Virus record (IMG/VR): IMGVR_UViG_3300009081_000001
Location: 1 to 64,000 of that record
Length of the DNA stretch: 64,000 nucleotides
Direction: 5' to 3' (one strand)
From: a virus
Positions 1-64,000 of this stretch are shown here, in pieces. Made by a program: the position numbers and the translations under genes. The notes beneath the pieces were generated by a model. It saw only the letters and a list, made by a program, of their open reading frames with translations, was not told the origin of the DNA and searched no databases. Position 1 is the first letter of the stretch, and every line of letters starts with the position of its first letter.

Positions 1-187
1 CACCCTCTGCCAGAAGATGACCGGGCCACCGTTGCAGCTCAAACCACAAAGAAAGGTAAGGGGGCGGGACCGGGCGCTTCATCTTCTCTATGTTCACACC
101 CTGGTATTCTGCCCGGTCCCTATCCACCTTCTGCTTGTAGAGGGCGTATTCCTTGCAGTACTGGGATACGTCCTCTATGAGCTGCAC
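1..187 (-). CDS. Tail assembly chaperone extension (partial)
   Basis: The reading frame is open from a GTG at 187 to the window edge, without a stop. It lies in the -1 frame relative to the preceding chaperone gene, whose stop codon is three bases upstream. In siphoviruses the gene after the tail tube is commonly a chaperone pair (gpG/gpGT of lambda) joined by a -1 ribosomal slip, and position and frame fit that here. It could also start independently at the GTG. The 3' part is outside the window. Confidence 0.55.
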   Translation of the reverse strand, partial: MQLIEDVSQYCKEYALYKQKVDRDRAEYQGVNIEKMKRPVPPPYLSLWFELQRWPGHLLAEG

Positions 188-189
188 TT

Positions 190-642
190 TTAGGCTTCCC
201 CCAGGCCGGGGTTTCTCCAGTTAAACGGGGGATGCCACTCTACCAGCTTCTCGATGATCTCTGTTGCAACATCATCGGGCAGGCTATGGAATGCCTTGTA
301 GAACTGCGTCTTGGTGTTGGGCTCCAACATCTTCTTGGTAGCACGACAACTCTTGCCGGGTACAAAAAGGGGTTCCCCATCCTCACCGCAAAGGTTAGAG
401 TCTACCAGGCAGAGGGCCACACGCTCACTGTCAAGCACGTCCTCGGGAACGATATCCCGCTGCCGCACGGTGCCCTGCACTTCCGTATCCCACTCCAACA
501 CACTCTTGGCGCGGATCTGTGCAATCTGTTCCCGTTCCCACCGTCTCGGGCGCTGGAACTGTACCCACGTCTCGCCCGTCTCATCCCACTTCGAGAGGGG
601 GATAGCTTCGCTGACTTCAATACTGGGCAGTCGCTTACTCAT
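190..642 (-). CDS. Tail assembly chaperone-like protein (gpG position)
   Basis: A 150-residue protein starting MSKRLPSIEV. I chose the ATG at 642 because AAAGGA lies a few bases upstream; the longer frame to 741 lacks a good ribosome site. It is acidic and has no membrane segment. It sits two genes after the tail-tube gene, where siphophages place the tail assembly chaperone that coats the tape measure during tail building. The 3' end reads CTG GGG GAA GCC TAA, a run of five G before the stop that could permit a -1 slip into the following frame. Family assignment rests on position, size and the overlapping frame, not on a recognised motif. Confidence 0.55.
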   Translation of the reverse strand: MSKRLPSIEVSEAIPLSKWDETGETWVQFQRPRRWEREQIAQIRAKSVLEWDTEVQGTVRQRDIVPEDVLDSERVALCLVDSNLCGEDGEPLFVPGKSCRATKKMLEPNTKTQFYKAFHSLPDDVATEIIEKLVEWHPPFNWRNPGLGEA

Positions 643-712
643 CTTGTTCCGTTCCTTTCGTTGCTTCATTTGTGCGATGCGGGGGGTGATATCCAAGATA
701 CCACCCGCCCGC

Positions 713-895
713 TTACCGCACTTTTCCCTGGTTCTTGACACACAGGGCCACTAGACGTTCGGGGCTCACGACAAAGGTATGGTCCTGGTCCCACACTCGG
801 ATAGTCTCAAAGTCTTGAGCATACCGGGCTTCTGGTCCCAGGTCATACCGCTTATCTTCGCCTTGTTCCTTGATGATCAGAAAACTCTCACTCAC
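713..895 (-). CDS. Small hypothetical protein
   Basis: Sixty residues, GTG start at 895 preceded by AAAGGAG at good spacing. The protein is charged, begins MSESFLIIKEQG and has no membrane segment or cysteine cluster. It lies between the tail-tube and chaperone genes and is probably translated as part of the structural operon. No family recognised. Confidence 0.7.
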   Translation of the reverse strand: MSESFLIIKEQGEDKRYDLGPEARYAQDFETIRVWDQDHTFVVSPERLVALCVKNQGKVR

Positions 896-907
896 TCTCG
901 TCTCCTT

Positions 908-1936
908 TTAGCTCGGCCAGGCGTAGGCGCTAGTCAGGTTGCGCAAGCGCATGTACCAGTCATAGCCCGACGTGGCCCGCGCCACAGAGCCAGTCACCGC
1001 CATGCCGATCAGCTCACCACCGGCCAGGCGGATAGGATCACAGGCCCAGTCAACATTGTTGCCCCACACCTTCAGCTCGAACGGGGTACTGGTGCCGGTC
1101 ATATCCCCGGTGCTCTCCACATACACGTCAAAGGACGTGCTGTAGACAGTCGGTTGCCATGCAGTCCCGTTCCAGTAGAAGAGGGAGTACAGCGTCTTCG
1201 TCTCGTGCAGGTGCTGGAAGGACAGGGTGATGTTGCGCCCCAACACTGGGAAGTCGTAGGGGTAGTAAGAGCCAACCGTCTGCACCCGGCGCATATCGGG
1301 CACGATGTTGACAAGCTCGATACTCACCGCCGTAGCGGTTTCGATATCGCTGCCGTCAGGGAACTCCAGGCCACCCTTACAGCTAATGGGGATACTCGCC
1401 TCATCCTTGGCGCTGTGCGTCCAACCGCTGCCGTCTGGTGCGCTGATGGTCCGACCAACCACGTCATAACGCATCGTGGCGTATTCCCCCGGCGTGATCG
1501 TCAAGAGGAGCCTGGTAGGAACCAAGTCCTCCATCTGCTCGTACATAGCCGCCGTACCGGGGATAACCCGCCGCGCCGTCAAGTACTTGCCCGGTGCAGA
1601 GCTGTCAGCACCCGAAGGAAAGTAGTGCTCATAGTAGCTTACACCATCGGTCAGGGTGTTGGACGTGACCGAACCGGCGAAGGCGTACAAGAGCCAGCCG
1701 AGATAGTCATCGAGCACAGGCGGCATGACCACGCCACCACCAGAGAAAGCAGCAGTCTTAATGCTGCCCCCTGGAAGGAAGGTGCCACCGACTTGCGGCC
1801 CGATATTCCGAAACATCTGACCGGGAGCCACGTCTACCAGATTGGCACGGAAAGCGTAGAACGTCTCTGCCGCCGTACCCTTGGCCGCCTGTGGACCCAA
1901 CCAGAATTTACCGAGAGAGCCAGATTGCAGGCTCAT
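908..1936 (-). CDS. Major tail tube protein
   Basis: A 342-residue protein rich in beta-strand-forming residues, glycine and threonine, starting MSLQSGSLGKFWLG after a strong AGGAGG. It follows the head-tail joining genes and precedes the chaperones, the standard position of the tail tube subunit in long-tailed phages. The N-terminus (glycine-rich, tail-polymerisation-arm-like) and the absence of signal peptide or catalytic motif fit a structural protein. The ATG overlaps the end of the upstream glycosyltransferase gene by 4 bp, so the two are translationally coupled. Confidence 0.7.
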   Translation of the reverse strand: MSLQSGSLGKFWLGPQAAKGTAAETFYAFRANLVDVAPGQMFRNIGPQVGGTFLPGGSIKTAAFSGGGVVMPPVLDDYLGWLLYAFAGSVTSNTLTDGVSYYEHYFPSGADSSAPGKYLTARRVIPGTAAMYEQMEDLVPTRLLLTITPGEYATMRYDVVGRTISAPDGSGWTHSAKDEASIPISCKGGLEFPDGSDIETATAVSIELVNIVPDMRRVQTVGSYYPYDFPVLGRNITLSFQHLHETKTLYSLFYWNGTAWQPTVYSTSFDVYVESTGDMTGTSTPFELKVWGNNVDWACDPIRLAGGELIGMAVTGSVARATSGYDWYMRLRNLTSAYAWPS

Positions 1937-3192
1937 TTGTATTTCCTCCTAGTGAAAACCTCTTGATAACAGGACCACCATTGCTTCCAGGTGTTCTCGA
2001 TGGATCGATTCTGCTTGACCCATCGGTGCCCTGTGCGTTGGTAGTGCTCCCGTTTCTCTTTGTCCTTGATGAGTGTAGTGATGGCGCTGTACCAGGCGTC
2101 AGGCTCGTGGTCCACGATAATCCCGCGCTTGTTGCCCCATCCTACAACTCGACCATAGTAGTTGAGAGGGCTTGCCACAACCGCTGCCCCGCCCTCATTT
2201 CCGTCGGAAATGGCCCGACCCGCCGCTAGTCCCTCTGTTGCCTTGATTCCACTTTTGGCATGGTTGAACTTGTCGCCTGGATCTACGGGACAGAGAATGA
2301 TATCTGCTTGCCTGATGACACCTGGATACTCGGTATAGTCCCGAAAGTTCTTGTCGGCGTACAACTGTGCCGGGAACATCAGGGACAATTCCTCGAAGTA
2401 GTCAGGCACGAACCCCATGAGCAAGAGGCTCACGTTGCGGTTCTCGCGTAGCACTCGCGGTATCACGTCCTTGAGCACGATCCAGTCATGGTAGTGTGTG
2501 ACGCTGCCCGTAAGGGCGATAACCAAGCTCTCCCGGTCCCACCGCTTCCACCTGTCCCATCCCTGCCACTCGCTCCACTTGACGCAGTTGGGCAGTACGT
2601 AGACAGGCACGGTAGGGGCATACTGCTTTACAAGGTCGCGCATATAGGGTGTAGTGACCGTGATTGCGTCTCCCTGTGTAAGCAGCTTCTTGGCAAGGTC
2701 CACATGCTCCTTGTACCCAAGGTCGCGTGAGCCCCAGTGGTCGTCGTCGTACTCTAGGACAATGCCCACTTTCTGCCGTGCCATGCGTACCATGTCTAAC
2801 AGGTGAGCTTCACCCTCCAGGGCCACCCCCAACCGCTCCAGCCCGGCCTTGACGTTGGCCGGGATATCCTCGAACTTGGCCGTACCATCTGTACCGTAAG
2901 GAAGAGGGCGGTGCCTGGGCAGTACCCACAGGTCGTAGTCGGTTGGCATGGTCTTGTAGCCCTTGCCACCCGCCGCCCAACGCTGGACTCTGCCGATTGG
3001 TGCCCAGTCCAGCACGGAACCCGGCACCCTCTCCCGTATCTCTTGGAAAGGAATGCGGATCCTGTATGACTCGCACCCGCCCATGACCCCATCATCTCGT
3101 AGATGGATGGCTAGGACGGTGGGCGGCTTACCAGTCGGCTGTCGTCCAGGCTTGCGTTGTGGCGTAGTAAAGCCTGATGTACTTGCGTACAA
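1933..3192 (-). CDS. GT4-type glycosyltransferase
   Basis: A 419-residue glycosyltransferase of the GT-B kind. The N-terminal half carries LEYDDDHWG; the C-terminal half has ALTGSVTHYHDW and the sugar-nucleotide motif EGLAAGR...AVVASPLNYY. The TTG at 3192 is the likely start because GGGGAGG lies six bases upstream; it overlaps the preceding gene by 65 bp. Within the conserved EGLAAG-x-VVASP motif, at about residues 328-332, an extra I-S-D-G-N-E-G-G-A is encoded by a copy of the phage-wide palindrome, apparently an in-frame insertion. Its place inside the tail operon suggests it sugar-modifies a virion protein; this is inference. Confidence 0.8.
   Translation of the reverse strand: MYASTSGFTTPQRKPGRQPTGKPPTVLAIHLRDDGVMGGCESYRIRIPFQEIRERVPGSVLDWAPIGRVQRWAAGGKGYKTMPTDYDLWVLPRHRPLPYGTDGTAKFEDIPANVKAGLERLGVALEGEAHLLDMVRMARQKVGIVLEYDDDHWGSRDLGYKEHVDLAKKLLTQGDAITVTTPYMRDLVKQYAPTVPVYVLPNCVKWSEWQGWDRWKRWDRESLVIALTGSVTHYHDWIVLKDVIPRVLRENRNVSLLLMGFVPDYFEELSLMFPAQLYADKNFRDYTEYPGVIRQADIILCPVDPGDKFNHAKSGIKATEGLAAGRAISDGNEGGAAVVASPLNYYGRVVGWGNKRGIIVDHEPDAWYSAITTLIKDKEKREHYQRTGHRWVKQNRSIENTWKQWWSCYQEVFTRRKYK
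2197..2211. repeat. Palindrome copy 1
   Basis: In the glycosyltransferase gene; read I-S-D-G-N inside a conserved motif. Confidence 0.95.
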
Positions 3193-3775
3193 TCAGCGCC
3201 TCCCCTTCTTCCTGGTCTGTCCAGGCATCTCCCCAAAACGGACCCATCTGCACCTGTTCGCCAAAGCTGTCCACAATGGCCGCTTCGGTGTCTATCTTTG
3301 CCCCCGCCTCACGGAGAGCCTTGATGGTACGATTCTCTACCAGAGAGGCAAGGTGCCCGGCGTCCCGCCTTTCAAGCGTCAGGCCGGGCACCTCATCTCC
3401 CCATACCTCTATCTCGATAGTGAAAGCCCGCGCCATGCGAGAGCCACCACCAACCATCTCATAGTGAGCAGTATGCCTGAGTTGCGCTGCTTCCGATTCC
3501 CCGAAGGATGATATACGCCCTGTCAGATTGCCGCCCGACTGTAGCTGTGGATAGCGCATAGGGTAGTGAGGCCACTCCCTGGCGTTCTCTGGATCGTTCT
3601 CATGGATGAGCACGACAACGGCGCTTGGGTCATCCTGGCGCGGCCCTACCTTGATGGTCGTCATGCGGCTGGCATCGTCGGCGTCTATCTCGGTCTGCAG
3701 CTTGAGGGTAAGCAGATCCACCACGGCATCCATGATGAGATCGCACACCCCCTGCTCGGTAGGCATAGTACTCAT
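3128..3775 (-). CDS. Tail completion/terminator-like protein
   Basis: A 215-residue soluble protein starting MSTMPTEQGVCDLIMDAVVD. An alpha-helical N-terminus followed by mixed alpha/beta sequence, and its place between the adaptor and tail-tube genes, resemble minor capsid or tail terminator proteins. The start overlaps the upstream gene by 4 bp (ATGA-type coupling). No catalytic motif seen. The exact role (neck, tail terminator) is inferred from gene order. Confidence 0.55.
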   Translation of the reverse strand: MSTMPTEQGVCDLIMDAVVDLLTLKLQTEIDADDASRMTTIKVGPRQDDPSAVVVLIHENDPENAREWPHYPMRYPQLQSGGNLTGRISSFGESEAAQLRHTAHYEMVGGGSRMARAFTIEIEVWGDEVPGLTLERRDAGHLASLVENRTIKALREAGAKIDTEAAIVDSFGEQVQMGPFWGDAWTDQEEGEALIVRKYIRLYYATTQAWTTADW

Positions 3776-4443
3776 GTGCGGTCGAGCCTCACGAACTCAT
3801 AGACAACCGGCCCGGTGTACTGCTCTCTAAGCTCGATGTACCTGTCCATGTAGGCTTGTGCCTCTTCTGCAAGAGGGTTCTGCACGTTCAGGTCTTGCTT
3901 CCGTGCCCATTGTTCCAGCCTCGCCCTAGAGGCAGAGTAGGGCAGGAATGCCAAGTAAGCAGCGTAGTACAGTACAGCCAGCTCTCCCCACCTGTGCGTT
4001 CGCAAGTTGAGGGTATCCGTGTCCAATGCAAGCGGGCTGTGCGTGGCACCATAGTAAAGCGTGAAGCTAGTACCTCGCGGTTCCCTCGGGAGATAGAACT
4101 GCGTTTCCGTCGGAAATCCCACGACGTACCGCCTCGGCTCGTCGTTTAGTGCATACGCACCAGGCCGTATCTGCATCGGAGCAAGGTACTCTTGTGTAGA
4201 AGTGGACTCGAAGTAGCCGTACATATTGCGCACGTCTACCGCGTTCTCTGGCATATCGTACTCGTGTTGATCTGATACCACGGTGTAGCTGTTGCTCGAA
4301 GCAATGGGTACGTCCGTGGTCCACTGGGTTATAGCCAGATTGATGAACGTGTCCAGGTCAGTAGTAGTCCACTTCTTTGCAGCCGTATCCTTGAGGAACG
4401 TCTGCAGCTTGGAACGCAAGGTGGAGAGAGCTACCGTTGCCAT
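3772..4443 (-). CDS. Head-tail adaptor (connector) protein
   Basis: A 223-residue protein beginning MATVALSTLRSKLQTFL, with an N-terminal helical region typical of phage adaptor proteins that bind the portal ring (DLDTFINLAITQWTTDVP). It lies directly after the major capsid gene and shares one base with it. A copy of the palindrome at 4103 is read in another frame as G-F-P-T-E-T. Assignment rests on gene order and the helical adaptor pattern. Confidence 0.6.
   Translation of the reverse strand: MATVALSTLRSKLQTFLKDTAAKKWTTTDLDTFINLAITQWTTDVPIASSNSYTVVSDQHEYDMPENAVDVRNMYGYFESTSTQEYLAPMQIRPGAYALNDEPRRYVVGFPTETQFYLPREPRGTSFTLYYGATHSPLALDTDTLNLRTHRWGELAVLYYAAYLAFLPYSASRARLEQWARKQDLNVQNPLAEEAQAYMDRYIELREQYTGPVVYEFVRLDRT
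4103..4117. repeat. Palindrome copy 2
   Basis: In the adaptor gene; read F-P-T-E. Confidence 0.95.
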
Positions 4444-7400
4444 TAGGTGTTGCCCAACTTCTTGTACCCGGCGCTGGAGACGTAGCCAGAGGAGAAGATG
4501 ATCGCGGCCATCTCGGGACGGAACAGGCCGTAGCCGTGAACGCTGTCCCAGGTGACGCGGTACATCGCTTCGCGGTCGTCAATCGCCGGGGGGAACATGA
4601 GCTTGGGCGGTTGCGCGAATCCACCGACCACAGCACCAGCACCGGCAGCCACGATACAAGCATGAATGTGCAACCCCTTGGTGACATAGGCGTAGTTGCC
4701 ATCATCGAGTGCCGTGCCATAGGCTTTCTGGATAGGCCGGTCAAACGTCAGGCGCTTATTGTCCTCGTCAATGCTCACGATGCGCCGGTTGGTGATCGTG
4801 CCGTCCGTCGCATAGGGCGCATTGACCACGGTGTAGGGCTGAGTGGCCCCATCGCTCCGCAGGGTGTGGATCGTCACCACGTCGCCAACGTTGAAGTCAC
4901 CGATAGCGCCAGAATACAGAGTGCCAAGCTGGATATAGCTCGTCACACCGCTATGCTGGCCCTGCTTGTAGGTATCCAGAACCTTGGTCGAGTACAGGCA
5001 CCCGTCGCCCTCATCAATGGCCGCACTGACACCGGCCTGCGCCGTGATCACGCCCATGTTGTACAAAGTACACTGGGGCACCTGGACGTAGCGCAAGCCC
5101 TTGTACTGGCCCATCTCATACCGCAAGAGGCTACGGGCACCGATCTCGCTGTACTGCGCGATTGCCTTATAGTCTGCGTCCTGCTGCGCGGTGTAGATTT
5201 GGCCGGGGGATGCGAACGCCACAGCGTTGACACCGTTGGGCGAGTTCGGATCCATGACTTGGTTGTACATGAACTCCAAAGAGATATCCATCGCCAAGTC
5301 TGGATCGAACACGTCACTCGCGCCGATGTCTCCGAAGCCGGTCCCGCCACCGACGATGTACCGCACCGGAAGACTCAGGAACGCATTGCGAACCTGCGTC
5401 TCCATGTGGTCCACGATAGCATCAGCCATCAGTTGACGGCACAGGGGAGCCAGCGAACCGGCCTGACCACCAGACGAAACAAAGAAAGTGATCAGGTTGT
5501 CGTCCAAGTTGTTACTCTATCAAACCTATAGTATAATGTTCACAAACATGAAAGGAGCTTCCAATGTCTTATACGGTCGTTACCTGTCCTACTTGCGGCG
5601 GTGAGATGAACAGCAGATCCAAGAAGTGTAAGCACTGCACTGGTAGTAAGACTGTAGCCAGTCGGCCAAGCCAGATTGATACTTGCCCCATCTGTGGTGG
5701 GCCGAAGAACAAGACGGCTAAGACCTGTAAGGGATGCCAGTACAAGGACCGCAAGCGCACCTGTCATCCTCGCCGTAGGGTTGACTATCCAGACCTGGCC
5801 CTCGTTCCTGATACTTGGTGGCTTGCCTTTATCGGCTTCTTCATGGGAGAGGGTTCTGTTCGTCTGTACAAGTGTGGTCACAGCTTGCCCCAAGTTGGCC
5901 TTAGTATGTCTCTTCGGGCCGATGATGCCGCCGTAATGGAAGACATTTGCACTCATATTGGCGGCATTCTCTACGATGAAGTCAAGCCCGGTCTTAATCC
6001 TATGGTCAAGTGGGCTGCCCACAGTGCTGGTCATACAGAAACCATTGTTCGTGTCATGCTGCGTCCAGAGTTCCGCATCCTACCAGCTAAGAAGTGGGCC
6101 GATCTTGAGCTTGTCCTTGAGTATATCGACTGGCGCAAGTCCAAGCCCTACCACTTATCACCAGATGACCGGGAGATTGCTCTTAGCTACCCCGACCGTT
6201 TGAAAGCTATTCATGTTTGTAAGGTTCGATAGGGGGTAGGTTCTTTATCCTACCCTCTTACGGTTTCCCGTAAGTGCAGACTATATCTTCATCCGGTCTG
6301 GATGCCGGGCACTCTTGGGCAGCTTATTGCCTGTGCTGGCTCACCGCCTAGTCGTTGAACCTTCCCCATACTGACTTGCACTTTCAGGGGCTTGGCTGCT
6401 GATTGCCCAATCCCTAGACTTTTTAAACCTTCGCGCTTGCCGTTTCCAGCTACGCTGTAGTGTCTAGGGCTCTCAGGGGTTTCCAGCATTTCACCCGGTA
6501 CTTTCTACCGCATATTCCTACGCGGCCAAGCTCGATTTGAACTTGTTGAGGGCGATCTTCCCACCGTAGCTGGCAAGCTCCAGCTCGGTTTGCCAACCGT
6601 CTGCAAACATGGTCGGGAGCCACAGTTTGTTACTAGCGATACTTTGTGCTATAATTCAGAACTATAGCATTGTGTTCACAAGCCTGATAACTTTCTCAAG
6701 GAGAATAGAATGACACCTAACCCAAGACCGTGTAGATTATCACTTGCCGAGATGGTGAGCCTTTACCACGATGGGCTGTCAACTGAGGCGATTGGTGTTC
6801 TTGCCGACCGCGACCAATCCGTTGTCTTTCGCCAGCTAAAGAAGGTTGGTGTAGAGATGCGTCCTGCTCACGGTCCTGCAATTTACTCTGTCAATCACAC
6901 CTTCTTCGATGAGATTGACACACCAGAGAAAGCCTACGTACTTGGTTTCTTTATCACCGATGGCTGCGTAGTAGACCATGCTGGTAAGCAGAGATTGCAG
7001 TTTCACTTGAAGTTGAGCGATGCTGCACACCTAGAACTAATAGCGGCAGCCATGTGTCTTACTGCTCCTGTACGACTGCGGCCCAAGTATGCAGAGCTTG
7101 TCTGGTATTCCCGCCCTCAAGTGGAGGCCCTTGCTCGGCTCGGTGTTATGCCCCGCAAGTCTTTTACCGTTGGGTATCCAGCCCTGCGCCCGGATCTCCA
7201 TAGAGACTTTATCCGTGGCCTGTTCGATGGTGATGGTTGTATCAGGCCAGAGCGATTCTGGCTCTGTGGTTCCTCACTCCATTTGTTATCCACCGCTAGG
7301 CAGATTGTCCTTGATTCTGTTCCTCTAGAGCGAACCCTGCCCCCCATTGGTTCTCAAGAACGCCTGCACCAGCCGATCTATCGCTGGAGTGGCTGCAAGA

Positions 7401-8024
7401 TTCAGGCCCCGGTATTGCGCTGGCTCTATAAAGATGCCTATATTGCCCTTGAAAGAAAGCTATCAGTTGTTAAAGAACACTGGTCCTAGTATCGCCGGGT
7501 AAGCTGTTTATGCTTACCTCTCTGCCTTTCGGTCAGAGTTCGGACTATATCATCACCTTACTATTGCGTAAGGGCCGGGCACTCTTGGGGAGATTATCGC
7601 CTGTTCTAGCTCACTCCCTAGTCTCTGAACCTTCTCCCTACTATCATCGAATCTTCGGGAGCTTGGCTGCTGATTTTCCAATCCCTGTCCTTTTTTAACC
7701 ATCACGCTCACCGTTTCCAGTCTCGTTGTGGTGTCCAGGGCTCTAAGGAAGTTCCAGCAATTCACCCGGTTTAAGCAGCTCTGGCTAGTTCCAAAGCTCG
7801 CGGGCTCCGATTGCCGAGATGTCGGGCTCCAAGCCCCACAAGCCGGTCCAGATCATTTTCTTGGTCTTCATGGCGCTGAAGTCTACCTTGACCGGCACCA
7901 ACTGCGAAAGAGAAACCGTCTGCCGAAAGGCCCGTTGGAGTTCAGGAACGTACCAATCACGCTGATTGATGTCCCATGCACTCCAGGGTTCCAGGCTGTA
8001 ATAGCCGTCGAATGTAGTAGTCAC
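4443..8024 (-). CDS. Major capsid protein, split by two group I introns
   Basis: Three exons on the minus strand: 8024-7794 (77 codons), 6622 to about 6521 (34 codons) and about 5504-4443 (353 codons plus stop), giving roughly 464 residues. Exon 1 runs from MTTTFDGYYSLEP to ...GARE-L; exon 2 starts WLPTMFADGWQTELELASYG; exon 3 starts DDNLITFFVSSGG. Exon 3 (FMYNQVMDPN, VQVPQCTLYNMGVITAQAG, DEGDGCLYS) resembles N4 gp56-family capsid proteins. The exon 1/2 junction is supported by a P1 helix (exon AGCTT|TGG with intron CCAGAGCT, including a U.G pair at the splice site) and a 5-bp P10 pairing (TGGCT/AGCCA). The exon 2/3 junction is less certain. It follows the scaffold gene. Confidence 0.8.
5509..5537 (+). 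promoter_or_regulatory. Sigma-70 promoter of intron 2 endonuclease
   Basis: TTGTTA at 5509, a 17-bp spacer, TATAAT at 5532, reading into the antisense endonuclease gene. GTTCAC, the putative operator half-site, follows directly. The same TTGTTA-17-TATAAT arrangement is present in intron 1. Confidence 0.8.
5564..6232 (+). CDS. LAGLIDADG homing endonuclease with N-terminal zinc ribbons
   Basis: A 222-residue protein. Residues about 8-26 and 44-64 form two CxxC...CxxC zinc ribbons (CPTCGG...CKHC; CPICGG...CKGC). A LAGLIDADG-type motif follows (LAFIGFFMGEGSVRL), with the acidic residue in GEG. Such enzymes cut intron-less alleles to spread their intron. It starts at ATG 5564 after AAAGGAGC. It is encoded on the strand opposite to the intron and capsid gene, so it cannot be made from capsid mRNA and depends on its own promoter. 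One LAGLIDADG motif suggests it acts as a dimer. Confidence 0.8.
   Translation: MSYTVVTCPTCGGEMNSRSKKCKHCTGSKTVASRPSQIDTCPICGGPKNKTAKTCKGCQYKDRKRTCHPRRRVDYPDLALVPDTWWLAFIGFFMGEGSVRLYKCGHSLPQVGLSMSLRADDAAVMEDICTHIGGILYDEVKPGLNPMVKWAAHSAGHTETIVRVMLRPEFRILPAKKWADLELVLEYIDWRKSKPYHLSPDDREIALSYPDRLKAIHVCKVR
6627..6655 (+). promoter_or_regulatory. Sigma-70 promoter of intron 1 endonuclease
   Basis: TTGTTA at 6627, 17-bp spacer, TATAAT at 6650, followed by ATTCAGAAC and GTTCAC operator-like half-sites. It points into the antisense endonuclease gene. Confidence 0.8.
6710..7489 (+). CDS. Double-motif LAGLIDADG homing endonuclease
   Basis: A 259-residue protein. An N-terminal helix-turn-helix-like stretch (residues about 10-45, LSLAEMVSLYHDGLSTEAIG) precedes two LAGLIDADG motifs: AYVLGFFITDGCV near residue 80 and DFIRGLFDGDGCI near 170, each with the catalytic acidic residue. 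Two motifs imply a monomeric enzyme. ATG at 6710 is preceded by AAGGAG. It is antisense to its intron, like its neighbour in intron 2, but the two proteins are not close relatives (no zinc ribbons here). Expected role: mobility of intron 1. Confidence 0.85.
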   Translation: MTPNPRPCRLSLAEMVSLYHDGLSTEAIGVLADRDQSVVFRQLKKVGVEMRPAHGPAIYSVNHTFFDEIDTPEKAYVLGFFITDGCVVDHAGKQRLQFHLKLSDAAHLELIAAAMCLTAPVRLRPKYAELVWYSRPQVEALARLGVMPRKSFTVGYPALRPDLHRDFIRGLFDGDGCIRPERFWLCGSSLHLLSTARQIVLDSVPLERTLPPIGSQERLHQPIYRWSGCKIQAPVLRWLYKDAYIALERKLSVVKEHWS

Positions 8025-8056
8025 TTCTTATCTCCCTATGTTTGTGTGGGAGTCCT

Positions 8057-8941
8057 CTACTTGCGCTTTTGCAATTCAGCAATAGCGTTGCTATGGCCCT
8101 GGACCATCTTCAAAACGTCATCCATGCCAGCCCAAGGCTTGGTTCCGCTGCCCAGTTTCATCCAGTGTTTGTCGTAGAGCTGATAGAAGCGCCTGTCTGC
8201 CTCTTCCTGCTGGCGCTGTGGTAGTTGGTCAAACTCTGGACTGCCACGTAGATCCATGAGCTTGTGGTATTCTGCGACCTCATCCTGTTCCGTGACAGGC
8301 TGTGGGCCAGGAGCACTCCCCGGCGTCCAGCCCTGGACCATTGCCTGCTGCGTTTGCTGTGCGGCATTGCCCGTTACTCCCTGCAACTTCTTGATGAAAC
8401 GGTCAATCTCTGTGCGTTGCGCCTTGTCGTTGACCGCCCCATCGTCGCCAACAGAGGGGGCTAGGGCAGGAATGTTGTCTCGGAAGAGGAAGAGGCCGGG
8501 AACGTTGCCATATTGCTCAAGGATCAGGTTGTCCCGGTAGCGTTCCGCCTCTGCCTTTGCAAGTCGTTCGTAGAGAACACTGTCTGTTTTCTGTGGCGCT
8601 GGCTCATTTCCGTCGGAAACGTGCTTTGTCGGGGCCTTTGCCTGCGGCTCTGGTGCCGGGGCAGGTGCCTGCGACAAACGCGATTCGAGAGCAGTTAGTT
8701 TGTCGGCAAACTGCTTGAACTGACTGTCCCATGTGCTCCTATCTTCCTGATAGCGCCGATTGAGGCCGTTATACCTGGCCTCCCAATCCGTGGATTGCTG
8801 CCCCTGCTGCTGTTGAAAAGGTGCAGGGGGCATCCTCATGCTGTCCGGGCCAGCGTGGGTAATCACGTCTAGGTTCTGCGGCATACCGCCCATACCGGGA
8901 ACCAGAGGCGTCCCTGCTTGCTGCGGATCTTCCTGTGACAT
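8057..8941 (-). CDS. Capsid scaffolding protein
   Basis: A 294-residue, very hydrophilic protein: a Gln/Pro/Met-rich N-terminus, predicted coiled coil at about 50-85 (WEARYNGLNRRYQEDRSTW), an Ala/Pro-rich stretch, a long charged helical region and a basic C-terminus (AELQKRK). This composition and its position directly before the major capsid gene are typical of scaffold proteins that guide procapsid assembly. The palindrome at 8606 is read V-S-D-G-N within the disordered Ala/Pro linker. The start has GGAGG upstream. Confidence 0.7.
   Translation of the reverse strand: MSQEDPQQAGTPLVPGMGGMPQNLDVITHAGPDSMRMPPAPFQQQQGQQSTDWEARYNGLNRRYQEDRSTWDSQFKQFADKLTALESRLSQAPAPAPEPQAKAPTKHVSDGNEPAPQKTDSVLYERLAKAEAERYRDNLILEQYGNVPGLFLFRDNIPALAPSVGDDGAVNDKAQRTEIDRFIKKLQGVTGNAAQQTQQAMVQGWTPGSAPGPQPVTEQDEVAEYHKLMDLRGSPEFDQLPQRQQEEADRRFYQLYDKHWMKLGSGTKPWAGMDDVLKMVQGHSNAIAELQKRK
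8606..8620. repeat. Palindrome copy 3
   Basis: In the scaffold gene linker; read V-S-D-G-N. Confidence 0.95.
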
Positions 8942-8955
8942 TGTTAGTTTCCTCC

Positions 8956-8971
8956 GTTCAGATTTGTGAAC
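8956..8971. promoter_or_regulatory. Operator-like inverted repeat
   Basis: GTTCA-GATTTG-TGAAC, the promoter-associated half-site in inverted orientation, just upstream of the scaffold ribosome site. No convincing -35/-10 pair was seen beside it. Confidence 0.4.
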
Positions 8972-9027
8972 TTACTGCCTAAAAAAAGAGCGAAAATAGC
9001 CGATTGCGCCTATCGCAATTGCGCCTA

Positions 9028-10785
9028 TCACAGTATGGACTCAACAAAATCAGCCATTTTGGGATTGCCGGCAGTGTCGTTTGGGTGGAGGTGATCAATC
9101 AAGTCCTCGTCCAGCCAAACCGGCGGGTCGTAGGTATTCCAGCACGGCCACCCCAGGGCGGCAGCCGTCGCCGCAATGGTTGCACGCCGTATCAAGGCCG
9201 CACCCCCGTCCCGAGGCGGAACATTTAGGAAATGTAACGTCGCGCCCGGATGATCCGACGCGAATTGATTGGCCCCCGCCGTCATGGCGGCTGCAATCGC
9301 GTCCTGTGGCGCTCCCGACACATCGCTATCATTCGTGCCGAGCATGACCAACCCAACGTCGCACGGGTCACTGGCTGCCGCCACAACCTGATCCAGAAAA
9401 TCGTTTCCCGCTCCTGCTTGCGTAATAAATTTACTACCGCCCAACGCGCGATTATTGACTATCATCCGGCTGCCACCGTGGAATTGTGACCACAACATCG
9501 CGGGCCATGCCAGGCCGGTGCAGGCAAGGGAGTCACCAAACACGGAGACATACATACGTGTTCCAAAGGGTTGGGAGACAGCCAGGGTTTCGGCGGGCGT
9601 TAATTCCACATCCCACAACGCCACATGCTGCACCAATCCAGGCCAGCCCGCCTGGCCCAACCAGGCCACGCCCCCCACCCAACCATCCTGCCAGGCAGGG
9701 ATGGTGGAAACATCGGCTAGCAACAGGCCATTGATGCGGTTTCGCACCCGATTGTTACTAACCGACCACGACAACACCAGATTGTTCCAACCAAACATCC
9801 CATGTATTTGCCGGGACAGCGCATTGCCACGGCCTGAACCACTGACGATGCGAGTGGAGGTTATGGCATTATTGGCAGTGGTGCGGTAAACCTGTATAAG
9901 ATTGTTGCCATCTTGACCAATATTGATCAGATTTCTAGAGATTCCGTCTGTCCAAATGGCGTCGTCTGTGATGCGAAACCAAATGGACAGCGTGCCCTCG
10001 TCCCGATTGAGTATGTCCCGCCAATCGTGAGTGTTAATGCTACAGGCGCTGACCGACCCGTCATAGGCCGGACATATGTTTCCATCGAACCCCGCCTGAC
10101 CCAACGTCACGCTGGTATAAGCCCCATTGCGACCCGCCGCCGCGAGGACTTCTGTATCCGCCCGCTTGAATGTCACATCATCTAAATAGACCTCAGCACC
10201 GACAACGTTCGCCGGATACAGCCGAATGCCAACATTCGCACAACCGTCGGGGATCACTACCTGGGCAACTACCTCGGCCCAGTCTGTCCCGCTGATACCA
10301 GTGGAAACAATGGACCCGATGTTCGCCGTAGTCGTGGCATTGTAGAACGCATAGCGCCCGGCGTTGGTCCCATCGCCACGAGTCCAAAAACGCAACTCGT
10401 AGGTTTGCCCCACCGCGCAGGGCGCTATATTCCTATACAGGGTCGTTAGCCCACTGGCCCCTTGAACGATCTTGCACGAATGCGAGCCACTATGCACAAT
10501 GACGGTTTCATCAACAATGGAGCCGTTGGGTACATAGCTGGACCAATAGTAGAAAACGGGAGTGCCCGCCGTTTCAAAGCCGCCATTTTGTACCAGGTTG
10601 TTTCGGTTCCCCGTGTCCACGGCAACGATAGCCTCAGCCACTGCACCAGATGCTTCCCATAGCGGCAAAAAGCCGATCATGTGGCTCGGTTGAATTTCCA
10701 TCAAACGCTGATAGTATGCGGCAGGCTGCCCCTTGCTGCCACGTACATTATTGCGCCAGGCTCCGTGCATTCTCGAATGACCCAT
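9028..10785 (-). CDS. Virion-associated SGNH hydrolase with carbohydrate-binding and lectin-like domains
   Basis: A 585-residue modular protein. Residues about 60-210 resemble a family 4/9-type carbohydrate-binding module (LVQNGGFETAG, YLDDVTF); about 215-400 resemble a laminin-G/concanavalin-like fold (GTLSIWFRI, GWNNLVLSWS, VQHVALWDVELTPAE). The C-terminal 180 residues are an SGNH esterase: VFGDSLACTG (Ser nucleophile near residue 417), MLGTND (block III Asn) and DHLHPND (Asp/His). Such enzymes de-esterify or deacetylate surface sugars. Its place between scaffold and portal suggests a virion decoration or receptor-processing protein. No signal peptide. Confidence 0.75.
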   Translation of the reverse strand: MGHSRMHGAWRNNVRGSKGQPAAYYQRLMEIQPSHMIGFLPLWEASGAVAEAIVAVDTGNRNNLVQNGGFETAGTPVFYYWSSYVPNGSIVDETVIVHSGSHSCKIVQGASGLTTLYRNIAPCAVGQTYELRFWTRGDGTNAGRYAFYNATTTANIGSIVSTGISGTDWAEVVAQVVIPDGCANVGIRLYPANVVGAEVYLDDVTFKRADTEVLAAAGRNGAYTSVTLGQAGFDGNICPAYDGSVSACSINTHDWRDILNRDEGTLSIWFRITDDAIWTDGISRNLINIGQDGNNLIQVYRTTANNAITSTRIVSGSGRGNALSRQIHGMFGWNNLVLSWSVSNNRVRNRINGLLLADVSTIPAWQDGWVGGVAWLGQAGWPGLVQHVALWDVELTPAETLAVSQPFGTRMYVSVFGDSLACTGLAWPAMLWSQFHGGSRMIVNNRALGGSKFITQAGAGNDFLDQVVAAASDPCDVGLVMLGTNDSDVSGAPQDAIAAAMTAGANQFASDHPGATLHFLNVPPRDGGAALIRRATIAATAAALGWPCWNTYDPPVWLDEDLIDHLHPNDTAGNPKMADFVESIL

Positions 10786-10786
10786 A

Positions 10787-11257
10787 CTAGCCTCCGATGT
10801 AGGTCACACCTTCGCCGTTGGTGTCAACGTCGATGAACACGGTTGCCAGATTCGCCACTTCCACGAACACCTCTTCCCCGGCATCCAAGACAAAGCCGGT
10901 AAGAGACGTGACAGGGTTGGCCCCAACATAGACGTTGTTGGTGTTCGCTGCCAGCGCCTTGATGCGTACCCCGTAGGTCAGCACCGTCGATGCGCCAAGC
11001 GCCACTTCGGTTCCCGCTGCGGCAACTACCGTCTTGCCATGCACAATAGTCGCTGCTGGTGAGACAGTCACCACCCCCGCCAGTCGAGCCGCCCGGTCGG
11101 TCACGTCTACCTCTGTACTGGCAGCAAGCTCGATCTCATTATCTGCCAGAGACACCACCATAGCATGACCATCGCCCGTATCCTCATACTTCTGATAGGT
11201 GCCAGTCGAGCCCGCTGCCTCTTCTGTACCCGCAATCTTCTTGTATTCGTCAGCCAT
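10787..11257 (-). CDS. Small virion structural (decoration-like) protein
   Basis: 156 residues, starting MADEYKKIAG. The second half (GVRIKALAANTNNVYVGANP...GEEVFVEVANLATVFIDV) is a beta-rich repeat-like domain seen in many phage structural proteins near head genes. No catalytic residues. The ribosome site AAGGGAG follows directly after a copy of the palindrome (11271). Confidence 0.6.
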   Translation of the reverse strand: MADEYKKIAGTEEAAGSTGTYQKYEDTGDGHAMVVSLADNEIELAASTEVDVTDRAARLAGVVTVSPAATIVHGKTVVAAAGTEVALGASTVLTYGVRIKALAANTNNVYVGANPVTSLTGFVLDAGEEVFVEVANLATVFIDVDTNGEGVTYIGG

Positions 11258-11270
11258 CTCTTACTCCCTT

Positions 11271-11285
11271 ATTTCCGACGGAAAC
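11271..11285. repeat. Palindrome copy 4
   Basis: Intergenic, directly before the ribosome site of the 10787-11257 gene. Confidence 0.95.
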
Positions 11286-11286
11286 G

Positions 11287-11589
11287 CTAGAACACTCCTA
11301 GCGCCTTGAGCGCAACGAGGATAACCGTCGTTACGCCCCCGATGATAGCCACGGTGCCACTATACTTCACTGCCAGCTCTCTCAGGTCCAAGCGCACATC
11401 TGGCACCTGTGAAAGCGTGGGCTGCACCTGGGTCTGCCGCCAGTCCTTGAGCACGGCGATGTCTGTGCAGTTGTCCCGAACAGTTCCATTGAGGCGCTTT
11501 AGCTGTTCCTTTACTTCCTTGATCTCTTCCTTGATCTGCTCCATTACCACCAATACTTTTGTCTGGAATTGTTCGGTTCCTGTTTCCAT
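11287..11589 (-). CDS. Coiled-coil protein with C-terminal membrane segment (XhlA/holin-like)
   Basis: 100 residues: an N-terminal coiled coil (EQIKEEIKEVKEQLKRLNGT) and a single C-terminal transmembrane helix (VAIIGGVTTVILVALKALGV). This architecture matches XhlA-type haemolysin/holin-associated proteins, but also other phage membrane anchors. It lies between portal and virion genes rather than in a lysis block, so a lysis role is uncertain. Confidence 0.5.
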   Translation of the reverse strand: METGTEQFQTKVLVVMEQIKEEIKEVKEQLKRLNGTVRDNCTDIAVLKDWRQTQVQPTLSQVPDVRLDLRELAVKYSGTVAIIGGVTTVILVALKALGVF

Positions 11590-11590
11590 G

Positions 11591-13366
11591 TTACCCCTTC
11601 GCTGCCGGTTTCTGTCCCTGTGGCTGCTTTGCGGGCTGCTTCATAACCGGCTCCTGGGGAACCCCTGCCACTTCGGGCATCCATCCTGCCGTACTGTCAG
11701 GGTTGGTATCCTCATGGATCTCTAGCTCACGGCCCGCCACTGCCGCCTCAAGCTGTCCGTACCTTACAAGCCACTCGCCTAGCTGTTTTAGCTCCAGGTC
11801 GATATCTTCAATGTCGCCAAGTCGTTTCAACCACTCTTGAGGGGATACTGCCTTGGCTGTAGCCAGCCTGGTCACTTCATCAATAATCTCAAGCCTGTCA
11901 CGCGGCACAACCGGGCGATACTCTACATGCTGCCGTAAGAGGGTAGCGCCTGTCTCTACCTTCGGTATGCCCTCAATCGCCCCCGCCTTGTTGGCCCAAA
12001 TGACAGCAAGGATCTCGTTAATGCCCCCCGACTTGGCAATGGCCGTGGTCCAGTGTGACCGCATCCAGTCAATCGTATTCGTCGTGGGCAGCATCTCCAG
12101 GGCCATAGCGAAACCAGACTTCGCCGCCTTGACCACACCCTTTGCAGCAGGGGTAAGACCGGCTCCCACTTCGGAGAGGGACAAGAGCCTGTCTGTAAAG
12201 GCATCGGTCTGCGTGGGCACTTCGGGTTGAGGGAATTGGTGTACCTTGGCTGGTTCACGTCCTGCAGGTGTCTTGCCCATGTTCAGGGCACCGGACTTGG
12301 GGATAGGGATGATGCCTTGCTTGTCGCCAGGACCGTTGTAGTCTGAAAGGCCAAATGCGGGGTGACTCCCCCTGGTAAGCGCGTCGCCAAAGTCTGCGAG
12401 AGTCTTGTTGACCTCGGACTGCATACCCTCTAGATCGTAGGCCAGGCTTGCGCCAAAGAAGCCGCCTACCCTGATACGGGGTACGTACACAAAGGGGATG
12501 ATGCCCACCCCGTAGACAGGATGGACGTAGGGGTTGGGGCCTCGCATCTCACCGATGACGGTGCCAAACTGGTCAAATATCCTTGCCGCAATGCCGGGAT
12601 CATCGGCGTTCTTCAGGCCCTTGCCAAGCGCCACATAGTATTGACGCCTATCCCAATGCTCCTCGACCGGGACTTTGTTGTTATCAGAAAGGCCCAGGCC
12701 GTCTACCTCTGCCTCGGTGAGCCCGTACACCTGCACCGCTACAGCTTTGGCAACGCTGAACTTTATACGAACAGCAATCAGCTCCTCGAAGTTGACCGGG
12801 TTCCAGATAGGATAGAAGTGCTCGGGCTGAATGGTCTGCAACTGGCATCCATAAGTGGAGAGAGGGCTACGGGCATCCCATGCTACCTTGAGGATACAGC
12901 CACCGGCCCATTGCTGGATCGTGCCATTGCTTCTAAGGGTATGGAAGTTAAAGCTCCACCAGTAGTCTAGCGCCTCTTTGAGTTGCCGCGCCTGTTCTGT
13001 CGCTTCCCGCCCCGGCCTCCCCGGCACCTTGCTGTCAATGCGAATGTCGAATAGGTCATCTGACTCTGCTCCTGTCTTGGCTCTACCCCACAACATACCG
13101 GCATACAAGAGACAGTAGGACTTGATGAGGTTGAACCGCACCGGCCAGCGGTAGGTATCCTGGTCTGTGTCAGAACCAGGGTTCTCCATCGTGGATAGGG
13201 ATTCTTCCAGGGCGCGACCGTCGAAAAGGGAACGCCAAGTATCGTAGCGTTCCATCATCCAGTCCAACTCCGGTTGTCGTTGGCGTTCTGGATCCCTCTT
13301 CTCGCCTTTTACGTCAGAGTATGCAGTTTGTGGAAGTCTGCGCAGCCCCAAAGACCATCTAGGCAT
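11591..13366 (-). CDS. Portal protein
   Basis: A 591-residue protein with the portal pattern: an N-terminal region binding the tail side (DWMMERYDTWRSLFDGRA), a long middle domain (WDARSPLSTYGCQLQTIQPEHFYPIWNP; NPYVHPVYGVGIIPFVYVPR), a helical stem and wing (EGMQSEVNKTLADFGDAL) and a disordered Pro/Gln/Lys-rich C-terminus (KQPAKQPQGQKPAAKG). Twelve copies form the channel through which terminase pumps DNA. It lies between large terminase and the capsid genes, as in SPP1-like order. No clear promoter was seen directly upstream. Confidence 0.85.
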   Translation of the reverse strand: MPRWSLGLRRLPQTAYSDVKGEKRDPERQRQPELDWMMERYDTWRSLFDGRALEESLSTMENPGSDTDQDTYRWPVRFNLIKSYCLLYAGMLWGRAKTGAESDDLFDIRIDSKVPGRPGREATEQARQLKEALDYWWSFNFHTLRSNGTIQQWAGGCILKVAWDARSPLSTYGCQLQTIQPEHFYPIWNPVNFEELIAVRIKFSVAKAVAVQVYGLTEAEVDGLGLSDNNKVPVEEHWDRRQYYVALGKGLKNADDPGIAARIFDQFGTVIGEMRGPNPYVHPVYGVGIIPFVYVPRIRVGGFFGASLAYDLEGMQSEVNKTLADFGDALTRGSHPAFGLSDYNGPGDKQGIIPIPKSGALNMGKTPAGREPAKVHQFPQPEVPTQTDAFTDRLLSLSEVGAGLTPAAKGVVKAAKSGFAMALEMLPTTNTIDWMRSHWTTAIAKSGGINEILAVIWANKAGAIEGIPKVETGATLLRQHVEYRPVVPRDRLEIIDEVTRLATAKAVSPQEWLKRLGDIEDIDLELKQLGEWLVRYGQLEAAVAGRELEIHEDTNPDSTAGWMPEVAGVPQEPVMKQPAKQPQGQKPAAKG

Positions 13367-13419
13367 AGACTAGCTTTCCCCACCCCACCCCCGCTGCCCA
13401 AGGCAGCACCTACCCACTT

Positions 13420-13460
13420 AAATAGAAAGAGCCCTAGACCATGTAGGCTCTAGGGCTCTC
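13420..13460 (-). terminator. Rho-independent terminator
   Basis: On the minus strand AGAGCCCTAGA, a ten-base loop, TCTAGGGCTCT, then TTCTATTT. It lies between the 13.5-kb small gene and the portal gene and should limit transcription entering the structural operon. A second hairpin (GCTGCC-caa-GGCAGC) follows near 13393-13408. Confidence 0.8.
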
Positions 13461-13480
13461 GATCTCGGGCTATTCGTCTG

Positions 13481-13672
13481 TTAACGTTTCATCTTCTCGT
13501 GACAGGCCAGCAGGGTTTCAATGTCTATCGGTTCTTCCTGCATCGTGGCTTTACACCACACCCACACTTGCTTTCCGTCGAACCGGGCTACTACCTGTCT
13601 GCATCCACCCGTTACCAGGCGGAGATGGCCTGTCTCTTCTTCGAACACCGCTTTAGACATTATACCCCACAT
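13481..13672 (-). CDS. Small hypothetical protein
   Basis: 63 residues from the ATG at 13672 (MWGIM) or 59 from the ATG at 13660 (MSKAVFEEETG). The perfect promoter at 13659-13687 overlaps both starts: the second ATG is part of its -10 box. From that promoter only an internal GTG (13648) could be used, so the ATGs need upstream read-through. No family recognised; a terminator follows. Confidence 0.5.
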   Translation of the reverse strand: MWGIMSKAVFEEETGHLRLVTGGCRQVVARFDGKQVWVWCKATMQEEPIDIETLLACHEKMKR

Positions 13673-13687
13673 CGTTCATAGTGTCAA
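13659..13687 (-). promoter_or_regulatory. Perfect-consensus sigma-70 promoter
   Basis: TTGACA, 17-bp spacer, TATAAT on the minus strand. The spacer contains TGAAC, the putative operator half-site. Predicted start near 13652. It could supply the structural operon if transcription passes the terminator at 13420-13460. Confidence 0.85.
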
Positions 13688-13712
13688 GCCGGTATACCAT
13701 GTATCTGAACCT

Positions 13713-13727
13713 ATTTCCGACGGAAAT
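13713..13727. repeat. Palindrome copy 5
   Basis: Directly after the stop of the 13727-13969 gene. Confidence 0.95.
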
Positions 13728-13969
13728 CAACGCTGGTCCCTTATCTCTCTCACTTCTACCCGGTATTCCCTGCCAGAATCGACCATCAGCCCCGCCTTTG
13801 CCTCAGAGAGAAGCAGTTGAATGTAGTCGTCGGGTAGGGCTCTGGCTTGTAGCTCTTGGATGCGCTCTGCTATAAATGAGGCCCATATCTCGTCCCTGTA
13901 GCCCTCGGGCAAGTGCTTGCGGCATTGCTCATAGGCCCATATCCAGAATCTCGCTAGACCCTTTTGCAC
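13727..13969 (-). CDS. Small hypothetical protein
   Basis: 80 residues, GTG start at 13969 inside the end of the upstream gene (16-bp overlap). Mostly helical (FWIWAYEQCRKHLPEGYRD; IQLLLSEAKAGLMVD), no cysteine pair or membrane helix. The stop codon is directly followed by a palindrome copy (13713). Unrecognised. Confidence 0.6.
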   Translation of the reverse strand: MQKGLARFWIWAYEQCRKHLPEGYRDEIWASFIAERIQELQARALPDDYIQLLLSEAKAGLMVDSGREYRVEVREIRDQR

Positions 13970-14187
13970 TTTGGCATGGCCTCCACGATGGCATTATATG
14001 TCGCATCCCTGGCCTGTGCATCTGAATAGATAATCATCCGCTCCAGACCCTTATAGGTAACGATGATCCGGTATTCATTTTGGCGGCTGGATGCGGTATA
14101 TTGAACATCTGCCTTAGTAACCGTCCTAATGCCAGCAATCGCAATGACGGCATCGCTATCTGCTACATACAACACATTCTCGCTCAT
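13954..14187 (-). CDS. Small hypothetical protein
   Basis: 77 residues, ATG at 14187 overlapping the terminase stop by 4 bp, with GAGAGAGG upstream. The sequence has beta-hairpin character (YRIIVTYKGLERMIIYSDA). Translationally coupled to terminase; function unknown. Confidence 0.65.
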   Translation of the reverse strand: MSENVLYVADSDAVIAIAGIRTVTKADVQYTASSRQNEYRIIVTYKGLERMIIYSDAQARDATYNAIVEAMPKCKRV

Positions 14188-15956
14188 CTTGTTCTTACCT
14201 CTCTCCTTCGATCTCGTACTTCCCTAAAGAAGTACTCCGGTTCTTCCCAGTACTCCTCTTCCTCTTTCGGCTCTGGCATCTGGAACATATCAGCCACATA
14301 GGGCCATACCACGTTCGTCAGCGCCAAGAGAGCCATGACCGTATCCTGTGGCAGCTTCTTGTCAAGTATCTGATACCCTGATAGCTCCTGCTCCAAGAGG
14401 CTGATAAGGGGGGAGACGAACAACCCCGACTGTAGCAAGAGCTGTGCCTGCATGATGAGCGTCGGCTTGATGACGTTCATGTTCAGCGGTACAATCTGCA
14501 AGTCCTCGGGCCACACCACTTCATGCACGTTCTTCTGTGTGCCGCCTGCTTCTGCCGCGAAATGGCCTTCTGGCATCGGGTATCTTTGTAAGATGTACTT
14601 GCAGTCTGCAATCCAGGGACGGATAGAACCTTGCCCTACCCTGCTCACATTCCCCACATGGAAGTACACGATCTCGAACGGGCGGGCGTCTATCCTTGCG
14701 ACGATATTGCACCACTTGTTCCGGTTAGGCACCCGCCCGGTGCCCGGATCGCCACCTACCGCATACGCTGCTCCCTGCTCTGGCGGCTTCTCATAATGGA
14801 CCAACCCATACTCTTCGTGTTTGATGAACTTCCAGCCCGGCGCTTCCTCTTCTACCGCTGCAACCGCTGTCTCGGTGAGCGAGTTGTCAAAGAGGTTATC
14901 AAGGTGGTCCTGAACGAACACATCACCGACAGCCCTTGGGCGCTCGGCATCCATCTCGACACGCAGCCCATCAGGATCGTCCAAGAACTGCTGGCGGAGT
15001 AGCCCCTTCTGGTCCTCGTCAAAGTAGGCATTCATGGCGCTGGTCCAGGTCATAGACCAACGCTTATCAGGGTTGTTCTTGCCCCACTTGTAGCGAATCC
15101 ACTCCCAGGCCCACGGTCCAGCGTTCCCGGTGAGCATCAGGACCGTGCGCTTGGTGACGTTCTTCTTGACTACCCAGGCATCGAGACTCTTCTGCAAAGC
15201 CCTGCGCCGTCTCGGGTTCGTCTCGGTCTGCATCTCGAAGACTCGCTCATCGTACTCTTGCTTGAGGGCAGGGTCAGAGTTGAGCGTATACCAGTTAGGC
15301 CCACGCGCAATCCCTGTCAGGATGCGCACAAAGTAATCGTCCATGTTGATGCGGAACGATTCATCACTGGTCACGTAGCCCGCCGTAAGGGACCGTAGCA
15401 GCTCCATCGGCTTGCCACCATGCCCGCCCTGTGACCGGAAGAAGAACTTTGTACCTGGGTCAAACTCATTCCAGGGACGCAACTCGATATCTGGTGCCGG
15501 TGCCACCCTGGTATGCTGTAGGAAGATACGGCTGAAGTTGGACGCTCCCCCCTTCTCCAAGATGATATCATAGGCATACTTGGACTGCTCGATAGAGGGT
15601 GCCGTGTGCAGCCAGTTATAGCCGGGGGTGAATGCTGTGCGCGTGGCAAAGACAATCGCCAATGCCTCTGACTTGCTGGCACCACGACCGCCGTGCAACA
15701 TGATATCTTGGATGGGGCAGTAGTACAATGGTGCCTGGAAGTCTTGGAGCTGCCAGCCAAAGAGGTACTGCAGCGCCACGTTGATGATGGGCTGGCCGTT
15801 CTCACTCCTGGGAATGTAGGCGGGCCAGTCCTCTCCGTACCGCAAGAAGCCATCCCGAATAAACCAGTCACCCGACCGGGCATACTCGAATAGCTCAATC
15901 TCCTCGGGTACAAGGATATCCTCAACAAATCTAGGTGCTTCTGTCTTGCGGGCCAT
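14184..15956 (-). CDS. terL: Terminase large subunit
   Basis: A 590-residue packaging motor. The N-terminal ATPase has an atypical Walker A, GGRGASKS (residues 89-96), and a DE pair at 198-199 that fits Walker B. The motif LTGNAG near 275 fits the coupling region. The C-terminal RNase H-like nuclease begins with VGGDPGTG (Asp 403), the first metal ligand. It cuts concatemers and drives DNA into the procapsid through the portal. It overlaps the next gene by 4 bp and starts inside the preceding P-loop gene. A small-terminase candidate lies far away at 31.7-32.2 kb. Confidence 0.9.
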   Translation of the reverse strand: MARKTEAPRFVEDILVPEEIELFEYARSGDWFIRDGFLRYGEDWPAYIPRSENGQPIINVALQYLFGWQLQDFQAPLYYCPIQDIMLHGGRGASKSEALAIVFATRTAFTPGYNWLHTAPSIEQSKYAYDIILEKGGASNFSRIFLQHTRVAPAPDIELRPWNEFDPGTKFFFRSQGGHGGKPMELLRSLTAGYVTSDESFRINMDDYFVRILTGIARGPNWYTLNSDPALKQEYDERVFEMQTETNPRRRRALQKSLDAWVVKKNVTKRTVLMLTGNAGPWAWEWIRYKWGKNNPDKRWSMTWTSAMNAYFDEDQKGLLRQQFLDDPDGLRVEMDAERPRAVGDVFVQDHLDNLFDNSLTETAVAAVEEEAPGWKFIKHEEYGLVHYEKPPEQGAAYAVGGDPGTGRVPNRNKWCNIVARIDARPFEIVYFHVGNVSRVGQGSIRPWIADCKYILQRYPMPEGHFAAEAGGTQKNVHEVVWPEDLQIVPLNMNVIKPTLIMQAQLLLQSGLFVSPLISLLEQELSGYQILDKKLPQDTVMALLALTNVVWPYVADMFQMPEPKEEEEYWEEPEYFFREVRDRRREVRTR

Positions 15957-16407
15957 GCTCTCTACTTTCAGAACATGGCTCTAAGGCTCTCGTTATTCTC
16001 TTAAGCATATCTACTAGCTCTGGCGATACACCGCCATCATATTCCCAAACAACGTGATCAATGTCGGAGTGCTGTAATCGCAGGCCCATATAGTGGATGG
16101 GATCGCGGGGAGTCTCTATTCTAATGTTCTTGTGGTCGAGTCCAAGAAGATCAGCCCACCCCCGTACCCTCTTCTGCAAGTCTCTGACATACCATTGTGT
16201 GTGTACCAGAAACAGGACTTGCCCAAACTGACTATGATACAGAGCTTCTACCAAGTCTCTGGTTGTGCGCCCGCTACCTCTCGGCCATGCCAGAATCCCA
16301 CCAGACTGTTCTTTAACCAGATGGTGGATCTCCTTCATATTCTGCGTGGTCGGGACAAGCAGCCCCAACCTCTCGTAAATCTCTTGTAGTGTCATCGTTT
16401 GGGCCAT
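15931..16407 (-). CDS. P-loop-containing protein of unknown role
   Basis: 158 residues. A Walker A-like WPRGSGRTT at about residues 42-50 is followed by a hydrophobic beta strand (VLFLVHTQWY), and VVWEYDGG could be a Walker B-like strand, suggesting a compact RecA/P-loop fold. It overlaps the start of terL by 26 bp, so it may be a packaging accessory. No close family recognised. Confidence 0.6.
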   Translation of the reverse strand: MAQTMTLQEIYERLGLLVPTTQNMKEIHHLVKEQSGGILAWPRGSGRTTRDLVEALYHSQFGQVLFLVHTQWYVRDLQKRVRGWADLLGLDHKNIRIETPRDPIHYMGLRLQHSDIDHVVWEYDGGVSPELVDMLKRITRALEPCSESREHGPQDRST

Positions 16408-16619
16408 GTTCCGCGTATAATGTCCCCTGTTTTTCTAAGCTGCCCAAGTAGGTACTTGGGAATGTCCTCGAACCACATCCTAGCTAAGTAGGATTGCTTG
16501 GGTAGAGGCTCCCATAGTCCACAATCTACGCAGAAGTTATGATAGCCCTCGCAATCGAGTGCCCACGAATACCTATGGATACCCACCTTGCACAACAATC
16601 GCCTTAGTCGTTTTCTCAT
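16392..16619 (-). CDS. Small protein with a zinc-binding Cys/His pattern
   Basis: 75 residues, basic N-terminus (MRKRLRRLLCKVGIHRYSW) and C...H...C-x2-C pattern (CKVGIH, FCVDCG) that could bind one zinc ion. The start lies next to the stop of the upstream gene, whose last codons are a palindrome copy. Unrecognised. Confidence 0.6.
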   Translation of the reverse strand: MRKRLRRLLCKVGIHRYSWALDCEGYHNFCVDCGLWEPLPKQSYLARMWFEDIPKYLLGQLRKTGDIIRGTWPKR

Positions 16620-16877
16620 TCATTCCTCATTTCCGTCGGAAATCCCTGTACGCACTATGGCATCATTGATTGCGTCAACAATCTCGTCAATGGCTAAGTA
16701 CAACTCGCGAAGTTGATGTGCGCCAGAATAGGGGCCAGGATGTAGCGTAACGCTCTTGCTCTCCAGGCCATTGATCTCGATACGCTTGACCTCGCCATTT
16801 TCTACGCTGGCACAAATGCTGGTAGTGCCCACCTTGGATACCAACCACTCGCTCTTAGATCCCTGAATCTCTAGCAT
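16620..16877 (-). CDS. Small hypothetical protein ending in I-S-D-G-N-E-E
   Basis: 85 residues from the ATG at 16877, which shares one base with the TAA of the upstream gene; an upstream in-frame ATG at 16889 is also possible. The last codons, GISDGNEE, are encoded by the palindrome at 16629, so the repeat forms the C-terminus. No family recognised. Confidence 0.6.
   Translation of the reverse strand: MLEIQGSKSEWLVSKVGTTSICASVENGEVKRIEINGLESKSVTLHPGPYSGAHQLRELYLAIDEIVDAINDAIVRTGISDGNEE
16629..16643. repeat. Palindrome copy 6
   Basis: C-terminal codons (I-S-D-G-N-E-E) of the 16620-16877 gene. Confidence 0.95.
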
Positions 16878-17626
16878 TAACCTTTCCATCCTGTCACAAC
16901 ACCCTCTGCTGTAAGGGTATGCGTCGAATCCTTGAGGCCACATAACGGTGCAGCCACCCGCCTGTTGGTGTTGGCGTCAGGGTCATCCCAAGGCAACTGT
17001 GCATGGCTCTGATGTACAATGGTACAGCAGGGGGTGATATCCACTACCGGGATATCTCTGCGCCTCGCCATGCCAAGCAAGCCGTTGTCCCAGGTATACT
17101 TACCCAACACGTAGTCTGGTGGGCGTCTGTTCTGGTACACTTCCCCCTTCATGCCGAATAGGTCTATGGCACACTCGACCATCTTGCTGCCCTGTTGCTG
17201 AACTTTGTCCCACAAGGCTGCTTGCCAGTCAGGTTCAAAGGCAAGGTAGTCGAGTACCTGGACGTTCCACCTTCTTGCCACAAGCAAGGCGCTCTCGAAC
17301 TCTCCCGCTGCTCTCTCGATAGCGGGGAGTACATCATCGAACACGATGATATCGGCATTGACGTACACCGATACCTCTGCCATGTTCGCCGCCTGCTGGA
17401 ACAGGTCTGACACCAAAGGAACGCCACGCTCACTACGCTGACGGACAGGGACAATCTCAAAGCCAAGACTCTCGGCCAGGGAGATAGCTGCATCCCCCTC
17501 GTGTTCCCTATCCCCGAAGAGGGCGACGCGGGCACCGGCCTTTGCCCATGAAGTCATGGCGTTGAACTGGATGATGCTGTATAAGCCCTCGAAGGGCCTG
17601 GGTGTGCTAAAAAGGATGACCGACAT
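16877..17626 (-). CDS. GT-A-like glycosyltransferase
   Basis: A 249-residue protein starting MSVILFSTPRPFEG. An N-terminal Rossmann-like strand, ARVALFGDREHEGDA, and VYVNADIIVFDDVLPAIE (the DxD-like NAD within a beta strand) match nucleotide-diphospho-sugar transferases; KYTWDNGLLG and CCTIVHQSH fit acceptor-side loops. It probably transfers a sugar from a nucleotide donor. It opens the sugar cassette that extends to 26 kb. Confidence 0.65.
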   Translation of the reverse strand: MSVILFSTPRPFEGLYSIIQFNAMTSWAKAGARVALFGDREHEGDAAISLAESLGFEIVPVRQRSERGVPLVSDLFQQAANMAEVSVYVNADIIVFDDVLPAIERAAGEFESALLVARRWNVQVLDYLAFEPDWQAALWDKVQQQGSKMVECAIDLFGMKGEVYQNRRPPDYVLGKYTWDNGLLGMARRRDIPVVDITPCCTIVHQSHAQLPWDDPDANTNRRVAAPLCGLKDSTHTLTAEGVVTGWKG

Positions 17627-18029
17627 TTATCCCCCACAACACAAGCAGAATTAGAAGCAAGAAGAGAACCCCATACCCGATCCACATTTGCAGCCTGCGG
17701 TCTTCTACTGGCGCATCGGTGATGGCGTTAATATTGAAGATAGCCGCTGGAGATACAGGACTCCAATTCCACGTAAAGCTATAGGGTACAGAAGTCTCAA
17801 CGGGCGGCGGAAACTCAATCTTTGGCAAATGTACTAGCTCTGGTTCGTTGAAGACCCAGGCTGTACCCTCTGGCACATAGGGCGAGACAATCACATCTAT
17901 ACCAAGGAATTGTGACCTAAGCGTATTGTCCATTGCTTTGAGCATTTCGTCAGCAGTAGACGAATAGCAAGCATCGCTGGCTAATGATGCCCAAGATGGA
18001 CTGGCTACTATTCTTTGTCTTGAGGCCAT
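17607..18029 (-). CDS. Hypothetical protein with C-terminal membrane anchor
   Basis: 140 residues from MASRQRIVAS; the longer frame to 18125 mostly overlaps the preceding methyltransferase and is not preferred. A soluble part (LRSQFLGIDVIVSPYVPEGT) is followed near the C-terminus by one transmembrane helix (IGYGVLFLLLILLVLWGI). Unrecognised; it may anchor a sugar-modifying function to the membrane. Confidence 0.55.
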   Translation of the reverse strand: MASRQRIVASPSWASLASDACYSSTADEMLKAMDNTLRSQFLGIDVIVSPYVPEGTAWVFNEPELVHLPKIEFPPPVETSVPYSFTWNWSPVSPAAIFNINAITDAPVEDRRLQMWIGYGVLFLLLILLVLWGINVGHPF

Positions 18030-18715
18030 TGGAACCACACTACCTTTGCACCCTTCTCCCAGTGCAGCCTTACCCTCTGCGATTTCACCCACTGCATCAG
18101 CTCGGGAACCTCTGTAAAGCCCCAAAAGCCACCCCTACCCATCTCGTAGTCACAGTAAGAGAGAGGCCAGATAGCCAGCGGTGCCGTATGGTCTACCTGG
18201 GGAGCCACCACCGTAAGGCGAAACTCCTCTTTCTCTTCTGGCGTCTTGAGGCTCTTGTCAGACCGCCACACATCGTCAAAGGCTACTACACTCCCATGAG
18301 GCAAATCAGGGATAGCCTTGAAGACGTGGCTATGGTCGGAGTGAACGTCTACATACAGCAGCACCCGGTCATCTGCAGCCCACAGATTTTGCAGCTTCAC
18401 GTCGCGTACCCAATTCTGGTGCAGGGTAAGCCGCGAGAAGTCTACGGGCAGGGCAGAGGCCGTACCCCGTAGTGGTGCAAAGCCAGCATCCACGCAATGA
18501 ATCTTTGCCTCTGGTGCAGCCTCAAGCCACAGGCGGGTGCTCAAACCGTGCGCCGTGCCAAGCTCGATAACCACGGTGGGCTTGTACATCTCGCACAGCT
18601 TTGCCAGCACGTCAAGACTCTCTGGCGTCTGGTCTGCAAAGTTGGGCCGCCCACCCTGAACGTCTGCCAGGGTGCGAATCCAGCCATGATACTTGTCCCT
18701 CGTTGCTTTGTTCAT
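18008..18715 (-). CDS. Class I methyltransferase-like (TylF/CmcI type)
   Basis: 235 residues with the SAM-binding motif VVIELGTAHGLSTRLWLE (about 48-65), an acidic strand end IHCVDAGF and VVAFDDVW, which resembles CmcI/TylF-type enzymes that often act on sugars or small molecules. It overlaps the next FkbM-type gene by 4 bp. Likely role: methylating or hydroxylating a glycan precursor; the substrate is unknown. Confidence 0.65.
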   Translation of the reverse strand: MNKATRDKYHGWIRTLADVQGGRPNFADQTPESLDVLAKLCEMYKPTVVIELGTAHGLSTRLWLEAAPEAKIHCVDAGFAPLRGTASALPVDFSRLTLHQNWVRDVKLQNLWAADDRVLLYVDVHSDHSHVFKAIPDLPHGSVVAFDDVWRSDKSLKTPEEKEEFRLTVVAPQVDHTAPLAIWPLSYCDYEMGRGGFWGFTEVPELMQWVKSQRVRLHWEKGAKVVWFQWPQDKE

Positions 18716-19410
18716 GCTTCCTCCATAGTATAGTAGGCATAGTGCCCGATGGGTTGCTTGCTGTAGCCCTTGGCTGCAAGCCAGGCGTCTATCTCGCTTG
18801 GGTGATACCCGAATTGCTTACAGTGAGGCTCCCACCATTCCAAGAAGATGGCGGGGTGATGGCAGTCTATCAAGCCCTCTGCTCCCTTCAAGACGTGTAG
18901 CTCTGCTCCCTCTACGTCTATCTTGAGGAAGTCCAGCCGTCCTATCCCATAAGGAAGAGAGAGGCCGTCCAGGCTACGGGCCATAACCTCATAGCTGGCC
19001 GTCTCTCCCCCTGCTGGAAAGCGATACTGCACCCTGCTGTAACCGTGCGCCTCGTGGGCATGAAAGGTCAACATGCAATCCTTGTCCCAGGCAGCATAGG
19101 ACAGAATGACGGCAGGCAGGGCGTTCGCCTTACAGTTGTCCCGTAGCAGTTGGCAAATGTCCCGGTTGGGCTCCAGGGCAAAGACTCTCGCTTGGGGAAT
19201 GTGAGAGGCCAGCAGGGTAAAGGCCCCGGTGTTGGCACCCACGTCTATGAACCACGGCATAGAAACCTGAACCAGCTTGCCATAGAAAAAGCGCAGCAAG
19301 TCACGGTTGTAGGCGCTTGCATTTCCGTCGGAAATACGGAAGCTGCCACAGTCCTTTGCCGACTCCGGCACAATCTCTACATACTTGTCATCGAATAGTA
19401 GTGCTTTCAT
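18712..19410 (-). CDS. FkbM-family methyltransferase
   Basis: 232 residues. FIDVGANTGAFTLLAS (SAM loop), VFALEPNRDICQLL and the FkbM signature LDFLKIDVEGAELHVLKG are clear. FkbM enzymes O-methylate sugars and polyketides. A palindrome copy at 19321 is read I-S-D-G-N at residues about 26-30, in a region before the Rossmann core. Overlaps both neighbours by 4 bp. Confidence 0.85.
   Translation of the reverse strand: MKALLFDDKYVEIVPESAKDCGSFRISDGNASAYNRDLLRFFYGKLVQVSMPWFIDVGANTGAFTLLASHIPQARVFALEPNRDICQLLRDNCKANALPAVILSYAAWDKDCMLTFHAHEAHGYSRVQYRFPAGGETASYEVMARSLDGLSLPYGIGRLDFLKIDVEGAELHVLKGAEGLIDCHHPAIFLEWWEPHCKQFGYHPSEIDAWLAAKGYSKQPIGHYAYYTMEEA
19321..19335. repeat. Palindrome copy 7
   Basis: In the FkbM methyltransferase gene; I-S-D-G-N. 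Confidence 0.95.
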
Positions 19411-20069
19411 TGCTTCCTTGGTAGTTTCTTGGTAAGGGTAGGGAGATCCAGCCTGTCTCTAGATGCTACAAAAACAGAGCGTGTCAGGTGAGTAGATGGG
19501 CCAGGCCAACTCCGGGGAAACTCTACGGAGTCGGGCTGTGTCCTGGTGCAGTAAACGTGCTCCAGGTGCTTGCCCAGTTCTCGCATAATCCAGTTGCGGG
19601 CCGGGACATAGGCTATTCCTGATGGTCCCTGGTCCAGTCCAGGCCATTGCGTGTAGCTGTGTAGCTCACCATCGTCCTTGTGATACACGCACGTCTCTAG
19701 TAGGAAGAGGTCACATAGAGGGGCCAGCTCTGCTATTGCTTGCGCGGGCCTTGCCAGGTGATAGAGGGTGCCATAGAGGAATACAATGTTGAAGCGCCCA
19801 CACCCCTTATGCTCCCCCCACTGGTCCAAGTCTGCAAGATAGACGCTACGGTGGGGGTGTCGGTCGAGATGCGTCTTGACGTTATTGAGACTCACGTCTG
19901 TACTGACTATCTCACACTTACGCTCTTCCCAAAAGTGGGTAAGGTGTCCCACTCCCGCGCCCGGCTCCAACACGCTCCTACATTCAAGGTCCAGGCCCAG
20001 GCTTGCCAGATGGTCTAACCTTGCCTTGTTCAGTTGTGTCGCGCCCAGTGAATCAAAGGTCTGCTTCAA
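19407..20069 (-). CDS. SAM-dependent methyltransferase
   Basis: 220 residues. Motif I is SVLEPGAGVGHLTHFW, followed by VSTDVS and IVFLYGTLYHL (motif IV region). A class I methyltransferase of the type common in O-antigen or glycan clusters. The end overlaps the FkbM gene start by 4 bp. Confidence 0.75.
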   Translation of the reverse strand: MKQTFDSLGATQLNKARLDHLASLGLDLECRSVLEPGAGVGHLTHFWEERKCEIVSTDVSLNNVKTHLDRHPHRSVYLADLDQWGEHKGCGRFNIVFLYGTLYHLARPAQAIAELAPLCDLFLLETCVYHKDDGELHSYTQWPGLDQGPSGIAYVPARNWIMRELGKHLEHVYCTRTQPDSVEFPRSWPGPSTHLTRSVFVASRDRLDLPTLTKKLPRKQ

Positions 20070-20952
20070 GTTTCCTCGCTACAATGAGTAGGTGCCAGCC
20101 TACATGCTTCTCCAGCCAGCGAAACAGGCGATAGGGGCAGACGTTCCAGGGGAACCCGCGCCTATAGATGTACTTCTTATACGCTCCGACATTGTATGGA
20201 AAGATGTGCTCTACTTCCATCTTCTCAATCTGAAACCCGCAACTTTCCAGCAATTCCTTTGCGGTTTTCTTGGTATAGGTGTACGTCACCGGGCAACCGG
20301 ATTGCGCCTCACTCTCCAGGGCTACGATCTGGTCCACCGATTTCCGTCGGAAACAGAGATCGCCCAAGTGTCGCATAAGGATGCGTAGAACCTTTGTGCT
20401 CTTGCGGTGATAGAGCATCAAGCGGAACTCGCCGCCGGGCTTGAGGGAGCTATAGGCGTTCTGTACTGCCCGCCAGGGATGGGGAGTATGGTGGATGACG
20501 CCAAAGGAATATACCAAGTCGAAGCTGGTCCACCACTTGATTGCATTCTCAGAAGAACCGAAGTGTTCAAAGTTGTTCGCAACATCTGGCCCACAGAACG
20601 ATTCTTCTATATTTGCCACAACCCAAATAAGGTTCGACAGATCCATTCCCTCTGCGCTTGCCCTTCTGGCAGCAACCCCAATAGACTCCTTGCTGATATC
20701 CACCGCTGCTACCTCTGCACCGGCCTTGGCAAAAGTAAGAGTATCCGTGCCTATCCCACACCCCATCTCAAGTACCCGTTTGCCAGCCCATCTCCACCAC
20801 TTAGAGAACCACATGGTATGAGGCTCGACAAACCGCTTACGCCACGTCACCCCCTGGCTGTAGCCAAGAGGATCCACGTCAATATCGAGAGGGCTGTGCT
20901 TGACGTTGCAGGGCCGCGATGACCAATATCTCTCTACGTCCTCGATAGTCAT
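20053..20952 (-). CDS. SAM-dependent methyltransferase
   Basis: 299 residues from ATG 20952 (MTIEDVERYW), chosen because GGAAGG lies upstream; a longer frame to 21045 overlaps a membrane-protein gene. VLEMGCGIGTDTLTFAKAGAEVAAVDIS and FDLVYSFGVIHHTPHP are the class I motifs I, II and IV. A palindrome copy at 20340 is read in a different frame as F-R-R-K. Third methyltransferase in a row. Confidence 0.8.
   Translation of the reverse strand: MTIEDVERYWSSRPCNVKHSPLDIDVDPLGYSQGVTWRKRFVEPHTMWFSKWWRWAGKRVLEMGCGIGTDTLTFAKAGAEVAAVDISKESIGVAARRASAEGMDLSNLIWVVANIEESFCGPDVANNFEHFGSSENAIKWWTSFDLVYSFGVIHHTPHPWRAVQNAYSSLKPGGEFRLMLYHRKSTKVLRILMRHLGDLCFRRKSVDQIVALESEAQSGCPVTYTYTKKTAKELLESCGFQIEKMEVEHIFPYNVGAYKKYIYRRGFPWNVCPYRLFRWLEKHVGWHLLIVARKLEADL
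20340..20354. repeat. Palindrome copy 8
   Basis: In a methyltransferase gene; read F-R-R-K. Confidence 0.95.
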
Positions 20953-21209
20953 AGAAGAACCTTCCAAGTCACCCAGGTTACTACGACATTCCCTATCCAC
21001 ATTAGAACGAATATCATAAGCACTTGCCACCCAGGACCAAACCATTGAAGGGCAAACAAGACCGGGATAAGGCCAAGAGCAAAGCCAAGCAACATACTGA
21101 TCCAGATGTTAATGTCCACCCTGAAAAGGAATCCAAGGACTCCCCATAACAGTGGTGGAGCAACCATCAAGACAATTAGCCCCTGTATACTGGTTAGCCA
21201 TTCCCACAT
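20949..21209 (-). CDS. Small membrane protein, three predicted helices
   Basis: 86 residues, almost entirely hydrophobic: about 5-30, 33-55 and 60-84 are likely transmembrane helices. No motif. Overlaps its downstream neighbour by 4 bp. It could anchor or flip a sugar product, but this is speculation. Confidence 0.65.
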   Translation of the reverse strand: MWEWLTSIQGLIVLMVAPPLLWGVLGFLFRVDINIWISMLLGFALGLIPVLFALQWFGPGWQVLMIFVLMWIGNVVVTWVTWKVLL

Positions 21210-21634
21210 AGTATTCCCTCCAAGATTCGTCTGGTGTGAGGATGCAAGATCATCTCTTCACCAAAGCGTTCGTAGAACTCTCTCGGTCCCTTGTGGCCCG
21301 GTAGGGTGCCCGTAGCAACCCAGTCGGCTACCATCTCCCTGATGTACTTCTCTGGCATGGGCAAGGGCACAACGTCTCCATTTCCGTCGGAAATCAACCA
21401 CGCCTGCCAGTGATGCTTGTTGCGCCTCTGGTGCCTGTACTGCGATTCCCAAAACCCATCCTCATCCCTTTGCTGCCCGTAGTGGTGTTCTGCATAGGGC
21501 AAGAACTCGTCAGGCAGCAGCTTGCTCCAGTCGTGGATGATACCCAACAGGGTTTCACCAAGACGGTGAGCTGCTTTGAACACATGCCATTTGTGATACA
21601 CGAAATACCTCAGGGTCAGGTAGTATTTTCTCAT
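21194..21634 (-). CDS. DUF5662-like protein
   Basis: 146 residues with HVFKAAHRLG, IIHDWSKLLPDEFLPYAEHH and RRNKHHWQAW...MPEKYIREMVADW, an HD-like arrangement of His and Asp found in the DUF5662 family of phage and bacterial proteins. Function unknown; metal-dependent hydrolase activity is possible. The palindrome at 21380 encodes I-S-D-G-N in the loop between HHWQAW and MPEKYI. Confidence 0.65.
   Translation of the reverse strand: MRKYYLTLRYFVYHKWHVFKAAHRLGETLLGIIHDWSKLLPDEFLPYAEHHYGQQRDEDGFWESQYRHQRRNKHHWQAWLISDGNGDVVPLPMPEKYIREMVADWVATGTLPGHKGPREFYERFGEEMILHPHTRRILEGILCGNG
21380..21394. repeat. Palindrome copy 9
   Basis: In the DUF5662-like gene; I-S-D-G-N in a loop. Confidence 0.95.
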
Positions 21635-21651
21635 TCATTCGTTCCCTTCGT

Positions 21652-22608
21652 TCAGTTGACTTGAGACTCAATCCAGGGATATATCCTGGCGATTGCCTCC
21701 TCTAATGATATACGCGGTTCGCCAAGCCACTGTTTCATCATGGTCAGGTCGGCGTTCCTGCCCCTCACTCCCTGCGTTCCCGGCACATGCTTCTTGACGA
21801 TATCGATGCCAGCAGCCCCGGCTACAATGTCGGCCAGCTCGTCAATGCTCACAAGTCTATCTGTGCCAATGTTGATAGGCTCCCTGCAGCCGCTTTCCAT
21901 GAGACGATGCAACAGGAAGACACAATCATCCACGTAGCAGAATGAACGGGTTTGCTGGCCGTCGCCCCATATCTCTACCTCGGGATTGCCTGTCTTCTTG
22001 GCAACAGCGACTTTGCGGCAGAGGGCAGCGGGCGCTTTCTCTTTACCCCCATCGTAGGTGCCGAATGGTCCCATAATGTTGTGGAACCGCGCTACCCTCG
22101 TCTCCATGCCATAGTCCTCATAGTAGTGCTGGCACGTTCTCTCTGTGACCAACTTCTCCCACCCATAGGCGTCCTCTGGCATGGCGGGGTAGGCGTCACT
22201 CTCCTTCAAGGGGGTCACGTCTGGACTCTCTTGTAGATAGAGAGGATAGATGCAGGCGCTGGAAGAGAAGAGGAACCTCCCCACGTCGTTGATCCTCGAT
22301 GCCTCAAGGGTGTGATTGCTAATCACGCTGTTCTCGAATGCGATCTTGGCATGGTACGCATGAATGAAGCCAATACCGCCCATCGTCGCCGCCAGGGAGT
22401 ATACCTGATCTACTGCCCTGGTAGCAAGTATGCAGTTGTCCCATCGTCGCAGATCCAGAAGCGCAAACTCGTCGGGCTCCTTGCCCGGCCAGCCCCACTC
22501 TGGTCCCTTGATGTCTACTGCCCTTACCCAATGGCCTAACTCCTTGAGATAGCCAACTAGATGGCTCCCGATGAAGCCCCCGCCGCCCGTGACACAGATT
22601 CTAGCCAT
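21652..22608 (-). CDS. NAD-dependent sugar epimerase (GDP-mannose 3,5-epimerase-like)
   Basis: 318 residues of the short-chain dehydrogenase/epimerase family: TGGGGFIGSH (NAD loop, residues 7-16), YSLAATMGG, FSSSACIYP (catalytic Ser) and DAYGWEKLV (catalytic Tyr-x3-Lys). The sequence pattern around MGGIGFI resembles GDP-mannose 3,5-epimerases. It probably converts a nucleotide sugar feeding the glycosyltransferases nearby. Confidence 0.8.
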   Translation of the reverse strand: MARICVTGGGGFIGSHLVGYLKELGHWVRAVDIKGPEWGWPGKEPDEFALLDLRRWDNCILATRAVDQVYSLAATMGGIGFIHAYHAKIAFENSVISNHTLEASRINDVGRFLFSSSACIYPLYLQESPDVTPLKESDAYPAMPEDAYGWEKLVTERTCQHYYEDYGMETRVARFHNIMGPFGTYDGGKEKAPAALCRKVAVAKKTGNPEVEIWGDGQQTRSFCYVDDCVFLLHRLMESGCREPINIGTDRLVSIDELADIVAGAAGIDIVKKHVPGTQGVRGRNADLTMMKQWLGEPRISLEEAIARIYPWIESQVN

Positions 22609-23006
22609 GATGCTCCTCGTGTTGTGAGATGTTCTTTCAGCATCATTCCCACTTCTCGCAGGGCACCGGGGTCCAGATGGCTAGGGTTTGGGATATCGGC
22701 ATCGCCAAGTCGCTCCACCTTATAGCTTACCTGAAAAGTCTGCTCAAGGTAGTCATACTGCTGCTGCTCGAATACCAGAATCAGATCCGCCCAGTCTACT
22801 TCTTCCCTGGTCACTAGATGGGCAGCATACGGCTCTGGCTTGGCTCCCAACTCCTCGATGGTTTTCAGCACGTTCTCGCCCGGCAGCATACCGTTGCCCC
22901 AGTCGGTGATACCCGCTGCCTTGGCGGTCACTCCCCAGGAACGCAACAGGGCCGCAGTCATCTGCGAACGGCTGTATCCCCCAGTACACACGCACAGAAC
23001 ATTCAT
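22557..23006 (-). CDS. Low-molecular-weight protein tyrosine phosphatase-like
   Basis: 149 residues from ATG 23006 (MNVLCVCTGG); a longer upstream frame lies inside the dehydrogenase gene. The C-x5-R-S active site is CTGGYSRS (Cys 7, Arg 13). Such phosphatases commonly sit in capsule and exopolysaccharide clusters and control tyrosine kinases. The 3' end overlaps the epimerase start by 52 bp. Confidence 0.75.
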   Translation of the reverse strand: MNVLCVCTGGYSRSQMTAALLRSWGVTAKAAGITDWGNGMLPGENVLKTIEELGAKPEPYAAHLVTREEVDWADLILVFEQQQYDYLEQTFQVSYKVERLGDADIPNPSHLDPGALREVGMMLKEHLTTRGASWLESVSRAAGASSGAI

Positions 23007-24268
23007 GGTTCGTTCTTTCCCATCCTGATATGAACGCATCCCTCTGGCACCTTCTCTACACACCGCCAGGGGTCGAGTACCATCTTTGCTTTCGATGCAC
23101 TCAAGTCCGTCCACTCTGGCAGCATGACCACAAGGACTGTAGCCTGGCCCAACACTTCCTCATAGGTATGGCTGCATGGGGCCAGCTTATCATAGGTGAT
23201 GGCACCTGTTATCTCTGCCAGCCTTTGCCCCTGTGATTCCTCTGTGACCGGCGTTCCAACCTTATACGCCAGTCCCAGGATACCTACCGTGTCCCTTGGC
23301 GTACACCACTTCTCTACCGTGTGCAGTAAGCGCATGAGTACGTCCCGATTCGTGCGGGTAGTGGCATGAACCAGATAGGGCCAGTCCTCACTTCCAAGGG
23401 CAGAGATAAGAGCCCGTCCATCCCTCGGAAAGCATGGCCCCCCGTAGCCCACCCCCGACTTGAGATACTTCTTGCCAATGCGTGAGTCATGGCCGATGGC
23501 TTGTAGGATGGTATCGCTATTAGCACCTGGCACGATACCCGCAAGCTCCCCTACCATGTTAGCATAGCTGATCTTCATGGTAACGTAGCAGTTCAGTGAC
23601 AGCTTGGCAATCTCGGCGTTGACAAAGCTCATGCGGCGGATAGGTGGGGGAATGTACACTCGGGGGTTGTCGTCAATGTAGAAGCCTCCGTAGACTGCAT
23701 GATAGAACATCTCCAGCATCTCCCCTGCCCTATCGTCACTCTCTCCAATGAGGATAAAGTCAGGGTTCTCCATATCTCTCAGCACGGAGCCAAGGGCAAC
23801 AAACTCTGGAGAGTAGCAGAGGCCGAAGTCAGAGCCACACTTCTTCTTGCTCAACCTCTCCATCAGGTCTGCTATCTGCTGCGTATGCCCTGGCATGACC
23901 GTAGAGACGATGACTACAAGGTGATAGGCGTCCTTGTCTCTAAGAGCAATGGCGATGTTCTCACAGGCGGCTCGAACGTAGTCCAGGGAGAACGCCCCGC
24001 TGTCATCCGATGGCGTAGGGACAAGGATAAAGGTGATCTCCGATTCCTTGACCGCTTTCTGTAGGTTCGTGGTCATGTGAAAGGGGTACTGTGCTACAAG
24101 CTCATTCACACCGGGCTCTGCTACATTTCCGTCGGAAATAGCCTTGATAGCTTGTGGATTTACGTCAACTCCGATGACACTATGGCCCTTGCTCGATATC
24201 CAGGCTGCAAGCGCAGCGCCGAGCTTCCCTAGTCCAACTACGGATACATTCACTTGTTCCTCCTGCAA
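23003..24268 (-). CDS. UDP-glucose/GDP-mannose-type nucleotide-sugar dehydrogenase
   Basis: 421 residues. N-terminal NAD fold VVGLGKLGAALAA (about 10-22); FILVPTPSDD; STVMPGHTQQ; C-terminal catalytic cysteine in GGPCFPRD and GLAYKVGT. These enzymes oxidise a nucleotide sugar to a uronic acid. The palindrome at 24125 encodes I-S-D-G-N at about residues 44-48, in the loop before the conserved EPG. Overlaps the phosphatase gene by 4 bp. Confidence 0.85.
   Translation of the reverse strand: MQEEQVNVSVVGLGKLGAALAAWISSKGHSVIGVDVNPQAIKAISDGNVAEPGVNELVAQYPFHMTTNLQKAVKESEITFILVPTPSDDSGAFSLDYVRAACENIAIALRDKDAYHLVVIVSTVMPGHTQQIADLMERLSKKKCGSDFGLCYSPEFVALGSVLRDMENPDFILIGESDDRAGEMLEMFYHAVYGGFYIDDNPRVYIPPPIRRMSFVNAEIAKLSLNCYVTMKISYANMVGELAGIVPGANSDTILQAIGHDSRIGKKYLKSGVGYGGPCFPRDGRALISALGSEDWPYLVHATTRTNRDVLMRLLHTVEKWCTPRDTVGILGLAYKVGTPVTEESQGQRLAEITGAITYDKLAPCSHTYEEVLGQATVLVVMLPEWTDLSASKAKMVLDPWRCVEKVPEGCVHIRMGKNEP
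24125..24139. repeat. Palindrome copy 10
   Basis: In the sugar dehydrogenase gene; I-S-D-G-N. Confidence 0.95.
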
Positions 24269-24483
24269 ACTAGCCCGGCCATTCGATTGCCCTCAGTCAT
24301 CCATATGTTTTGCGTACAGGTGAAGCCGGGCGGCACGGTGATCGCAATGCTGAACTCTGTTAGCTCCCTGGTATCCTGCTGTCTCAGCCAACGGTTGCCA
24401 CAAATGCCACCCACGACGATGGCGATAACAAGCACAGCGGTCACACAGACGATGATGGCTACTTTTACTTCATTCCCCTTCAT
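24250..24483 (-). CDS. Small membrane-anchored protein
   Basis: 77 residues: one N-terminal transmembrane helix (VAIIVCVTAVLVIAIVVGGI), then an extracytoplasmic tail with three cysteines. Overlaps the dehydrogenase start by 19 bp. Unrecognised. Confidence 0.6.
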   Translation of the reverse strand: MKGNEVKVAIIVCVTAVLVIAIVVGGICGNRWLRQQDTRELTEFSIAITVPPGFTCTQNIWMTEGNRMAGLVCRRNK

Positions 24484-24486
24484 TCG

Positions 24487-25092
24487 TTACCTCCAATGCC
24501 TCAAGCTCTTGTCTACAAAGTCAACAGCCTCTTGTGTTACTTCTACACCAAGGTACTCCGCTATCTCTCGTACTGCCAACTCTGGACACTCTACAAGGTC
24601 ATTGTAGTATACCCAATGGGCATCATCGGGCACGTTCTGCATCATGGCCTTGAGATACCGCAAAGAGATAGCTCTAGCCTCTTCCAGTGTGTGACCACCC
24701 CGGCGAAAGAGGCTATTGGCACACTGGTATGGGTCACGAAACACGGCGATAACCTTGATGCTTCTACAATGAGTCTTCAACTCTGGCAAGAGAAAGCAAA
24801 AGCGCGGGTCTTTCATGGCCCATCGGGGATGCTTCTCAAACTCACGGATAAGACGAATGTAGCCAAGCGGATCTCGATTCCAGAACAGGTGATCGAGGTC
24901 GGGATTCTTCCAGTCTCCCCCCATCATGGCCGTGTGCAGCTCTGTGATACGCTTATCCTCGAAATAGCCCTTGGGGTTGTGGATAGAAGGGGGCCATAGG
25001 TCATCCCCCATGAAGAAGCCTAGATGATGGAGCACCCCTGCCACCGCACTTGTGCCGCCCCTGTTTAGCCCGACTACTGCTACACCTGTCAT
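24487..25092 (-). CDS. Sulfotransferase-like protein
   Basis: 201 residues from ATG 25092. The 5'-phosphosulfate-binding P-loop-like motif VVGLNRGGTSAVAGVL lies at the N-terminus, and the 3'-phosphate motif VFRDPYQCANSL at about 120-131. Sulfotransferases move sulfate from PAPS to sugars or proteins. This would add a charged group to the glycan made by the cassette. PAPS would come from the host. Confidence 0.75.
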   Translation of the reverse strand: MTGVAVVGLNRGGTSAVAGVLHHLGFFMGDDLWPPSIHNPKGYFEDKRITELHTAMMGGDWKNPDLDHLFWNRDPLGYIRLIREFEKHPRWAMKDPRFCFLLPELKTHCRSIKVIAVFRDPYQCANSLFRRGGHTLEEARAISLRYLKAMMQNVPDDAHWVYYNDLVECPELAVREIAEYLGVEVTQEAVDFVDKSLRHWR

Positions 25093-25196
25093 GTTCCTGC
25101 CAGATAGAGAGTCAGTGCGAAGAGGGCTACAAGGGCTAGGGCAAATATCACCACTATAGACGCCAGGCCGCATACCACACAGGCAAGTATTACCAT
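25089..25196 (-). CDS. 35-residue membrane peptide
   Basis: Starts at ATG 25196 behind GGAGGATTCTAGA. Almost the whole peptide is one transmembrane helix (MVILACVVCGLASIVVIFAL onward). Overlaps the sulfotransferase start by 4 bp, supporting translation. Confidence 0.55.
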   Translation of the reverse strand: MVILACVVCGLASIVVIFALALVALFALTLYLAGT

Positions 25197-25197
25197 T

Positions 25198-26010
25198 CTA
25201 GAATCCTCCGTCGTAAAACACAGGGCGCTTGCCTTTAATGTACTCCTGCTTGATGCGCTCAAAGTCGGCAACCGGGTCGCGTACAACGTCCATCTTCCAC
25301 TGCGTATAGGCTGTGTTCCCTGGATCAATGTGGTCTATCTCAAAGCCGTGCAGAAAGACACTCTCATAGCCCAGGACGTTCATACGAACAGCGGCATAAC
25401 TATCATCTAATCCGTAGCAGCCCATTTGCCACAAATAGCCAAACCGCCCATTGTCACCTATCAGGCTTCCACGGTACGCTTGGACCGTGCCCATGATGTG
25501 ATTGCAGCTTTCGACAACAATCCACCGCTGTCCTTTCTCGTGGGGCAGGAACCGCAACTTGCTCCTATACCACTGGTTAGTATGGTCGGGCCTTTCTTCC
25601 AGGTCTTTCCTCTTGAGGCCACAGATACCGATAGAGGGATCTCGCTCGAATACCTCTACCATTCTATCTGCCCATCCCGACTCGTGCCACTCCACATCGT
25701 TGTCTATCTTGCACACCGCCTTGTACATAGGCTGATAGTACCGCCACAACTTATTGAGGGCATTGGCCGTCCCAATATTCGAGCCGTTGTATGAGACGTG
25801 ACTGATTATGTCGCTATACTCGTCGTATAAAGCATGGGTAGCAGCACAGGAGCCATTGTCCGATACCATGAGGGTATGCTTGGTAAAGTCAACAGTCCTA
25901 CGCATAGAGGCCAGCGTTCGCCGGGTAAGGGGGTGCCTGTTGTTATCCTCTAGATCGTGCGTGACCATAGTGAGTAAAATGATGCACCCCCTATCAAACC
26001 GAGATAGCAA
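25198..26010 (-). CDS. GT2-like glycosyltransferase
   Basis: About 270 residues; the start is uncertain (TTG 26010, or ATG 25968 which would cut the first beta strand CIILLTMVTH). YNGSNIGTANALN and VCKIDNDVEW (DxD-like metal site) define a GT-A family 2 fold, with SYAAVRMNVLGYESVFL near the end. Likely adds a sugar in the surface-modification pathway of the cassette. Confidence 0.7.
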   Translation of the reverse strand: MLSRFDRGCIILLTMVTHDLEDNNRHPLTRRTLASMRRTVDFTKHTLMVSDNGSCAATHALYDEYSDIISHVSYNGSNIGTANALNKLWRYYQPMYKAVCKIDNDVEWHESGWADRMVEVFERDPSIGICGLKRKDLEERPDHTNQWYRSKLRFLPHEKGQRWIVVESCNHIMGTVQAYRGSLIGDNGRFGYLWQMGCYGLDDSYAAVRMNVLGYESVFLHGFEIDHIDPGNTAYTQWKMDVVRDPVADFERIKQEYIKGKRPVFYDGGF

Positions 26011-26161
26011 GGAATATGTCGTAGCCCCACATTTCCGTGATTAAGGCTAAGTCCTCGACCTCAAGTTCACTGTGCATACCATGACCGTCTACAAGAACCT
26101 CCATATCCCCATGCGTTTCCTCTACGTCTTTCAGCCGTTCAATCAACTCGGATAGCTTCAC
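25994..26161 (-). CDS. Small acidic protein (55 residues)
   Basis: GTG start at 26161 behind AGGAGG. The protein reads MKLSELIERLKDVEE, then GDMEVLVDGHGMHSELEVED. It belongs in pattern to a widespread phage family (helix, GDxEV strand, acidic tail), function unknown. Its end overlaps the glycosyltransferase start. Confidence 0.65.
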   Translation of the reverse strand: MKLSELIERLKDVEETHGDMEVLVDGHGMHSELEVEDLALITEMWGYDIFLAISV

Positions 26162-26171
26162 TTCTTGCCTC

Positions 26172-26597
26172 CTATGCTATTCGCTCAAGGCCGTCGGTAT
26201 TGGTCTTGATGTGCCAGAGCCAACCAGGACCACCGGGAACGGGATCGCCACAGTACTCTTGCAACGGCCCCGAAACATAGTCATCGCCGTGCATCCACAA
26301 TTCAACGTGGCCCCTAAGGGTACGAACACAGAGCGCATCGCCTTCAGGAATAAGGTTGCCGTTCTTCGTTTGGGGAAATATCTCAACCTCCCCCTTTCCA
26401 GTATCGGCCACCCGACAGTTGGCAAGCCAATGACCATTGAACCTCACATGACACCGCGAAGCCAATGGACTTCCACCCTCTACCCTCAAGGCGGGATAGA
26501 CTACGCTCCTAGATTTGATAAGGCCCACTACCGGCACACAGGCAGCAGCGGCCCATGCAAGGCATCCACCAAGAAACCCTCTCCTACTTACACTCAC
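26172..26597 (-). CDS. Secreted protein with twin-arginine-like signal
   Basis: 141 residues from GTG 26597, which overlaps the stop of the upstream gene (GTGA) and has GGGGGGCAAGAA before it. The N-terminus SVSRRGFLGGCLAWAAAACV is a twin-arginine export signal or membrane anchor. The mature part is beta-rich (RFNGHWLANCRVADTGKGEV; CVRTLRGHVELWMHGDDY). Function unknown; probably exported. Confidence 0.65.
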   Translation of the reverse strand: MSVSRRGFLGGCLAWAAAACVPVVGLIKSRSVVYPALRVEGGSPLASRCHVRFNGHWLANCRVADTGKGEVEIFPQTKNGNLIPEGDALCVRTLRGHVELWMHGDDYVSGPLQEYCGDPVPGGPGWLWHIKTNTDGLERIA

Positions 26598-26824
26598 TTC
26601 TTGCCCCCCACCCAGTTCACTCCATGATACCCCTTGCGCGTCTCTTCGATGAAACCGCCATGAGCTGCTGCAGCCGTGCCCCAGTTCCAGTGTGCTGTAG
26701 TGAAACAGGGCTTGCACTCACCCCCACACTCTGGACACTCAAGGGGCTCATCCTGCCGCTCTATGCGTCTCAGCGCCTCTACCCTCTCCCCGCATCCCTG
26801 GCACTCATAGACGTATATCGGCAT
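26594..26824 (-). CDS. FmdB-type zinc ribbon protein
   Basis: 76 residues. MPIYVYECQGCGE...CPECGG is the FmdB/CxxC_CxxC_SSSS zinc ribbon signature (two CxxC pairs). Such short proteins are thought to bind nucleic acid or regulate. The start and end overlap the neighbours by 1-4 bp. Confidence 0.8.
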   Translation of the reverse strand: MPIYVYECQGCGERVEALRRIERQDEPLECPECGGECKPCFTTAHWNWGTAAAAHGGFIEETRKGYHGVNWVGGKK

Positions 26825-27276
26825 CAGTCATCCTCCCCATCGGAAAGCCCCAACTCCCGACGCACTTCCTCATAGGGCCTCACACCCTCGTTGACTAGGG
26901 CAGCAACGCCGTCATTTCCGTCGGAAATAAGCCACACCTTCACGCCATGCAGGGGGATCCTTGGCGATGGAAGATACTTGAGGGCCAGCTCGTAGCTCAA
27001 ATCAATGGCAAAGTTGATCTTGTCTAACCACGCCTGGTCCTTCCCCGCCCCACAATCCGCAACAAGAAAAGGGCCTACCAGTTCCCCGGTAGGCAGCTCC
27101 ATTAGCACACTCTTGCCTATGTAGTTCCCCTGCAAGGCTACAAAGCCTAGCGCCCCATCTACTTGCTCCTGCTTTAGATGACGCCACTTGAGACGGTTTG
27201 CTACTACCCTATCCATTATCTCGGGATTGTAGGCTGTAGCCTTGCCCTCGTCTACCAGGGTGAGTATCTTGTTCAA
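26824..27276 (-). CDS. Double-psi beta-barrel (3D/RlpA)-like protein
   Basis: 150 residues. ATAYNPEIMDRVVANRL and GPFLVADCGAGKD...FAIDLSYELA recall 3D/RlpA barrels, in which the conserved Asp residues act on peptidoglycan. No signal peptide was seen, so export is unclear. The palindrome at 26914 is read I-S-D-G-N about 30 residues from the end. Assignment moderate. Confidence 0.5.
   Translation of the reverse strand: MNKILTLVDEGKATAYNPEIMDRVVANRLKWRHLKQEQVDGALGFVALQGNYIGKSVLMELPTGELVGPFLVADCGAGKDQAWLDKINFAIDLSYELALKYLPSPRIPLHGVKVWLISDGNDGVAALVNEGVRPYEEVRRELGLSDGEDD
26914..26928. repeat. Palindrome copy 11
   Basis: In the barrel-like protein gene; I-S-D-G-N. Confidence 0.95.
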
Positions 27277-27584
27277 TCCTCTTCCTCCTTATACCCCAAC
27301 GTCTCGGGCATAAAGTCACACGACCGAACATCATCAGCAAGCAAGTACAGCATGTACCTCTCCTTCCAGTCAGGATGCCTGATGATCGCCCGAATCATGT
27401 CCAACTCCTCACGCCCCAGTTGCAGATTCACCACCAGATCCGTCAACAGCCTCTCCATCATCTTTTCCTCCCTTATTTGTTCGTTCAGTCCAAAGGTAAT
27501 CCCACCACTGGTAAAACGAAGCACCGGGGTATCATCATATATAGAGATACCGTCAGTATTCCCCGTCCAAGTACACCCATCCAT
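27273..27584 (-). CDS. Hypothetical protein with a possible internal start
   Basis: 103 residues from ATG 27584, just after a degenerate palindrome and GGAGGG. A second in-frame start (MMERLLTDLV, 27461) has an even stronger site, GGGAGGAAAAG, so a 62-residue form is likely made as well. The C-terminal part is helical and acidic. Unrecognised. Confidence 0.55.
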   Translation of the reverse strand: MDGCTWTGNTDGISIYDDTPVLRFTSGGITFGLNEQIREEKMMERLLTDLVVNLQLGREELDMIRAIIRHPDWKERYMLYLLADDVRSCDFMPETLGYKEEED

Positions 27585-27878
27585 TCACTTACCCTCCGTC
27601 GGAAATCTTACCGCACGTCTTCTTGTGTTCCGCAACCGTTCCTCAATCTGCCCCGCAAGCTCTACGGACCATAGCGTACCAGAACAGGCCCACAAGACCG
27701 CAAGCATCTCGTCTGGTCGCATGAAGATCGTGGTTGGTTCCTCTCTCTCGAAACGGAGATAGACTGTATCTGGTTCAATGCCCTCCGCTATACCAGCACT
27801 AATTGTACAGTTCTCATAGGGCTGCTCCAGAATAGGGACGCACTTGGCAACACGCCCATCTCCAAAATCAATCTCCAT
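27585..27878 (-). CDS. Small hypothetical protein
   Basis: 97 residues, MEIDFGDGRVAKCVPILEQP, beta-rich then helical. The C-terminus RFPTEGK is encoded by a degenerate palindrome. The ribosome site AGGGAG lies directly behind the palindrome at 27889. No family recognised. Confidence 0.65.
   Translation of the reverse strand: MEIDFGDGRVAKCVPILEQPYENCTISAGIAEGIEPDTVYLRFEREEPTTIFMRPDEMLAVLWACSGTLWSVELAGQIEERLRNTRRRAVRFPTEGK
27595..27606. repeat. Degenerate palindrome
   Basis: TCCGTCGGAAAT, one arm incomplete; end of the 27585 gene, before the next ribosome site. Not counted among the 37. Confidence 0.7.
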
Positions 27879-27879
27879 G

Positions 27880-28074
27880 TCACTCCCTATTTCCGTCGGA
27901 AATGTAAGCCTGATACGCTGCCTCTAACTCTTCTGGAAAACAGTCCACTTCCCAGGATTCACCCATCAGCCTCAACCAATTCCCGCTAGAACTACGCTCA
28001 TACGTGGGCCACTCTTCCCTATCCGTCTCCACAACCCAACTCACATACGGACCATCTACACTAAGAACCTTCAT
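27880..28074 (-). CDS. Small hypothetical protein, first gene of the leftward operon
   Basis: 64 residues from ATG 28074 (MKVLSVDGPYVSWVVETD), behind AAGGAGGGGAAGGG. The longer frame to 28170 is not preferred. C-terminus AYISDGNRE comes from the palindrome at 27889. It is the first gene after the leftward promoter at 28213-28241. Confidence 0.65.
   Translation of the reverse strand: MKVLSVDGPYVSWVVETDREEWPTYERSSSGNWLRLMGESWEVDCFPEELEAAYQAYISDGNRE
27889..27903. repeat. Palindrome copy 12
   Basis: C-terminal codons of the 27880 gene, directly before the next ribosome site. Confidence 0.95.
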
Positions 28075-28212
28075 TCCCTTCCCCTCCTTCTCTATTAGGG
28101 GATGAGGCCAGGCCGTACATCTGGCTCGCACCGCACTCCCAAGGCAGCACCCGGCGGTGTCTATGGTCATCAGTGTCTCGGACTCCCCACACCTCTCATC
28201 CCCATGAACACC

Positions 28213-28241
28213 ATTATACTACCATGAACACCTACTGTCAA
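28213..28241 (-). promoter_or_regulatory. Leftward sigma-70 promoter with repeated operator
   Basis: TTGACA, 17-bp spacer, TATAAT on the minus strand. GGTGTTCATGG occurs twice, once in the spacer and once just after the -10 box, matching the GTTCA half-site of other promoters. It should drive the leftward arm. Confidence 0.85.
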
Positions 28242-28262
28242 GATTCTCACTACGGTACATAT

Positions 28263-28662
28263 TTGCCGCTCATCCTATGAATAGATATAGGGAGATAGGG
28301 GGATGGATGCTAGTGGGTATACCCCCCCCTACCCTATCGTAGACAGAGCATGAGCCCCCTAGCTACAGGAGGCGCTAAGAGAAAGGGTTAAAAGCCTGTA
28401 GCGGCAGTAATGGGGAACCCCTCTGCACTGGCGAGTGTGGAGCTGTAGCATGGAGCGTGCTACAGGTCGATAGGCGGAGATACCTACTCAAAAGGTAGGA
28501 GGGCATAGCAGCACATGCCTACTCTCATGCTCTGTACTGGTACTGGTGCAGGTGCCACCACTGCACCTTCTTCATGGGCAGGATCAGGTGATGCAAGATG
28601 ATAGCCTTGCTACAGTTCGAGTCTGTACTTGCCTGCATAGCCTATACCTATAAGGGGGTGCT
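28263..28662 (+). ncRNA. Hairpin-rich non-coding region between the two arms
   Basis: About 400 bp with no convincing reading frame. It holds at least five inverted repeats: GCTACAGG/CCTGTAGC, GGGGAACCCC, CTGTAGC/GCTACAG, CCTAC/GTAGG and GGTGCAG/CTGCACC. A candidate promoter (TTGCCG, 17 bp, TATAGG, from 28263) reads into it rightward. It may be a structured RNA leader or stand-alone RNA; a replication or recombination site is also possible. Confidence 0.4.
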
Positions 28663-28836
28663 ATGTCTCTTTTCCGTCGGAAACGCAAGCCTGACCCCAG
28701 GCAGGAGCTACTTACTACCTATGCACACCAGGAGTATGTAGCCAGGGTGAGCGTGTGTGCGCATGGTAACTGTGAGACGTGCTCCTATAAGGCGTCTTGC
28801 ACAAGGTATCACTCCAAGAAAGGAAGGGTTGTATAG
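28663..28836 (+). CDS. Small cysteine-rich protein
   Basis: 57 residues, ATG 28663 behind AAGGGGG. The start MSLFRRKRKPDPRQ is basic, and here the palindrome (28670) is read F-R-R-K. C-x4-C-x2-C-x5-C (CAHGNCETC...C) could hold a metal. First gene of the rightward arm. Confidence 0.6.
   Translation: MSLFRRKRKPDPRQELLTTYAHQEYVARVSVCAHGNCETCSYKASCTRYHSKKGRVV
28670..28684. repeat. Palindrome copy 13
   Basis: Codons 3-7 of the 28663 gene; read F-R-R-K. Confidence 0.95.
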
Positions 28837-28852
28837 CACAACAGTTCGAGGA

Positions 28853-28881
28853 TTGACAACCGTTCAGCAGTATGGTACGAT
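28853..28881 (+). promoter_or_regulatory. Rightward sigma-70 promoter
   Basis: TTGACA, 17-bp spacer with CCGTTCAG (operator half-site), TACGAT. Predicted start near 28888, ahead of the 28928 gene. Confidence 0.75.
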
Positions 28882-28927
28882 AGTCTATGAAGGTGAACCC
28901 TACCTTAGTGGGAGAAAGGTTCTAGAG

Positions 28928-29221
28928 ATGGATTTCTCTCAACCCAGTGGCAAGTTTGGCTACGGTCGGATGGTGGTGGACTATACCCGCTTTGGCAAGT
29001 GCGTCAATGCGATTGTGAGGGTGGGGGAGCTGTCCCAACACCTGTTTGGTGTTGATGACGTGGTTATAGGCGGCATCTACGAGCTAGACCACTTCCTCAC
29101 TCTTGGAGAGCCCGCCGAGCTGCTTGGCTTCAAGCCCAAGTTCGCTGATATGTACGAGATGGCCGTGTGGGATGAGTCCCATCGAGTGACCACCGTACAG
29201 TATGATAGCCTGCGAGACTAA
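28928..29221 (+). CDS. Hypothetical protein
   Basis: 97 residues from ATG 28928 (MDFSQPSGKFGYGRMVVDYT). The frame is open further upstream to 28757 but that part crosses the promoter. AAAGG lies nine bases before the ATG. A terminator follows. Unrecognised. Confidence 0.6.
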   Translation: MDFSQPSGKFGYGRMVVDYTRFGKCVNAIVRVGELSQHLFGVDDVVIGGIYELDHFLTLGEPAELLGFKPKFADMYEMAVWDESHRVTTVQYDSLRD

Positions 29222-29256
29222 ATTGAAAGAGTGATGGGAGAGGCCCATCACTAACC

Positions 29257-29271
29257 GTTTCCGTCGGAAAT
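29257..29271. repeat. Palindrome copy 14
   Basis: Intergenic, abutting a terminator. Confidence 0.95.
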
Positions 29272-29302
29272 AGAGCCCCTATCTCTAGGGGCTCTTTCTT
29301 TT
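29272..29302 (+). terminator. Rho-independent terminator
   Basis: AGAGCCCCTA-tc-TCTAGGGGCTCT followed by TTCTTTT. It begins at the base after the palindrome at 29257. Confidence 0.85.
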
Positions 29303-29317
29303 CCCCTACAACTAAAT

Positions 29318-29364
29318 AACCCATAGCCCTGATGCGCCTTAATCGTGCATCAGGGCTATGGGTT
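29318..29364. repeat. Perfect 18-bp inverted repeat
   Basis: AACCCATAGCCCTGATGC, an 11-base spacer, then its exact reverse complement. There is no T tract, so it is not an ordinary terminator. It lies in the leader of the 29435 gene together with a small CCTACCT/AGGTAGG hairpin and an ATCTC/GAGAT pairing over the ribosome site. Confidence 0.75.
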
Positions 29365-29434
29365 GTGAAGGTTGTGCCCTGCCAAGGGCGTTGCCTACCT
29401 CTTTAGGTAGGTATCTCTGAAAGGAGATATGAAC

Positions 29435-30406
29435 ATGGCGAAGAAGGTACAGCAGAGCACGGTCGAGCTGGTCTATGAGGCGCTTGTCCTCAAGGGCTGG
29501 CACGTTGACGACGTTGAGTTGGACCGTGGCGCGATCACGGTTACTGCAATGTCGCCTGATGGGGAGCAGTTGATTGACACGTTCAAGGCAACTGGCACCC
29601 GCAAGTGGCTGGATGGGGTAATGGACGTGAACCCCGTTGTGGCAGAGCCCGAGCTGTCGGAAGAGGAGTGGGAAGCCCTGTATGGCAACGTGACCGATAA
29701 CGATGTTTGCCTTGCGTTCCTTGACGAAATCCCCGCCCTGGTCACAAGCAAGGAAGTCGCAGAGGCCGTGGTGCGGGTGCTGGATGAGATATTGGAACCC
29801 GCCGCCGTGGAAGCGGCACCTGAAACCCCGAAGGGAGAGGATGAGATGAAAGTGTACGCCTGTGAGAAGTGCGGTGAGATCCTGCCCGAGCCTGCCCGGT
29901 TCTGTGAGCCCCACGGTCGCATGGAGCTGGCCCGCCAGGAAGAGGAAGTCAAGGCGTTCATCGAACACGAGGAATCGCTGCTTACGTCCTACCTGAACGT
30001 GCGCGAGGACTATATCGAGGAACACCCGTTCCTTGGTGTGGTCTTTGAGTCGATGACCTTCCGCCGGTTCCTGTGCATCCGGTACGAGACGCCACAGAGC
30101 GATGGTAGCACTGTCACCCGCGACCGCAAGCTGCTGGTGTCCCACGTCTACCAGGCCAAGAGCACGGATGGGATCTGTGTGGTAGGGTATGATACCTACC
30201 GCGAGGAAGTGCGCACGTTCCGCATCGACCGCATGAGGGGTGCCTACTTGGGTGAGTGTGCGCCCGAGCCCACGCATGGCAAGCCTGTGCTCTATCCTGC
30301 GTCCTACGATCTCCGCAAGGCAGTGCCCCAGGTGATGCGCAACCCCGAGAAGTACATCGGTAAGGGGTGGTCAACGAAGCCCCTGCCTGTGGTCTTGATG
30401 CAGTAG
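29435..30406 (+). CDS. Large hypothetical protein with zinc ribbon
   Basis: 323 residues from ATG 29435 (MAKKVQQST), chosen over the ATG at 29429 for spacing to GGAG. N-terminal domain of about 130 residues, a Cys/His zinc site near 145-165 (CEKCGE...CEPH), then a domain whose end (YDTYREEVRTFRIDRMRG) resembles the core of WYL-type ligand-binding domains. Possible regulator; no DNA-binding motif was identified. A palindrome and a terminator follow the stop. Confidence 0.55.
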   Translation: MAKKVQQSTVELVYEALVLKGWHVDDVELDRGAITVTAMSPDGEQLIDTFKATGTRKWLDGVMDVNPVVAEPELSEEEWEALYGNVTDNDVCLAFLDEIPALVTSKEVAEAVVRVLDEILEPAAVEAAPETPKGEDEMKVYACEKCGEILPEPARFCEPHGRMELARQEEEVKAFIEHEESLLTSYLNVREDYIEEHPFLGVVFESMTFRRFLCIRYETPQSDGSTVTRDRKLLVSHVYQAKSTDGICVVGYDTYREEVRTFRIDRMRGAYLGECAPEPTHGKPVLYPASYDLRKAVPQVMRNPEKYIGKGWSTKPLPVVLMQ

Positions 30407-30407
30407 C

Positions 30408-30422
30408 GTTTCCGTCGGAAAT
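30408..30422. repeat. Palindrome copy 15
   Basis: Intergenic, just after a stop and before a terminator hairpin. Confidence 0.95.
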
Positions 30423-30423
30423 A

Positions 30424-30460
30424 GCCCCTTGCTCTCCTTGTGGGCAAGGGGCATTGTAAT
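30424..30460 (+). terminator. Hairpin terminator
   Basis: GCCCCTTGC...GCAAGGGGC followed by ATTGTAAT, directly after the palindrome at 30408. The T tract is weak. Confidence 0.6.
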
Positions 30461-30479
30461 ATCTATAAGGAGAGGAACG

Positions 30480-30794
30480 ATGACCGTCAAGAGTGTCGTG
30501 TTCGCGTTGGTTCTGCTGGCCGTGCTGTTCGCGCTCGTGCCCACGTTTGCCGTGGCCGAGCCCGCCATCGAGGCTCCTGCATCCGAAGCCCCAGTTCTCG
30601 CCAGGACGGTGTTCTTCACGCCGTACCTGTCCATCTACCACAACCGCTACAATGCCAATGGGGCGTACATCGGCAAGGCGTTGGGTGGTGGACTGTGCAC
30701 TCCTACTCGTGGTAGCTGGTGCAAGGCCACGAACGCCTACGGTAAGGTGTTCTTTGTGAAGTGGTGCAACTATGCCAGGTGTGTGCGCTGGTGA
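30480..30794 (+). CDS. Secreted small protein
   Basis: 104 residues from ATG 30480. Signal peptide MTVKSVVFALVLLAVLFALV with probable cleavage after AVA. The mature part has four cysteines and aromatic residues (FFTPYLSIYHNRY; CTPTRGSWCKATNAYG). Likely exported; possible superinfection or virulence factor, but no family recognised. Confidence 0.65.
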   Translation: MTVKSVVFALVLLAVLFALVPTFAVAEPAIEAPASEAPVLARTVFFTPYLSIYHNRYNANGAYIGKALGGGLCTPTRGSWCKATNAYGKVFFVKWCNYARCVRW

Positions 30795-30833
30795 TTGAGA
30801 GTCAAGCCCCATTCTAGAACATCAGTTTGGGGC

Positions 30834-30862
30834 TTGACAAGTGTTCAGGAGTATGATACAAT
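30834..30862 (+). promoter_or_regulatory. Sigma-70 promoter with flanking operators
   Basis: TTGACA, 17-bp spacer with GTGTTCAG, TACAAT, then GTTCAGAAC downstream. Closely similar to the promoter at 44986. Confidence 0.85.
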
Positions 30863-30895
30863 GGACCGTAGTTCAGAACGATAGGGAGGATGAAC

Positions 30896-31075
30896 ATGAA
30901 GAACCAGGATCGGATCTTTCAGTGCAAGAACTGTGGACAGGCGGTGCAGGGATGGCATACTGCACACGAGCAGTTTGACTGTGGCTGTGGGAACTACCAG
31001 CCGTGTGAACTGACAGAGGCAGAGTATCGGTATGTCTACGGTGATGCCCGGTACGAGCAGATGCAGGAGGACTAG
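30896..31075 (+). CDS. Zinc-ribbon protein
   Basis: 59 residues from ATG 30896 (MKNQDRIFQC) with GGAGG six bases before. C-x2-C...C-x-C (CKNCGQ; CGCGNYQPC) suggests one zinc. First gene after the promoter at 30834. Confidence 0.65.
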   Translation: MKNQDRIFQCKNCGQAVQGWHTAHEQFDCGCGNYQPCELTEAEYRYVYGDARYEQMQED

Positions 31076-31076
31076 C

Positions 31077-31349
31077 ATGGATGAGACGATGTACGAGAAG
31101 GCCAGTGACGCACCGTGGAACCAGACGAGCGACGGGACCCCCTACTACCGGGGTAACGAGCCGTCGGCCAGCCAGATCGAATGGGAGTATCAGCAGGTGA
31201 TGCGTGGTGGCCTGCCCTGCTACCGCCTGTGCCACCCTGGTGATCACTGTGAGGGCTGCATGTGGGATGACGCCCGATGTGAGGATCTGAACGATGAGCC
31301 CGGCTATGAGGACTGCGACCTCTTCCCACCTATGAGCTGCCGGGGCTAG
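31077..31349 (+). CDS. Cysteine-rich hypothetical protein
   Basis: 90 residues from ATG 31077 behind GGAGGACTAGC. Seven or more cysteines in the second half (CYRLCHPGDHCEGCMWDDARC) point to metal binding. A palindrome lies directly after the stop, separating it from the convergent gene. Confidence 0.6.
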   Translation: MDETMYEKASDAPWNQTSDGTPYYRGNEPSASQIEWEYQQVMRGGLPCYRLCHPGDHCEGCMWDDARCEDLNDEPGYEDCDLFPPMSCRG

Positions 31350-31364
31350 ATTTCCGACGGAAAT
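31350..31364. repeat. Palindrome copy 16
   Basis: Between two convergent genes. Confidence 0.95.
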
Positions 31365-31366
31365 GG

Positions 31367-31681
31367 CTACGGCCAGGTGGCTCTCAACTTGGTATTGAGC
31401 TTCTGGATAGTCACCCGGCCGTTACTGTACCGCACCGTGTAACCGTTAATGCCTGCTTCCTTAAGGAGTGAGGGGAGTGCAGCAACAAAGCGTTCGAGAT
31501 CATCAGACTGGACGACTACCGGAACCTCAACCTGCTTGGGCTCACGCAATGCCCGGTAGTAACATGCTGTACACACACCCTTGCTCTTGTGAGGATGCGC
31601 TGTACTCCCACACTCTGTACACTGCTCATGCAGCCTTGACCACATATGGTTGCACCATCTTTCCCCGACTTGTTGCAACAA
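31367..31681 (-). CDS. Small zinc-binding protein (leftward)
   Basis: 104 residues, TTG start at 31681 with AAAGGG upstream. CTECGSTAHPHKSKGVCTAC is a four-cysteine zinc site; the second half is alpha/beta (LERFVAALPSLLKEAGINGY; VRYSNGRVTIQKL). It lies just downstream of the small-terminase-like gene and may be co-transcribed. Confidence 0.6.
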   Translation of the reverse strand: MLQQVGERWCNHMWSRLHEQCTECGSTAHPHKSKGVCTACYYRALREPKQVEVPVVVQSDDLERFVAALPSLLKEAGINGYTVRYSNGRVTIQKLNTKLRATWP

Positions 31682-31692
31682 GTCTATGCCCT

Positions 31693-32217
31693 TTAGGGCT
31701 CCATGTCAACTACATTTCCGTCGGAAATGGCGTCGTCAGGCTCGATCTCAACCTCTTCCGTGACGGTTGTACGCCGAAACGTCGCCTTTCGCGCCGATTC
31801 CAACAGGGCTCGCGCTGGATGGCTCTTGTTAGCAGGCCCCTCAAGCAGCTTGCTATCCTCTTGCAGCCCCTTCTCCAGCTCTACAAGCAACCGCGCAGCC
31901 TGTACAGCCTCTTTGGAATCGTTAGAAGCCGCCAGATTGCTCATGTTTATGAGCATCGGTGCCCACGCTCGCTCAAGCACCTGGTGCAGCACCTGCTTAC
32001 GGGCCGCCAGCTCTTGAGCCAACATGCCCTGCACATAGGGAGAGTGCAGGGCATCATAGTACAGAGAGTGCGTTATGCCTGCCCGCTGACACGCCAACCG
32101 CGTCGTGGCGCAGTCCTTTCCAAACTGTTCCCTCACCTTCTGTACGATTTCCCACATTTTCACGTCCTGTGGGGATACAGCTTGAATGGCAGTATGGGGT
32201 GCGATCAGGTTGGTCAT
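31693..32217 (-). CDS. Terminase small subunit-like protein
   Basis: 174 residues. An N-terminal helix-turn-helix (TTRLACQRAGITHSLYYDAL, about 38-57) and a long central helical/coiled region match phage small terminases, which recognise packaging sites. The acidic C-terminus contains I-S-D-G-N from the palindrome at 31714. It is far from, and separately transcribed from, the large subunit at 14-16 kb. Another helix-turn-helix regulator is possible. Confidence 0.55.
   Translation of the reverse strand: MTNLIAPHTAIQAVSPQDVKMWEIVQKVREQFGKDCATTRLACQRAGITHSLYYDALHSPYVQGMLAQELAARKQVLHQVLERAWAPMLINMSNLAASNDSKEAVQAARLLVELEKGLQEDSKLLEGPANKSHPARALLESARKATFRRTTVTEEVEIEPDDAISDGNVVDMEP
31714..31728. repeat. 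Palindrome copy 17
   Basis: Near the C-terminus of the small-terminase-like gene; I-S-D-G-N. Confidence 0.95.
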
Positions 32218-32250
32218 GGCATATAAAGCCTCATTGTCGTCATGTGTAGA

Positions 32251-32279
32251 AGTATATCACACTTAGGGAGGAAAGACAA
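32251..32279 (-). promoter_or_regulatory. Leftward promoter of the 31.4-32.2 kb island
   Basis: TTGTCT, 17-bp spacer, TATACT on the minus strand. It overlaps the ribosome site region of the rightward 32281 gene. Confidence 0.65.
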
Positions 32280-32280
32280 G

Positions 32281-32520
32281 ATGGATCTGAATGAGTTTGG
32301 GGAGCCTATCTACAAGATGGACCGTAAGACGAGAAGGCGGGTTGGGGCATTAAAGAGGATACTGGCAGAGAGGGATAGGTGGAGCGTCGGTTGCGAGATG
32401 CGCAGGAGCATTATAGAAAGGCAATTTGGACTGTGCCCGCGTTTTGGCAAGGAGCATGATATTGCAGTACTGCGTTCTAGGATCCCCGCTGATGTGTTGG
32501 AGCGGGAAGGATTGCTTTAG
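32281..32520 (+). CDS. Small basic hypothetical protein
   Basis: 79 residues from ATG 32281 behind AGGGAGGAAAGACAAG. Helical, charged (MDRKTRRRVGALKRILAERD). No cysteine motif. Start of a run of tiny rightward genes with very similar ribosome sites ending GACAAG. Confidence 0.65.
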   Translation: MDLNEFGEPIYKMDRKTRRRVGALKRILAERDRWSVGCEMRRSIIERQFGLCPRFGKEHDIAVLRSRIPADVLEREGLL

Positions 32521-32534
32521 GGGAGAATGACAAG

Positions 32535-32807
32535 ATGGAGTTCAATCTGTTCGGCTACAAGGTGACGGTTGTAAGGTTAGACAAGAGCAAGCCGGTGAAT
32601 TGGAGCGAGGACAAGCTACGTAGTCTGGCTCACAAGATTGATTCGCGGATTGGCCGACCCTCTAGAATGATGCGCGTCAAGATACTGCGCACGTATATGC
32701 CAACCAAGGCAGAGCCGGGGAGCGATGAGTCTATTGCCAATCTCAGGGAGGCGATGGCTCTCTGTGAGCGAATGTGGCTTGACGGGGGCTATGGTGACGT
32801 GGCCTAG
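32535..32807 (+). CDS. Small hypothetical protein
   Basis: 90 residues, MEFNLFGYKVTVVRLDKSKP. A beta hairpin is followed by a helical body. Followed by a palindrome (32810). Unrecognised. Confidence 0.65.
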   Translation: MEFNLFGYKVTVVRLDKSKPVNWSEDKLRSLAHKIDSRIGRPSRMMRVKILRTYMPTKAEPGSDESIANLREAMALCERMWLDGGYGDVA

Positions 32808-32809
32808 CC

Positions 32810-32824
32810 ATTTCCGACGGAAAT
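32810..32824. repeat. Palindrome copy 18
   Basis: Intergenic, before the 32841 ribosome site. Confidence 0.95.
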
Positions 32825-32840
32825 AGAAAGGGATGACAAG

Positions 32841-33044
32841 ATGGATAAGAAGCAGTTAGAGAGCCTGGGATGGAAGTTGCGGAGCACGAAGTCTGTGCGT
32901 CTGACGGATAGCAAGTTGGAGATTCGGACGCTCGATGGGAGTACTATCACGATTGAGGCTGTTCACAACTACGTTCAGGAGTACACCGCCCTGGAGATTG
33001 AGGTTGTGGACGACGATAGTGACGAGTGGGTAGAACTCGACTAA
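32841..33044 (+). CDS. Small hypothetical protein
   Basis: 67 residues, ATG behind AAAGGGATGACAAG, directly downstream of a palindrome. Beta-rich with an acidic tail (VVDDDSDEWVELD). Unrecognised. Confidence 0.65.
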   Translation: MDKKQLESLGWKLRSTKSVRLTDSKLEIRTLDGSTITIEAVHNYVQEYTALEIEVVDDDSDEWVELD

Positions 33045-33062
33045 GAGGGGGAGGGTGACAAG

Positions 33063-33224
33063 ATGCGTAGACTGGCTTATAGGGTTGTACTGAATATGGA
33101 GTGGTTCTTTCGCCATCAGTGGATAGAGACTAATATGGATCCTCACTACCGCTATTCTGAGCGAGAGAGGGTGCTGTGGTCTATCTACACCTTTTGGAAA
33201 CGTGCCCGCATTCGACTGGGGTAG
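33063..33224 (+). CDS. Small basic/aromatic protein
   Basis: 53 residues, ATG 33063 behind GGGGGAGGGTGACAAG. Rich in Arg, Trp and Tyr (VLNMEWFFRHQWIE). No motif. Confidence 0.6.
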   Translation: MRRLAYRVVLNMEWFFRHQWIETNMDPHYRYSERERVLWSIYTFWKRARIRLG

Positions 33225-33228
33225 CGGC

Positions 33229-33243
33229 ATTTCCGACGGAAAT
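33229..33243. repeat. Palindrome copy 19
   Basis: Intergenic, before the 33265 gene. Confidence 0.95.
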
Positions 33244-33264
33244 ACACTTTAAGGGAGAGATGAG

Positions 33265-33501
33265 ATGGATGAGCTTGCAATGAGTCTGCATTTCAGTACT
33301 CACTACAATGGGCTGCAGGCCCTCGATAGGATCAATGAGCAGCGGCTTATGTGGCTGGTTGCCGATGAGCTGGATATGGACTGCAACCGCTACTATGATG
33401 GTGGGTGCATGGACTGTCGGAACTATCACAAGTGCAGGGCTGCGTATCTGCACATGATTTCCGACGGAAATACAGAAGGGGAGGACCAACATGGACAGTG
33501 A
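33265..33501 (+). CDS. Small cysteine-containing protein
   Basis: 78 residues. CNRYYDGGCMDCRNYHKC is a four-cysteine cluster. The palindrome at 33457 is read I-S-D-G-N near the C-terminus, and the next gene's ribosome site follows it. Overlaps the next gene by 11 bp. Confidence 0.65.
   Translation: MDELAMSLHFSTHYNGLQALDRINEQRLMWLVADELDMDCNRYYDGGCMDCRNYHKCRAAYLHMISDGNTEGEDQHGQ
33457..33471. repeat. Palindrome copy 20
   Basis: C-terminal part of the 33265 gene; I-S-D-G-N, before the next ribosome site. Confidence 0.95.
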
Positions 33502-33778
33502 TACAATCTTGAACCGTGCTGAGGATGCTATTGCCCGTATGTTGAGGGCAGAGCGACGGGGGGAGCGGCTGGAGGGACTGCTGCGCAAACTAGTAGAAGA
33601 TGAGCGCAATTTTACCACTGGCTATTGGGTTGCCGTGGATTGCTCGTTGACTTACTGCAACTTCTGCCATCAGAGCCACGCTGACAGATATGCAATCGAG
33701 CACACGGCTGACTGCCCGGTGCTACTGGCGCGGGCTGCTATTTCCGACGGAAATGAGGACGGCCATGCTGTGTCCTAA
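33491..33778 (+). CDS. Small zinc-finger-like protein
   Basis: 95 residues. N-terminal helix, then CSLTYCNFCHQSHADRYAIEH with a later Cys, a possible C2H2-type metal site. C-terminal I-S-D-G-N from the palindrome at 33740. Its end overlaps a 33-residue zinc-ribbon gene by 14 bp. Confidence 0.65.
   Translation: MDSDTILNRAEDAIARMLRAERRGERLEGLLRKLVEDERNFTTGYWVAVDCSLTYCNFCHQSHADRYAIEHTADCPVLLARAAISDGNEDGHAVS
33740..33754. repeat. Palindrome copy 21
   Basis: C-terminal part of the 33491 gene; I-S-D-G-N, before the next ribosome site. Confidence 0.95.
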
Positions 33779-33866
33779 CTGTGGTAAGCCTATCCGGTTG
33801 ACGTATCGAGCATTGGGGATCATAAGGCATATCTGCCACCGTTGTGGGTGGCGAGAAGGTTGCTAA
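33765..33866 (+). CDS. 33-residue zinc ribbon
   Basis: MLCPNCGKPIRLTYRALG, then HICHRCGW: two CxxC pairs forming a minimal zinc ribbon. GAGG precedes the ATG, directly behind the palindrome at 33740. Confidence 0.6.
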   Translation: MLCPNCGKPIRLTYRALGIIRHICHRCGWREGC

Positions 33867-33881
33867 GAGGAGGATAGCAGA

Positions 33882-34094
33882 ATGGATAAGATGCGGTGTG
33901 AGGGTTGGAGACGCAAGGGTGGCGCTTTTTCATTCGGGCCTGTGAAGTGGTCACAATGCGAGAATGACGCTATCGTTGTACTCAAGGTCAAACAGGATGA
34001 CAAAGTAGCCGACTTCCCGGCCTGTATCGAGTGCTGGAATGAGGCGAACGAACGCGGTATCAGGGTTCTGGAAGCAAAGCCAATCGTGGAATAG
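33882..34094 (+). CDS. Small hypothetical protein with Cys/His
   Basis: 70 residues, MDKMRCEGWRRKGGAFSFGP, with later CENDA and CIEC. ATG behind GAGGATAGCAG. Possible metal site. Unrecognised. Confidence 0.6.
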   Translation: MDKMRCEGWRRKGGAFSFGPVKWSQCENDAIVVLKVKQDDKVADFPACIECWNEANERGIRVLEAKPIVE

Positions 34095-34137
34095 CAACGT
34101 TGGCTGAAACTGTTGCGGAATAGCCACGTCCCTGTGG

Positions 34138-34143
34138 TATAAT
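34138..34143 (+). promoter_or_regulatory. Extended -10 promoter candidate
   Basis: TGG-TATAAT just ahead of the 34168 gene; no good -35. Two direct repeats GGAATAGC(A/C)ACG precede it, one on each side of a 20-odd-base gap. Confidence 0.4.
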
Positions 34144-34167
34144 AGGCTCGAAAGGAGAGAGCGAACG

Positions 34168-35013
34168 ATGGGAAGGGAAATCAAGCGTGTTCCACTGGAC
34201 TTTGATTGGCCGCTCAACAAGGTGTGGCAGGGTTATCTCAATCCGTTCGCCAAGGCGCGGCACGAGTGTCTAGAGTGTGATGGCACCGGCTACAACCCCG
34301 AGACGAAACAGATTGCCGATGACTGGTACGATCACGATGGGTTTGGCAATCGCTGGATGTACGTCTATGGTACAGCACCGGATGGCACTCCAGCAAAGCG
34401 CCCACCCTGGAAGATCGTCGGTGATTGTCACCGATGGGACAATAAGCTAGAGGCGGGCGAGGTCGAGGCCCTGATGGAGCATGGCCGCCTGTCCGATCTG
34501 ACTTATCCCCTGTGGTATCGCAAAGATGGTGATCAGTGGCTCGTGCTGGATGAGCGTGATCGTGATAAGGGTTGGGTGCCATGTGATCCGCCTACCATGC
34601 CTACTCCTGAACAGGTGAACTACTGGAGCCAACATTCGTTTGGTCACGATGCAATCAACCGCTGGATTTGCATCGAGGCCAGGGCCACGCGCCTGGGTGT
34701 GTGGGGCCAGTGTGAGGTTTGTGATGGAACCGGGGAGCATTGGTCTTCACCCGAAGCCAAGGAGCAGTATGATACCTGGGAGAAGATCGAGCCGCCTGCA
34801 GGTGAGGGTTGGCAAGTGTGGGAGACAGTTAGCGAGGGTTCCCCTGTTTCACCCGTTTTTGATTCACCAGATGCCCTGATTGCTCATTTGGTGACTGACG
34901 GCTATAGCCTGGAAGCAGCGTCAAACTTTGTCAACAGCAGCGGTTGGGCACCAAGCATGATGGCCGTCGATGGTGTGATGTACTCTGACATAGAGGCTTG
35001 TGGTATCGACTAG
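34168..35013 (+). CDS. Hypothetical protein with two DnaJ-like zinc motifs
   Basis: 281 residues. CLECDGTGYNP near residue 36 and CEVCDGTGEHW near 188 are CxxCxGxG repeats like those of DnaJ. A middle part has LTYPLWYRKDGDQW. Protein handling or zinc binding is possible; the family is not recognised. The gene is set off by a candidate promoter and a strong terminator. Confidence 0.6.
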   Translation: MGREIKRVPLDFDWPLNKVWQGYLNPFAKARHECLECDGTGYNPETKQIADDWYDHDGFGNRWMYVYGTAPDGTPAKRPPWKIVGDCHRWDNKLEAGEVEALMEHGRLSDLTYPLWYRKDGDQWLVLDERDRDKGWVPCDPPTMPTPEQVNYWSQHSFGHDAINRWICIEARATRLGVWGQCEVCDGTGEHWSSPEAKEQYDTWEKIEPPAGEGWQVWETVSEGSPVSPVFDSPDALIAHLVTDGYSLEAASNFVNSSGWAPSMMAVDGVMYSDIEACGID

Positions 35014-35018
35014 CATCC

Positions 35019-35033
35019 ATTTCCGTCGGAAAC
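35019..35033. repeat. Palindrome copy 22
   Basis: Intergenic, abutting a terminator. Confidence 0.95.
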
Positions 35034-35035
35034 GT

Positions 35036-35070
35036 AGAGCCCCGGTGAATAGCCGGGGCTCTTTCTATTT
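35036..35070 (+). terminator. Rho-independent terminator
   Basis: AGAGCCCCGG-tgaatag-CCGGGGCTCT followed by TTCTATTT, directly after the palindrome at 35019. Confidence 0.9.
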
Positions 35071-35088
35071 CCCCCTAAAGGAGAGAGC

Positions 35089-35274
35089 ATGTACTACATT
35101 TACAGCAAGGAAGAATCAGAGAGGGAAGGAGAGCCTATGTTTTGGTCTAATCAGTTTGGCTGGACAACGTTCGAGAGTGCCACCGACTTCAAAGAGGAAG
35201 AGGCCAAGCTGTATAGGTTGCCCATCGGTGGTGCGTGGGTATCGTTTCGAGAGGCTATGTACCTGTTCAAGTAA
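35089..35274 (+). CDS. Small hypothetical protein
   Basis: 61 residues behind AAAGGAGAGAGC. Starts MYYIYSKEESEREGEPMFW; aromatic and acidic. Unrecognised. Confidence 0.6.
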   Translation: MYYIYSKEESEREGEPMFWSNQFGWTTFESATDFKEEEAKLYRLPIGGAWVSFREAMYLFK

Positions 35275-35288
35275 GAAGGAGTGAAGCC

Positions 35289-35507
35289 ATGAAGACCTGT
35301 GACTACTGTATGCTACCCGTTGGCGACGATGGCCTTGAGATTGACGGCCAGGTGTACCACCCTCTCTGTCACAAGATGATGGTGGAAGAGGCTTGCTGTT
35401 TCTGCATGTACTACGATGAGACAGGCGAGTGTGCGCCCGATTGTACCCTGCAGGCTTATGCGGAGAAGTATCTTGAAGAGGAGGCCGAAGATGCCATTGC
35501 TGAATGA
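35289..35507 (+). CDS. Zinc-ribbon protein
   Basis: 72 residues from ATG 35289 behind GAAGGAG. MKTCDYCMLPV...CHKMMVEEACCFC contains several CxxC pairs. Acidic C-terminus. Overlaps the next gene by 17 bp. Confidence 0.65.
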   Translation: MKTCDYCMLPVGDDGLEIDGQVYHPLCHKMMVEEACCFCMYYDETGECAPDCTLQAYAEKYLEEEAEDAIAE

Positions 35508-35739
35508 AACGTATGTGGACCAGGACGGCTACTTTTGCCCTAACTGTGGGGAGGATCCTGGCCTTGGCTACGATGATCCCATTGAAGAATCAGCAACAGT
35601 TGTCACACGGAAAGCTGAGTGTCTTCACTGTGGTGCCTCTTGGGTTGAGGTCTACAATCTGATGAGCTATGACAGCCTCACGCTGGCCGATGGAACAGAA
35701 GTACAAACCAAGTTCATGGAGGAGGAAAGCAATGACTAA
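35491..35739 (+). CDS. Zinc-ribbon protein
   Basis: 82 residues from ATG 35491 behind AGGAGG. CPNCGED...CLHCGASW is a two-CxxC ribbon, a pattern shared with neighbours 35732 and 35289; possibly a small expanded family. Overlaps the next gene by 8 bp. Confidence 0.65.
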   Translation: MPLLNETYVDQDGYFCPNCGEDPGLGYDDPIEESATVVTRKAECLHCGASWVEVYNLMSYDSLTLADGTEVQTKFMEEESND

Positions 35740-35944
35740 CTTTCGTGAGATTGATGGACTGGATTGCCCTTACTGTGGCGCTGATCTGATGAACCTGGCT
35801 GATGACCTGATTGGAGAGGAATCGGGTGACTGCTCTAGCCGGGAGGAATGCCCTGGCTGTGGGGTACAGGTTGATATTGACGTGGAAGTAATCTACAAGA
35901 TCAAAGTCTCTGTAGAGATAAAGGAGGAAGACTATGGATCCTAA
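35732..35944 (+). CDS. Zinc-ribbon protein
   Basis: 70 residues from ATG 35732 behind GGAGGAAAGCA. CPYCGADL...CPGCGVQ. Overlaps the following gene by 11 bp. Probably binds one zinc ion. Confidence 0.65.
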   Translation: MTNFREIDGLDCPYCGADLMNLADDLIGEESGDCSSREECPGCGVQVDIDVEVIYKIKVSVEIKEEDYGS

Positions 35945-36134
35945 GTTTATCCTTATCAAGCTGCCTACCAACATGAGTAGGGCAGAGCTGGAAGAGGAAG
36001 TGGCCCGGTTCATGGGCCACTTTTACTTTCCCGATGCGGAACAGCCCCTTGTGCTCACCGACGAGCATTTCATTGAGGTATGGCACATGGATAGCATGTT
36101 TGGTCCCGGTGCCCATCCCCTGGTGAGCGCGTAG
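35934..36134 (+). CDS. Small hypothetical protein
   Basis: 66 residues, MDPKFILIKLPTNMSRAELE: a beta strand followed by an acidic helix. Last gene of this block before the palindrome at 36136 and a GC-rich hairpin (GAGGGCCGGGA...TCCCGGCCCTC, 36155-36187). Confidence 0.6.
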   Translation: MDPKFILIKLPTNMSRAELEEEVARFMGHFYFPDAEQPLVLTDEHFIEVWHMDSMFGPGAHPLVSA

Positions 36135-36135
36135 T

Positions 36136-36150
36136 ATTTCCGTCGGAAAT
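36136..36150. repeat. Palindrome copy 23
   Basis: Intergenic, before a GC-rich hairpin. Confidence 0.95.
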
Positions 36151-36154
36151 GCGT

Positions 36155-36187
36155 GAGGGCCGGGACTCCTGGCAAATCCCGGCCCTC
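36155..36187. terminator. GC-rich hairpin, possible bidirectional terminator
   Basis: An 11-bp inverted repeat after the palindrome at 36136. Neither side has a good T tract, so its efficiency is doubtful. Confidence 0.45.
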
Positions 36188-36212
36188 TAGAGAAAGGAGG
36201 ATGGACACCTAG

Positions 36213-36241
36213 AGTATATCACTCCACCGTTCAGAAGTCAA
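36213..36241 (-). promoter_or_regulatory. Leftward promoter with operator
   Basis: TTGACT, 17-bp spacer containing TCTGAAC, TATACT on the minus strand. It points at the 3' end of the 35934 gene, so its transcript would be antisense to it. Confidence 0.65.
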
Positions 36242-36254
36242 GTACACGGTTCAT

Positions 36255-36343
36255 ATAAATGGAAAGGGCCGGTATCACTTCCCTCGCAAGAATAAGAAGC
36301 ACCGGCCCTCTCCTATTCAGTTGTAGAACATACGCTCACCAGT
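36255..36343 (-). ncRNA. Candidate leftward small RNA with terminator
   Basis: A transcript starting about 36343 from the promoter at 36350-36378 would run about 90 nt and end at the hairpin AGGGCCGGT...ACCGGCCCT followed on the minus strand by TTCCATTTATAT. No reading frame of note. This region on the plus strand has only a 22-codon frame. Confidence 0.5.
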
Positions 36344-36349
36344 GCTGCT

Positions 36350-36378
36350 AGTATAGCAGACTACAATTCAGAAGTCAA
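36350..36378 (-). promoter_or_regulatory. Leftward promoter of the small RNA
   Basis: TTGACT, 17-bp spacer starting TCTGAAT, TATACT. Near copy of the promoter at 36213 in the same orientation. Confidence 0.65.
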
Positions 36379-36388
36379 GGAGAGAGAT

Positions 36389-36748
36389 ATGAACTATCAG
36401 AAAACAACCATCGTTGGCAACCTGGGTGCAAAGCCCGAGCTGCGCTACACGACAGAGGGTAAACCCGTCTGCAAGTTCTCCGTTGCCGTCAACCAGAAGT
36501 CCGGCGAGCAGAAGTTTACCACTTGGTATAAGGTGGTGACGTGGAACGGCTTGGCCGAAGACTGTGCCAAGTACCTTGAGAAAGGCCAGAACGTCCTTGT
36601 CGAAGGCCGCGTACAGGTTGAAGTATGGGCAGATAAGGTGTCCCAAGAGCCAAGGGGGAGCCTGGTTCTTACGAGCAACAATGTCGAGTTTGGTGAGAAG
36701 TCGAAGGGTGGTGTGGCAGGAACAGAGCCAGAAGAGATGCCTTTCTAG
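36389..36748 (+). CDS. ssb: Single-stranded DNA-binding protein
   Basis: 119 residues. MNYQKTTIVGNLGAKPELRY and GKPVCKFSVAVNQ, TWYKVVTWNGLAEDC, KGQNVLVEGRVQVEVW form a single OB fold as in bacterial SSB. The short acidic tail ends EEMPF, resembling the DIPF tail that recruits replication and repair proteins. ATG behind AAGGAGAGAGAT. Confidence 0.9.
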   Translation: MNYQKTTIVGNLGAKPELRYTTEGKPVCKFSVAVNQKSGEQKFTTWYKVVTWNGLAEDCAKYLEKGQNVLVEGRVQVEVWADKVSQEPRGSLVLTSNNVEFGEKSKGGVAGTEPEEMPF

Positions 36749-36978
36749 TGGTCGATGGGAACCGGGATGGGAACAGCCAACACCTGTTTGATCTCATCTA
36801 CCAGGGTGGGATCAGAGACAAACAGCGGGCTCTTTCCATCCCAAGCCATCAGCCCCGCAAAGCACCGTTGCAGCAGAGAAAGGGGGTCTGTCCGTCGATG
36901 CTGCAACATATCCAGAATGTAACGTGCTGTGCGGGGGCTATCGCACAATGCCGACAATGCGATAATACAGTCTTCCAT
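36745..36978 (-). CDS. Small hypothetical protein (leftward)
   Basis: 77 residues from ATG 36978 behind GGAGATTGC. Helical (MEDCIIALSALCDSPRTARY). It has its own promoter (37009-37037) and ends convergent with ssb, overlapping its stop by 4 bp. It lies beside the repressor and could be a switch accessory. Confidence 0.55.
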   Translation of the reverse strand: MEDCIIALSALCDSPRTARYILDMLQHRRTDPLSLLQRCFAGLMAWDGKSPLFVSDPTLVDEIKQVLAVPIPVPIDH

Positions 36979-37008
36979 GCAATCTCCACTACGAGTAAGA
37001 TGGATGAC

Positions 37009-37037
37009 ATTATACCACACAACCTTATGACATGCAA
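37009..37037 (-). promoter_or_regulatory. Leftward sigma-70 promoter
   Basis: TTGCAT, 17-bp spacer, TATAAT on the minus strand, preceding the 36745-36978 gene. No TGAAC half-site in the spacer, unlike most others. Confidence 0.75.
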
Positions 37038-37053
37038 GTCAGAACAAATGTGC

Positions 37054-37446
37054 CTACGCCTCAATCTCCTCTTCAACCGTGATCTCGCTCACGAACGCGG
37101 TAAGGGAGCGGATAGCCATAAGGTACTGCTTGCGAGCAGCCGGTGTCATCTTCGCTAGTATCCGTTCTGCCTCATTCAGCGTGGCAATAGTGGCGGGGTC
37201 TGCGTTTCTCACATCAACGTGGGGAGGCAGCAGACCGGCCAACTGGTAGACGTAGAAGACAGAGACTTCAAAGAAGTCGGCTATCCTCTGTAACGTCTCA
37301 TGCTGCGGAACGTGGCCCTTGGTCATAATGTATGACACATTGGCCTTGGGTATGTTAGCCTCTTTGCTGAACTCTGCTTGGGACATTTCGCGGCGGTCCA
37401 ACTGCTGCGAAATCCACTCTGACAGTGGTGTGCTGTACGTCGCCAT
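37054..37446 (-). CDS. XRE-family repressor (immunity repressor candidate)
   Basis: 130 residues from ATG 37446 (MATYSTPLSEW). Helix-turn-helix: MSQAEFSKEANIPKANVSYI at about 20-39, with HETLQRIADFFEVSVFYVY following, the Cro/C1 pattern. The C-terminal helical part ends in an acidic tail. No LexA-type Ser/Lys protease domain, so induction would not be by RecA self-cleavage. Its promoter diverges from a rightward one with TGAAC operators between. It is the best candidate for the protein recognising TGAAC sites genome-wide. Confidence 0.8.
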   Translation of the reverse strand: MATYSTPLSEWISQQLDRREMSQAEFSKEANIPKANVSYIMTKGHVPQHETLQRIADFFEVSVFYVYQLAGLLPPHVDVRNADPATIATLNEAERILAKMTPAARKQYLMAIRSLTAFVSEITVEEEIEA

Positions 37447-37478
37447 TCTCTCTTTCCCCCGGTCATTCGATTGCTCAC

Positions 37479-37507
37479 AGTATATCACGTCAGTGTACAA
37501 ATGTCAA
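37479..37507 (-). promoter_or_regulatory. Repressor promoter
   Basis: TTGACA, 17-bp spacer, TATACT on the minus strand, ahead of the XRE repressor. Its -35 box is 12 bases from the divergent -35 box. Confidence 0.85.
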
Positions 37508-37518
37508 GAAACTGGGTA

Positions 37519-37547
37519 TTGACATCTGAACGATTGTATGGTAAACT
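37519..37547 (+). promoter_or_regulatory. Early rightward promoter with operators
   Basis: TTGACA, 17-bp spacer with TCTGAAC, TAAACT, followed by GTTCAG and TCTGAAC in inverted arrangement (37550-37567). This is the densest operator cluster in the window. Confidence 0.8.
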
Positions 37548-37587
37548 AGCGTTCAGTGGTCTGAACGCGGAAAGGTGGTTCAGAACC

Positions 37588-37728
37588 ATGAGTAAGAGAC
37601 TCTATGCTGATGTGGATGAGGCCCTACACAGGGCGGTGAAGTCCAAGGCTGCAAGTGAGGGCAAGACAATCTCCGAAGTGGTGGAACAGAAGATGCGTGA
37701 GTATCTACAAGAGAAGAAGGAGAGCTAG
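37588..37728 (+). CDS. Ribbon-helix-helix (CopG/Arc-like) regulator
   Basis: 46 residues from ATG 37588. MSKRLYADVDEALHRAVKSK fits a short beta strand then helix A; GKTISEVVEQKMREYL is helix B. First gene from the promoter divergent to the repressor, in the position of cro or an anti-repressor. Such proteins bind operators as dimers. Confidence 0.7.
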   Translation: MSKRLYADVDEALHRAVKSKAASEGKTISEVVEQKMREYLQEKKES

Positions 37729-37729
37729 G

Positions 37730-38062
37730 ATGAAGACTCACAAGACAAACCCGCGTCTAGAGATTTGGTCAAAGGGAGGTTGGTTCAGCACCGTAGACAG
37801 GCAAATGGAGCAGGCCATGCTCGACCTGAAAGAGCTAGAACGGCACCTAAACGAACATGCAATGCTCGTAGGTTTCGAGTCACAGGTGCAGTGCGACTAT
37901 GAGTACGAGTGTGAGATTTGTGGCTACACACATACTGAGAGGGAGCGCATTCGCAAGTGTGCCTGCGGTGCCGATGTTTGCAACAACTGCGGGTATCTCT
38001 CCGAGGATGATACCCAGTGGCTTTGCGAGAAGTGCTTTAAGGCTCAGTACAAGGAGGACTAA
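37730..38062 (+). CDS. Zinc-binding protein
   Basis: 110 residues. A helical N-terminus, then CEICGYTHTERERIRKCACG, CNNCGYL and CEKCF: up to four CxxC-type pairs, probably two zinc ions. ATG behind AAGGAGAGCTAGG. Nucleic-acid binding possible. Confidence 0.65.
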   Translation: MKTHKTNPRLEIWSKGGWFSTVDRQMEQAMLDLKELERHLNEHAMLVGFESQVQCDYEYECEICGYTHTERERIRKCACGADVCNNCGYLSEDDTQWLCEKCFKAQYKED

Positions 38063-38064
38063 GC

Positions 38065-39705
38065 ATGGACAAGGCAACACTGTACGCCCTGGATAACAAC
38101 TGGACCATCGATATGCTGAACGCCATGAACGGCGACCTGTTTGCCAGCCTGGGTATCAACCCCTGGTATCCAGAAGACTGGGCAGAGAACCCGGTCAACC
38201 ATATCCTCAAGAATGACAACCTTTGGGAGCGCCTGTCTAGTATGGAGGGTGTGTCTGGTGTGTCCCTGGTTCGTGCCCAAGTCATCTGCCAGCAGCTTAT
38301 GTGGAACTTTGGGCGGTTCGGTAAGGGACCAGAAGGGGATGGACTGCCCAAGACGCTGCGCAAGCTGTGGTATGCGGGGCACAAGGAAGCCCTGCAGTAC
38401 ATTAGCAAGCTGCTTGACGTGTGGCGGAACAAAGAGAGCGGGCAGATGAATGACGTGAGTGCCAATGCCTGCATGTCCACCGTCTACGGTGAGTTTGTGG
38501 ATACCCGCCTTGTCACCTACCTGGATATGTTCGTCAAGGATGGGAGCCGCCAGTTTGAAGTGTTCTCCGTCTACAACCGCTTGCCCAACCCTCTCTCTAA
38601 TATCGTCTTCTGCATCGAGAAGGATGCGGCCTATGAGGACTGCGTGAGGATTGCCAAGGCGTTAGGGGCAGCTTGTGCCCTCTCCGGTGGTGGTAAGATG
38701 GGCAAGGCTGGCACCGAGAACATGGTACGCCAAGCCCTATCCAGTTGGTACAAGACCGAGACGCCCGGTGATCTGGTTACGGAAGAGAATCCCTGCTATG
38801 TCCTGGTGATCAGCGATTGGGACTATGATGGGGAGAGCGTTATTGCCCCTACCTTTGTCGAGCAGATGCGCCGGTACATTCCCGACGACAAGATGAACTG
38901 GTGCCGCGTCGGTATCAAGCCTGAACAGGTAGAAAGACTAGGCCACGACCTGTTGAGCAAGGCATATCAGGTGAAGTACCACGTCAACAGCGCCTATACC
39001 CGGTGGTGCCAGGCCAACGCCATCTTTGACATCAGCGGCGAGGCATACCAGGGAGAAGAGGAGTTTGACCGGGTTGTGGACCAGGCCAAGTATCTCTCCC
39101 CTACACTGGGCTATGCTCTACGGGACAACGGCCATGTGCTCAAGCACGATACCCTCAAGACCATCTTTGAGCTGTGCCCGCCCCTTGGCTATGAGCTGGA
39201 TGCCCTCAAGCGTGTTGAGTACGCCGAGCTGATTGTTGAGGGCTTGCTGACCATGATTTCCTGGGATGACCTGATTGATGCCCTCTCTCGCAAGGCATGG
39301 AGCAATCCAAGCGAAGTGACCGAGAGCTTGGTTCAGGCCGTGCTTGCAGACAACGAGGACTATCAATCCCTGGACCAGCACATTACCGAGCTACGGGCAC
39401 AGTTTGAGGCGCTGATTGCAGACCTGGAAGGGAAGAAGGGAGACTTTGAGAGCACAGTACGCGCCGAGATCGAGCCCCTGGTGAATATCTGGAAGGACGA
39501 TGAGCGCATTGCAGAGAAGGATCCGGTGCCCTCACAAGACGCTATGGCTGCTCATCTACGCCAAGTGAGCGCCTGGGACCACTGGCAACCATTCAATCAC
39601 TGGGACCGCAACGGTGCCCACGGTGAAGTGGTCGAAGATGAAGAGGAAGAGACGCTAACCGACCTGCGAAACCGGCCTCTCTACTTTGACCGGGTGACGT
39701 TCTAG
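38065..39705 (+). CDS. TOPRIM-domain protein (Spo11/Topo VI-A-like?)
   Basis: 546 residues. A TOPRIM-type region covers about 178-270: VFCIEKDAAY (Glu 185), ALSGGGKMGKAGTENMVRQA and VLVISDWDYDGESVIAPTFV (DxDxxG, Asp 251/253). This order matches the A subunit of topoisomerase VI and Spo11 better than primases. A preceding segment (VSLVRAQVICQQLMW, about 67-81) sits where the winged helix carries the catalytic Tyr, but no Tyr is seen there, so strand cleavage is unsupported. A long helical C-terminus follows (coiled coil about 405-440). Possibly DNA metabolism. Confidence 0.6.
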   Translation: MDKATLYALDNNWTIDMLNAMNGDLFASLGINPWYPEDWAENPVNHILKNDNLWERLSSMEGVSGVSLVRAQVICQQLMWNFGRFGKGPEGDGLPKTLRKLWYAGHKEALQYISKLLDVWRNKESGQMNDVSANACMSTVYGEFVDTRLVTYLDMFVKDGSRQFEVFSVYNRLPNPLSNIVFCIEKDAAYEDCVRIAKALGAACALSGGGKMGKAGTENMVRQALSSWYKTETPGDLVTEENPCYVLVISDWDYDGESVIAPTFVEQMRRYIPDDKMNWCRVGIKPEQVERLGHDLLSKAYQVKYHVNSAYTRWCQANAIFDISGEAYQGEEEFDRVVDQAKYLSPTLGYALRDNGHVLKHDTLKTIFELCPPLGYELDALKRVEYAELIVEGLLTMISWDDLIDALSRKAWSNPSEVTESLVQAVLADNEDYQSLDQHITELRAQFEALIADLEGKKGDFESTVRAEIEPLVNIWKDDERIAEKDPVPSQDAMAAHLRQVSAWDHWQPFNHWDRNGAHGEVVEDEEEETLTDLRNRPLYFDRVTF

Positions 39706-39709
39706 GTAA

Positions 39710-39740
39710 GTGGGGGAGAGTGCCCCTGACTCTCCCCCAC
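39710..39740 (+). terminator. 12-bp hairpin, probable terminator
   Basis: GTGGGGGAGAGT...ACTCTCCCCCAC immediately followed by the palindrome at 39741 (ATTT provides a short T run). Confidence 0.6.
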
Positions 39741-39755
39741 ATTTCCGACGGAAAT
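39741..39755. repeat. Palindrome copy 24
   Basis: Intergenic, between a hairpin and the ribosome site of 39772. Confidence 0.95.
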
Positions 39756-39771
39756 AGGAGGGAGGGACAGA

Positions 39772-39993
39772 ATGAACCAGATGATTTGGAAATTGCGTGA
39801 GATGTTAGTACGGAACACGCAGGAACCCTGGTTGGTGGCAGATACCATGAAGTACATGGCCGAAGTGAAAGAGGCCAACCTTGACGATCTCGCTTGGCTG
39901 CTGGCATCGAATGAGTATGGCTGTCACTACAATGACGTGAAGGGGCTGATTGATCTTCTTTCCAAGTACTTGAGCAAGAAGGAGGAAGGATAG
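39772..39993 (+). CDS. Small helical protein
   Basis: 73 residues, MNQMIWKLREMLVRNTQEPW, behind AGGAGGGAGGGACAGA, directly after a palindrome. Helical throughout, no motif. Confidence 0.65.
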   Translation: MNQMIWKLREMLVRNTQEPWLVADTMKYMAEVKEANLDDLAWLLASNEYGCHYNDVKGLIDLLSKYLSKKEEG

Positions 39994-39994
39994 G

Positions 39995-40144
39995 ATGGAC
40001 AAAAAAGAAGAACACTTGCACGAATGGGAAACCGTGCCCGGTTGGGGCGTCGTCGTTGGCGTGAGCAAGTGCAAAACCTGTGGCAAGGTGAGCAGGACCA
40101 GCGACTTTCCTACGGTTGAGAAGAAACAGCGCAAGGAGGACTAG
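39995..40144 (+). CDS. Small protein with CxxC
   Basis: 49 residues, MDKKEEHLHEWETVPGWGVV then CKTCGKV. ATG behind GGAAGGATAGG. His/Cys pair could bind zinc. Confidence 0.6.
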   Translation: MDKKEEHLHEWETVPGWGVVVGVSKCKTCGKVSRTSDFPTVEKKQRKED

Positions 40145-40146
40145 CC

Positions 40147-41436
40147 ATGCAGTGGATCTACTTTCTTGACCGTGATTGGACGTGGGCCAAGTTTGATGAC
40201 AAGCCGCCAGAAGAGATCCGCAACACCATGAAGGAGCGTTGGGAAGCACGGTGGGGCCGTAAGAAGGAAGCATGGTATATCCAGAAAGAAGTCTCCCCCG
40301 TAGAGATGACCGAGGTTCTTGGACAGCCGCTTGGCGTGGTTGAGGGCCGTGCCCCTACGTCTACCTGGAGGTATTGCATGGAGATCGTTCAGCTTGGCTT
40401 GCCGATGATCGAGGTTCCCGTTTCAGAGATTGTGCCGCCCGTTGTCACCCCCAAGTCTATTTCCGTCGGAAATGGGAATGGACACCTGATTGAGAAGCTG
40501 CGCGTCATGGCCGATAGGATGCAGAAGGAGATTGACGACAAGAACCGGCCCATGACACAGAACCCTACTCCCAAGCGCATGAGGGAGCTTGCCAGTCGTC
40601 GCCACGATGGGGCTAACCTTATGAGAGGACAGGCAGCTATGAGGGCTATGGCCGATGCCCTGGAGATGGGTACTCTGCCTGATATCCTCAAGGACGTGGC
40701 AAAGGGCACCAAGGGCAACATTCTCTCCCTGGTGCACACATTGTGGCGGAGTGATGGCTACTATGAAGGGGGTGATTCTGGAGAGTACGCTGATACCAGT
40801 CCCGAGGGCCAGGCGTTGCAGGCTCTCATCAATGGCACTGGCCCAAGCAAGGAAGCACTTGAGCTTGAGCGCCTGGAGCAGAAGGCAAAGCTGATGGTAG
40901 GGCAGGTGCCGGGATTCTACCCTACACCGAGGGCCATTGTAGAACGACTGATTGAATCCGCCTACCTCTATCCTGATGGACTGACCGTTATCGAGCCCTC
41001 TGCAGGCAGTGGTGCTATTGCTGACGTGATCCGTGAGTTGCATCCTGGGTGCAAGCTGGACGTGTGCGAGTGGAACTCTACGCTATGCAATCTCTTGGAG
41101 AAGAAAGGCCATAGTGTTGTAGGGCAGGATTGTATGGTGCTTGATGGGGTGTGGGACCGGGTTTTGATGAATCCCCCGTTTGAGAATAAGCAGGATCTCA
41201 AACACGTCAAACGCCTCTATGAGAACAATCTTGTACAAGGTGGTGCGTTGGTATCGGTGATGGCTTATAGTGGGCATGATGACATTGCGGAGTGCTTTGA
41301 GTGGATGGAGAAGCGGTTCAGCGGTTGGCTGGATGACAAGGACTGGGATGCCCTACTGTTTCCCCGCGATGCCTTTAAGGAAAGCGGGACTGGTGTTGCT
41401 ACCTGTGGCCTGATTCTACGCAAGAGGGAGGAATGA
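40147..41436 (+). CDS. N6-adenine DNA methyltransferase
   Basis: 429 residues. An N-terminal domain (1-100) of unknown type is linked through the I-S-V-G-N palindrome segment (40459, about residues 105-109) to a helical region and a C-terminal methyltransferase: FYPTPRAIVERLIE, VIEPSAGSGAIADVI (SAM motif) and RVLMNPPFEN (NPPF catalytic motif for adenine amino groups). It may protect phage DNA from restriction or mark it. No nuclease partner is adjacent. Confidence 0.85.
   Translation: MQWIYFLDRDWTWAKFDDKPPEEIRNTMKERWEARWGRKKEAWYIQKEVSPVEMTEVLGQPLGVVEGRAPTSTWRYCMEIVQLGLPMIEVPVSEIVPPVVTPKSISVGNGNGHLIEKLRVMADRMQKEIDDKNRPMTQNPTPKRMRELASRRHDGANLMRGQAAMRAMADALEMGTLPDILKDVAKGTKGNILSLVHTLWRSDGYYEGGDSGEYADTSPEGQALQALINGTGPSKEALELERLEQKAKLMVGQVPGFYPTPRAIVERLIESAYLYPDGLTVIEPSAGSGAIADVIRELHPGCKLDVCEWNSTLCNLLEKKGHSVVGQDCMVLDGVWDRVLMNPPFENKQDLKHVKRLYENNLVQGGALVSVMAYSGHDDIAECFEWMEKRFSGWLDDKDWDALLFPRDAFKESGTGVATCGLILRKREE
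40459..40473. repeat. Palindrome copy 25
   Basis: In the adenine methyltransferase gene, at a domain linker; I-S-V-G-N. Confidence 0.95.
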
Positions 41437-41648
41437 TGACCTTTGACGAGTACGAGAGCGAGGATATTGACTATCTCTGTGACTTGGAGGCAGAGGCCGA
41501 AGTATACGAGCTGTACCGGGACTATCTTGGAGAAGTGAGGAAGAACAATCCCGGTGAAAGCAACGAAGTATGGGAAGAGATGGCACGAGAGATGGCAAGA
41601 GAGGCTTATGCTGATAGCCTCTCACCAGAGTGGAAAGTGAGGTACTAA
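41433..41648 (+). CDS. Small acidic protein
   Basis: 71 residues, overlapping the methyltransferase stop (ATGATGA). Very acidic (TFDEYESEDIDYLCDLEAEA), a composition seen in DNA-mimic anti-restriction proteins, though that role is only a guess. Confidence 0.6.
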   Translation: MMTFDEYESEDIDYLCDLEAEAEVYELYRDYLGEVRKNNPGESNEVWEEMAREMAREAYADSLSPEWKVRY

Positions 41649-41650
41649 CC

Positions 41651-41926
41651 ATGCCCGCATTTGTTACGGTTCACCAGTTGTTGTCGAGCCCGCACGAAAA
41701 GGCATTTCTCAATGTCGAGTCGCCCTTTGGCGGCATTGGAGTATGGGGCTCTACGTACATGAAGCCCACGATTCTGCTCAAGTCTGCGGAGGACAAGGAC
41801 AGCCTCTACTTCATGTTAATGCAGTTCGAGAATGAGGGCTACATGGCGGAGTGGCTTGAGAGTAATAAGAAGCTCTACACCGTGGTTGCCAACGTCGAGA
41901 ATCTCATTTCCGACAAGGAGGACTAA
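41651..41926 (+). CDS. Small hypothetical protein
   Basis: 91 residues from ATG 41651, MPAFVTVHQLLSSPHEKAFL. Alpha/beta. The C-terminus LISDKED contains a degenerate palindrome half-site (ATTTCCGAC) running into the next gene's AAGGAGG. Confidence 0.65.
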   Translation: MPAFVTVHQLLSSPHEKAFLNVESPFGGIGVWGSTYMKPTILLKSAEDKDSLYFMLMQFENEGYMAEWLESNKKLYTVVANVENLISDKED

Positions 41927-41928
41927 CC

Positions 41929-42084
41929 ATGAAGTGTATCATGTGCAACCAGAGAGAAGCAAGGCGGGATAGTACCCTGTGTGACGTGTGCTTTAAGAGG
42001 CCATGGATGGAGCAGATTCATGCTCTGCTGGCCGTTCTGAATGCACAAGCCAAGGTGGCCTGGAAGGAGAAGGGCAATGGGTAG
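41929..42084 (+). CDS. Small zinc-ribbon protein
   Basis: 51 residues. MKCIMCNQREARRDSTLCDVC is a two-CxxC zinc knuckle, then a helix. ATG behind AAGGAGGACTAACC. Confidence 0.65.
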   Translation: MKCIMCNQREARRDSTLCDVCFKRPWMEQIHALLAVLNAQAKVAWKEKGNG

Positions 42085-42286
42085 GATGAAGGAGTTGTAC
42101 ATCGAGGTAGAAGAGTTGGCGTCCAAGCTCTTGATGGACCTGGGCATGGAGCCGGGCACTGTGGCCTATGATGCCTGCTATCCTGGTGTAGTGGAGAGGC
42201 TTACCCGGTGGGTGGACCATACGTTTCTTGCTGCTGGATTTCCGACGGAAACAGTAGGAGCTTTTACCTATTCGGTGGAAGTCTAG
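42077..42286 (+). CDS. Small hypothetical protein
   Basis: 69 residues from ATG 42077 (GGAGAAGGGCA upstream) or 66 from 42086. Helical; the palindrome at 42238 is read G-F-P-T-E-T near the C-terminus. Confidence 0.6.
   Translation: MGRMKELYIEVEELASKLLMDLGMEPGTVAYDACYPGVVERLTRWVDHTFLAAGFPTETVGAFTYSVEV
42238..42252. repeat. Palindrome copy 26
   Basis: Near the C-terminus of the 42077 gene; F-P-T-E. Confidence 0.95.
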
Positions 42287-42328
42287 GCCATTAGGTGGAG
42301 TGGGTGGAGTGGGGAAAGGAAGGATAGA

Positions 42329-42646
42329 ATGGCACGGCTGATTGACTATGAGGGCAAGCTGGCCGTTGATCACGGCTGGCTCACCCGCCAGAATGAACCC
42401 GTCGAGGATAGGTGGTTGTCGGTGTCTAACATCGAGGCCAGCCGCTACCCCGTTGTGGTGGATCGCATTATCGAGTTCACTGGGAACATGGGTCGGGTTT
42501 ACAATCCCAACACAAGCCAGTTCATCTACGTGGATACTACCAACTGGGAGAGCGTTGTGGTCGAGCGGCCCATCAAGAAGCCCCGCAAGGGAAAGGATTA
42601 TGATTGGGTGTGGTCTGTGGGCAAATGGCGAAAGGAGTGGAAATGA
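42329..42646 (+). CDS. Hypothetical protein
   Basis: 105 residues, MARLIDYEGKLAVDHGWLTR, behind AAAGGAAGGATAGA. Beta-rich with a basic end (KKPRKGKDYDW). Overlaps the next gene by 4 bp. Unrecognised. Confidence 0.65.
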   Translation: MARLIDYEGKLAVDHGWLTRQNEPVEDRWLSVSNIEASRYPVVVDRIIEFTGNMGRVYNPNTSQFIYVDTTNWESVVVERPIKKPRKGKDYDWVWSVGKWRKEWK

Positions 42647-42846
42647 GCGAGACACTTGCAGTCTTTCAGACAAAGGTTGGTTCCTGGTTCTACGAACGGT
42701 GTGAGGGCTCTCTTGTCCTAACAGGAGATACAGAGTTTCGCCTTGCTGGAGTCCTGGTATCCATCGTGACAGTCACGAAGAAGCGTATCCTTTGCCAGAA
42801 TAGCAGGGGGTACTATGCCTGGTTCGATAAGGAGGAGATTGCATGA
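42643..42846 (+). CDS. Small hypothetical protein
   Basis: 67 residues from ATG 42643 overlapping the previous stop (ATGA). Beta-rich (FRLAGVLVSIVTVTKKRILC), possibly a small barrel. Confidence 0.6.
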   Translation: MSETLAVFQTKVGSWFYERCEGSLVLTGDTEFRLAGVLVSIVTVTKKRILCQNSRGYYAWFDKEEIA

Positions 42847-43118
42847 GCGAGGTAATTTGCACTTACTGTATCTACCGCACGGATCCCCTGTACTGCTACA
42901 AATACCTTGAGCCTTTGTATCCTACGGCCAGGGAGCTTTGTGCCAAGTTTGCCCCTGCCCCCCGCTGTCCTGTATGCGGGAAAGTGGCAACAGAGCACCC
43001 CGGTCGGCATCGTGACTGGTGTGAGGCCAGGGTATGCAAGAATTGCTATCGCATCCTTGGCTGTAAGAGATGTGCCAACTCAAGCCTCAAATGCCTGTTC
43101 TGTGGAGGTAAAGAATGA
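42843..43118 (+). CDS. Cysteine-rich zinc protein
   Basis: 91 residues with at least twelve cysteines: CTYCIYRTDPLYCYKY, CPVCGKV, CKNCYRILGCKRC, CLFCGGKE. Likely two or three zinc sites. Overlaps both neighbours by 4 bp. Confidence 0.7.
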   Translation: MSEVICTYCIYRTDPLYCYKYLEPLYPTARELCAKFAPAPRCPVCGKVATEHPGRHRDWCEARVCKNCYRILGCKRCANSSLKCLFCGGKE

Positions 43119-43327
43119 ACCAAGCCCAACGGATAGCGAATGAGATATACCGTGAGGCCATGCGCTTTACCATCTGTGCCCTGTGTGGCAGGATATGCCT
43201 GTATACCGTGACCATCAACAATAAGATGGTCTGTGAGTGGTGTGCTGATGCAGCATGGCAAGAAGTGGCAGAGGACAGGCGTGAGCTTGAGGATCAGCGC
43301 CGGGCAGCGCAGAGGGGGATACTGTGA
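43115..43327 (+). CDS. Small zinc-ribbon protein
   Basis: 70 residues. CALCGRICLYTVTINNKMVC and EWC form a treble-clef-like CxxC...CxxC. A charged helical tail follows. Overlaps by 4 bp on both sides. Confidence 0.65.
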   Translation: MNQAQRIANEIYREAMRFTICALCGRICLYTVTINNKMVCEWCADAAWQEVAEDRRELEDQRRAAQRGIL

Positions 43328-43881
43328 AGATTCACGAGCTTGTGGAGTGCAGTATCACGGAGGATGAGCTACTTCGTGCTGCACTAGCAGACCTTGATGA
43401 ATCTACCAAGGGGTGGAAGACAAGGAAGTACAGAGAAGAACACCCCGAGGAAGTGGCGCTAGATGCAGTCTTCCGTGGGTGGTGTGCGGTGCGTGATACC
43501 TACCTGGAAGAGTTGACGTTTGCCCTTTGGGAGCACTATGAGGATAGGGACAGACTCGCCCGCCATGCAGAAGCTATCTTTACTACTGCTGCCAAGCGGT
43601 ATGATGCTGCACCCCTAATCGGTTCAGAGGGCGTGTACTGCAACTTTGACTGTAAGCACTGCCCCCAGGAAGATAGCTGTGATCGAGAGTATGTGAGGGA
43701 TGATCTAGCGTGGACCGCCGCTGGTACGATTGCTATGGTGCTGTTCCTATGGCAAGAGGCGAAAGGAATCCTGCCTTTTCCAGATGAGCCAAGCGACGAG
43801 ACAGTATTGACCTATTACCGCCTGCACCCCAACCTGCAATCAGTGGGGGATATGTACGTGGCACAACCGTCACTCTTTTGA
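43324..43881 (+). CDS. Hypothetical protein with four-cysteine cluster
   Basis: 185 residues, GTG start at 43324. Helical N-terminus (SITEDELLRAALADLDESTK), cluster CNFDCKHCPQEDSC at about 107-120, then a hydrophobic helix (AWTAAGTIAMVLFLWQEA). Its end is followed by a palindrome. Function unknown; a metal- or Fe-S-binding protein is possible. Confidence 0.6.
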   Translation: MKIHELVECSITEDELLRAALADLDESTKGWKTRKYREEHPEEVALDAVFRGWCAVRDTYLEELTFALWEHYEDRDRLARHAEAIFTTAAKRYDAAPLIGSEGVYCNFDCKHCPQEDSCDREYVRDDLAWTAAGTIAMVLFLWQEAKGILPFPDEPSDETVLTYYRLHPNLQSVGDMYVAQPSLF

Positions 43882-43914
43882 GGTTTTAGACTATGGCACA
43901 AATTTTGCAAGTCG

Positions 43915-43929
43915 ATTTCCGACGGAAAT
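43915..43929. repeat. Palindrome copy 27
   Basis: Intergenic, directly before the AGGAGG of 43941. Confidence 0.95.
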
Positions 43930-43940
43930 AGGAGGACAGA

Positions 43941-44312
43941 ATGAAACCGAAAGAGGCACACAAGCTACTGAATGAGTACTTTGCAGACCAGACGGCGTAT
44001 GATCCAGAGATTGGCGAGGCACTTGATACGCTTTACCGCGCTGCCCTGGTGGTGAAACTGTTGGACAAGTGGATGGAGCATGGAGAAGATATTGCCCTAT
44101 CCAAAGACGCCGAGGGGTATTGGGGCCAGATATGGCATGGTGGTATCGAGATGGGCGTAGAGTTTGCCAGTGGGGCTGCAAGTAGCCTTGAGGGTATCAT
44201 GGCGCTGCTGGATGATATGGCTACTCGCTATCTACGGCATGAATGGAAGCCGCCCAAAGAGGATAGCCACCTTGAGTCTGCCTATGAAGACCGGACCTAC
44301 TTTGAAGACTAG
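43941..44312 (+). CDS. Hypothetical helical protein
   Basis: 123 residues, MKPKEAHKLLNEYFADQTAY, behind AGGAGGACAGA and a palindrome. Mostly helical and acidic. Unrecognised. Confidence 0.65.
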   Translation: MKPKEAHKLLNEYFADQTAYDPEIGEALDTLYRAALVVKLLDKWMEHGEDIALSKDAEGYWGQIWHGGIEMGVEFASGAASSLEGIMALLDDMATRYLRHEWKPPKEDSHLESAYEDRTYFED

Positions 44313-44550
44313 TCAGCCACGCCTAGATAGAGGGGTAACGTACTGGCAAGCTTGGGACTCATTCTACAGGATGCTAGGCGAGGCAGAAAACCCCGCCTAT
44401 GTGCTGCAGGGAGGCCCAGGCTTTGGCATTAGGGCTGCTGTGTTTGCCAGTAGGTTTGTCAAACCAGCAGAGGACCAGGGGCTTTATACCGCTATCTACA
44501 ACATCGTGTACAACTTCTTCACTGATGGACCAAGCAAGAGGGAGGGATGA
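44284..44550 (+). CDS. Hypothetical protein
   Basis: 88 residues from ATG 44284, overlapping the previous gene by 29 bp; a TTG at 44302 is an alternative start. Contains TYWQAWDSFYRMLGEAENPA. The start is uncertain. Confidence 0.5.
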   Translation: MKTGPTLKTSQPRLDRGVTYWQAWDSFYRMLGEAENPAYVLQGGPGFGIRAAVFASRFVKPAEDQGLYTAIYNIVYNFFTDGPSKREG

Positions 44551-44778
44551 ATGGATCTATCCAAGCTGTTCATCGTGCGTCACTCTGTTACAGAGTATGT
44601 GTACACCGAGGAGCGTAAGCTGTTCGATGCACAGGGCAAGGGAGAGGGCTATCTACGTGAGTTCTCCTATCCCGTAACAGCGAGGTCGGGCAAGGAGTCT
44701 CAAGATTTGCTGGTGCGTGGCGTGGCAACCTGCACCGCCAGCTTTGGGTTCAATACCTGGATTGACTGGGGGGAATGA
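44551..44778 (+). CDS. Small hypothetical protein
   Basis: 75 residues, MDLSKLFIVRHSVTEYVYTE, behind GGGAGGGATGA. Alpha/beta. Unrecognised. Confidence 0.6.
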   Translation: MDLSKLFIVRHSVTEYVYTEERKLFDAQGKGEGYLREFSYPVTARSGKESQDLLVRGVATCTASFGFNTWIDWGE

Positions 44779-44969
44779 TGTATACCTACAAGGACTTTGC
44801 AACCGGGAAGATGCGGCGTACTAGGGGCGAGTTTGAGCAGTGGTCCGAACCCACTGGGCCACTCAAGGTCAGATACGCCATTTTCAAGAACCCCAAGGGC
44901 CGTGTCTGTGTTCCATCTTACTGCCTAACACCAGAAACTAAGGCAGCAATTCCGTCAGTACCTAGGTAG
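44775..44969 (+). CDS. Small basic protein
   Basis: 64 residues (ATG 44775 or 44778) behind GGGGGGA. MYTYKDFATGKMRRTRGEFE. Last gene before an internal promoter. Confidence 0.55.
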   Translation: MMYTYKDFATGKMRRTRGEFEQWSEPTGPLKVRYAIFKNPKGRVCVPSYCLTPETKAAIPSVPR

Positions 44970-44985
44970 AACCTATGTTTGGGTA

Positions 44986-45014
44986 TTGACAACCGTTCAA
45001 AGGTATGATACAAT
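44986..45014 (+). promoter_or_regulatory. Sigma-70 promoter with flanking operators
   Basis: TTGACA, 17-bp spacer with CCGTTCAA, TACAAT, then GTTCAGAAC. Nearly identical to the promoter at 30834, suggesting duplication or shared control. Confidence 0.85.
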
Positions 45015-45049
45015 GGGCTGTAGTTCAGAACGAGAGAAGGGAGAGCAAG

Positions 45050-45232
45050 ATGAAGTACTTGAGGGTAACAGTCAGGTTCGCAGACAATCCAGAGGCCAAC
45101 TACAGTGAGGTACTGCCTGTGAGTGAGTTGGCCGAGAAGTACCCCGAAGCGTCGTCCATCTTCTGCAATCCCGAGTTCGTTTCCATGCGCTACACTTTGG
45201 ACCTGATGATCGTGGACATTCGGGAGGACTAG
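45050..45232 (+). CDS. Small hypothetical protein
   Basis: 60 residues from ATG 45050 (MKYLRVTVRFADNPEANYSE) behind AGGGAGAGCAAG. Beta-rich, acidic. First gene from the promoter at 44986. Confidence 0.65.
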   Translation: MKYLRVTVRFADNPEANYSEVLPVSELAEKYPEASSIFCNPEFVSMRYTLDLMIVDIRED

Positions 45233-45233
45233 C

Positions 45234-45413
45234 ATGGAAGGGTACAGGTGCCAAGCCCCTAACCAGGAAGTGGAGCAGATTGACGCCGAGATCGTAGCAA
45301 AGATGAAGTGTCGGCGCTGCAAGTCTCAAATGAGATACGAGCCGTGGACCAGGCCGGGTAGTTACGTGGCCTTGGCTGTTTGCCCTAACTGTGGGCGAGA
45401 AGTGGAGTTCTAA
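45234..45413 (+). CDS. Zinc-ribbon protein
   Basis: 59 residues. CRRCKSQMRYEPW...CPNCGREVEF is a CxxC-CxxC ribbon. ATG behind GGGAGGACTAGC. Confidence 0.65.
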   Translation: MEGYRCQAPNQEVEQIDAEIVAKMKCRRCKSQMRYEPWTRPGSYVALAVCPNCGREVEF

Positions 45414-45577
45414 TGAAACCCCTGCAGAACATCATCTTTGGTGATACCCTGAGTCGCATCGTCGGCCCACTGTACATCAAGTGGAACAGCGCCTCATATC
45501 GGTACTACAGCCCCTTTCGCACGGAAAGCGGGAGGCATGGCAGCTTGCAAGTGTGGCGCATTCAGGTATTTTGGTAG
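45413..45577 (+). CDS. Small hypothetical protein
   Basis: 54 residues, ATG sharing one base with the preceding TAA. MKPLQNIIFGDTLSRIVGPL; beta-rich with a basic aromatic end. A GGGCCGG/CCGGCCC hairpin follows (about 45584-45617). Confidence 0.55.
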   Translation: MKPLQNIIFGDTLSRIVGPLYIKWNSASYRYYSPFRTESGRHGSLQVWRIQVFW

Positions 45578-45659
45578 CAGCATCGGGGCCGGGAGTCACC
45601 TTGAGATTTCCGGCCCTGGTACAAATTTTGGGACGGGATTTCAATAGGGGGATGATGGT

Positions 45660-45845
45660 ATGACATGGGAAGAGGCTACAAAATTGGCGGTGCATTGTCC
45701 TGACGCACTCCCGGCGACGTTGACTGTTGAATCAACGTCTGTACCCCGGCCTGACTTGGAATCAGTTTTGATGTGCAAAATCAAAGTGAGGCAGGGAAAA
45801 GAGCCAGATGGTTGTGACCAGGACCACTGCCCCCATTGGCACTAA
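45660..45845 (+). CDS. Small hypothetical protein
   Basis: 61 residues, MTWEEATKLAVHCPDALPAT, ending CDQDHCPHWH (possible metal ligands). The upstream site AGGGGGATGATGGT is moderate. Confidence 0.55.
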   Translation: MTWEEATKLAVHCPDALPATLTVESTSVPRPDLESVLMCKIKVRQGKEPDGCDQDHCPHWH

Positions 45846-45877
45846 GCAACGTTTGTACTTAGAGAGGAAAAGAGACT

Positions 45878-46183
45878 ATGAAGCAAATGTGCGTGGCTAG
45901 GTTCGAGTTTGGCAGTCCATCGCTCACGCTTGTCGAGGTAGTCAAAGAGACGGAGAAGACTATCGTTGTCGGCAAGACAGAGAAGGTGATAGGCTATCTC
46001 TATGTCGGAAGGCGGCTGCTCAAGGATCAATCCGTCTTTGAAACAGAGGTAGAGGCGTTAGCCTGGCTTGTAGATCGGGCTGATGCCCACCGCTTACAGA
46101 GAGAGAAGGATTATAAGGCGGCTGCACAGCAATACCTAGACCTGCGGTTTCTGTTGGCTACCAAAAGAGAGGAACAGGCATGA
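45878..46183 (+). CDS. Hypothetical protein
   Basis: 101 residues behind AGAGAGGAAAAGAGACT. A beta-rich first half (VKETEKTIVVGKTEKVIGYL) and helical second half. Overlaps the next gene by 4 bp. Confidence 0.65.
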   Translation: MKQMCVARFEFGSPSLTLVEVVKETEKTIVVGKTEKVIGYLYVGRRLLKDQSVFETEVEALAWLVDRADAHRLQREKDYKAAAQQYLDLRFLLATKREEQA

Positions 46184-46473
46184 ATACTATCGTTAGGCTG
46201 GAAGATGTTGACTTGTTGTGGGCGTTGGCTGACTATCGTGTGACGGTCAACGATAAGCATGGCCCTCTGTCACTGGATGCGTTCAGCGCATTCATCGCGG
46301 AGCAGCATGAGCTTGAGGTAGGACCGTCCAAGGCTACTCTCTCTAACAGGCTGAATGGCCTCATCAAAGAGGGATACCTGTCGGCGCTGCGAGATGAGGG
46401 CAATGGGCTCTTGACCTTTACGCTGGACCTTACCGATGAGGGTAGAAAGGTGCTGGAGAATGGCAGCGATTGA
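46180..46473 (+). CDS. Winged-helix DNA-binding protein
   Basis: 97 residues. SLDAFSAFIAEQHELEVGPS, ATLSNRLNGLIKEGYLSALR and LTFTLDLTDEGRKVLE give helix-turn-helix, recognition helix and wing as in MarR/PadR-like folds. A phage transcription regulator or part of the replication control. Overlaps the resolvase gene by 14 bp. Confidence 0.65.
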   Translation: MNTIVRLEDVDLLWALADYRVTVNDKHGPLSLDAFSAFIAEQHELEVGPSKATLSNRLNGLIKEGYLSALRDEGNGLLTFTLDLTDEGRKVLENGSD

Positions 46474-47167
46474 CCTGTTTAGTCCACCAGACCTTGAAGA
46501 ACTGGAAGCCCTGCATGGTCCCTTGCATCTGGTGCAGAGTCGGCAGCTTACCGAACAGGAGCAAGAGCAAGCCAGAACAAGGGAACCAAAGCGCAAGCAC
46601 CTGGAAACCAAGCGCAAGAGCGAGGCCATTGTCAAGAGGCAGTGGGCCAGATGGGGAGCAAATCTTGCCAAGGCGCGGGACGACCTTATCACCCTCAAGA
46701 CCGGGCAGCAGGTGCGTGTCTCAAAGGACGTGGATTTCGTGGGTGATATCCCCCTGCGTCTGAATGGGCACGTCTCGACCTATCCCTTGAAGGTGGAGAG
46801 CAAGGGTATCACCCTTGACGCCAAAGGCAGGGGCTCTTTCCCCCTGTCTAACCTGTCTGACAAGGAGCGTCGGTATCTAAGTAACCATCGTGCAGGGGGT
46901 GGGCTGGCCGTGGTGCATCTGTGCTGGTGGCAAGCAGGGGAGTGTGTAGCCTGTCACGTTGTCAACTGGAAGCAGTGGGAGCGGTTGGAGGCGGGGCTAT
47001 CGGCCCTGAGTGATGGGAAGTTTGGGGGTAAGAGCCTGCGGTATCACGCTGACTTGATGTTGCTGGTAGGGTGTGCCGTGGTGAAGGTGCATAGCCGGTG
47101 GGAGTTGGAAGCTGACCATTGGCTGCGTCCCATGCTTGCTAACGGGCAAGCGCCGATGCTGTTTTGA
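46460..47167 (+). CDS. RecU-like PD-(D/E)XK nuclease
   Basis: 235 residues from ATG 46460. A charged helical N-terminus (about 20-60; REPKRKHLETKRKSEAIVKR) precedes a nuclease core: PLKVESKGITLDAKGRGSFP with E-x-K, then LSDKERRYLSNHRAGGGLAVVHLCWW, the pattern of RecU/penicillin-binding-protein-related factor A Holliday junction resolvases. Likely resolves recombination intermediates before packaging. Confidence 0.7.
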   Translation: MAAIDLFSPPDLEELEALHGPLHLVQSRQLTEQEQEQARTREPKRKHLETKRKSEAIVKRQWARWGANLAKARDDLITLKTGQQVRVSKDVDFVGDIPLRLNGHVSTYPLKVESKGITLDAKGRGSFPLSNLSDKERRYLSNHRAGGGLAVVHLCWWQAGECVACHVVNWKQWERLEAGLSALSDGKFGGKSLRYHADLMLLVGCAVVKVHSRWELEADHWLRPMLANGQAPMLF

Positions 47168-47181
47168 TTTCCGTCGGAAAT
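47167..47181. repeat. Palindrome copy 28
   Basis: Shares the last base of the resolvase stop; before the 47196 ribosome site. Confidence 0.95.
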
Positions 47182-47195
47182 AGAGAGGGCTAGAC

Positions 47196-47396
47196 ATGGA
47201 CTATTACATTCGGTTTCTCAAGTCAACCTTTGGCAACGTGCAAGGTGACATCGTGCAACTGGATACCGTAGACGGACAGGATAACGTGTACTACTACGAT
47301 TCCTTTGACCGCTACTGCTACCTTACACCCGAGGAAGAAGGTACGGTATGGGAATGGGCAACAGAGGAAGACTATCGTGCCCAGGAAGAGGAATAG
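47196..47396 (+). CDS. Small acidic hypothetical protein
   Basis: 66 residues, MDYYIRFLKSTFGNVQGDIV, very acidic end (EEEGTVWEWATEEDYRAQEE). ATG behind AGAGAGGGCTAGAC, after a palindrome. Confidence 0.65.
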   Translation: MDYYIRFLKSTFGNVQGDIVQLDTVDGQDNVYYYDSFDRYCYLTPEEEGTVWEWATEEDYRAQEEE

Positions 47397-47406
47397 GGAG
47401 GGCTAG

Positions 47407-47691
47407 ATGTTCTGTGACAAGTGCGACAACAAGGCGACTGTTCACCTATGCGAAGGGTGCGCGGCAGAGCTTGAAGAGACTCTAGAAAGTGACGAGCAGA
47501 CCATTGATGAGTTAGGGAAAGAACTGGAACAGCTACGAGCTACGTTGAAGAGTATCCGCAAGCTGTCAGGTGAAATCTACCAGTGGGTGAAGAGTGGAGA
47601 GGCAGTTAAGACCGATGTTCGTCTCCTGATTCAGACGAACGCGAGGATCATCAATGAGGATGCCCACCAGGCCCTTATAGGGGAGGACTAA
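47407..47691 (+). CDS. Zinc-ribbon coiled-coil protein
   Basis: 94 residues. CDKCDNKATVHLCEGC zinc site, then a coiled coil (ESDEQTIDELGKELEQLRAT). Stop shares a base with the next ATG. Confidence 0.65.
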   Translation: MFCDKCDNKATVHLCEGCAAELEETLESDEQTIDELGKELEQLRATLKSIRKLSGEIYQWVKSGEAVKTDVRLLIQTNARIINEDAHQALIGED

Positions 47692-47936
47692 TGGATCCTG
47701 AACGAATGGCGATTGTAGCAGCAACATTGTCAATCCGTAGACTCACCGATGAGGAGTTGGCGGCTATGAATATTGCCGTGCAACTTGATATGGACCCCCG
47801 CGAAGTCACTGGCTATGACAAGGTATCGGGCTGCTTTACTTGTCTTACTACTAAGGGCTATAGCCCTGCACACGATCTGGTGAAGCAAGCCTTTGCCGAG
47901 GAAGCGGGGCGGCGTTTCTATAAGGAGGGAGCATGA
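47691..47936 (+). CDS. Small hypothetical protein
   Basis: 81 residues, MDPERMAIVAATLSIRRLTD. Helical. Overlaps both neighbours (1 and 4 bp). Confidence 0.65.
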   Translation: MDPERMAIVAATLSIRRLTDEELAAMNIAVQLDMDPREVTGYDKVSGCFTCLTTKGYSPAHDLVKQAFAEEAGRRFYKEGA

Positions 47937-49099
47937 CACCAAGGGAAGAACTGCAAGCCCTGGCAGTTGTAGATGATGGCCTTGATAGCCTACTGGTTCC
48001 CGATCCAGAGGTAGGGCTACCCGCTACAGCAGACAGGGCCGCGCTTACCGTGGACTGGATAGGATTCAGGGACTTGTGTACACAGAGCCCAGGTATCCTT
48101 GACGGTTTGCCCAAGCCCAAGGAACACGAGCTTGCACACGTCTACATCAAGCGCATCTGGCCCTTGCTTGAGGCAGACGAACGGGGTACTGCCCTGGAGA
48201 TGGGGCTGCAGAAGATGGTCACGATGGGCCGCATAAGTGAGGTTGGGGTACAGCTACGCATCTGGCGGGCCTACGTCTCCGGTGACTGGCAGGGGAGCCC
48301 CGAGTGCTGTGATACGTTCCGAGAGTGGGTGCATCACGTCTTGACTGACACCCTGGAGGCCAGCACCACTGAGGCTACTCACCTGGCTAACGTGGTCGAG
48401 GCTGTGGCGTGGCTGGCCAAGAATGACTACTCCTGGTTGCCGAAAGACGATGAGGATAACCCTGCACTTGAGCAATGCTTTACCCGTCCTCTCTATCGTC
48501 GCTATCGTGCCGTAGCAGCAAAGATTCTGGACAGAGCCAAGATTTTGGGAGAGGTTGAGGCTCGCCTGATAGAGAAGCAGAGGGAGAAGCAAGAGGTTGA
48601 GGTCAAAGACCTACAGGCAGCGGTGAATGACATCGAGCAAGAGATCACGGAGCTTGTTGAACATGCCTCTGATATTGAGGGGTACAACACCACCGACCTG
48701 GATAGAGAGGGTAGGACCAGACCGTTAAGGTTGCCCCCTATCGAGGCACGGAAGGACAAAAGGGATCCTATCACCGGGCGCACGACAATCACGATGGAGG
48801 TTAGCCTGGCACAGGAGATTGTGTTACAGCAAAAGGGACGGGGCTGGCTGGACCTACTGCTTGAGGGAGAACAGTATGATAGAGCCAAGTGGGACTATGT
48901 AGAATACCGCAAGATAGGTACTGACGGTTGGGAGCGACGCATCTTGCCAGAAGATAAGATTTGGTGCGATGACGATTGGGAACCGTGGGCCGGGAGTCCC
49001 GTCGGAGCACTTGACACGTTGGCATATATCACCAAAGAGATGACCGTGTTGCACTACTATGTGCAGAAGGAGGACAAGGATGCTGGACAGGTGGAATGA
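47933..49099 (+). CDS. Large hypothetical protein with coiled coil
   Basis: 388 residues. N-terminal helical region, a coiled coil at about 200-248 (EVARL..QREKQEVEVKDLQAAV type heptads), then a C-terminal alpha/beta region ending acidic. No catalytic motif found. Between a resolvase and the replication genes; a role in DNA metabolism is only inferred from position. Confidence 0.6.
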   Translation: MTPREELQALAVVDDGLDSLLVPDPEVGLPATADRAALTVDWIGFRDLCTQSPGILDGLPKPKEHELAHVYIKRIWPLLEADERGTALEMGLQKMVTMGRISEVGVQLRIWRAYVSGDWQGSPECCDTFREWVHHVLTDTLEASTTEATHLANVVEAVAWLAKNDYSWLPKDDEDNPALEQCFTRPLYRRYRAVAAKILDRAKILGEVEARLIEKQREKQEVEVKDLQAAVNDIEQEITELVEHASDIEGYNTTDLDREGRTRPLRLPPIEARKDKRDPITGRTTITMEVSLAQEIVLQQKGRGWLDLLLEGEQYDRAKWDYVEYRKIGTDGWERRILPEDKIWCDDDWEPWAGSPVGALDTLAYITKEMTVLHYYVQKEDKDAGQVE

Positions 49100-49274
49100 C
49101 CTGATAGACAGGGCCAAGCCCCTTGTGCTGGAGAGCCCGCGTCTCTTCGACAACCTTGCCGATGCTGCCCAAGACCTACACGACTATCCCTTTCACCACA
49201 AGCGTATCCTTGACGACCTGGAGCGTGTCATTCAGTCCTATGAGGAGGATGGGCCAGATGAAGAAGAAGATTAG
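49080..49274 (+). CDS. Small acidic helical protein
   Basis: 64 residues from ATG 49080 (MLDRWNDLIDRAKPLVLESP), overlapping the previous gene by 20 bp. Ends EEDGPDEEED. Unrecognised. Confidence 0.55.
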   Translation: MLDRWNDLIDRAKPLVLESPRLFDNLADAAQDLHDYPFHHKRILDDLERVIQSYEEDGPDEEED

Positions 49275-49407
49275 GGACAGGATTCTCGACGCCTGGGTGT
49301 GGGACCAGTGTGGCAAGTGTGGCCGTGCGTTCCCGGCCAGTGAGAAGAGGCTGGATAACAGGGGCTTGTGTCCCGACTGTGCGCGTATTGAGCGTTCAGG
49401 TTTGTGA
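49258..49407 (+). CDS. Small zinc-ribbon protein
   Basis: 49 residues, MKKKIRDRILDAWVWDQCGK then CGKCGRAFP...CPDC, a two-CxxC ribbon. Overlaps the previous gene by 17 bp. Confidence 0.6.
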   Translation: MKKKIRDRILDAWVWDQCGKCGRAFPASEKRLDNRGLCPDCARIERSGL

Positions 49408-49411
49408 GCAC

Positions 49412-49440
49412 TTGACACGTATCCTGATCTATGGTATGAT
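49412..49440 (+). promoter_or_regulatory. Sigma-70 promoter
   Basis: TTGACA, 17-bp spacer, TATGAT. GTTCAG lies 19 bases upstream and TGAAC downstream. It reads into the non-coding hairpin region. Confidence 0.8.
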
Positions 49441-49446
49441 GTGCTC

Positions 49447-49640
49447 TGACGATGAACGTCTAGACAACTGATAATCGGCAGGCATCAAGCTCTGGCGGGG
49501 GTAAGATGCAAGAGAAAGCCGCTATCGAAGTACACACACAGGCCCACTATTTCGGGTCTTTCTGGTTATTCCCTCGTGTACTGGGGAGCCGCCAAAAAGA
49601 CCAAGAAAGATCCGAAATAGTGGGTCATTGTATTATAAGG
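49447..49640 (+). ncRNA. Candidate structured RNA with 21-bp helix
   Basis: About 200 bp between promoter and the next ribosome site, without a credible gene. The arms at 49543-49563 and 49603-49624 (CCCACTATTTCGG-G/U-TCTTTCT) pair over 21 positions including one G.U. The loop contains a smaller CCC/GGG stem. It could be an independent RNA or an attenuating leader of the 49650 gene. Confidence 0.5.
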
Positions 49641-49649
49641 AGGAAGCGA

Positions 49650-49742
49650 ATGTATAAGTGGTGGTGGTACAAGCCTTTCATTATCTTTCTGGTGCTGGCC
49701 CTGGCCGTAGCGGTAGGGCTGTGCATTGGGGGGTACTGGTAG
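49650..49742 (+). CDS. 30-residue membrane peptide
   Basis: ATG 49650 behind TAAGGAGGAAGCG. MYKWWWYKPFIIFLVLALAV begins a single transmembrane helix. The longer frame from 49506 crosses the RNA helix and is not preferred. Confidence 0.55.
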   Translation: MYKWWWYKPFIIFLVLALAVAVGLCIGGYW

Positions 49743-49754
49743 GAGGAGGGGAGC

Positions 49755-49988
49755 ATGAAGAAACTAGGCAAGAGAGTAAAGCTAAGTGAGGCACAGGTAA
49801 GGGCGCTCACATACCTTTCCAAGCACGAGGGCTGGACATACGGTACGCCCGTTACACAACGGTGCCTGAATGCCCTGCATATTCGTGGCCTGGTTGGAGT
49901 GGCCTTCGATAAGGAAACAGGATGGGTTGAGAGGATAACAGACGCTGGCAGGGAGGCGCTAGCACACTGGCAGGAGAAGAGGGAATGA
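49755..49988 (+). CDS. Winged-helix-like small protein
   Basis: 77 residues. VKLSEAQVRALTYLSKHEGW, CLNALHIRGLVGVAFDKETG and WVERITDAGREAL follow the pattern helix, recognition helix, wing. Possible regulator. Overlaps the next gene by 4 bp. Confidence 0.6.
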   Translation: MKKLGKRVKLSEAQVRALTYLSKHEGWTYGTPVTQRCLNALHIRGLVGVAFDKETGWVERITDAGREALAHWQEKRE

Positions 49989-50185
49989 TAGTCACACGAC
50001 TGATAAGGCAACTGTTGGCTGCGGTCTATGCGACATCAGCTCTCCTAACTGTAGGCTCTGCCATCTTTTGGGGAGGGCTCGACGGTGTATCATCAGACCG
50101 CTTGATAATGGGCGGGGTAGTGCTTGCACTTCTGGCAGTAGCACAGGAGATCGCTTGCATTTCCGACGGAAATAGGGGAGGGTGA
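49985..50185 (+). CDS. Small membrane protein ending in I-S-D-G-N
   Basis: 66 residues with two likely transmembrane helices (LLAAVYATSALLTVGSAIFW; LIMGGVVLALLAVAQEIA). C-terminus CISDGNRGG is made by the palindrome at 50159. Confidence 0.6.
   Translation: MIVTRLIRQLLAAVYATSALLTVGSAIFWGGLDGVSSDRLIMGGVVLALLAVAQEIACISDGNRGG
50159..50173. repeat. Palindrome copy 29
   Basis: C-terminal codons of the 49985 gene; I-S-D-G-N-R-G-G. Confidence 0.95.
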
Positions 50186-50187
50186 GC

Positions 50188-50379
50188 ATGAGAACAGAGG
50201 GAGAGATCAGGAAAGAGTTGATGGAGATAGACTATCTGCTGCAATTCTACACCAAGCACAAGCCGGAGATAGTCACAAGCATAGATGCCAGCATAACCAT
50301 CGGCACTACTGCTGCACTGGCAATCCAGAAAGCTACCATGCAGTGGGTGCTTGGCATGGACAAGGAGGAGGGGGCATGA
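50188..50379 (+). CDS. Small helical protein
   Basis: 63 residues from ATG 50188 (MRTEGEIRKELMEIDYLLQF); GTG 50182 is an alternative. GGGGAGGG upstream. Overlaps the next gene by 4 bp. Confidence 0.6.
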   Translation: MRTEGEIRKELMEIDYLLQFYTKHKPEIVTSIDASITIGTTAALAIQKATMQWVLGMDKEEGA

Positions 50380-50582
50380 AACCGATTGTCTGTATCGGAA
50401 CGGCAGACGGTATCGAAGTCAACGCCTTTTTCTCTACCATGTATCGAGACGGAGAAAGGGTTGAGCGGCCCTGTGTTGAGATTCGCGGGGCAAACGGGAT
50501 CCAGATGCACCTATCGAAAGTCGAAGGACTGATTGACCTGCTGCAAGAGGCGGTTGCATACTGGAAAGATGAAGGCTACTAG
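50376..50582 (+). CDS. Small hypothetical protein
   Basis: 68 residues from ATG 50376 (MKPIVCIGTADGIEVNAFFS), beta-rich with helical end. Palindrome directly after the stop. Confidence 0.6.
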   Translation: MKPIVCIGTADGIEVNAFFSTMYRDGERVERPCVEIRGANGIQMHLSKVEGLIDLLQEAVAYWKDEGY

Positions 50583-50597
50583 ATTTCCGACGGAAAT
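50583..50597. repeat. Palindrome copy 30
   Basis: Starts right after a stop; before the AGGAGG of 50613. Confidence 0.95.
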
Positions 50598-50612
50598 AGG
50601 AGGGAGTCGAGC

Positions 50613-50834
50613 ATGAGTAACCTTTACTGGGCGATGGATGAAGACGCCGACGATGGGGTAACAGTTGAGTGGGAAGAGACGTTAGCCGATCCTGTATTCT
50701 ACAAGTGGATCGAGTGGGTATGCCCTGTCTGTGGTGAAAAGAACATCGACAGTCCAGACCTTACAGCGGTGCCCATCTGCGGTGACTGTGAGCGAGTGTC
50801 GGACTGGGAAGAGTTTGTTGGACTATTCGATTGA
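50613..50834 (+). CDS. Acidic zinc-ribbon protein
   Basis: 73 residues behind AGGAGGGAGTCGAGC. Acidic N-terminus (MDEDADDGVTVEWEETLADP), then CPVCGEKN...CGDC ribbon. Last small gene before the replication protein. Confidence 0.65.
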   Translation: MSNLYWAMDEDADDGVTVEWEETLADPVFYKWIEWVCPVCGEKNIDSPDLTAVPICGDCERVSDWEEFVGLFD

Positions 50835-50894
50835 GGCATCGCTTTGTGAGCCTTAGAGCCGTAAGGATGTCTCCCATGAAAGGGAGAGAGTAAC

Positions 50895-52379
50895 ATGAGT
50901 AACGGCATCAAGGAACCGGGAACAGAATATGTGGTAGATGAGGACAAGCTACTCAAGATTAGCCACTATGACGAGCGCGACCTTGCGGCATTGCAAGCTA
51001 TCGGCAACTATGATTCTTTTCAGATCCTCGAAGCAGTCAATGAAGACTCCATTGCTTTCCGTAAGTGGTTTGTGGATATCACTGGCGACCTGGCAGCGGG
51101 CGTTATGCTCTCGCAGATCCACTACTGGCATGGCATCAGCAAACGGGATGGCAAGCCAAGGCTAAAGGTTGAGAAGGAAGGACACCTATGGCTATGCAAG
51201 TCAGACAATGAGTGGTGGAAAGAAGCAAGGTTGACTGAGAAGCAAGCCCGCCGGGCGCGAGAGATTCTAGAGAAGCAAGGGCTCATCATCTGCAAGCTGT
51301 GGCGATTCAGTAATGTCCCACGTATCCACATGAGAATCAACAAGCCAGTGTTTATGTCGGCGCTGAACGCTGCAATGTGTGAGAAATCCCGATTTGCCCT
51401 ACAGGGCAAATCAGACTTGCCGCAGGGGGCAAATCAGACTTGCCCTACAGGGCAAAACATTAACAGAGACTACTTAACAGAGACTACCATAGAAGATCCC
51501 CCCACGCCTGACGGCGATGGGGTACCCTTAAAGGAGGGACAGAATGGACAATCTGATCGGGTTTATGGAATCACAGCTAGAACTCAACTTGCAACTAGTC
51601 GAGGGAATGGCCGGCCTGAGTCGTCGCTTGCGTTCCCTGGAGAAGCAGATGGCGAAGAAGGAGGCAGAGAACCTACGATTGGCCCTCAAGCTGGTGGACC
51701 TGGAGAAGATGGTGAAGCTGCTGACAGAAGCGGGGGGCAGCATGGCGGTGGAGCTGGTAGTACTGGAGAGCAAGATAGACCAGGCGCGGAAGGCGGCGGA
51801 GGCATACTACGACGACGTGCTGAATATCACGGCGAACCTGGGAGTAGACCTGGCAACGGCGGAGCTGCAACTAGGCAGGCTAATGCTCAAGGTAGCAGAC
51901 CACCTGCAGGACAAGTAGGGGGCAACTCCGTAATCCACAATCTGCTTAGTGGCACACGAACAGAGGGAGACGACGAAGCCCGCCCCAAGTGGCAGATACC
52001 AGAGTCACCGGAGCAAGAGGCATTTCTGTCTGTGTGTAGTGCCAAGTGGTTCAAGCCTAAGCAGAAGAGTAACATCAAGGGGATACTCGCCGCCTTACGA
52101 GCCGGGGACATGGCCGGGGATGACGTGTACCAGAAGTGTGCCGAGGCTATAGCAGACAAGGGGAAACTGGAGAGTCCTTTGCCCCCCTTGCCCCGGTCCT
52201 GGTACGAGTGGCGAGAGGGACACGCCAAGGGCCACAGGTGGAGCGTGGATGGATTCGTTAATGCTCTGCTGGATAGGGACCGGCTGATGGAGCATTGCCA
52301 GTATCACTTAAAGACGAAGGGAGTAGTAACAAACGACTATGGCGCTGATCCTTGGTTAGAGAACCTACCGGGAGGATAG
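50895..52379 (+). CDS. Replication initiator-like protein (lambda O/DnaD position)
   Basis: 494 residues. The N-terminal part (about 60-165) looks like a winged helix of phage replication proteins: GVMLSQIHYWHGIS, LWLCKSDNEWWKEARLTEKQ, ARRAREILEKQGLIICKLWR. A disordered linker follows: residues about 167-190 are encoded by three iterons, and 215-345 are Gly/Asp/Glu-rich and coincide with a second gene in the +1 frame. The C-terminal 150 residues (PESPEQEAFLSVCSAKWFKP; WYEWREGHAKGHRWSVDGFV) are folded-looking and may contact the helicase encoded next. It probably binds the origin inside its own gene and loads DnaB. Confidence 0.75.
   Translation: MSNGIKEPGTEYVVDEDKLLKISHYDERDLAALQAIGNYDSFQILEAVNEDSIAFRKWFVDITGDLAAGVMLSQIHYWHGISKRDGKPRLKVEKEGHLWLCKSDNEWWKEARLTEKQARRAREILEKQGLIICKLWRFSNVPRIHMRINKPVFMSALNAAMCEKSRFALQGKSDLPQGANQTCPTGQNINRDYLTETTIEDPPTPDGDGVPLKEGQNGQSDRVYGITARTQLATSRGNGRPESSLAFPGEADGEEGGREPTIGPQAGGPGEDGEAADRSGGQHGGGAGSTGEQDRPGAEGGGGILRRRAEYHGEPGSRPGNGGAATRQANAQGSRPPAGQVGGNSVIHNLLSGTRTEGDDEARPKWQIPESPEQEAFLSVCSAKWFKPKQKSNIKGILAALRAGDMAGDDVYQKCAEAIADKGKLESPLPPLPRSWYEWREGHAKGHRWSVDGFVNALLDRDRLMEHCQYHLKTKGVVTNDYGADPWLENLPGG
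51394..51462. repeat. Three 23-bp iterons (replication origin candidate)
   Basis: Tandem units at 51394, 51417 and 51440. Each has the dyad TTGCCC...GGGCAA (unit 2 is TTGCCG...GGGCAA); units 1 and 2 end ATCAGAC. They are in frame within the initiator gene, as the lambda origin is inside O. Confidence 0.8.
51460..51487. repeat. Two tandem 14-bp repeats beside the iterons
   Basis: TTAACAGAGACTAC at 51460 and 51474, directly after iteron 3. A-rich compared with its surroundings; a possible unwinding element. Confidence 0.65.
51544..51918 (+). CDS. Nested out-of-frame gene: coiled-coil protein
   Basis: 124 residues read in the +1 frame entirely within the initiator gene. ATG 51544 has AAAGGAGG eight bases upstream. 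The product is a regular coiled coil (SRRLRSLEKQMAKKEAENLR; KLVDLEKMVKLLTEAGG), ending VADHLQDK. The initiator frame over the same bases is low-complexity Gly/Asp/Glu, as expected if the coiled coil is the constrained frame. A partner of replication or a segregation protein is possible. No family recognised. Confidence 0.65.
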   Translation: MDNLIGFMESQLELNLQLVEGMAGLSRRLRSLEKQMAKKEAENLRLALKLVDLEKMVKLLTEAGGSMAVELVVLESKIDQARKAAEAYYDDVLNITANLGVDLATAELQLGRLMLKVADHLQDK

Positions 52380-52383
52380 ACGT

Positions 52384-53853
52384 ATGACCAACGAAGTACT
52401 AATCAACTGCGAGGCCGAAGAGAGCGTGCTTGGGGCAATCCTGATTGACCGCGATGCAATCACCATCATTGCCACCATTCTGGAACCGTCAGACTTTGGG
52501 AAGAAGGAACATGGGATCATCTACGCGGCTATGCTCGACCTCTACAAGAGCAACACCGCGATTGATGTTGTGACCCTGGACGATGCGCTTGAGGGTAAGA
52601 ACCTCAAGCCGGTGGCGCGGTTCATCGACAGTGTGCCCACCTCTCTTCATGCAGAACATCATGCAAACATCGTCAAGCGTATGTCGGTAAGGCGTAGCCT
52701 GCACGATGCAGCACAGAAGATTGCGATGCTGGCACACAATGACAGCGAAGAGGATACCCACGGCCTACTCGCCAATGCCGAGAAGATCATCACCGAAGTA
52801 AGCCAGAAGACACCTACCCTTGTTACCACGGTCAAGAGCGAGACGGCACGGATATTTGACGGCATCTTTGACCCCAAGGAGATAGTGGGGGATCGTGTCT
52901 TTACCGGACTGCCCGGCCTGGACAGTGCTACCATCGGCATAGAGAACAGCCGCTTTTGGGTAGGGGCAGCGATTCCAGGCACCGGCAAGAGCGCAATGAC
53001 TGTCAACATCGTGCGTGGTGTAGCCAAGGTGAACAGGGACGTGGTGATCCTGTACTTCCATCCCGAGCAGAGCGCCGGGGAGATCACGAGTCTTCTACTC
53101 TCTTGTGGGACACCCAAGCCGGAGACGCCGAATCAGTACATTCCCCCGTTCCGTATCAAGGCATTGCAGATGAGTCAGGATCAGAAGGATGAGTACCTGA
53201 ACGCTGCAGCGTTCTTGCAGACCTCTACCGTGGGGCGCTATGCCAACGGCAAGGCAGAAGAGATGGCAAAGCGCAAGGAAGGGTATCTGAGCCAGGGATT
53301 GCAAGACTGGGAGATTGCAACACTCTCTGCAAGCCGCGCCGAGATAGAAGATAAGACCATCATCCTCAACGACCCGTCGGGCGAGACGATCCACAAGATC
53401 CGTGCCACCGTGCGCCGTGTCCGTGCCAGGATGCACCCTGATACGTTTCTGCTTGTCATCTTCGATGGGATGCACCTGATCCCCGGCAACGGAGAGGGCA
53501 GCAGACTGGCGGAGCTAATGACTGTCACCAGGACGTTCAAGCAGATGGCACAAAAGGACGTTAGCCCCGGCGCAGTCATGGTCAACCACCAGTTGGTCAA
53601 AGCGTTCTTCAACGAGAAGCAGAACAGGGTGTACCACAATGGTCTCTTGAGGGACAGTGGCACCATTGCCCAGGACGCCGATGTGATCTACTTCTTGGAC
53701 AGGCCCAGTGTATGGGAGAATGGCAAGACGGTAGGGACGTGGGATAACATGGATATGATCTGCACCAAGAATAGGCAGACCAGCACCGAGTTCCGTTCAT
53801 TCTTCCGTATGCACACGTCCACTATGAGGGTGGAAGGAAGGGACGTGATCTAA
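52384..53853 (+). CDS. dnaB: Replicative DNA helicase, DnaB family
   Basis: 489 residues. N-terminal helical domain (EAEESVLGAILIDRDAITII; KKEHGIIYAAMLDLY) and C-terminal RecA-like domain with Walker A GTGKS (199-203), Walker B LLVIFD, and late VIYFLDRP. It unwinds the fork as a hexamer. It follows the initiator with a 4-bp gap, matching the O/P-like arrangement. The linker regions differ from typical DnaB in length (KRKEGYLSQGLQDW insertion). Confidence 0.9.
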   Translation: MTNEVLINCEAEESVLGAILIDRDAITIIATILEPSDFGKKEHGIIYAAMLDLYKSNTAIDVVTLDDALEGKNLKPVARFIDSVPTSLHAEHHANIVKRMSVRRSLHDAAQKIAMLAHNDSEEDTHGLLANAEKIITEVSQKTPTLVTTVKSETARIFDGIFDPKEIVGDRVFTGLPGLDSATIGIENSRFWVGAAIPGTGKSAMTVNIVRGVAKVNRDVVILYFHPEQSAGEITSLLLSCGTPKPETPNQYIPPFRIKALQMSQDQKDEYLNAAAFLQTSTVGRYANGKAEEMAKRKEGYLSQGLQDWEIATLSASRAEIEDKTIILNDPSGETIHKIRATVRRVRARMHPDTFLLVIFDGMHLIPGNGEGSRLAELMTVTRTFKQMAQKDVSPGAVMVNHQLVKAFFNEKQNRVYHNGLLRDSGTIAQDADVIYFLDRPSVWENGKTVGTWDNMDMICTKNRQTSTEFRSFFRMHTSTMRVEGRDVI

Positions 53854-53994
53854 ATGGATATGGCAGAGCACTACCGCAGACTGTCAGAGGAAGCGAAACG
53901 GATAGGCAACATGAGGCTGTATATCAAGTACCGCAAGATGATGCTGGCAGAGCAGTACAAGCATCGTATTTCCGACGGAAATGGAGGGGAATGA
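53854..53994 (+). CDS. 46-residue protein ending in I-S-D-G-N-G-G-E
   Basis: MDMAEHYRRLSEEAKRIGNM, basic and helical. Its C-terminus is encoded by the palindrome at 53968, with the next gene's AGGGG directly after. Starts two bases after the helicase stop. Confidence 0.55.
   Translation: MDMAEHYRRLSEEAKRIGNMRLYIKYRKMMLAEQYKHRISDGNGGE
53968..53982. repeat. Palindrome copy 31
   Basis: C-terminal codons of the 53854 gene, before the next ribosome site. Confidence 0.95.
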
Positions 53995-54251
53995 TGGGTG
54001 AGTGGAAGTGCGACAAGCACGGTTGGGTTAGCGGAGAGCAGTGCCCTGAATGTGAGACAGAAGAGTGGGAGCCAGCCCTTGCGTTTGCGAGGAAAGAGGA
54101 ACGGGAAAAGTGTGCCAAGGAGCTTGATGCCTTTGCTGCGGAACTGATGAAGCGGGCAGGCCGCACCGAGGATGAAAGGTGGCAGAATATGTTGAAAGTG
54201 ATAGCTACTACCTTTGAATGGGCAGCGCGAAAGATTAGGGGAGGGGAATGA
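53991..54251 (+). CDS. Small zinc-binding helical protein
   Basis: 86 residues (ATG 53991 or 53994). MGEWKCDKHGWVSGEQCPEC forms a Cys/His site; the rest is helical. Overlaps by 1-4 bp on both sides. Confidence 0.6.
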   Translation: MMGEWKCDKHGWVSGEQCPECETEEWEPALAFARKEEREKCAKELDAFAAELMKRAGRTEDERWQNMLKVIATTFEWAARKIRGGE

Positions 54252-54403
54252 TGGACGCCATGAAGCATGAAGACAGAGCAAGAAGGGAAGCCCTGCAGCA
54301 TAGGGCCGATGTGTTGGAGGAAGAGTTGAAGCGCAAGAAGAAGGAAGCGAAGCAGCTCAAGGAAGTGATTGATGGGCTGCGCCAGAGAGCGAAGGGAGAA
54401 TAG
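54251..54403 (+). CDS. Small coiled-coil protein
   Basis: 50 residues, MDAMKHEDRARREALQHRAD, a single charged helix. ATG shares a base with the preceding TGA; AGGGGA upstream. Confidence 0.55.
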   Translation: MDAMKHEDRARREALQHRADVLEEELKRKKKEAKQLKEVIDGLRQRAKGE

Positions 54404-54406
54404 AAC

Positions 54407-55309
54407 ATGGATCCGTTGACCAAAGCCTGCTCCGAATATGACGCCTACCTTAGAGAAGGTGGAGAGCCCGTTGATTTGAAAGCACTGGGCTTTAACACCG
54501 TGAGTCAGAGGACCAAGACGCGCAAGCTGCATCCCTCATCCTTGGGGCCTGGGTTGTGTGACAGGAAGGCTTGCTACAATGTCGCGTGTGACGTGGGAGA
54601 CATAGAGCGCGACATTCCTGAGACACCGGAAGACAACCTAGGGCATCGCATCGGGTTCATCTTCCAAGACTATGTAGCACAGACGTTGGCGTTCAAGGGT
54701 GCCCTCATCGACATGGAGATCCCCTTGGAAGACGAGTACTGGACGGGTAGGGCAGACCTGTTGGTGGATCCCTGTAAGCTGGACGTTACAGACTCTCGCC
54801 CTACAACCAAAGCACCTTGGTTGGTAGACGTGAAGACCGTGAAAGGCTACACGGTTGATGATAGGTATCCGAAGACCTATCACATTGCACAGCTTGAGCG
54901 GTATCGTTCCATGATGACACAGCCCACGGTGCCCATCCTCTTCTACGTGACGCGCATCGACTTCCAGACAGCCATGTTCTCATAGAAGTTTGACGGATAC
55001 GATTGTACCCTCTTGAGCGATGGCAAGCCTAGCAAGATATTCGACAACCTGAACTACGACATTGACGCCAGCGCAATGATGCAGGAGCGATGGTTGGTTG
55101 ACGGCACACTTCCTGATCGCTGCGCTGGCACACCCGACGGTCATTTCATGTGCGCCAGCTACCAGAAAGGTGGGCCAGACCGGGGCAAGTACAAGGTCAA
55201 CTGCCCGTTCTTTGCCAGGTGTTGGGAGCTGCCCTTGCCCGAGGGCCTGGTGTTCGACAAGGGTGCGTTCAGTAAAGATGACGACGACAACCAGTATCTT
55301 CCCTTTTAA
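54407..55309 (+). pseudogene. Cas4/RecB-like PD-(D/E)XK nuclease split by an in-frame amber codon
   Basis: The first part (54407-54985, 192 residues) holds the nuclease: GHRIGFIFQDYVAQTLAF, WTGRADLLVDP (Asp) and WLVDVKTVKGYT (D-x-K). TAG at 54983 stops it, yet the same frame continues for about 107 codons to 55309 with KFDGYDCTLLSDGKPSKIF and a cysteine set (C-AGTPDGHFMC, CPFFARC) like the C-terminal Fe-S region of Cas4. No ribosome site fits a separate start. Either a nonsense mutation, stop read-through or a sequence error. A recombination exonuclease is the expected role. Confidence 0.65.
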
Positions 55310-55318
55310 GGAGGACGA

Positions 55319-55654
55319 ATGACAGACATTGCCAAGCAGAAAGAATGGGTGGTACGGACAATCAAAGATGGCCAGGTGCAAATCTATGGCGAAATCTATG
55401 TACCAAGTCGCAAACACCAGGAGTATGATGGTCGTCTCGATGGAATGCGCTACGCCTTTGCAAGATACCGCAGTCCAAGGGAAAGGGTCACTATTTGGGA
55501 GCCCTTTATTGCACTATGGGGTACAGAAAAGAGATACCGCGCTTTGGGCAAGGAAGAAATCGAGTACGGTCCAGAGTGCGTTGACGGTTTCTTTCCGTGG
55601 GAATGGTGGTATCGGCTGGACATAGCACATTCCAAAAAGGAGGCTCTACCATGA
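55319..55654 (+). CDS. Hypothetical protein
   Basis: 111 residues behind AAGGAGGACGA. Beta-rich, aromatic and basic (KEWVVRTIKDGQVQIYGEIY; FFPWEWWYRLDIAHSKK). Overlaps the next gene by 4 bp. Unrecognised. Confidence 0.65.
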   Translation: MTDIAKQKEWVVRTIKDGQVQIYGEIYVPSRKHQEYDGRLDGMRYAFARYRSPRERVTIWEPFIALWGTEKRYRALGKEEIEYGPECVDGFFPWEWWYRLDIAHSKKEALP

Positions 55655-56154
55655 ATAACCTTGTGCTCAATCAGGTGCAGGCGTTGCATACCCTTATCGA
55701 GCAGAACTACCGCAATGACTCATGGTGTGTGCTACCCTGTAAGGGAGAGAAAGCCATGATGAAGCTGCAAATCCACCTGTCAGACGTGTTCCCTAGCACC
55801 AAGGCCGGTAGGGAGAACCGGCTGGATACACTGGTTGCAATCCTGCCTCTCTTGAATCCAGGTAAGAAGCCCATCGACCTGGATAGCACCAATCGTCTGT
55901 GGATCGCAGAGATTTACGCCATGCTTACGTGGCTCGATGCGAATGGCAAGGCCAAGGAGGTACTACGCATCGTGAGCCTGGACCCGCAGGGGTATGCCGT
56001 GCAGTTAAGGAAGCTGTTGGGTTACATTGAAAGACCGGGAGGTAACTACTATGTGCCCGAGACGGAACCGGCGTATGTGGGAGATGGATGGTGGGCCTCG
56101 CAAGAGGGGGCACACGAACGGGAACGGCAAGAGAGTTATCTACCGCCCTTCTAA
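55651..56154 (+). CDS. Hypothetical protein
   Basis: 167 residues from ATG 55651 (MNNLVLNQVQALHTLIEQNY) behind AAGGAGGCTCTACC. Helical body, Trp/Tyr-rich and charged C-terminus (WWASQEGAHERERQESYLPP). Unrecognised. Confidence 0.65.
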   Translation: MNNLVLNQVQALHTLIEQNYRNDSWCVLPCKGEKAMMKLQIHLSDVFPSTKAGRENRLDTLVAILPLLNPGKKPIDLDSTNRLWIAEIYAMLTWLDANGKAKEVLRIVSLDPQGYAVQLRKLLGYIERPGGNYYVPETEPAYVGDGWWASQEGAHERERQESYLPPF

Positions 56155-56233
56155 GAAGTGTATTGCAGGGCTGGAAAGGTGGGAACAGTGGGCAAGACGG
56201 ACATTCGTGCAGCAAGGTACTCGCTCAAGATAA
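56051..56233 (+). CDS. Small basic protein overlapping its neighbours
   Basis: 60 residues, MCPRRNRRMWEMDGGPRKRG, ATG behind GGAGGTAACTACT. It overlaps the previous gene by about 100 bp and the HNH gene by 43 bp. The second half (RPSKKCIAGLERWEQWARRT) looks protein-like. Moderate-to-low support. Confidence 0.4.
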   Translation: MCPRRNRRMWEMDGGPRKRGHTNGNGKRVIYRPSKKCIAGLERWEQWARRTFVQQGTRSR

Positions 56234-56556
56234 AGCAAGCCCGCTGCCCTATCCCTGGCTGTTGGCGGGTGCCTACGGATGCACACCATACCCTTATCCG
56301 TAGGCATCCCGACCATCCTAGACTGTGGTGTAGGGAGAACATCACATTGGTCTGTCACTACCACCACGTACCAGAGTGTGAAGACCTGGGATACTGGTGT
56401 GTGAGGTACAAACTTGAAGTAGAGGCAATGGAGCCCCGCGACATAGAAGTATGGGTAGAGAGCCTGGGGGAGCTATTCAAGGTTCCCCCGACTCTCCCCC
56501 CATTCTATCACCGGGCTGTTGCCGATGTATTTCCGTCGGAAATGGAGGATGAATGA
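56191..56556 (+). CDS. HNH-like endonuclease
   Basis: 121 residues from GTG 56191 behind AAAGGTGGGAACA. CPIPGCWRVPTDAHHTLIRR and ENITLVCHYHH match the HNH beta-beta-alpha-metal pattern (zinc cysteines, His-His, Asn, His). Stand-alone phage HNH proteins act in packaging or as mobile endonucleases. The palindrome at 56529 makes the end VFPSEMEDE. Confidence 0.7.
   Translation, partial: GKTDIRAARYSLKIKQARCPIPGCWRVPTDAHHTLIRRHPDHPRLWCRENITLVCHYHHVPECEDLGYWCVRYKLEVEAMEPRDIEVWVESLGELFKVPPTLPPFYHRAVADVFPSEMEDE
56529..56543. repeat. Palindrome copy 32
   Basis: C-terminal codons of the HNH gene (F-P-S-E-M), before GGAGG. Confidence 0.95.
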
Positions 56557-56732
56557 AGAAGCAAACCAAGGACACCATCAGGCAGAAGTTGGATGACGCT
56601 GCCCGCTATGCCAAGCAAGCCAAGATGGCAGTGCAACGGGTAGACCGTGCGTCATTCCAGGCATCCTTGAGGGGTGCAAGGTTCATGCTGGATGCAGCAG
56701 AGTACTACTTTAAGGAGGGAATGGAGGAGTAA
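56553..56732 (+). CDS. Small helical protein
   Basis: 59 residues, MKKQTKDTIRQKLDDAARYA, overlapping the HNH stop by 4 bp and directly after the palindrome-GGAGG pair. Confidence 0.6.
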   Translation: MKKQTKDTIRQKLDDAARYAKQAKMAVQRVDRASFQASLRGARFMLDAAEYYFKEGMEE

Positions 56733-56906
56733 ATGGAAGTCAGGTGGGTATGGGACGGCTATCACTGGACAGCGATATTCTTTGAGGAAGGCAAGATCCA
56801 CACTCCAAGCCTTGTCCTACGAGAGCATGAACTTGTTGATGCTCTAAGGCAACTACAATACGATAAGGTATACTTCGAGAAACCTAGGAGCAAGAACGAT
56901 GAATGA
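56733..56906 (+). CDS. Small hypothetical protein
   Basis: 57 residues, MEVRWVWDGYHWTAIFFEEG, beta hairpin then helix. ATG behind AAGGAGGGAATGGAGGAG. Overlaps the next gene by 8 bp. Confidence 0.6.
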   Translation: MEVRWVWDGYHWTAIFFEEGKIHTPSLVLREHELVDALRQLQYDKVYFEKPRSKNDE

Positions 56907-57168
56907 ACTAGTGCTTGAGGCAGAGAAGGGCTACCTTGGACCGGCAGTATCACCTAACCCTATGGTCAAGATACATGGACCGGGGCCAGAAGGGGCAACG
57001 TGTGGTGGGTGTGTATACCTGTTCCGCAAGAGGTACACCAGTCGTACCTATCTCAAGTGTAGTATGCGGGGTGGGCTCACCAGTGGAGCAGCGACAGACC
57101 AGCTTGCAGGATGGATGGCCTGTGGATTGTGGGAGGAAACAGACGATGAAGAACAAGATCAAGGATAG
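56899..57168 (+). CDS. Small cysteine-containing protein
   Basis: 89 residues. GATCGGCVYLFRKRYTSRTY...LKCSMRGG...WMACGLWE: four cysteines in a pattern seen in small phage proteins with a structural metal site. Overlaps both neighbours. Confidence 0.6.
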   Translation: MNELVLEAEKGYLGPAVSPNPMVKIHGPGPEGATCGGCVYLFRKRYTSRTYLKCSMRGGLTSGAATDQLAGWMACGLWEETDDEEQDQG

Positions 57169-57319
57169 GTTGGAGGAACCGTGGGCAAAGAAACAGGTGG
57201 GACACACATTGGGGAATGTGCTATACTGGGTGCAGAACGGCTACCAGTTCACACAGGAGGACCGGACTTTGATAGAGCAGCTACATGGCTACTTGCAGGA
57301 GCCCTCTTGTTCAGCCTAA
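57146..57319 (+). CDS. Small helical protein
   Basis: 57 residues, MKNKIKDRLEEPWAKKQVGH, behind GGGAGGAAACAGACG. Basic then acidic helix. Overlaps a second, out-of-frame candidate (57181-57387). Confidence 0.55.
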   Translation: MKNKIKDRLEEPWAKKQVGHTLGNVLYWVQNGYQFTQEDRTLIEQLHGYLQEPSCSA

Positions 57320-57387
57320 TGGTCACTCTTGGCTACTTACTGCAACAGGAAGGGGAAAGCCTGTGGGTAACAACGCGGAGGGAGTAG
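57181..57387 (+). CDS. Possible small membrane protein, alternative frame
   Basis: 68 residues from GTG 57181 behind TTGGAGGAACC. One transmembrane helix (TWLLAGALLFSLMVTLGYLL) near the middle. It overlaps the 57146 gene for 139 bp in a different frame. Both have ribosome sites; coding of this one is less certain. Confidence 0.4.
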   Translation: MGKETGGTHIGECAILGAERLPVHTGGPDFDRAATWLLAGALLFSLMVTLGYLLQQEGESLWVTTRRE

Positions 57388-57389
57388 CA

Positions 57390-57548
57390 TTGCCAACAGT
57401 ACGCCAGTTGCCAGAGGAGGGGATAGCAGTCATCCGGTGGCAGGAGTGTAACAGACAGACTAGGATGGCGCTTAACTGGATGCAAGCATGTGCTCTTTTT
57501 GAGGGCACAACGGTCTACGAGTGGATAGATAGGAAGGGACACCTATGA
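57390..57548 (+). CDS. Small hypothetical protein
   Basis: 52 residues, TTG start behind GGAGTAGCA. MPTVRQLPEEGIAVIRWQEC. Unrecognised. A promoter follows. Confidence 0.5.
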   Translation: MPTVRQLPEEGIAVIRWQECNRQTRMALNWMQACALFEGTTVYEWIDRKGHL

Positions 57549-57564
57549 ATCACGAATCTGAAAC

Positions 57565-57593
57565 TTGACAAGGATTCTGAACTATAGTATACT
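57565..57593 (+). promoter_or_regulatory. Sigma-70 promoter of the 57.6-kb operon
   Basis: TTGACA, 17-bp spacer with TTCTGAAC, TATACT, followed by GTTCAC and GTTC. Drives the 57628/58251 pair. Confidence 0.85.
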
Positions 57594-57627
57594 GTTCACG
57601 TTCGCAATATAATAGGAGGGAACGAAA

Positions 57628-58248
57628 ATGGTACAAAAGAAATCGGAAGTTGTGGAAGTACCGGCACTCAGAATTGAGTTACTGTCAGTTACCTTGGTAG
57701 GGGATTCCCCGCTCATCTGTCACCGCTTCTCCAAGAAGGCGAAAAACCAAATCCTTGCCAGTCAGGGTAAGCGCGTGAAGACACGCGAGGCAAGGGATCC
57801 AGAGGGGGAAGGTATGGACGCTGCCTATACTCTGCCCGTCCCTGGAGCCTATGGGTTCCCCGCATCTGCTTTCAAGCAGGCTGCTGTCAGGGCGGCAAAG
57901 CAAGTGCCCGGCATGACAATGGTGGATACACAGGGATACTTCTTTATCAAGGCGGCAACGCCCGATGATGCAGAGCAGCTTGTCGGCCCCCTGCGCTACA
58001 GCGAAATGCAGATCAACGAGGATGCAGTTCGTCTCGCTGGCCCTGGTAGGCCGGTAGACCTGCGCTTTCGCCCCTACTTCCTTAACTGGGAAGTTGACCT
58101 TGAGATCGAGTACAATGCCAGCCTTGTCAGCCCAGAGCAGATCGTCTTTCTTCTGGACTCGGCAGGGTTTGGCGTGGGTGTGGGTGAGTGGAGGCCAGAG
58201 AAGGGCGGCAACTATGGTCGCTTCCACGTAAAGAAAGGGAATGAATAA
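57628..58248 (+). CDS. Conserved phage protein (possible ssDNA/RNA-binding, RAMP-like)
   Basis: 206 residues behind AGGAGGGAACGAAA. LVGDSPLICHRFSKKAKNQI, YGFPASAFKQAAVRAAK and FLLDSAGFGVGVGEWRPEKG are a recurring pattern in phage proteins encoded near replication or recombination genes. The glycine-rich GVGVGEWRPEKGG-YGRF end is loosely like RAMP/Cas7 glycine loops, but that is inference. It is the first gene from a strong regulated promoter and is paired with the next gene. Confidence 0.55.
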   Translation: MVQKKSEVVEVPALRIELLSVTLVGDSPLICHRFSKKAKNQILASQGKRVKTREARDPEGEGMDAAYTLPVPGAYGFPASAFKQAAVRAAKQVPGMTMVDTQGYFFIKAATPDDAEQLVGPLRYSEMQINEDAVRLAGPGRPVDLRFRPYFLNWEVDLEIEYNASLVSPEQIVFLLDSAGFGVGVGEWRPEKGGNYGRFHVKKGNE

Positions 58249-58250
58249 CT

Positions 58251-58808
58251 ATGTGGATGCCCGTCGAAGAGAGTGGTCGCTGTATCTACAGGTGCAAACC
58301 TGGCAGTCCTGTACCAGATGCACGAGCGCAAGAGATTGGAGAGTACATTGCTGACCTGGAAGAGAACAGCGGCATTACTCCTCATATCTTGCTCCAGGAT
58401 GCTACTAACCCCGAGTCCAAGCTACACGAGTTCTTTGAGTGGGACGATAAGAAGGCTGGCTACCACTGGCGTCTGCAGCAGGCGCGGCAGATCATCAATC
58501 ACTTTGAGATCGTCGTGGTCAATACCCGCGAGGAAGAAGAGACAAGGGTACGCGCCTGGCACAGTATCAACATCCGGGTTCAACCCCCCAAAGGACAGGA
58601 GTTTCACACGGAGACTGACAACGGGGAGCCCGAAATGCAACGGGTGTACGTCAACGCTATTCAGGCCCTCTCAGTAGAAGACACACGCAAGCAGGTTGTA
58701 GCCAACGCCCTCAGAGAATTGAACGGCTGGCGTCATCGCTATCAGACATACGACGAGTTCAATCCTATCTTCACCGGGATTGAGCAGCTTAGTCTTGCCG
58801 AGGCATAG
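58251..58808 (+). CDS. Conserved phage protein, partner of the upstream gene
   Basis: 185 residues, MWMPVEESGRCIYRCKPGSP, ATG just after the previous stop. WDDKKAGYHWRLQQARQIIN and VVVNTREEEETRVRAWHSIN are conserved-looking; C-terminal part helical. Function not recognised; the two-gene unit recurs in phages as I recall, but this was not checked. Confidence 0.5.
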   Translation: MWMPVEESGRCIYRCKPGSPVPDARAQEIGEYIADLEENSGITPHILLQDATNPESKLHEFFEWDDKKAGYHWRLQQARQIINHFEIVVVNTREEEETRVRAWHSINIRVQPPKGQEFHTETDNGEPEMQRVYVNAIQALSVEDTRKQVVANALRELNGWRHRYQTYDEFNPIFTGIEQLSLAEA

Positions 58809-59180
58809 GCAGGCAAGGCGAGGCGTAGCGGGGCTTGTTGAGGCTTGGTGGGGTTAGGCACGGCGCGGTGTGGCAAGGCAGTCTCGGCTAGGCGTGGCGT
58901 GGCCTGGCCCGGCCCGGCGCGGTGTGGCAGGCAAGGTATGGCAAGGCGGTGCAGGGTGTGACAAGGCCAGGCGAGGCTAGGCAGGCGAGGACCGGCGGGG
59001 CTTGTCACGGTGGGGCACGGCACGGCGGGGCAGGCAAGGTATGTCATGGCGGGGCAGGCGTGGCGATGTGTGGCGAGGCGAGGCGAGGCGCGGCGCGGCT
59101 GGGCGAGGTTCGGCGGGCGCGGCCTGGATTGGCGAGGCGGGGCACGTTCTGGCTAGGCTTGGTGGGGCAGGCAAGGTTTC
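58809..59180. repeat. (GGCNN)n degenerate pentamer array
   Basis: About 370 bp in which GGC recurs with a 5-bp period (GGCAAGGCGAGGCGTAGC and so on). The plus strand is G-rich and nearly free of poly-A/T. Frames on both strands are open but low-complexity and have no ribosome site. A palindrome closes it at 59181. Confidence 0.85.
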
Positions 59181-59195
59181 ATTTCCGTCGGAAAT
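59181..59195. repeat. Palindrome copy 33
   Basis: Intergenic, at the end of the pentamer array. Confidence 0.95.
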
Positions 59196-59221
59196 AGAAA
59201 ACTACAAGAAGGAGAAAGAGA

Positions 59222-59791
59222 ATGCCTAAGCAGTATACGGTTTACTGGACCAATTACTGGACCAACGAGTACATGATACCTCTCAGCTTTGCTGCAGAGT
59301 CAATGAGATACGACCCCGAGCAAAAAGCCTACGAGTTCAAGACAGATGTTGGGGGGTTCCTCATCCCCAAGCAGCAAGTCCTCTATGTAGAGTGCGGCAA
59401 GCACGTCGGCCCGGCGCAAGCCTTGATAGAAGCAGGAAAGAGGGCCGCTCAGAAGAGGGGCAAGAACATAGCCATGACAGAGATTGATATAGACGAACTG
59501 CTGTCTACCCTGCCACCGGGTGAGGATGATGAATGGGACGTAGCGTTCACGGAGGATGATATAAACGAGGCCAAGCGTAACAGGCTCTTTGGCCCTACAA
59601 CAACTCAGAAGAGAGAGCTGGTAATGGCGGCACTCGCGATCCGAGATGCAATCGAGGAATGGGGCTGTGTAAAAGCTCTTGCTTGCGATGACGATGAAAG
59701 CACATGGCGAGACTCCCTACCGGAAACCATAATGGCTGCCTATGATAAACTAGACGCTGCACTCTCTCCACTCTATGGCGACCCACTGTAG
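59222..59791 (+). CDS. Hypothetical protein
   Basis: 189 residues behind AAGGAGAAAGAGA. Starts MPKQYTVYWTNYWTNEYMIP, with an internal TVYWTN/NYWTN repeat. Alpha/beta first half, acidic middle (DELLSTLPPGEDDEWDVAFT), helical end. It lies between the pentamer array and the recombinase. Unrecognised. Confidence 0.6.
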   Translation: MPKQYTVYWTNYWTNEYMIPLSFAAESMRYDPEQKAYEFKTDVGGFLIPKQQVLYVECGKHVGPAQALIEAGKRAAQKRGKNIAMTEIDIDELLSTLPPGEDDEWDVAFTEDDINEAKRNRLFGPTTTQKRELVMAALAIRDAIEEWGCVKALACDDDESTWRDSLPETIMAAYDKLDAALSPLYGDPL

Positions 59792-59794
59792 TCT

Positions 59795-59809
59795 ATTTCC
59801 GTCGGAAAT
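59795..59809. repeat. Palindrome copy 34
   Basis: Intergenic, directly before the recombinase start. Confidence 0.95.
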
Positions 59810-59818
59810 GAGGACTGA

Positions 59819-61237
59819 ATGAGAGCGGGAATCATGGCGAGGGTGAGCACCGAGGAGCAGCTTGCGGGCTATTCTATCGGCGCTCAGGTAGATGCAATGC
59901 TCAAGTTCTGCGAGGAACAGGGCTGGCAGGTCATGGAAAGGTACATCGAAGAGGGTGTATCTGGCACAACGTCTAACCGGCCCGAGCTACAGAGAGCTTT
60001 GCGCGATGCAGAAGCGGGGAAACTAGATGTGCTGCTTACCCACCAGCTTGACCGCTTTTACCGAAACCTGCGCCTACAGATCGAGACGCTTGGTAAGCTA
60101 GGAGAGATGGGAGTTGGGTATCTATCTATCACCGAGAGGATTGACTACTCAACTCCCACCGGTATGCTATTCATGCAGATGTTGGGCGCGTTCAACGAGT
60201 ACTATTCCAGCAATCTGGCACGCGAGGTTAGGAAGGGCAAGCAGGGTAGAGCAGAGAGTGGTTTGACCAATGCAACGTTCTTGCCCCACGGTTACAAGAG
60301 GGTAGAGAAGGAAGCCGTCATAGAACCAGTAAGGGCAGAGACAATCCATTACATCTTCAAGCTATATGCAACAGGGCTTTACTCCTATCGGGCAATTGCA
60401 GATAGGCTCAATGCAGAAGGACACCCCGCAAGCAGTAGGAGTAAGGGAAAGTGGATCTGGCAAGCAGTGAGGGGTATCATTGAGAATCCCTACTACATCG
60501 GTCTTATCAGGCACAACGAAAAGATGTATCAGGGCAAGCACGAACCTATCATCGAGCGCAAGTTGTGGGATATGGCGCAACGAGTGAGGGAACAACGTGC
60601 AACATCGTACACTCATTCGAGGACAAAGGAAACTTTCATCTTGCGCGGCACCGGCCACTGTCTTGCCTGTGGTAGTAGGCTGTATGCAGAGAGTCATGGG
60701 AAGAATAGGTACTACCGTTGCAGTGGAAACCAAAAGGGGGTAAGTTGCACAGTTCCATTTGCAAGGGTGGAAAAGGTAGATGCAAGTTTGGCAGAGCTTG
60801 TATCTCACGCGCAACTACCAGGAAACTGGCGTGAAGAGATTGCAAGAGCTATGCAAGGGCCAGTTTCCAACGATGGCAACAAGCGCAAGTACTTGCAAGA
60901 GAAGTTGCGCCGGTTGCGTGAGCTGTACCTTGAGGATGACTTTACCAAGGAGGAGTACAATCAAAGGAAACGTGAATTGGAAAGTGAGATTGCAAGGCTA
61001 CAACCACCAGGGAAACCAGACGACATTGACGCCGAGTTGATTGCAAACCTGAGTAAACTGTGGGAGGGAGCTGAGTTGCAGCAACGCACCGACCTTGCAA
61101 ACATCCTCTTTCGTAGTGTAGAGGTAGATATGCAAGAGGAAAGGGTAGTTTCCTTTGAGTCGTACCCCGAACATGCAATGTTGTTCCGGCTTATCTTTGA
61201 GGAAAGGGAAGGGAAGTTCTACAATGGACAGGCATAA
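59819..61237 (+). CDS. int: Large serine recombinase (integrase)
   Basis: 472 residues (ATG 59819; ATG 59834 also possible). N-terminal resolvase domain: ARVSTEEQ (catalytic Ser 10), TSNRPELQRALRDAEAGKLD, HQLDRFYRN and FMQMLGAFNEYYSSNLAREV. Recombinase domain about 160-260; zinc beta ribbon CLACGSRLY...YRCSGNQKGVSC; C-terminal coiled coil about 360-420. Large serine recombinases integrate phage DNA between attP and attB and need a separate directionality factor to excise. ATG behind a palindrome and GAGGACTGA. No attP core was identified. Confidence 0.9.
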   Translation: MRAGIMARVSTEEQLAGYSIGAQVDAMLKFCEEQGWQVMERYIEEGVSGTTSNRPELQRALRDAEAGKLDVLLTHQLDRFYRNLRLQIETLGKLGEMGVGYLSITERIDYSTPTGMLFMQMLGAFNEYYSSNLAREVRKGKQGRAESGLTNATFLPHGYKRVEKEAVIEPVRAETIHYIFKLYATGLYSYRAIADRLNAEGHPASSRSKGKWIWQAVRGIIENPYYIGLIRHNEKMYQGKHEPIIERKLWDMAQRVREQRATSYTHSRTKETFILRGTGHCLACGSRLYAESHGKNRYYRCSGNQKGVSCTVPFARVEKVDASLAELVSHAQLPGNWREEIARAMQGPVSNDGNKRKYLQEKLRRLRELYLEDDFTKEEYNQRKRELESEIARLQPPGKPDDIDAELIANLSKLWEGAELQQRTDLANILFRSVEVDMQEERVVSFESYPEHAMLFRLIFEEREGKFYNGQA

Positions 61238-61316
61238 GATGTTGATTGAGAAACTTGCAGAGATTGCACGAGACATTCAACGGCGGAAGAAACAGCTTTC
61301 GGAAAGCAAAAGGTAG
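61224..61316 (+). CDS. 30-residue basic peptide
   Basis: MDRHKMLIEKLAEIARDIQR, a single helix; ATG overlaps the recombinase 3' end by 14 bp, GGGAAGTTCTACA upstream. Low support. Confidence 0.4.
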   Translation: MDRHKMLIEKLAEIARDIQRRKKQLSESKR

Positions 61317-61362
61317 AGTGAAATAAGGGTTTCCCCTTACGAAAAGAACAAAGGTTCAGGTA

Positions 61363-61391
61363 TTGACATTGGAAACAAGGTGTGATAGAAT
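61363..61391 (+). promoter_or_regulatory. Sigma-70 promoter
   Basis: TTGACA, 17-bp spacer, TAGAAT, with GGTTCAG just upstream. Drives genes to the right of the recombinase. Confidence 0.75.
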
Positions 61392-61430
61392 GAGCGTGTT
61401 GGGTGAATCCAACACAGGGAGGGAATGAAA

Positions 61431-61634
61431 ATGACTTGGGCAGAAGAGTTCCGCAAGAAGCTCCACGACGAAGAGGAAGCCAAGATTGCCAGGGTAACGG
61501 CGGCTGGCTTTCGAATCACCAGGGTCACAGAGGAAGAGTTTGAGGATGGTATCGGCGCTTGCGTCGGTGTCAATGCCCAAAAGGGCTATGTATTCTACAC
61601 CCTGAATCAAGCCCTGCAAGAGATTGGCGAGTAG
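61431..61634 (+). CDS. Small hypothetical protein
   Basis: 67 residues from ATG 61431 (MTWAEEFRKKLHDEEEAKIA), GGAGGG seven bases before. Charged helix then a beta-rich part. Followed by a palindrome. Confidence 0.65.
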   Translation: MTWAEEFRKKLHDEEEAKIARVTAAGFRITRVTEEEFEDGIGACVGVNAQKGYVFYTLNQALQEIGE

Positions 61635-61635
61635 T

Positions 61636-61650
61636 ATTTCCGTCGGAAAT
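61636..61650. repeat. Palindrome copy 35
   Basis: Intergenic, directly before the GGAGGAGGG of 61664. Confidence 0.95.
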
Positions 61651-61663
61651 GGAGGAGGGAGAA

Positions 61664-61864
61664 GTGAGCGGAGCAAAGGGTATCCAGATTTGTGAGCGAT
61701 GTGGGAAAGAGATCCGATCCGGTCGGGAAGTGTGGCTTGAGTACAACAACGGGAACGATACCTACCACAAGCCCGGCGACGTACCAGAGGAAAAGAGCTT
61801 GGGCATCTACGTGTTCGGTGCCGACTGTGCCAGGGCCATCTTGAGAAACGGCGGCAGGAAATGA
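61664..61864 (+). CDS. Zinc-ribbon protein
   Basis: 66 residues from GTG 61664 behind GGAGGAGGGAGAA. CERCGKEIRSGREVWLEYNN, later His and Cys residues, suggests a zinc site. Overlaps the next gene by 4 bp. Confidence 0.6.
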   Translation: MSGAKGIQICERCGKEIRSGREVWLEYNNGNDTYHKPGDVPEEKSLGIYVFGADCARAILRNGGRK

Positions 61865-62061
61865 AAATCGCGCAAGTAGAGGTTTGGGTCGTGTCGGTCG
61901 TTTGCCCGGAGTGCGGTGAAGAGGTTTCTGATCCGAAGTGTGGATCTCTCCAGTGGGTTGTGTATGAAATCGAGGGGCGTGTTCAGGTGTGCAACGTTTG
62001 TGGTAAGGAATTTAAGTTGCCCCTCTCAGTCAAGGGAGTTCTTGCGCGGAGCAACCCATGA
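61861..62061 (+). CDS. Zinc-ribbon protein
   Basis: 66 residues. CPECGEEVSDPKCG...VCNVCGKEFKLP. Two CxxC pairs. Overlaps both neighbours by 4 bp. Confidence 0.65.
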   Translation: MKIAQVEVWVVSVVCPECGEEVSDPKCGSLQWVVYEIEGRVQVCNVCGKEFKLPLSVKGVLARSNP

Positions 62062-62216
62062 ATCCAGTCAAGGTAGGCCAGTACGTTGAGGTAACGACAG
62101 GGGCACGGCAAGGGGAGAGGGGCACCGTGGTAGGTGTGACCAAGCTCTTTGCCAGGGTGTACATCAACGGCAAGCGGGCCATTGTAGGACTCAAGGACTT
62201 GAAGGTTATCAAGTAA
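62058..62216 (+). CDS. KOW-motif-like small protein
   Basis: 52 residues. MNPVKVGQYVEVTTGARQGE followed by RGTVVGVTKLFARVYING resembles the KOW motif of ribosomal and NusG proteins (Gly, basic, hydrophobic pattern). RNA or protein binding possible. The stop shares a base with the next ATG. Confidence 0.6.
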   Translation: MNPVKVGQYVEVTTGARQGERGTVVGVTKLFARVYINGKRAIVGLKDLKVIK

Positions 62217-62401
62217 TGGACCGTCCCTTAACGGCAGGCGAAGCAGCGAAGAAGCTAGGCTACCACGTCGAGCACCTATACCGTCTCTTGAAGAAGGGCA
62301 AGGTACTCGGTGAGAAGGTAGGGCGGCAGTGGTTCATAGCACCCGAAGAGGTTCAGAGGGTGCTGTTAGAGAAGGAGATGTGGGGAGGGAAGTTGCCATG
62401 A
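62216..62401 (+). CDS. Excisionase-like helix-turn-helix protein
   Basis: 61 residues. PLTAGEAAKKLGYHVEHLYR, LLKKGKVLGEKVGRQWFIAP is the HTH_17/MerR-like excisionase DNA-binding fold. Its position 1 kb downstream of the serine recombinase makes it a candidate recombination directionality factor or a regulator. Overlaps the next gene by 4 bp. Confidence 0.7.
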   Translation: MDRPLTAGEAAKKLGYHVEHLYRLLKKGKVLGEKVGRQWFIAPEEVQRVLLEKEMWGGKLP

Positions 62402-62595
62402 GTTTTGCGGGGCTGTTACTTGCTCTAGCAGGGAGCATTATCACATTCTTTGGCCTGTTGTTAATCCCGATTTCTGCTGCCAGTTTTGCAGAATCAGGAT
62501 GGGGCGGTATAGCAGTAGGCGTGGGCCTCTCTGTCTGCGGTGTCGTCTGTCTATTGTTCGGAATTGGCCTGTTGAACATGACACAGGAAGGGTAG
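62398..62595 (+). CDS. Small two-helix membrane protein
   Basis: 65 residues from ATG 62398. Two transmembrane helices (SFAGLLLALAGSIITFFGLL; GGIAVGVGLSVCGVVCLLFG). The size fits holins, but no lysis gene is beside it. Confidence 0.55.
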   Translation: MSFAGLLLALAGSIITFFGLLLIPISAASFAESGWGGIAVGVGLSVCGVVCLLFGIGLLNMTQEG

Positions 62596-62606
62596 GGCTC
62601 TTTTTT

Positions 62607-62939
62607 ATGGCTATCAGGGTTGGTTCAAGCCAACATAATGTAGTCACTGTAGAGCAGGGCACCTATGAGGGACTAGACTACCTTATCCGCTTGGGGATGC
62701 AGTTTGACTGGATCTCCCCGACGCTGGCAATCATGCAGGACGTGGCAAATGGTGGCAGTAGGACATTCCTGATTCCGCTCAACTGTGGGTGGACGGGTAG
62801 GGAGATAGACAGGCTGTTGAAGAGGCACGGCATCAAGACGTGGGGGCTCATGGCAATCAGCGACGTGTTTCTCATCAGCGTCCACAAGACGCAGGGCAAA
62901 CAAGCCCTACGGGTGTTGATTCGGGCAGGATTGGGCTAG
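62607..62939 (+). CDS. Hypothetical protein
   Basis: 110 residues from ATG 62607; the ribosome site is weak (GGGTAGGG 11-12 bases upstream). MAIRVGSSQHNVVTVEQGTY, then TFLIPLNCGWTGREIDRLLK. Alpha/beta. Unrecognised. Confidence 0.5.
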   Translation: MAIRVGSSQHNVVTVEQGTYEGLDYLIRLGMQFDWISPTLAIMQDVANGGSRTFLIPLNCGWTGREIDRLLKRHGIKTWGLMAISDVFLISVHKTQGKQALRVLIRAGLG

Positions 62940-62979
62940 TCAGGAAGTGGATCGCTTATCAAGATGAAGGGTACACACT

Positions 62980-63675
62980 ATGACTGAACGGTATACCAAA
63001 GTAGGCGCGTGGTTGCACGAGCAAGTCACTCCCTTTCGGGTGTTGTACTTCTCCGTGGCTCTTTACACTCTAAGGCATAGCGCCATAGGCTTTGCAACGA
63101 TAGAGCAGAGAGAGGGTGTAGACCTATGGGCCTGGCTTGCAGCCCTCATCCTCGACATCGGCATGTTGCTGGCAGCGGAGAGGCTGAGGACCACGCGATC
63201 CAACTGGCTCATCCTGGGCCTTGCCCTATCTGCCCTGGGTAGTGCATACACGCAACTCCTATTCGGTGTGACGAACGCTAAGAGTGTAGTGATTGCACCG
63301 GGCGCAACATGGGCAACTACCTTTGCAACATGGATTATCGAGAAGAGAGTAGTGATCCTGCCTGTGCTTATGCCTGTGCTAGTAGTGGTGTATGCCTTTG
63401 CAAGCAAGGCGCGGGCTATCATTTCCGTCGGAAATGAAGAGGGTGAGGAATATACCTGGGTATACATCAAGAAGGAAACTCCTGCACTTTCCGACGGAAA
63501 TGAGGAAACACCGATGTTGCCCGAGGAAACACCCGTACTTTCCAATGGGCACAGCAAGAAGAAACTTGTACAGACACTAAGGAACATGCACCCTACATGG
63601 ACACATAAGCAGCTTGCAGAGAAAGCGGGATGCAGTGTAGGTACAGTGAGCAAGGCAGTAAAGGAGATGGAATGA
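62980..63675 (+). CDS. Membrane protein with C-terminal helix-turn-helix
   Basis: 231 residues. Four likely transmembrane helices (about 20-150), then a linker built of palindrome-derived units: IISVGNEEGE, ALSDGNEETP, VLSNGHSKKK. The last 35 residues are a helix-turn-helix (HKQLAEKAGCSVGTVSKAVK). The layout, membrane domain plus cytoplasmic HTH, resembles DUF2637/SpdB-like proteins of actinobacterial plasmids and phages. Possible membrane-tethered DNA binding. Confidence 0.65.
   Translation: MTERYTKVGAWLHEQVTPFRVLYFSVALYTLRHSAIGFATIEQREGVDLWAWLAALILDIGMLLAAERLRTTRSNWLILGLALSALGSAYTQLLFGVTNAKSVVIAPGATWATTFATWIIEKRVVILPVLMPVLVVVYAFASKARAIISVGNEEGEEYTWVYIKKETPALSDGNEETPMLPEETPVLSNGHSKKKLVQTLRNMHPTWTHKQLAEKAGCSVGTVSKAVKEME
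63421..63435. repeat. Palindrome copy 36
   Basis: In the membrane-HTH gene; I-S-V-G-N. Confidence 0.95.
63487..63501. repeat. Palindrome copy 37
   Basis: In the same gene, 66 bp later; L-S-D-G-N. Confidence 0.95.
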
Positions 63676-63842
63676 GTGAGATAGTGATATCCTGGCTGCG
63701 GCAGGACCAACCCGAGGCGCTAGCGATAGTATATGAGTTCGGAAGGCTCTCCACACCGATAGCCATTCTCAAGGAGTCTACCTTGAGAGAAGCACTTGAG
63801 CGGCTGGACCGAGAACGCAAGAATGCCGACCTGGAAGCCTGA
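63672..63842 (+). CDS. Small hypothetical protein
   Basis: 56 residues from ATG 63672 (MSEIVISWLRQDQPEALAIV), overlapping the previous stop by 4 bp. Helical, charged end. Confidence 0.6.
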   Translation: MSEIVISWLRQDQPEALAIVYEFGRLSTPIAILKESTLREALERLDRERKNADLEA

Positions 63843-63945
63843 CCCTGATCCAGATAGGATCTTCAAGTACATCGCAATCGCAATCCCTGTGGTTGCGGTG
63901 CTGGTGGCAGCGATACTGAGGTTGTTACTGCTATGGCAACAATAA
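63823..63945 (+). CDS. 40-residue membrane peptide
   Basis: MPTWKPDPDPDRIFKYIAIA leads into one transmembrane helix. Overlaps its neighbours by 20 and 13 bp. No strong ribosome site seen. Confidence 0.5.
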   Translation: MPTWKPDPDPDRIFKYIAIAIPVVAVLVAAILRLLLLWQQ

Positions 63946-64000
63946 AGGTTATCCAAGACGCACCCGAGGACTTGAACAAAGACGGGAAGATCACGCTAGG
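63933..64000 (+). CDS. Partial gene at window end
   Basis: ATG 63933, MATIKVIQDAPEDLNKDGKI, open to the window edge. DLNKDGKI resembles a dockerin-like/EF-hand calcium loop start, but too little is visible. Confidence 0.45.
   Translation, partial: MATIKVIQDAPEDLNKDGKITL

Follow-up and report, generated by a model that had tools for sequence, protein, structure and literature searches.

Splicing of a capsid intron has been proven by RT-PCR in mycobacteriophage LittleE (JF937101), the intron of which carries a LAGLIDADG homing endonuclease gene (HEG) on the bottom strand (PMC3706429). HEGs antisense to their host ribozyme are also described in nuclear rDNA introns, namely S956-2 of Didymium iridis and L2066 of D. 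squamulosum, the latter with I-DsqI (PMC9548176, PMC3679873, PMC3073962). In phage T4, the three intron HEGs are all sense, and every HEG is sense to its surroundings except segD, a free-standing gene beside the capsid gene (PMC2988022). Here, two group I introns with antisense HEGs are described within a single viral capsid gene. Given the LittleE capsid intron, the antisense layout is already known; the structure of the locus is stronger than first claimed, and its novelty is weaker.

The window analyzed covers the initial 64 kb of an IMG/VR record of 87,059 bases. The first 103 bases of the record recur as its last 103, and a second contig, L003, spans both record ends; the genome is thus probably complete, at about 86,956 bp. 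Comparison with the Rfam family RF00028 (gathering score 50) revealed exactly two group I introns in the window, both on the minus strand, and the same count in the whole record. Both score above the gathering value and possess the conserved P3-P9 core: intron A matches at 7819-7520 (68.4 bits, E 3.1e-15) and intron B at 6558-6257 (91.6 bits, E 3.4e-22). The interrupted gene codes for the major capsid protein (match at 1.6e-5 to PHROG 1357, major head protein). Expression of the protein from another gene copy had been named as a possible refutation of the original prediction, and a search of the genome for a second copy returned a single capsid gene.

Splice sites were placed against the intronless IMG/VR capsid homologues L004, L006 and L008. 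All parts of the gene are on the minus strand. Exon 1 (7794-8024; GTG start at 8024; 73-76% identity with L005, L006 and L008) ends in GAGCTT and is followed by intron A (6623-7793, 1171 nt), the 82-nt exon 2 (6541-6622; TGGCTC...AACAAGT), which aligns with L004, L006 and L008 between the insertion sites, intron B (5504-6540, 1037 nt) and exon 3 (4443-5503), which begins with ACGACAAC and encodes the bulk of the protein (homologues 64-79% identical). The predicted intron span of 5505-7793 was therefore correct to within 1 nt but includes exon 2. With the introns removed, a 457-residue frame without stop is obtained, and the spliced protein aligns with L004, L006 and L008 with no gaps or extra residues at either junction, the codons across site B reading K-Y-D-N-L against KYDEL in a homologue. 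In both introns the 5′ splice site follows a U and the terminal intron base is G. The 5′ splice site of intron A is AGCUU/UGG, and its P1, with pairs read by eye as AGCUUUGG/CCAGAGCU, places a U.G pair at the cut; P10, read directly from the sequence, is UGGCU/AGCCA in intron A and is weak in intron B. An insertion of ∼35 nt lies between P7 and P3′, where IA introns have the extra P7.1/P7.2. In the homologue L005, a HEG-less intron is situated 4 nt from site B. The absence of the exon 2 segment from L007 was considered as a homing scar and set aside, since L007 has a similar gap elsewhere, which makes an assembly problem likely. No relatives of the capsid protein were found in bacterial genomes.

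The cores of introns A and B share 79.2% identity over 197 nt (168 bits), compared with next-best matches among the sampled loci of 99.6 bits for A and 143 bits for B. Each core thus has the other as its closest match among the introns sampled. Their 3′ tails also align and have TTGTGAACA, CTATAG and AGTAACAA in common. The proposal of two related introns in the major capsid gene, with a common core and common 3′ ends, is consequently upheld. By contrast, the later arrival that had been argued from the lack of any palindrome copy in the introns loses its basis, as 17-20% of random two-block placements contain none.

HEG-A (6710-7489, plus strand; 259 residues) lies antisense in intron A. It matches the Pfam family LAGLIDADG_3 (PF14528; 7.8e-8, 32.9 bits against a cut-off of 22.5) and PHROG 4645, endonuclease (5.5e-33), and contains two LAGLIDADG-like motifs, GFFITDGC and GLFDGDGC, so that profile and motifs both identify a LAGLIDADG enzyme; the N-terminal part is, by eye, helix-turn-helix-like. 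Relatives of HEG-A are present in 87 phage records. All nine that were inspected are on the same strand as their neighbours, and several sit between two parts of a split gene, e.g. DNA polymerase, RecD or gyrase A. Given that the inspected relatives are all sense, HEG-A is reversed relative to its own family.

HEG-B (5564-6232, plus strand; 222 residues), antisense in intron B, carries a pair of zinc-ribbon-like motifs and a single LAGLIDADG-like motif, GFFMGEGS. Its profile matches are weak (DZR; PHROG 5046 at 0.014), and it has no Pfam LAGLIDADG match and no relatives in the phage collection. In a two-sequence comparison it shares 30% identity over 57 residues with the LittleE intron HEG (E 5e-4). 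The single motif and this weak similarity give a weak indication that HEG-B may be a LAGLIDADG enzyme. No homology between HEG-A and HEG-B was detected beyond the LAGLIDADG-like motif, and pattern scans of viral contigs for the two genes returned nothing besides the overlapping contig L003. AlphaFold models of both proteins were uninformative (pLDDT about 35). Both reading frames are intact and have a Shine-Dalgarno-like AAGGAG/AAAGGAG before the ATG. Of the original prediction, the location of both endonuclease genes on the strand opposite to the introns is borne out, as is the unlikeness of the two genes; the LAGLIDADG assignment is supported by profile for HEG-A but tentative for HEG-B.

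In both introns a stem enclosing the HEG comes after the P9 and P9.1 hairpins; the HEG is thus lodged in the P9.2 loop, antisense, after P9.1 and before the 3′ terminus, as in LittleE. Each predicted 31-bp stem is formed by the HEG leader together with the last ∼30 nt of the HEG, stop codon included. In intron A, the 5′ strand (7455-7496, minus strand), which overlaps the 3′ coding end and stop of HEG-A, forms 31 pairs with the 3′ strand (6635-6695, minus strand) in the HEG-A leader, including the spacer between the predicted -35 and -10 elements. In intron B, the corresponding strands are 6201-6232 (minus strand), overlapping the 3′ coding end and stop of HEG-B, and 5517-5563 (minus strand), which is the HEG-B leader as far as the start codon, again with 31 pairs. 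On the intron strand, the stem energies have z scores of -6.0 (A) and -6.3 (B), equalled in 0 of 400 shuffles each, compared with -3.6 and -5.2 on the opposite strand; only composition is controlled by these shuffles, and part of the stem is also coding sequence. Introns A and B retain the pairing with unlike stem sequences, a pattern expected under selection for the stem. At the P9.2 place, a short hairpin is present in the HEG-less intron of L005.

The sequence TTGTTA-N17-TATAAT occurs with no mismatches at exactly two places in the 64-kb window, both of them intron 3′ ends. The predicted HEG-A promoter (6627-6655, plus strand) has its -35 element within the last 10 nt of intron A, and the predicted HEG-B promoter (5509-5537, plus strand) within the last 11 nt of intron B. 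For the 110 nt preceding each HEG, the highest promoter score was reached in 6/300 and 3/300 shuffles, respectively. On the intron strand, TTGTTA reads TAACAA. Among 56 related introns gathered by the P9.1 motif AGGCAGAAATGACCT, GTAACA is found within 160 nt after P9.1 in 45, compared with 1/56 for a control stretch. A broad P7 survey of IA introns gave only 19/123 versus 4/101, and the idea that this terminus is a trait of all IA introns was dropped; it is strong only in the P9.1-motif family. Read on the other strand, the predicted -35 element is thus the conserved 3′ terminus of the intron itself, which would here have a second use. Given this match, TTGTTA by itself is no evidence of a promoter, and the one feature that speaks for a promoter is the exact TATAAT located 17 bp away in both introns, which is not at a homologous position in the alignment of A and B. 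Accordingly, the claim that each HEG has its own promoter stands as regards exact elements at both 3′ ends, but the TTGTTA half is explained by the intron terminus. No good sigma-70-like promoter was found at the antisense HEGs of LittleE, L194, L262 and L230, and the predicted promoter could therefore be a peculiarity of this phage or a chance match. A search for a terminator that would end the HEG transcript ahead of the ribozyme core found none, nor was a T4-like operator, a copy of an intron's own homing site at its own promoter, found for A or B. An 18-nt match with one gap between the 3′ flank of site B and the HEG-A leader (7/2000, uncorrected) is not claimed as an operator, the leader segment being also a P9.2 strand.

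Two motif scans of IMG/VR yielded 223 intron-core places; the survey is biased by the motifs used, and HEGs were detected by simple profiles and motif searches. About 28 introns carry sense HEGs (long open reading frames identified by regular expression only were set aside), and six further introns carry antisense HEGs. Together with the T4 intron HEGs, 3/3 sense, these counts agree with the earlier statement that most phage intron endonucleases are encoded on the intron strand. The antisense cases comprise L190, a capsid intron 80% identical to that of LittleE over 213 nt with its HEG after P9.1; L194, L262 and L230, in PHROG 1357 capsid genes; L212, in a relative of the L230 gene; and L157, a DNA polymerase intron with the HEG-associated repeat PF18780. 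Two introns per capsid gene are present in L230 and L212. In the survey, introns are concentrated in capsid genes with either HEG orientation, and a particular link of antisense HEGs to capsid genes was rejected (5/6 antisense versus 16/∼28 sense, Fisher p = 0.37). Two candidates were discarded: the HEG of L063 lies past the end of the interrupted gene, and that of L082 past an apparent tmRNA 3′ end (CCCGCCACCTCCACTA, by eye; ARAGORN reported no gene).

These observations can be explained by the following model, which as a whole is probably correct: the two elements would be sister group I introns, mobile and IA-like, that lie in a single late capsid gene, with antisense HEGs carried in P9.2 and expressed from their own promoters. 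Each ribozyme would excise itself from the minus-strand capsid pre-mRNA, leaving the 82-nt exon; self-removal is inferred from the ribozyme core, the splice-site rules and the homologues. Location of the HEG in the terminal loop of P9.2, in antisense orientation, would leave the ribozyme core undisturbed. Given that nearly all other genes of this arm are on the minus strand, each HEG would have its own predicted sigma-70-type promoter, in which the -35 element is the reverse complement of (A)GTAACA, the P9.2 3′ strand lies within the spacer and the -10 element falls in the HEG leader. The HEG ends appear adapted to the intron: the leader pairs with the 3′ coding end to make the stem, and the gene becomes one large loop. 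At the exon junction that corresponds to its own intron, each endonuclease would cleave the intronless capsid allele, with repair copying the intron in, and intronless alleles are present among the capsid homologues. Both introns probably go back to one ancestor that moved to another site in this gene and took on a different HEG, with the common core and 3′ tail kept through both events. It is plausible that antisense expression uncouples the enzyme from late capsid mRNA, and also that it interferes with splicing.

The predicted promoter is composed of the intron 3′ terminus and a P9.2 strand, and the HEG transcript would be complementary to the ribozyme core. An unlikely extension is that this DNA alternates between two states that exclude each other, one of splicing and one of endonuclease expression. 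If this were true, transcription in the antisense direction would come early, yielding the endonuclease and preventing capsid splicing, and sense transcription would come late, shutting the promoter off and permitting splicing. Introns with antisense HEGs offer a direct testing ground for antisense interference with ribozyme splicing.

The model of sister introns with separately expressed HEGs can be weighed against several alternatives. The introns may be real and their antisense HEGs passive, barely expressed passengers, with TATAAT a chance match in an AT-rich leader. The conserved GTAACA terminus accounts for TTGTTA, such promoters are absent from the other antisense HEGs tested, and T4 segD offers a precedent, having no identified promoter and a transcript level thought to be very low (PMC2988022). 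That the -10 element is exact and at the same 17-bp distance in both introns, though not at a homologous alignment position, that the only two exact promoter matches in 64 kb are both at these introns, and that both reading frames are intact behind Shine-Dalgarno-like sequences nevertheless make this reading unlikely. Expression of the HEGs by read-through from a distant plus-strand promoter could draw on plus-strand early-type genes in the other half of the genome, but as the flanking 1-26 kb consists almost entirely of minus-strand genes, long antisense read-through would be needed, and we consider this very improbable.

The inverted repeats that flank each HEG might serve the HEG mRNA and not the intron, with pairing between leader and reading-frame end limiting translation. 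Pairing is possible on both strands, with the z scores for the antisense strand given above, and in intron B it covers the leader to the start codon. The intron strand pairs better, however, and has five G-U pairs that would become C-A mismatches in the mRNA; the Shine-Dalgarno-like stretch of A is outside the paired region; and both L005 and LittleE have a P9.2 helix in the same place without long HEG arms. A role confined to the mRNA is therefore improbable. It is scarcely credible that no splicing occurs and that the capsid gene is only a broken pseudogene or a product of misassembly: the record is an environmental contig with no isolate, but L003 matches it with 100% identity along 6009 nt that run from within HEG-B through exon 3, joining at the group I splice sites exactly recovers both frame and homology, and a second capsid copy is absent. 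The preferred explanation thus remains that of sister mobile introns with antisense HEGs in P9.2.

In the open-licence literature, we found no precedent for a phage gene with two antisense-HEG introns, for overlap between a promoter and an intron 3′ terminus or for a P9.2 stem made from HEG ends. The T4 td/I-TevI system likewise has a HEG promoter inside a phage group I intron, uncoupled from the host transcript, but there the HEG is sense, the enzyme is of the GIY-YIG type, the ribosome-binding site is hairpin-blocked and the operator is homing-site-like (PMC2988022). In the Didymium rDNA introns, too, the HEG runs antisense to the ribozyme and a promoter of its own has been reported or proposed, and in D. 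squamulosum the HEG is likewise located in P9.2; unlike the present case, these are IC1/IE introns of eukaryotic rDNA with His-Cys enzymes and a polymerase II transcript that contains a spliceosomal intron. LittleE also has a group I-like intron in its major capsid gene, an antisense LAGLIDADG HEG after P9.1, a P9.2 helix that closes the HEG and an intron 3′ end of AGTAACAAG. LittleE differs in having one intron only, in another capsid family and at another site, no sigma-70-like promoter found, and a 7-bp outer P9.2 helix (CAGCGAA/UUCGCUG) in place of the 31-bp stem of A and B. Five IMG/VR loci, L190, L194, L212, L230 and L262, also have group I-like capsid introns with antisense LAGLIDADG HEGs, their intron assignment being based on P7/P9.1 motifs and reading frame with no Rfam match, and L230 and L212 share the presence of two introns in one capsid gene. 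By contrast with introns A and B, the HEG follows P9.1 only in L190 and is upstream of P7 in L194, L262, L230 and probably L212, and L194, L262 and L230 have no strong promoter. Taken together with LittleE, the six further cases indicate that antisense HEGs are a recurring and under-described layout of phage introns.

The homologous capsid gene at the comparison locus L005 was interrupted by a 270-nt group I intron without a homing endonuclease gene (HEG) at positions 561-830 (31.5 bits). This intron lies 4 nt upstream of the site occupied by intron B of the window and terminates in AGTAACAGAAGG. Another capsid gene, at L007 (5880-6290), lacked both the equivalent of exon 2 and another segment of ∼22 residues, absences that are probably the result of an assembly error.

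The leader of HEG-A, the endonuclease gene antisense in intron A, was found to resemble the exon 3 flank of the intron B insertion point (6678-6696 and 5503-5480, respectively; 18 nt with one gap and one mismatch; 7/2000, uncorrected), a likeness that could reflect a cross-regulatory site or chance. The predicted −10 element of HEG-A sits within a near-palindrome, GCTATAATTCAGAACTATAGC (6646-6670), which could act as an operator or an RNA hairpin. A separate palindrome, TTCCGWCGGAA, was present in 37 copies spread over the entire window, from 2199 to 63489, where shuffling gave an expectation of 0, and is like a stoperator or regulator site. The phage is likely to be temperate, as positions 59819-61237 encode a large serine integrase-like protein (PHROG 95, 5.7e-106).

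Antisense or convergent open reading frames (ORFs) were also observed at other genes. The stretch 8733-9651 of L157 holds a group I intron, set in a gene resembling DNA polymerase III alpha, and after it an antisense ORF carrying PF18780, a homing-endonuclease-associated repeat; a further group I core lies at 7748-8044. A group I core at 2966-3275 in Providencia phage PSTCR6 (L148) has an antisense NUMOD3 ORF (1546-2670) upstream of it, amid DNA polymerase gene pieces. At L082 (12856-13513), a group I intron lies close to an apparent tmRNA 3′ end; beyond the intron, and not contained in it, comes a LAGLIDADG-like ORF in convergent orientation.

Among capsid genes, L190 carries an intron (reverse complement positions 4681-4892) with an antisense HEG. 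Given that this intron is 80% identical to that of mycobacteriophage LittleE, while the capsid genes that host them are only ∼30% identical, the sequences suggest that intron and HEG spread jointly. The closest parallel to the layout in the window, two introns in one capsid gene with antisense HEG, is provided by L230, whose capsid gene belongs to PHROG 1357 (major head protein), and L212, each with two tandem introns and an antisense LAGLIDADG HEG in the second.
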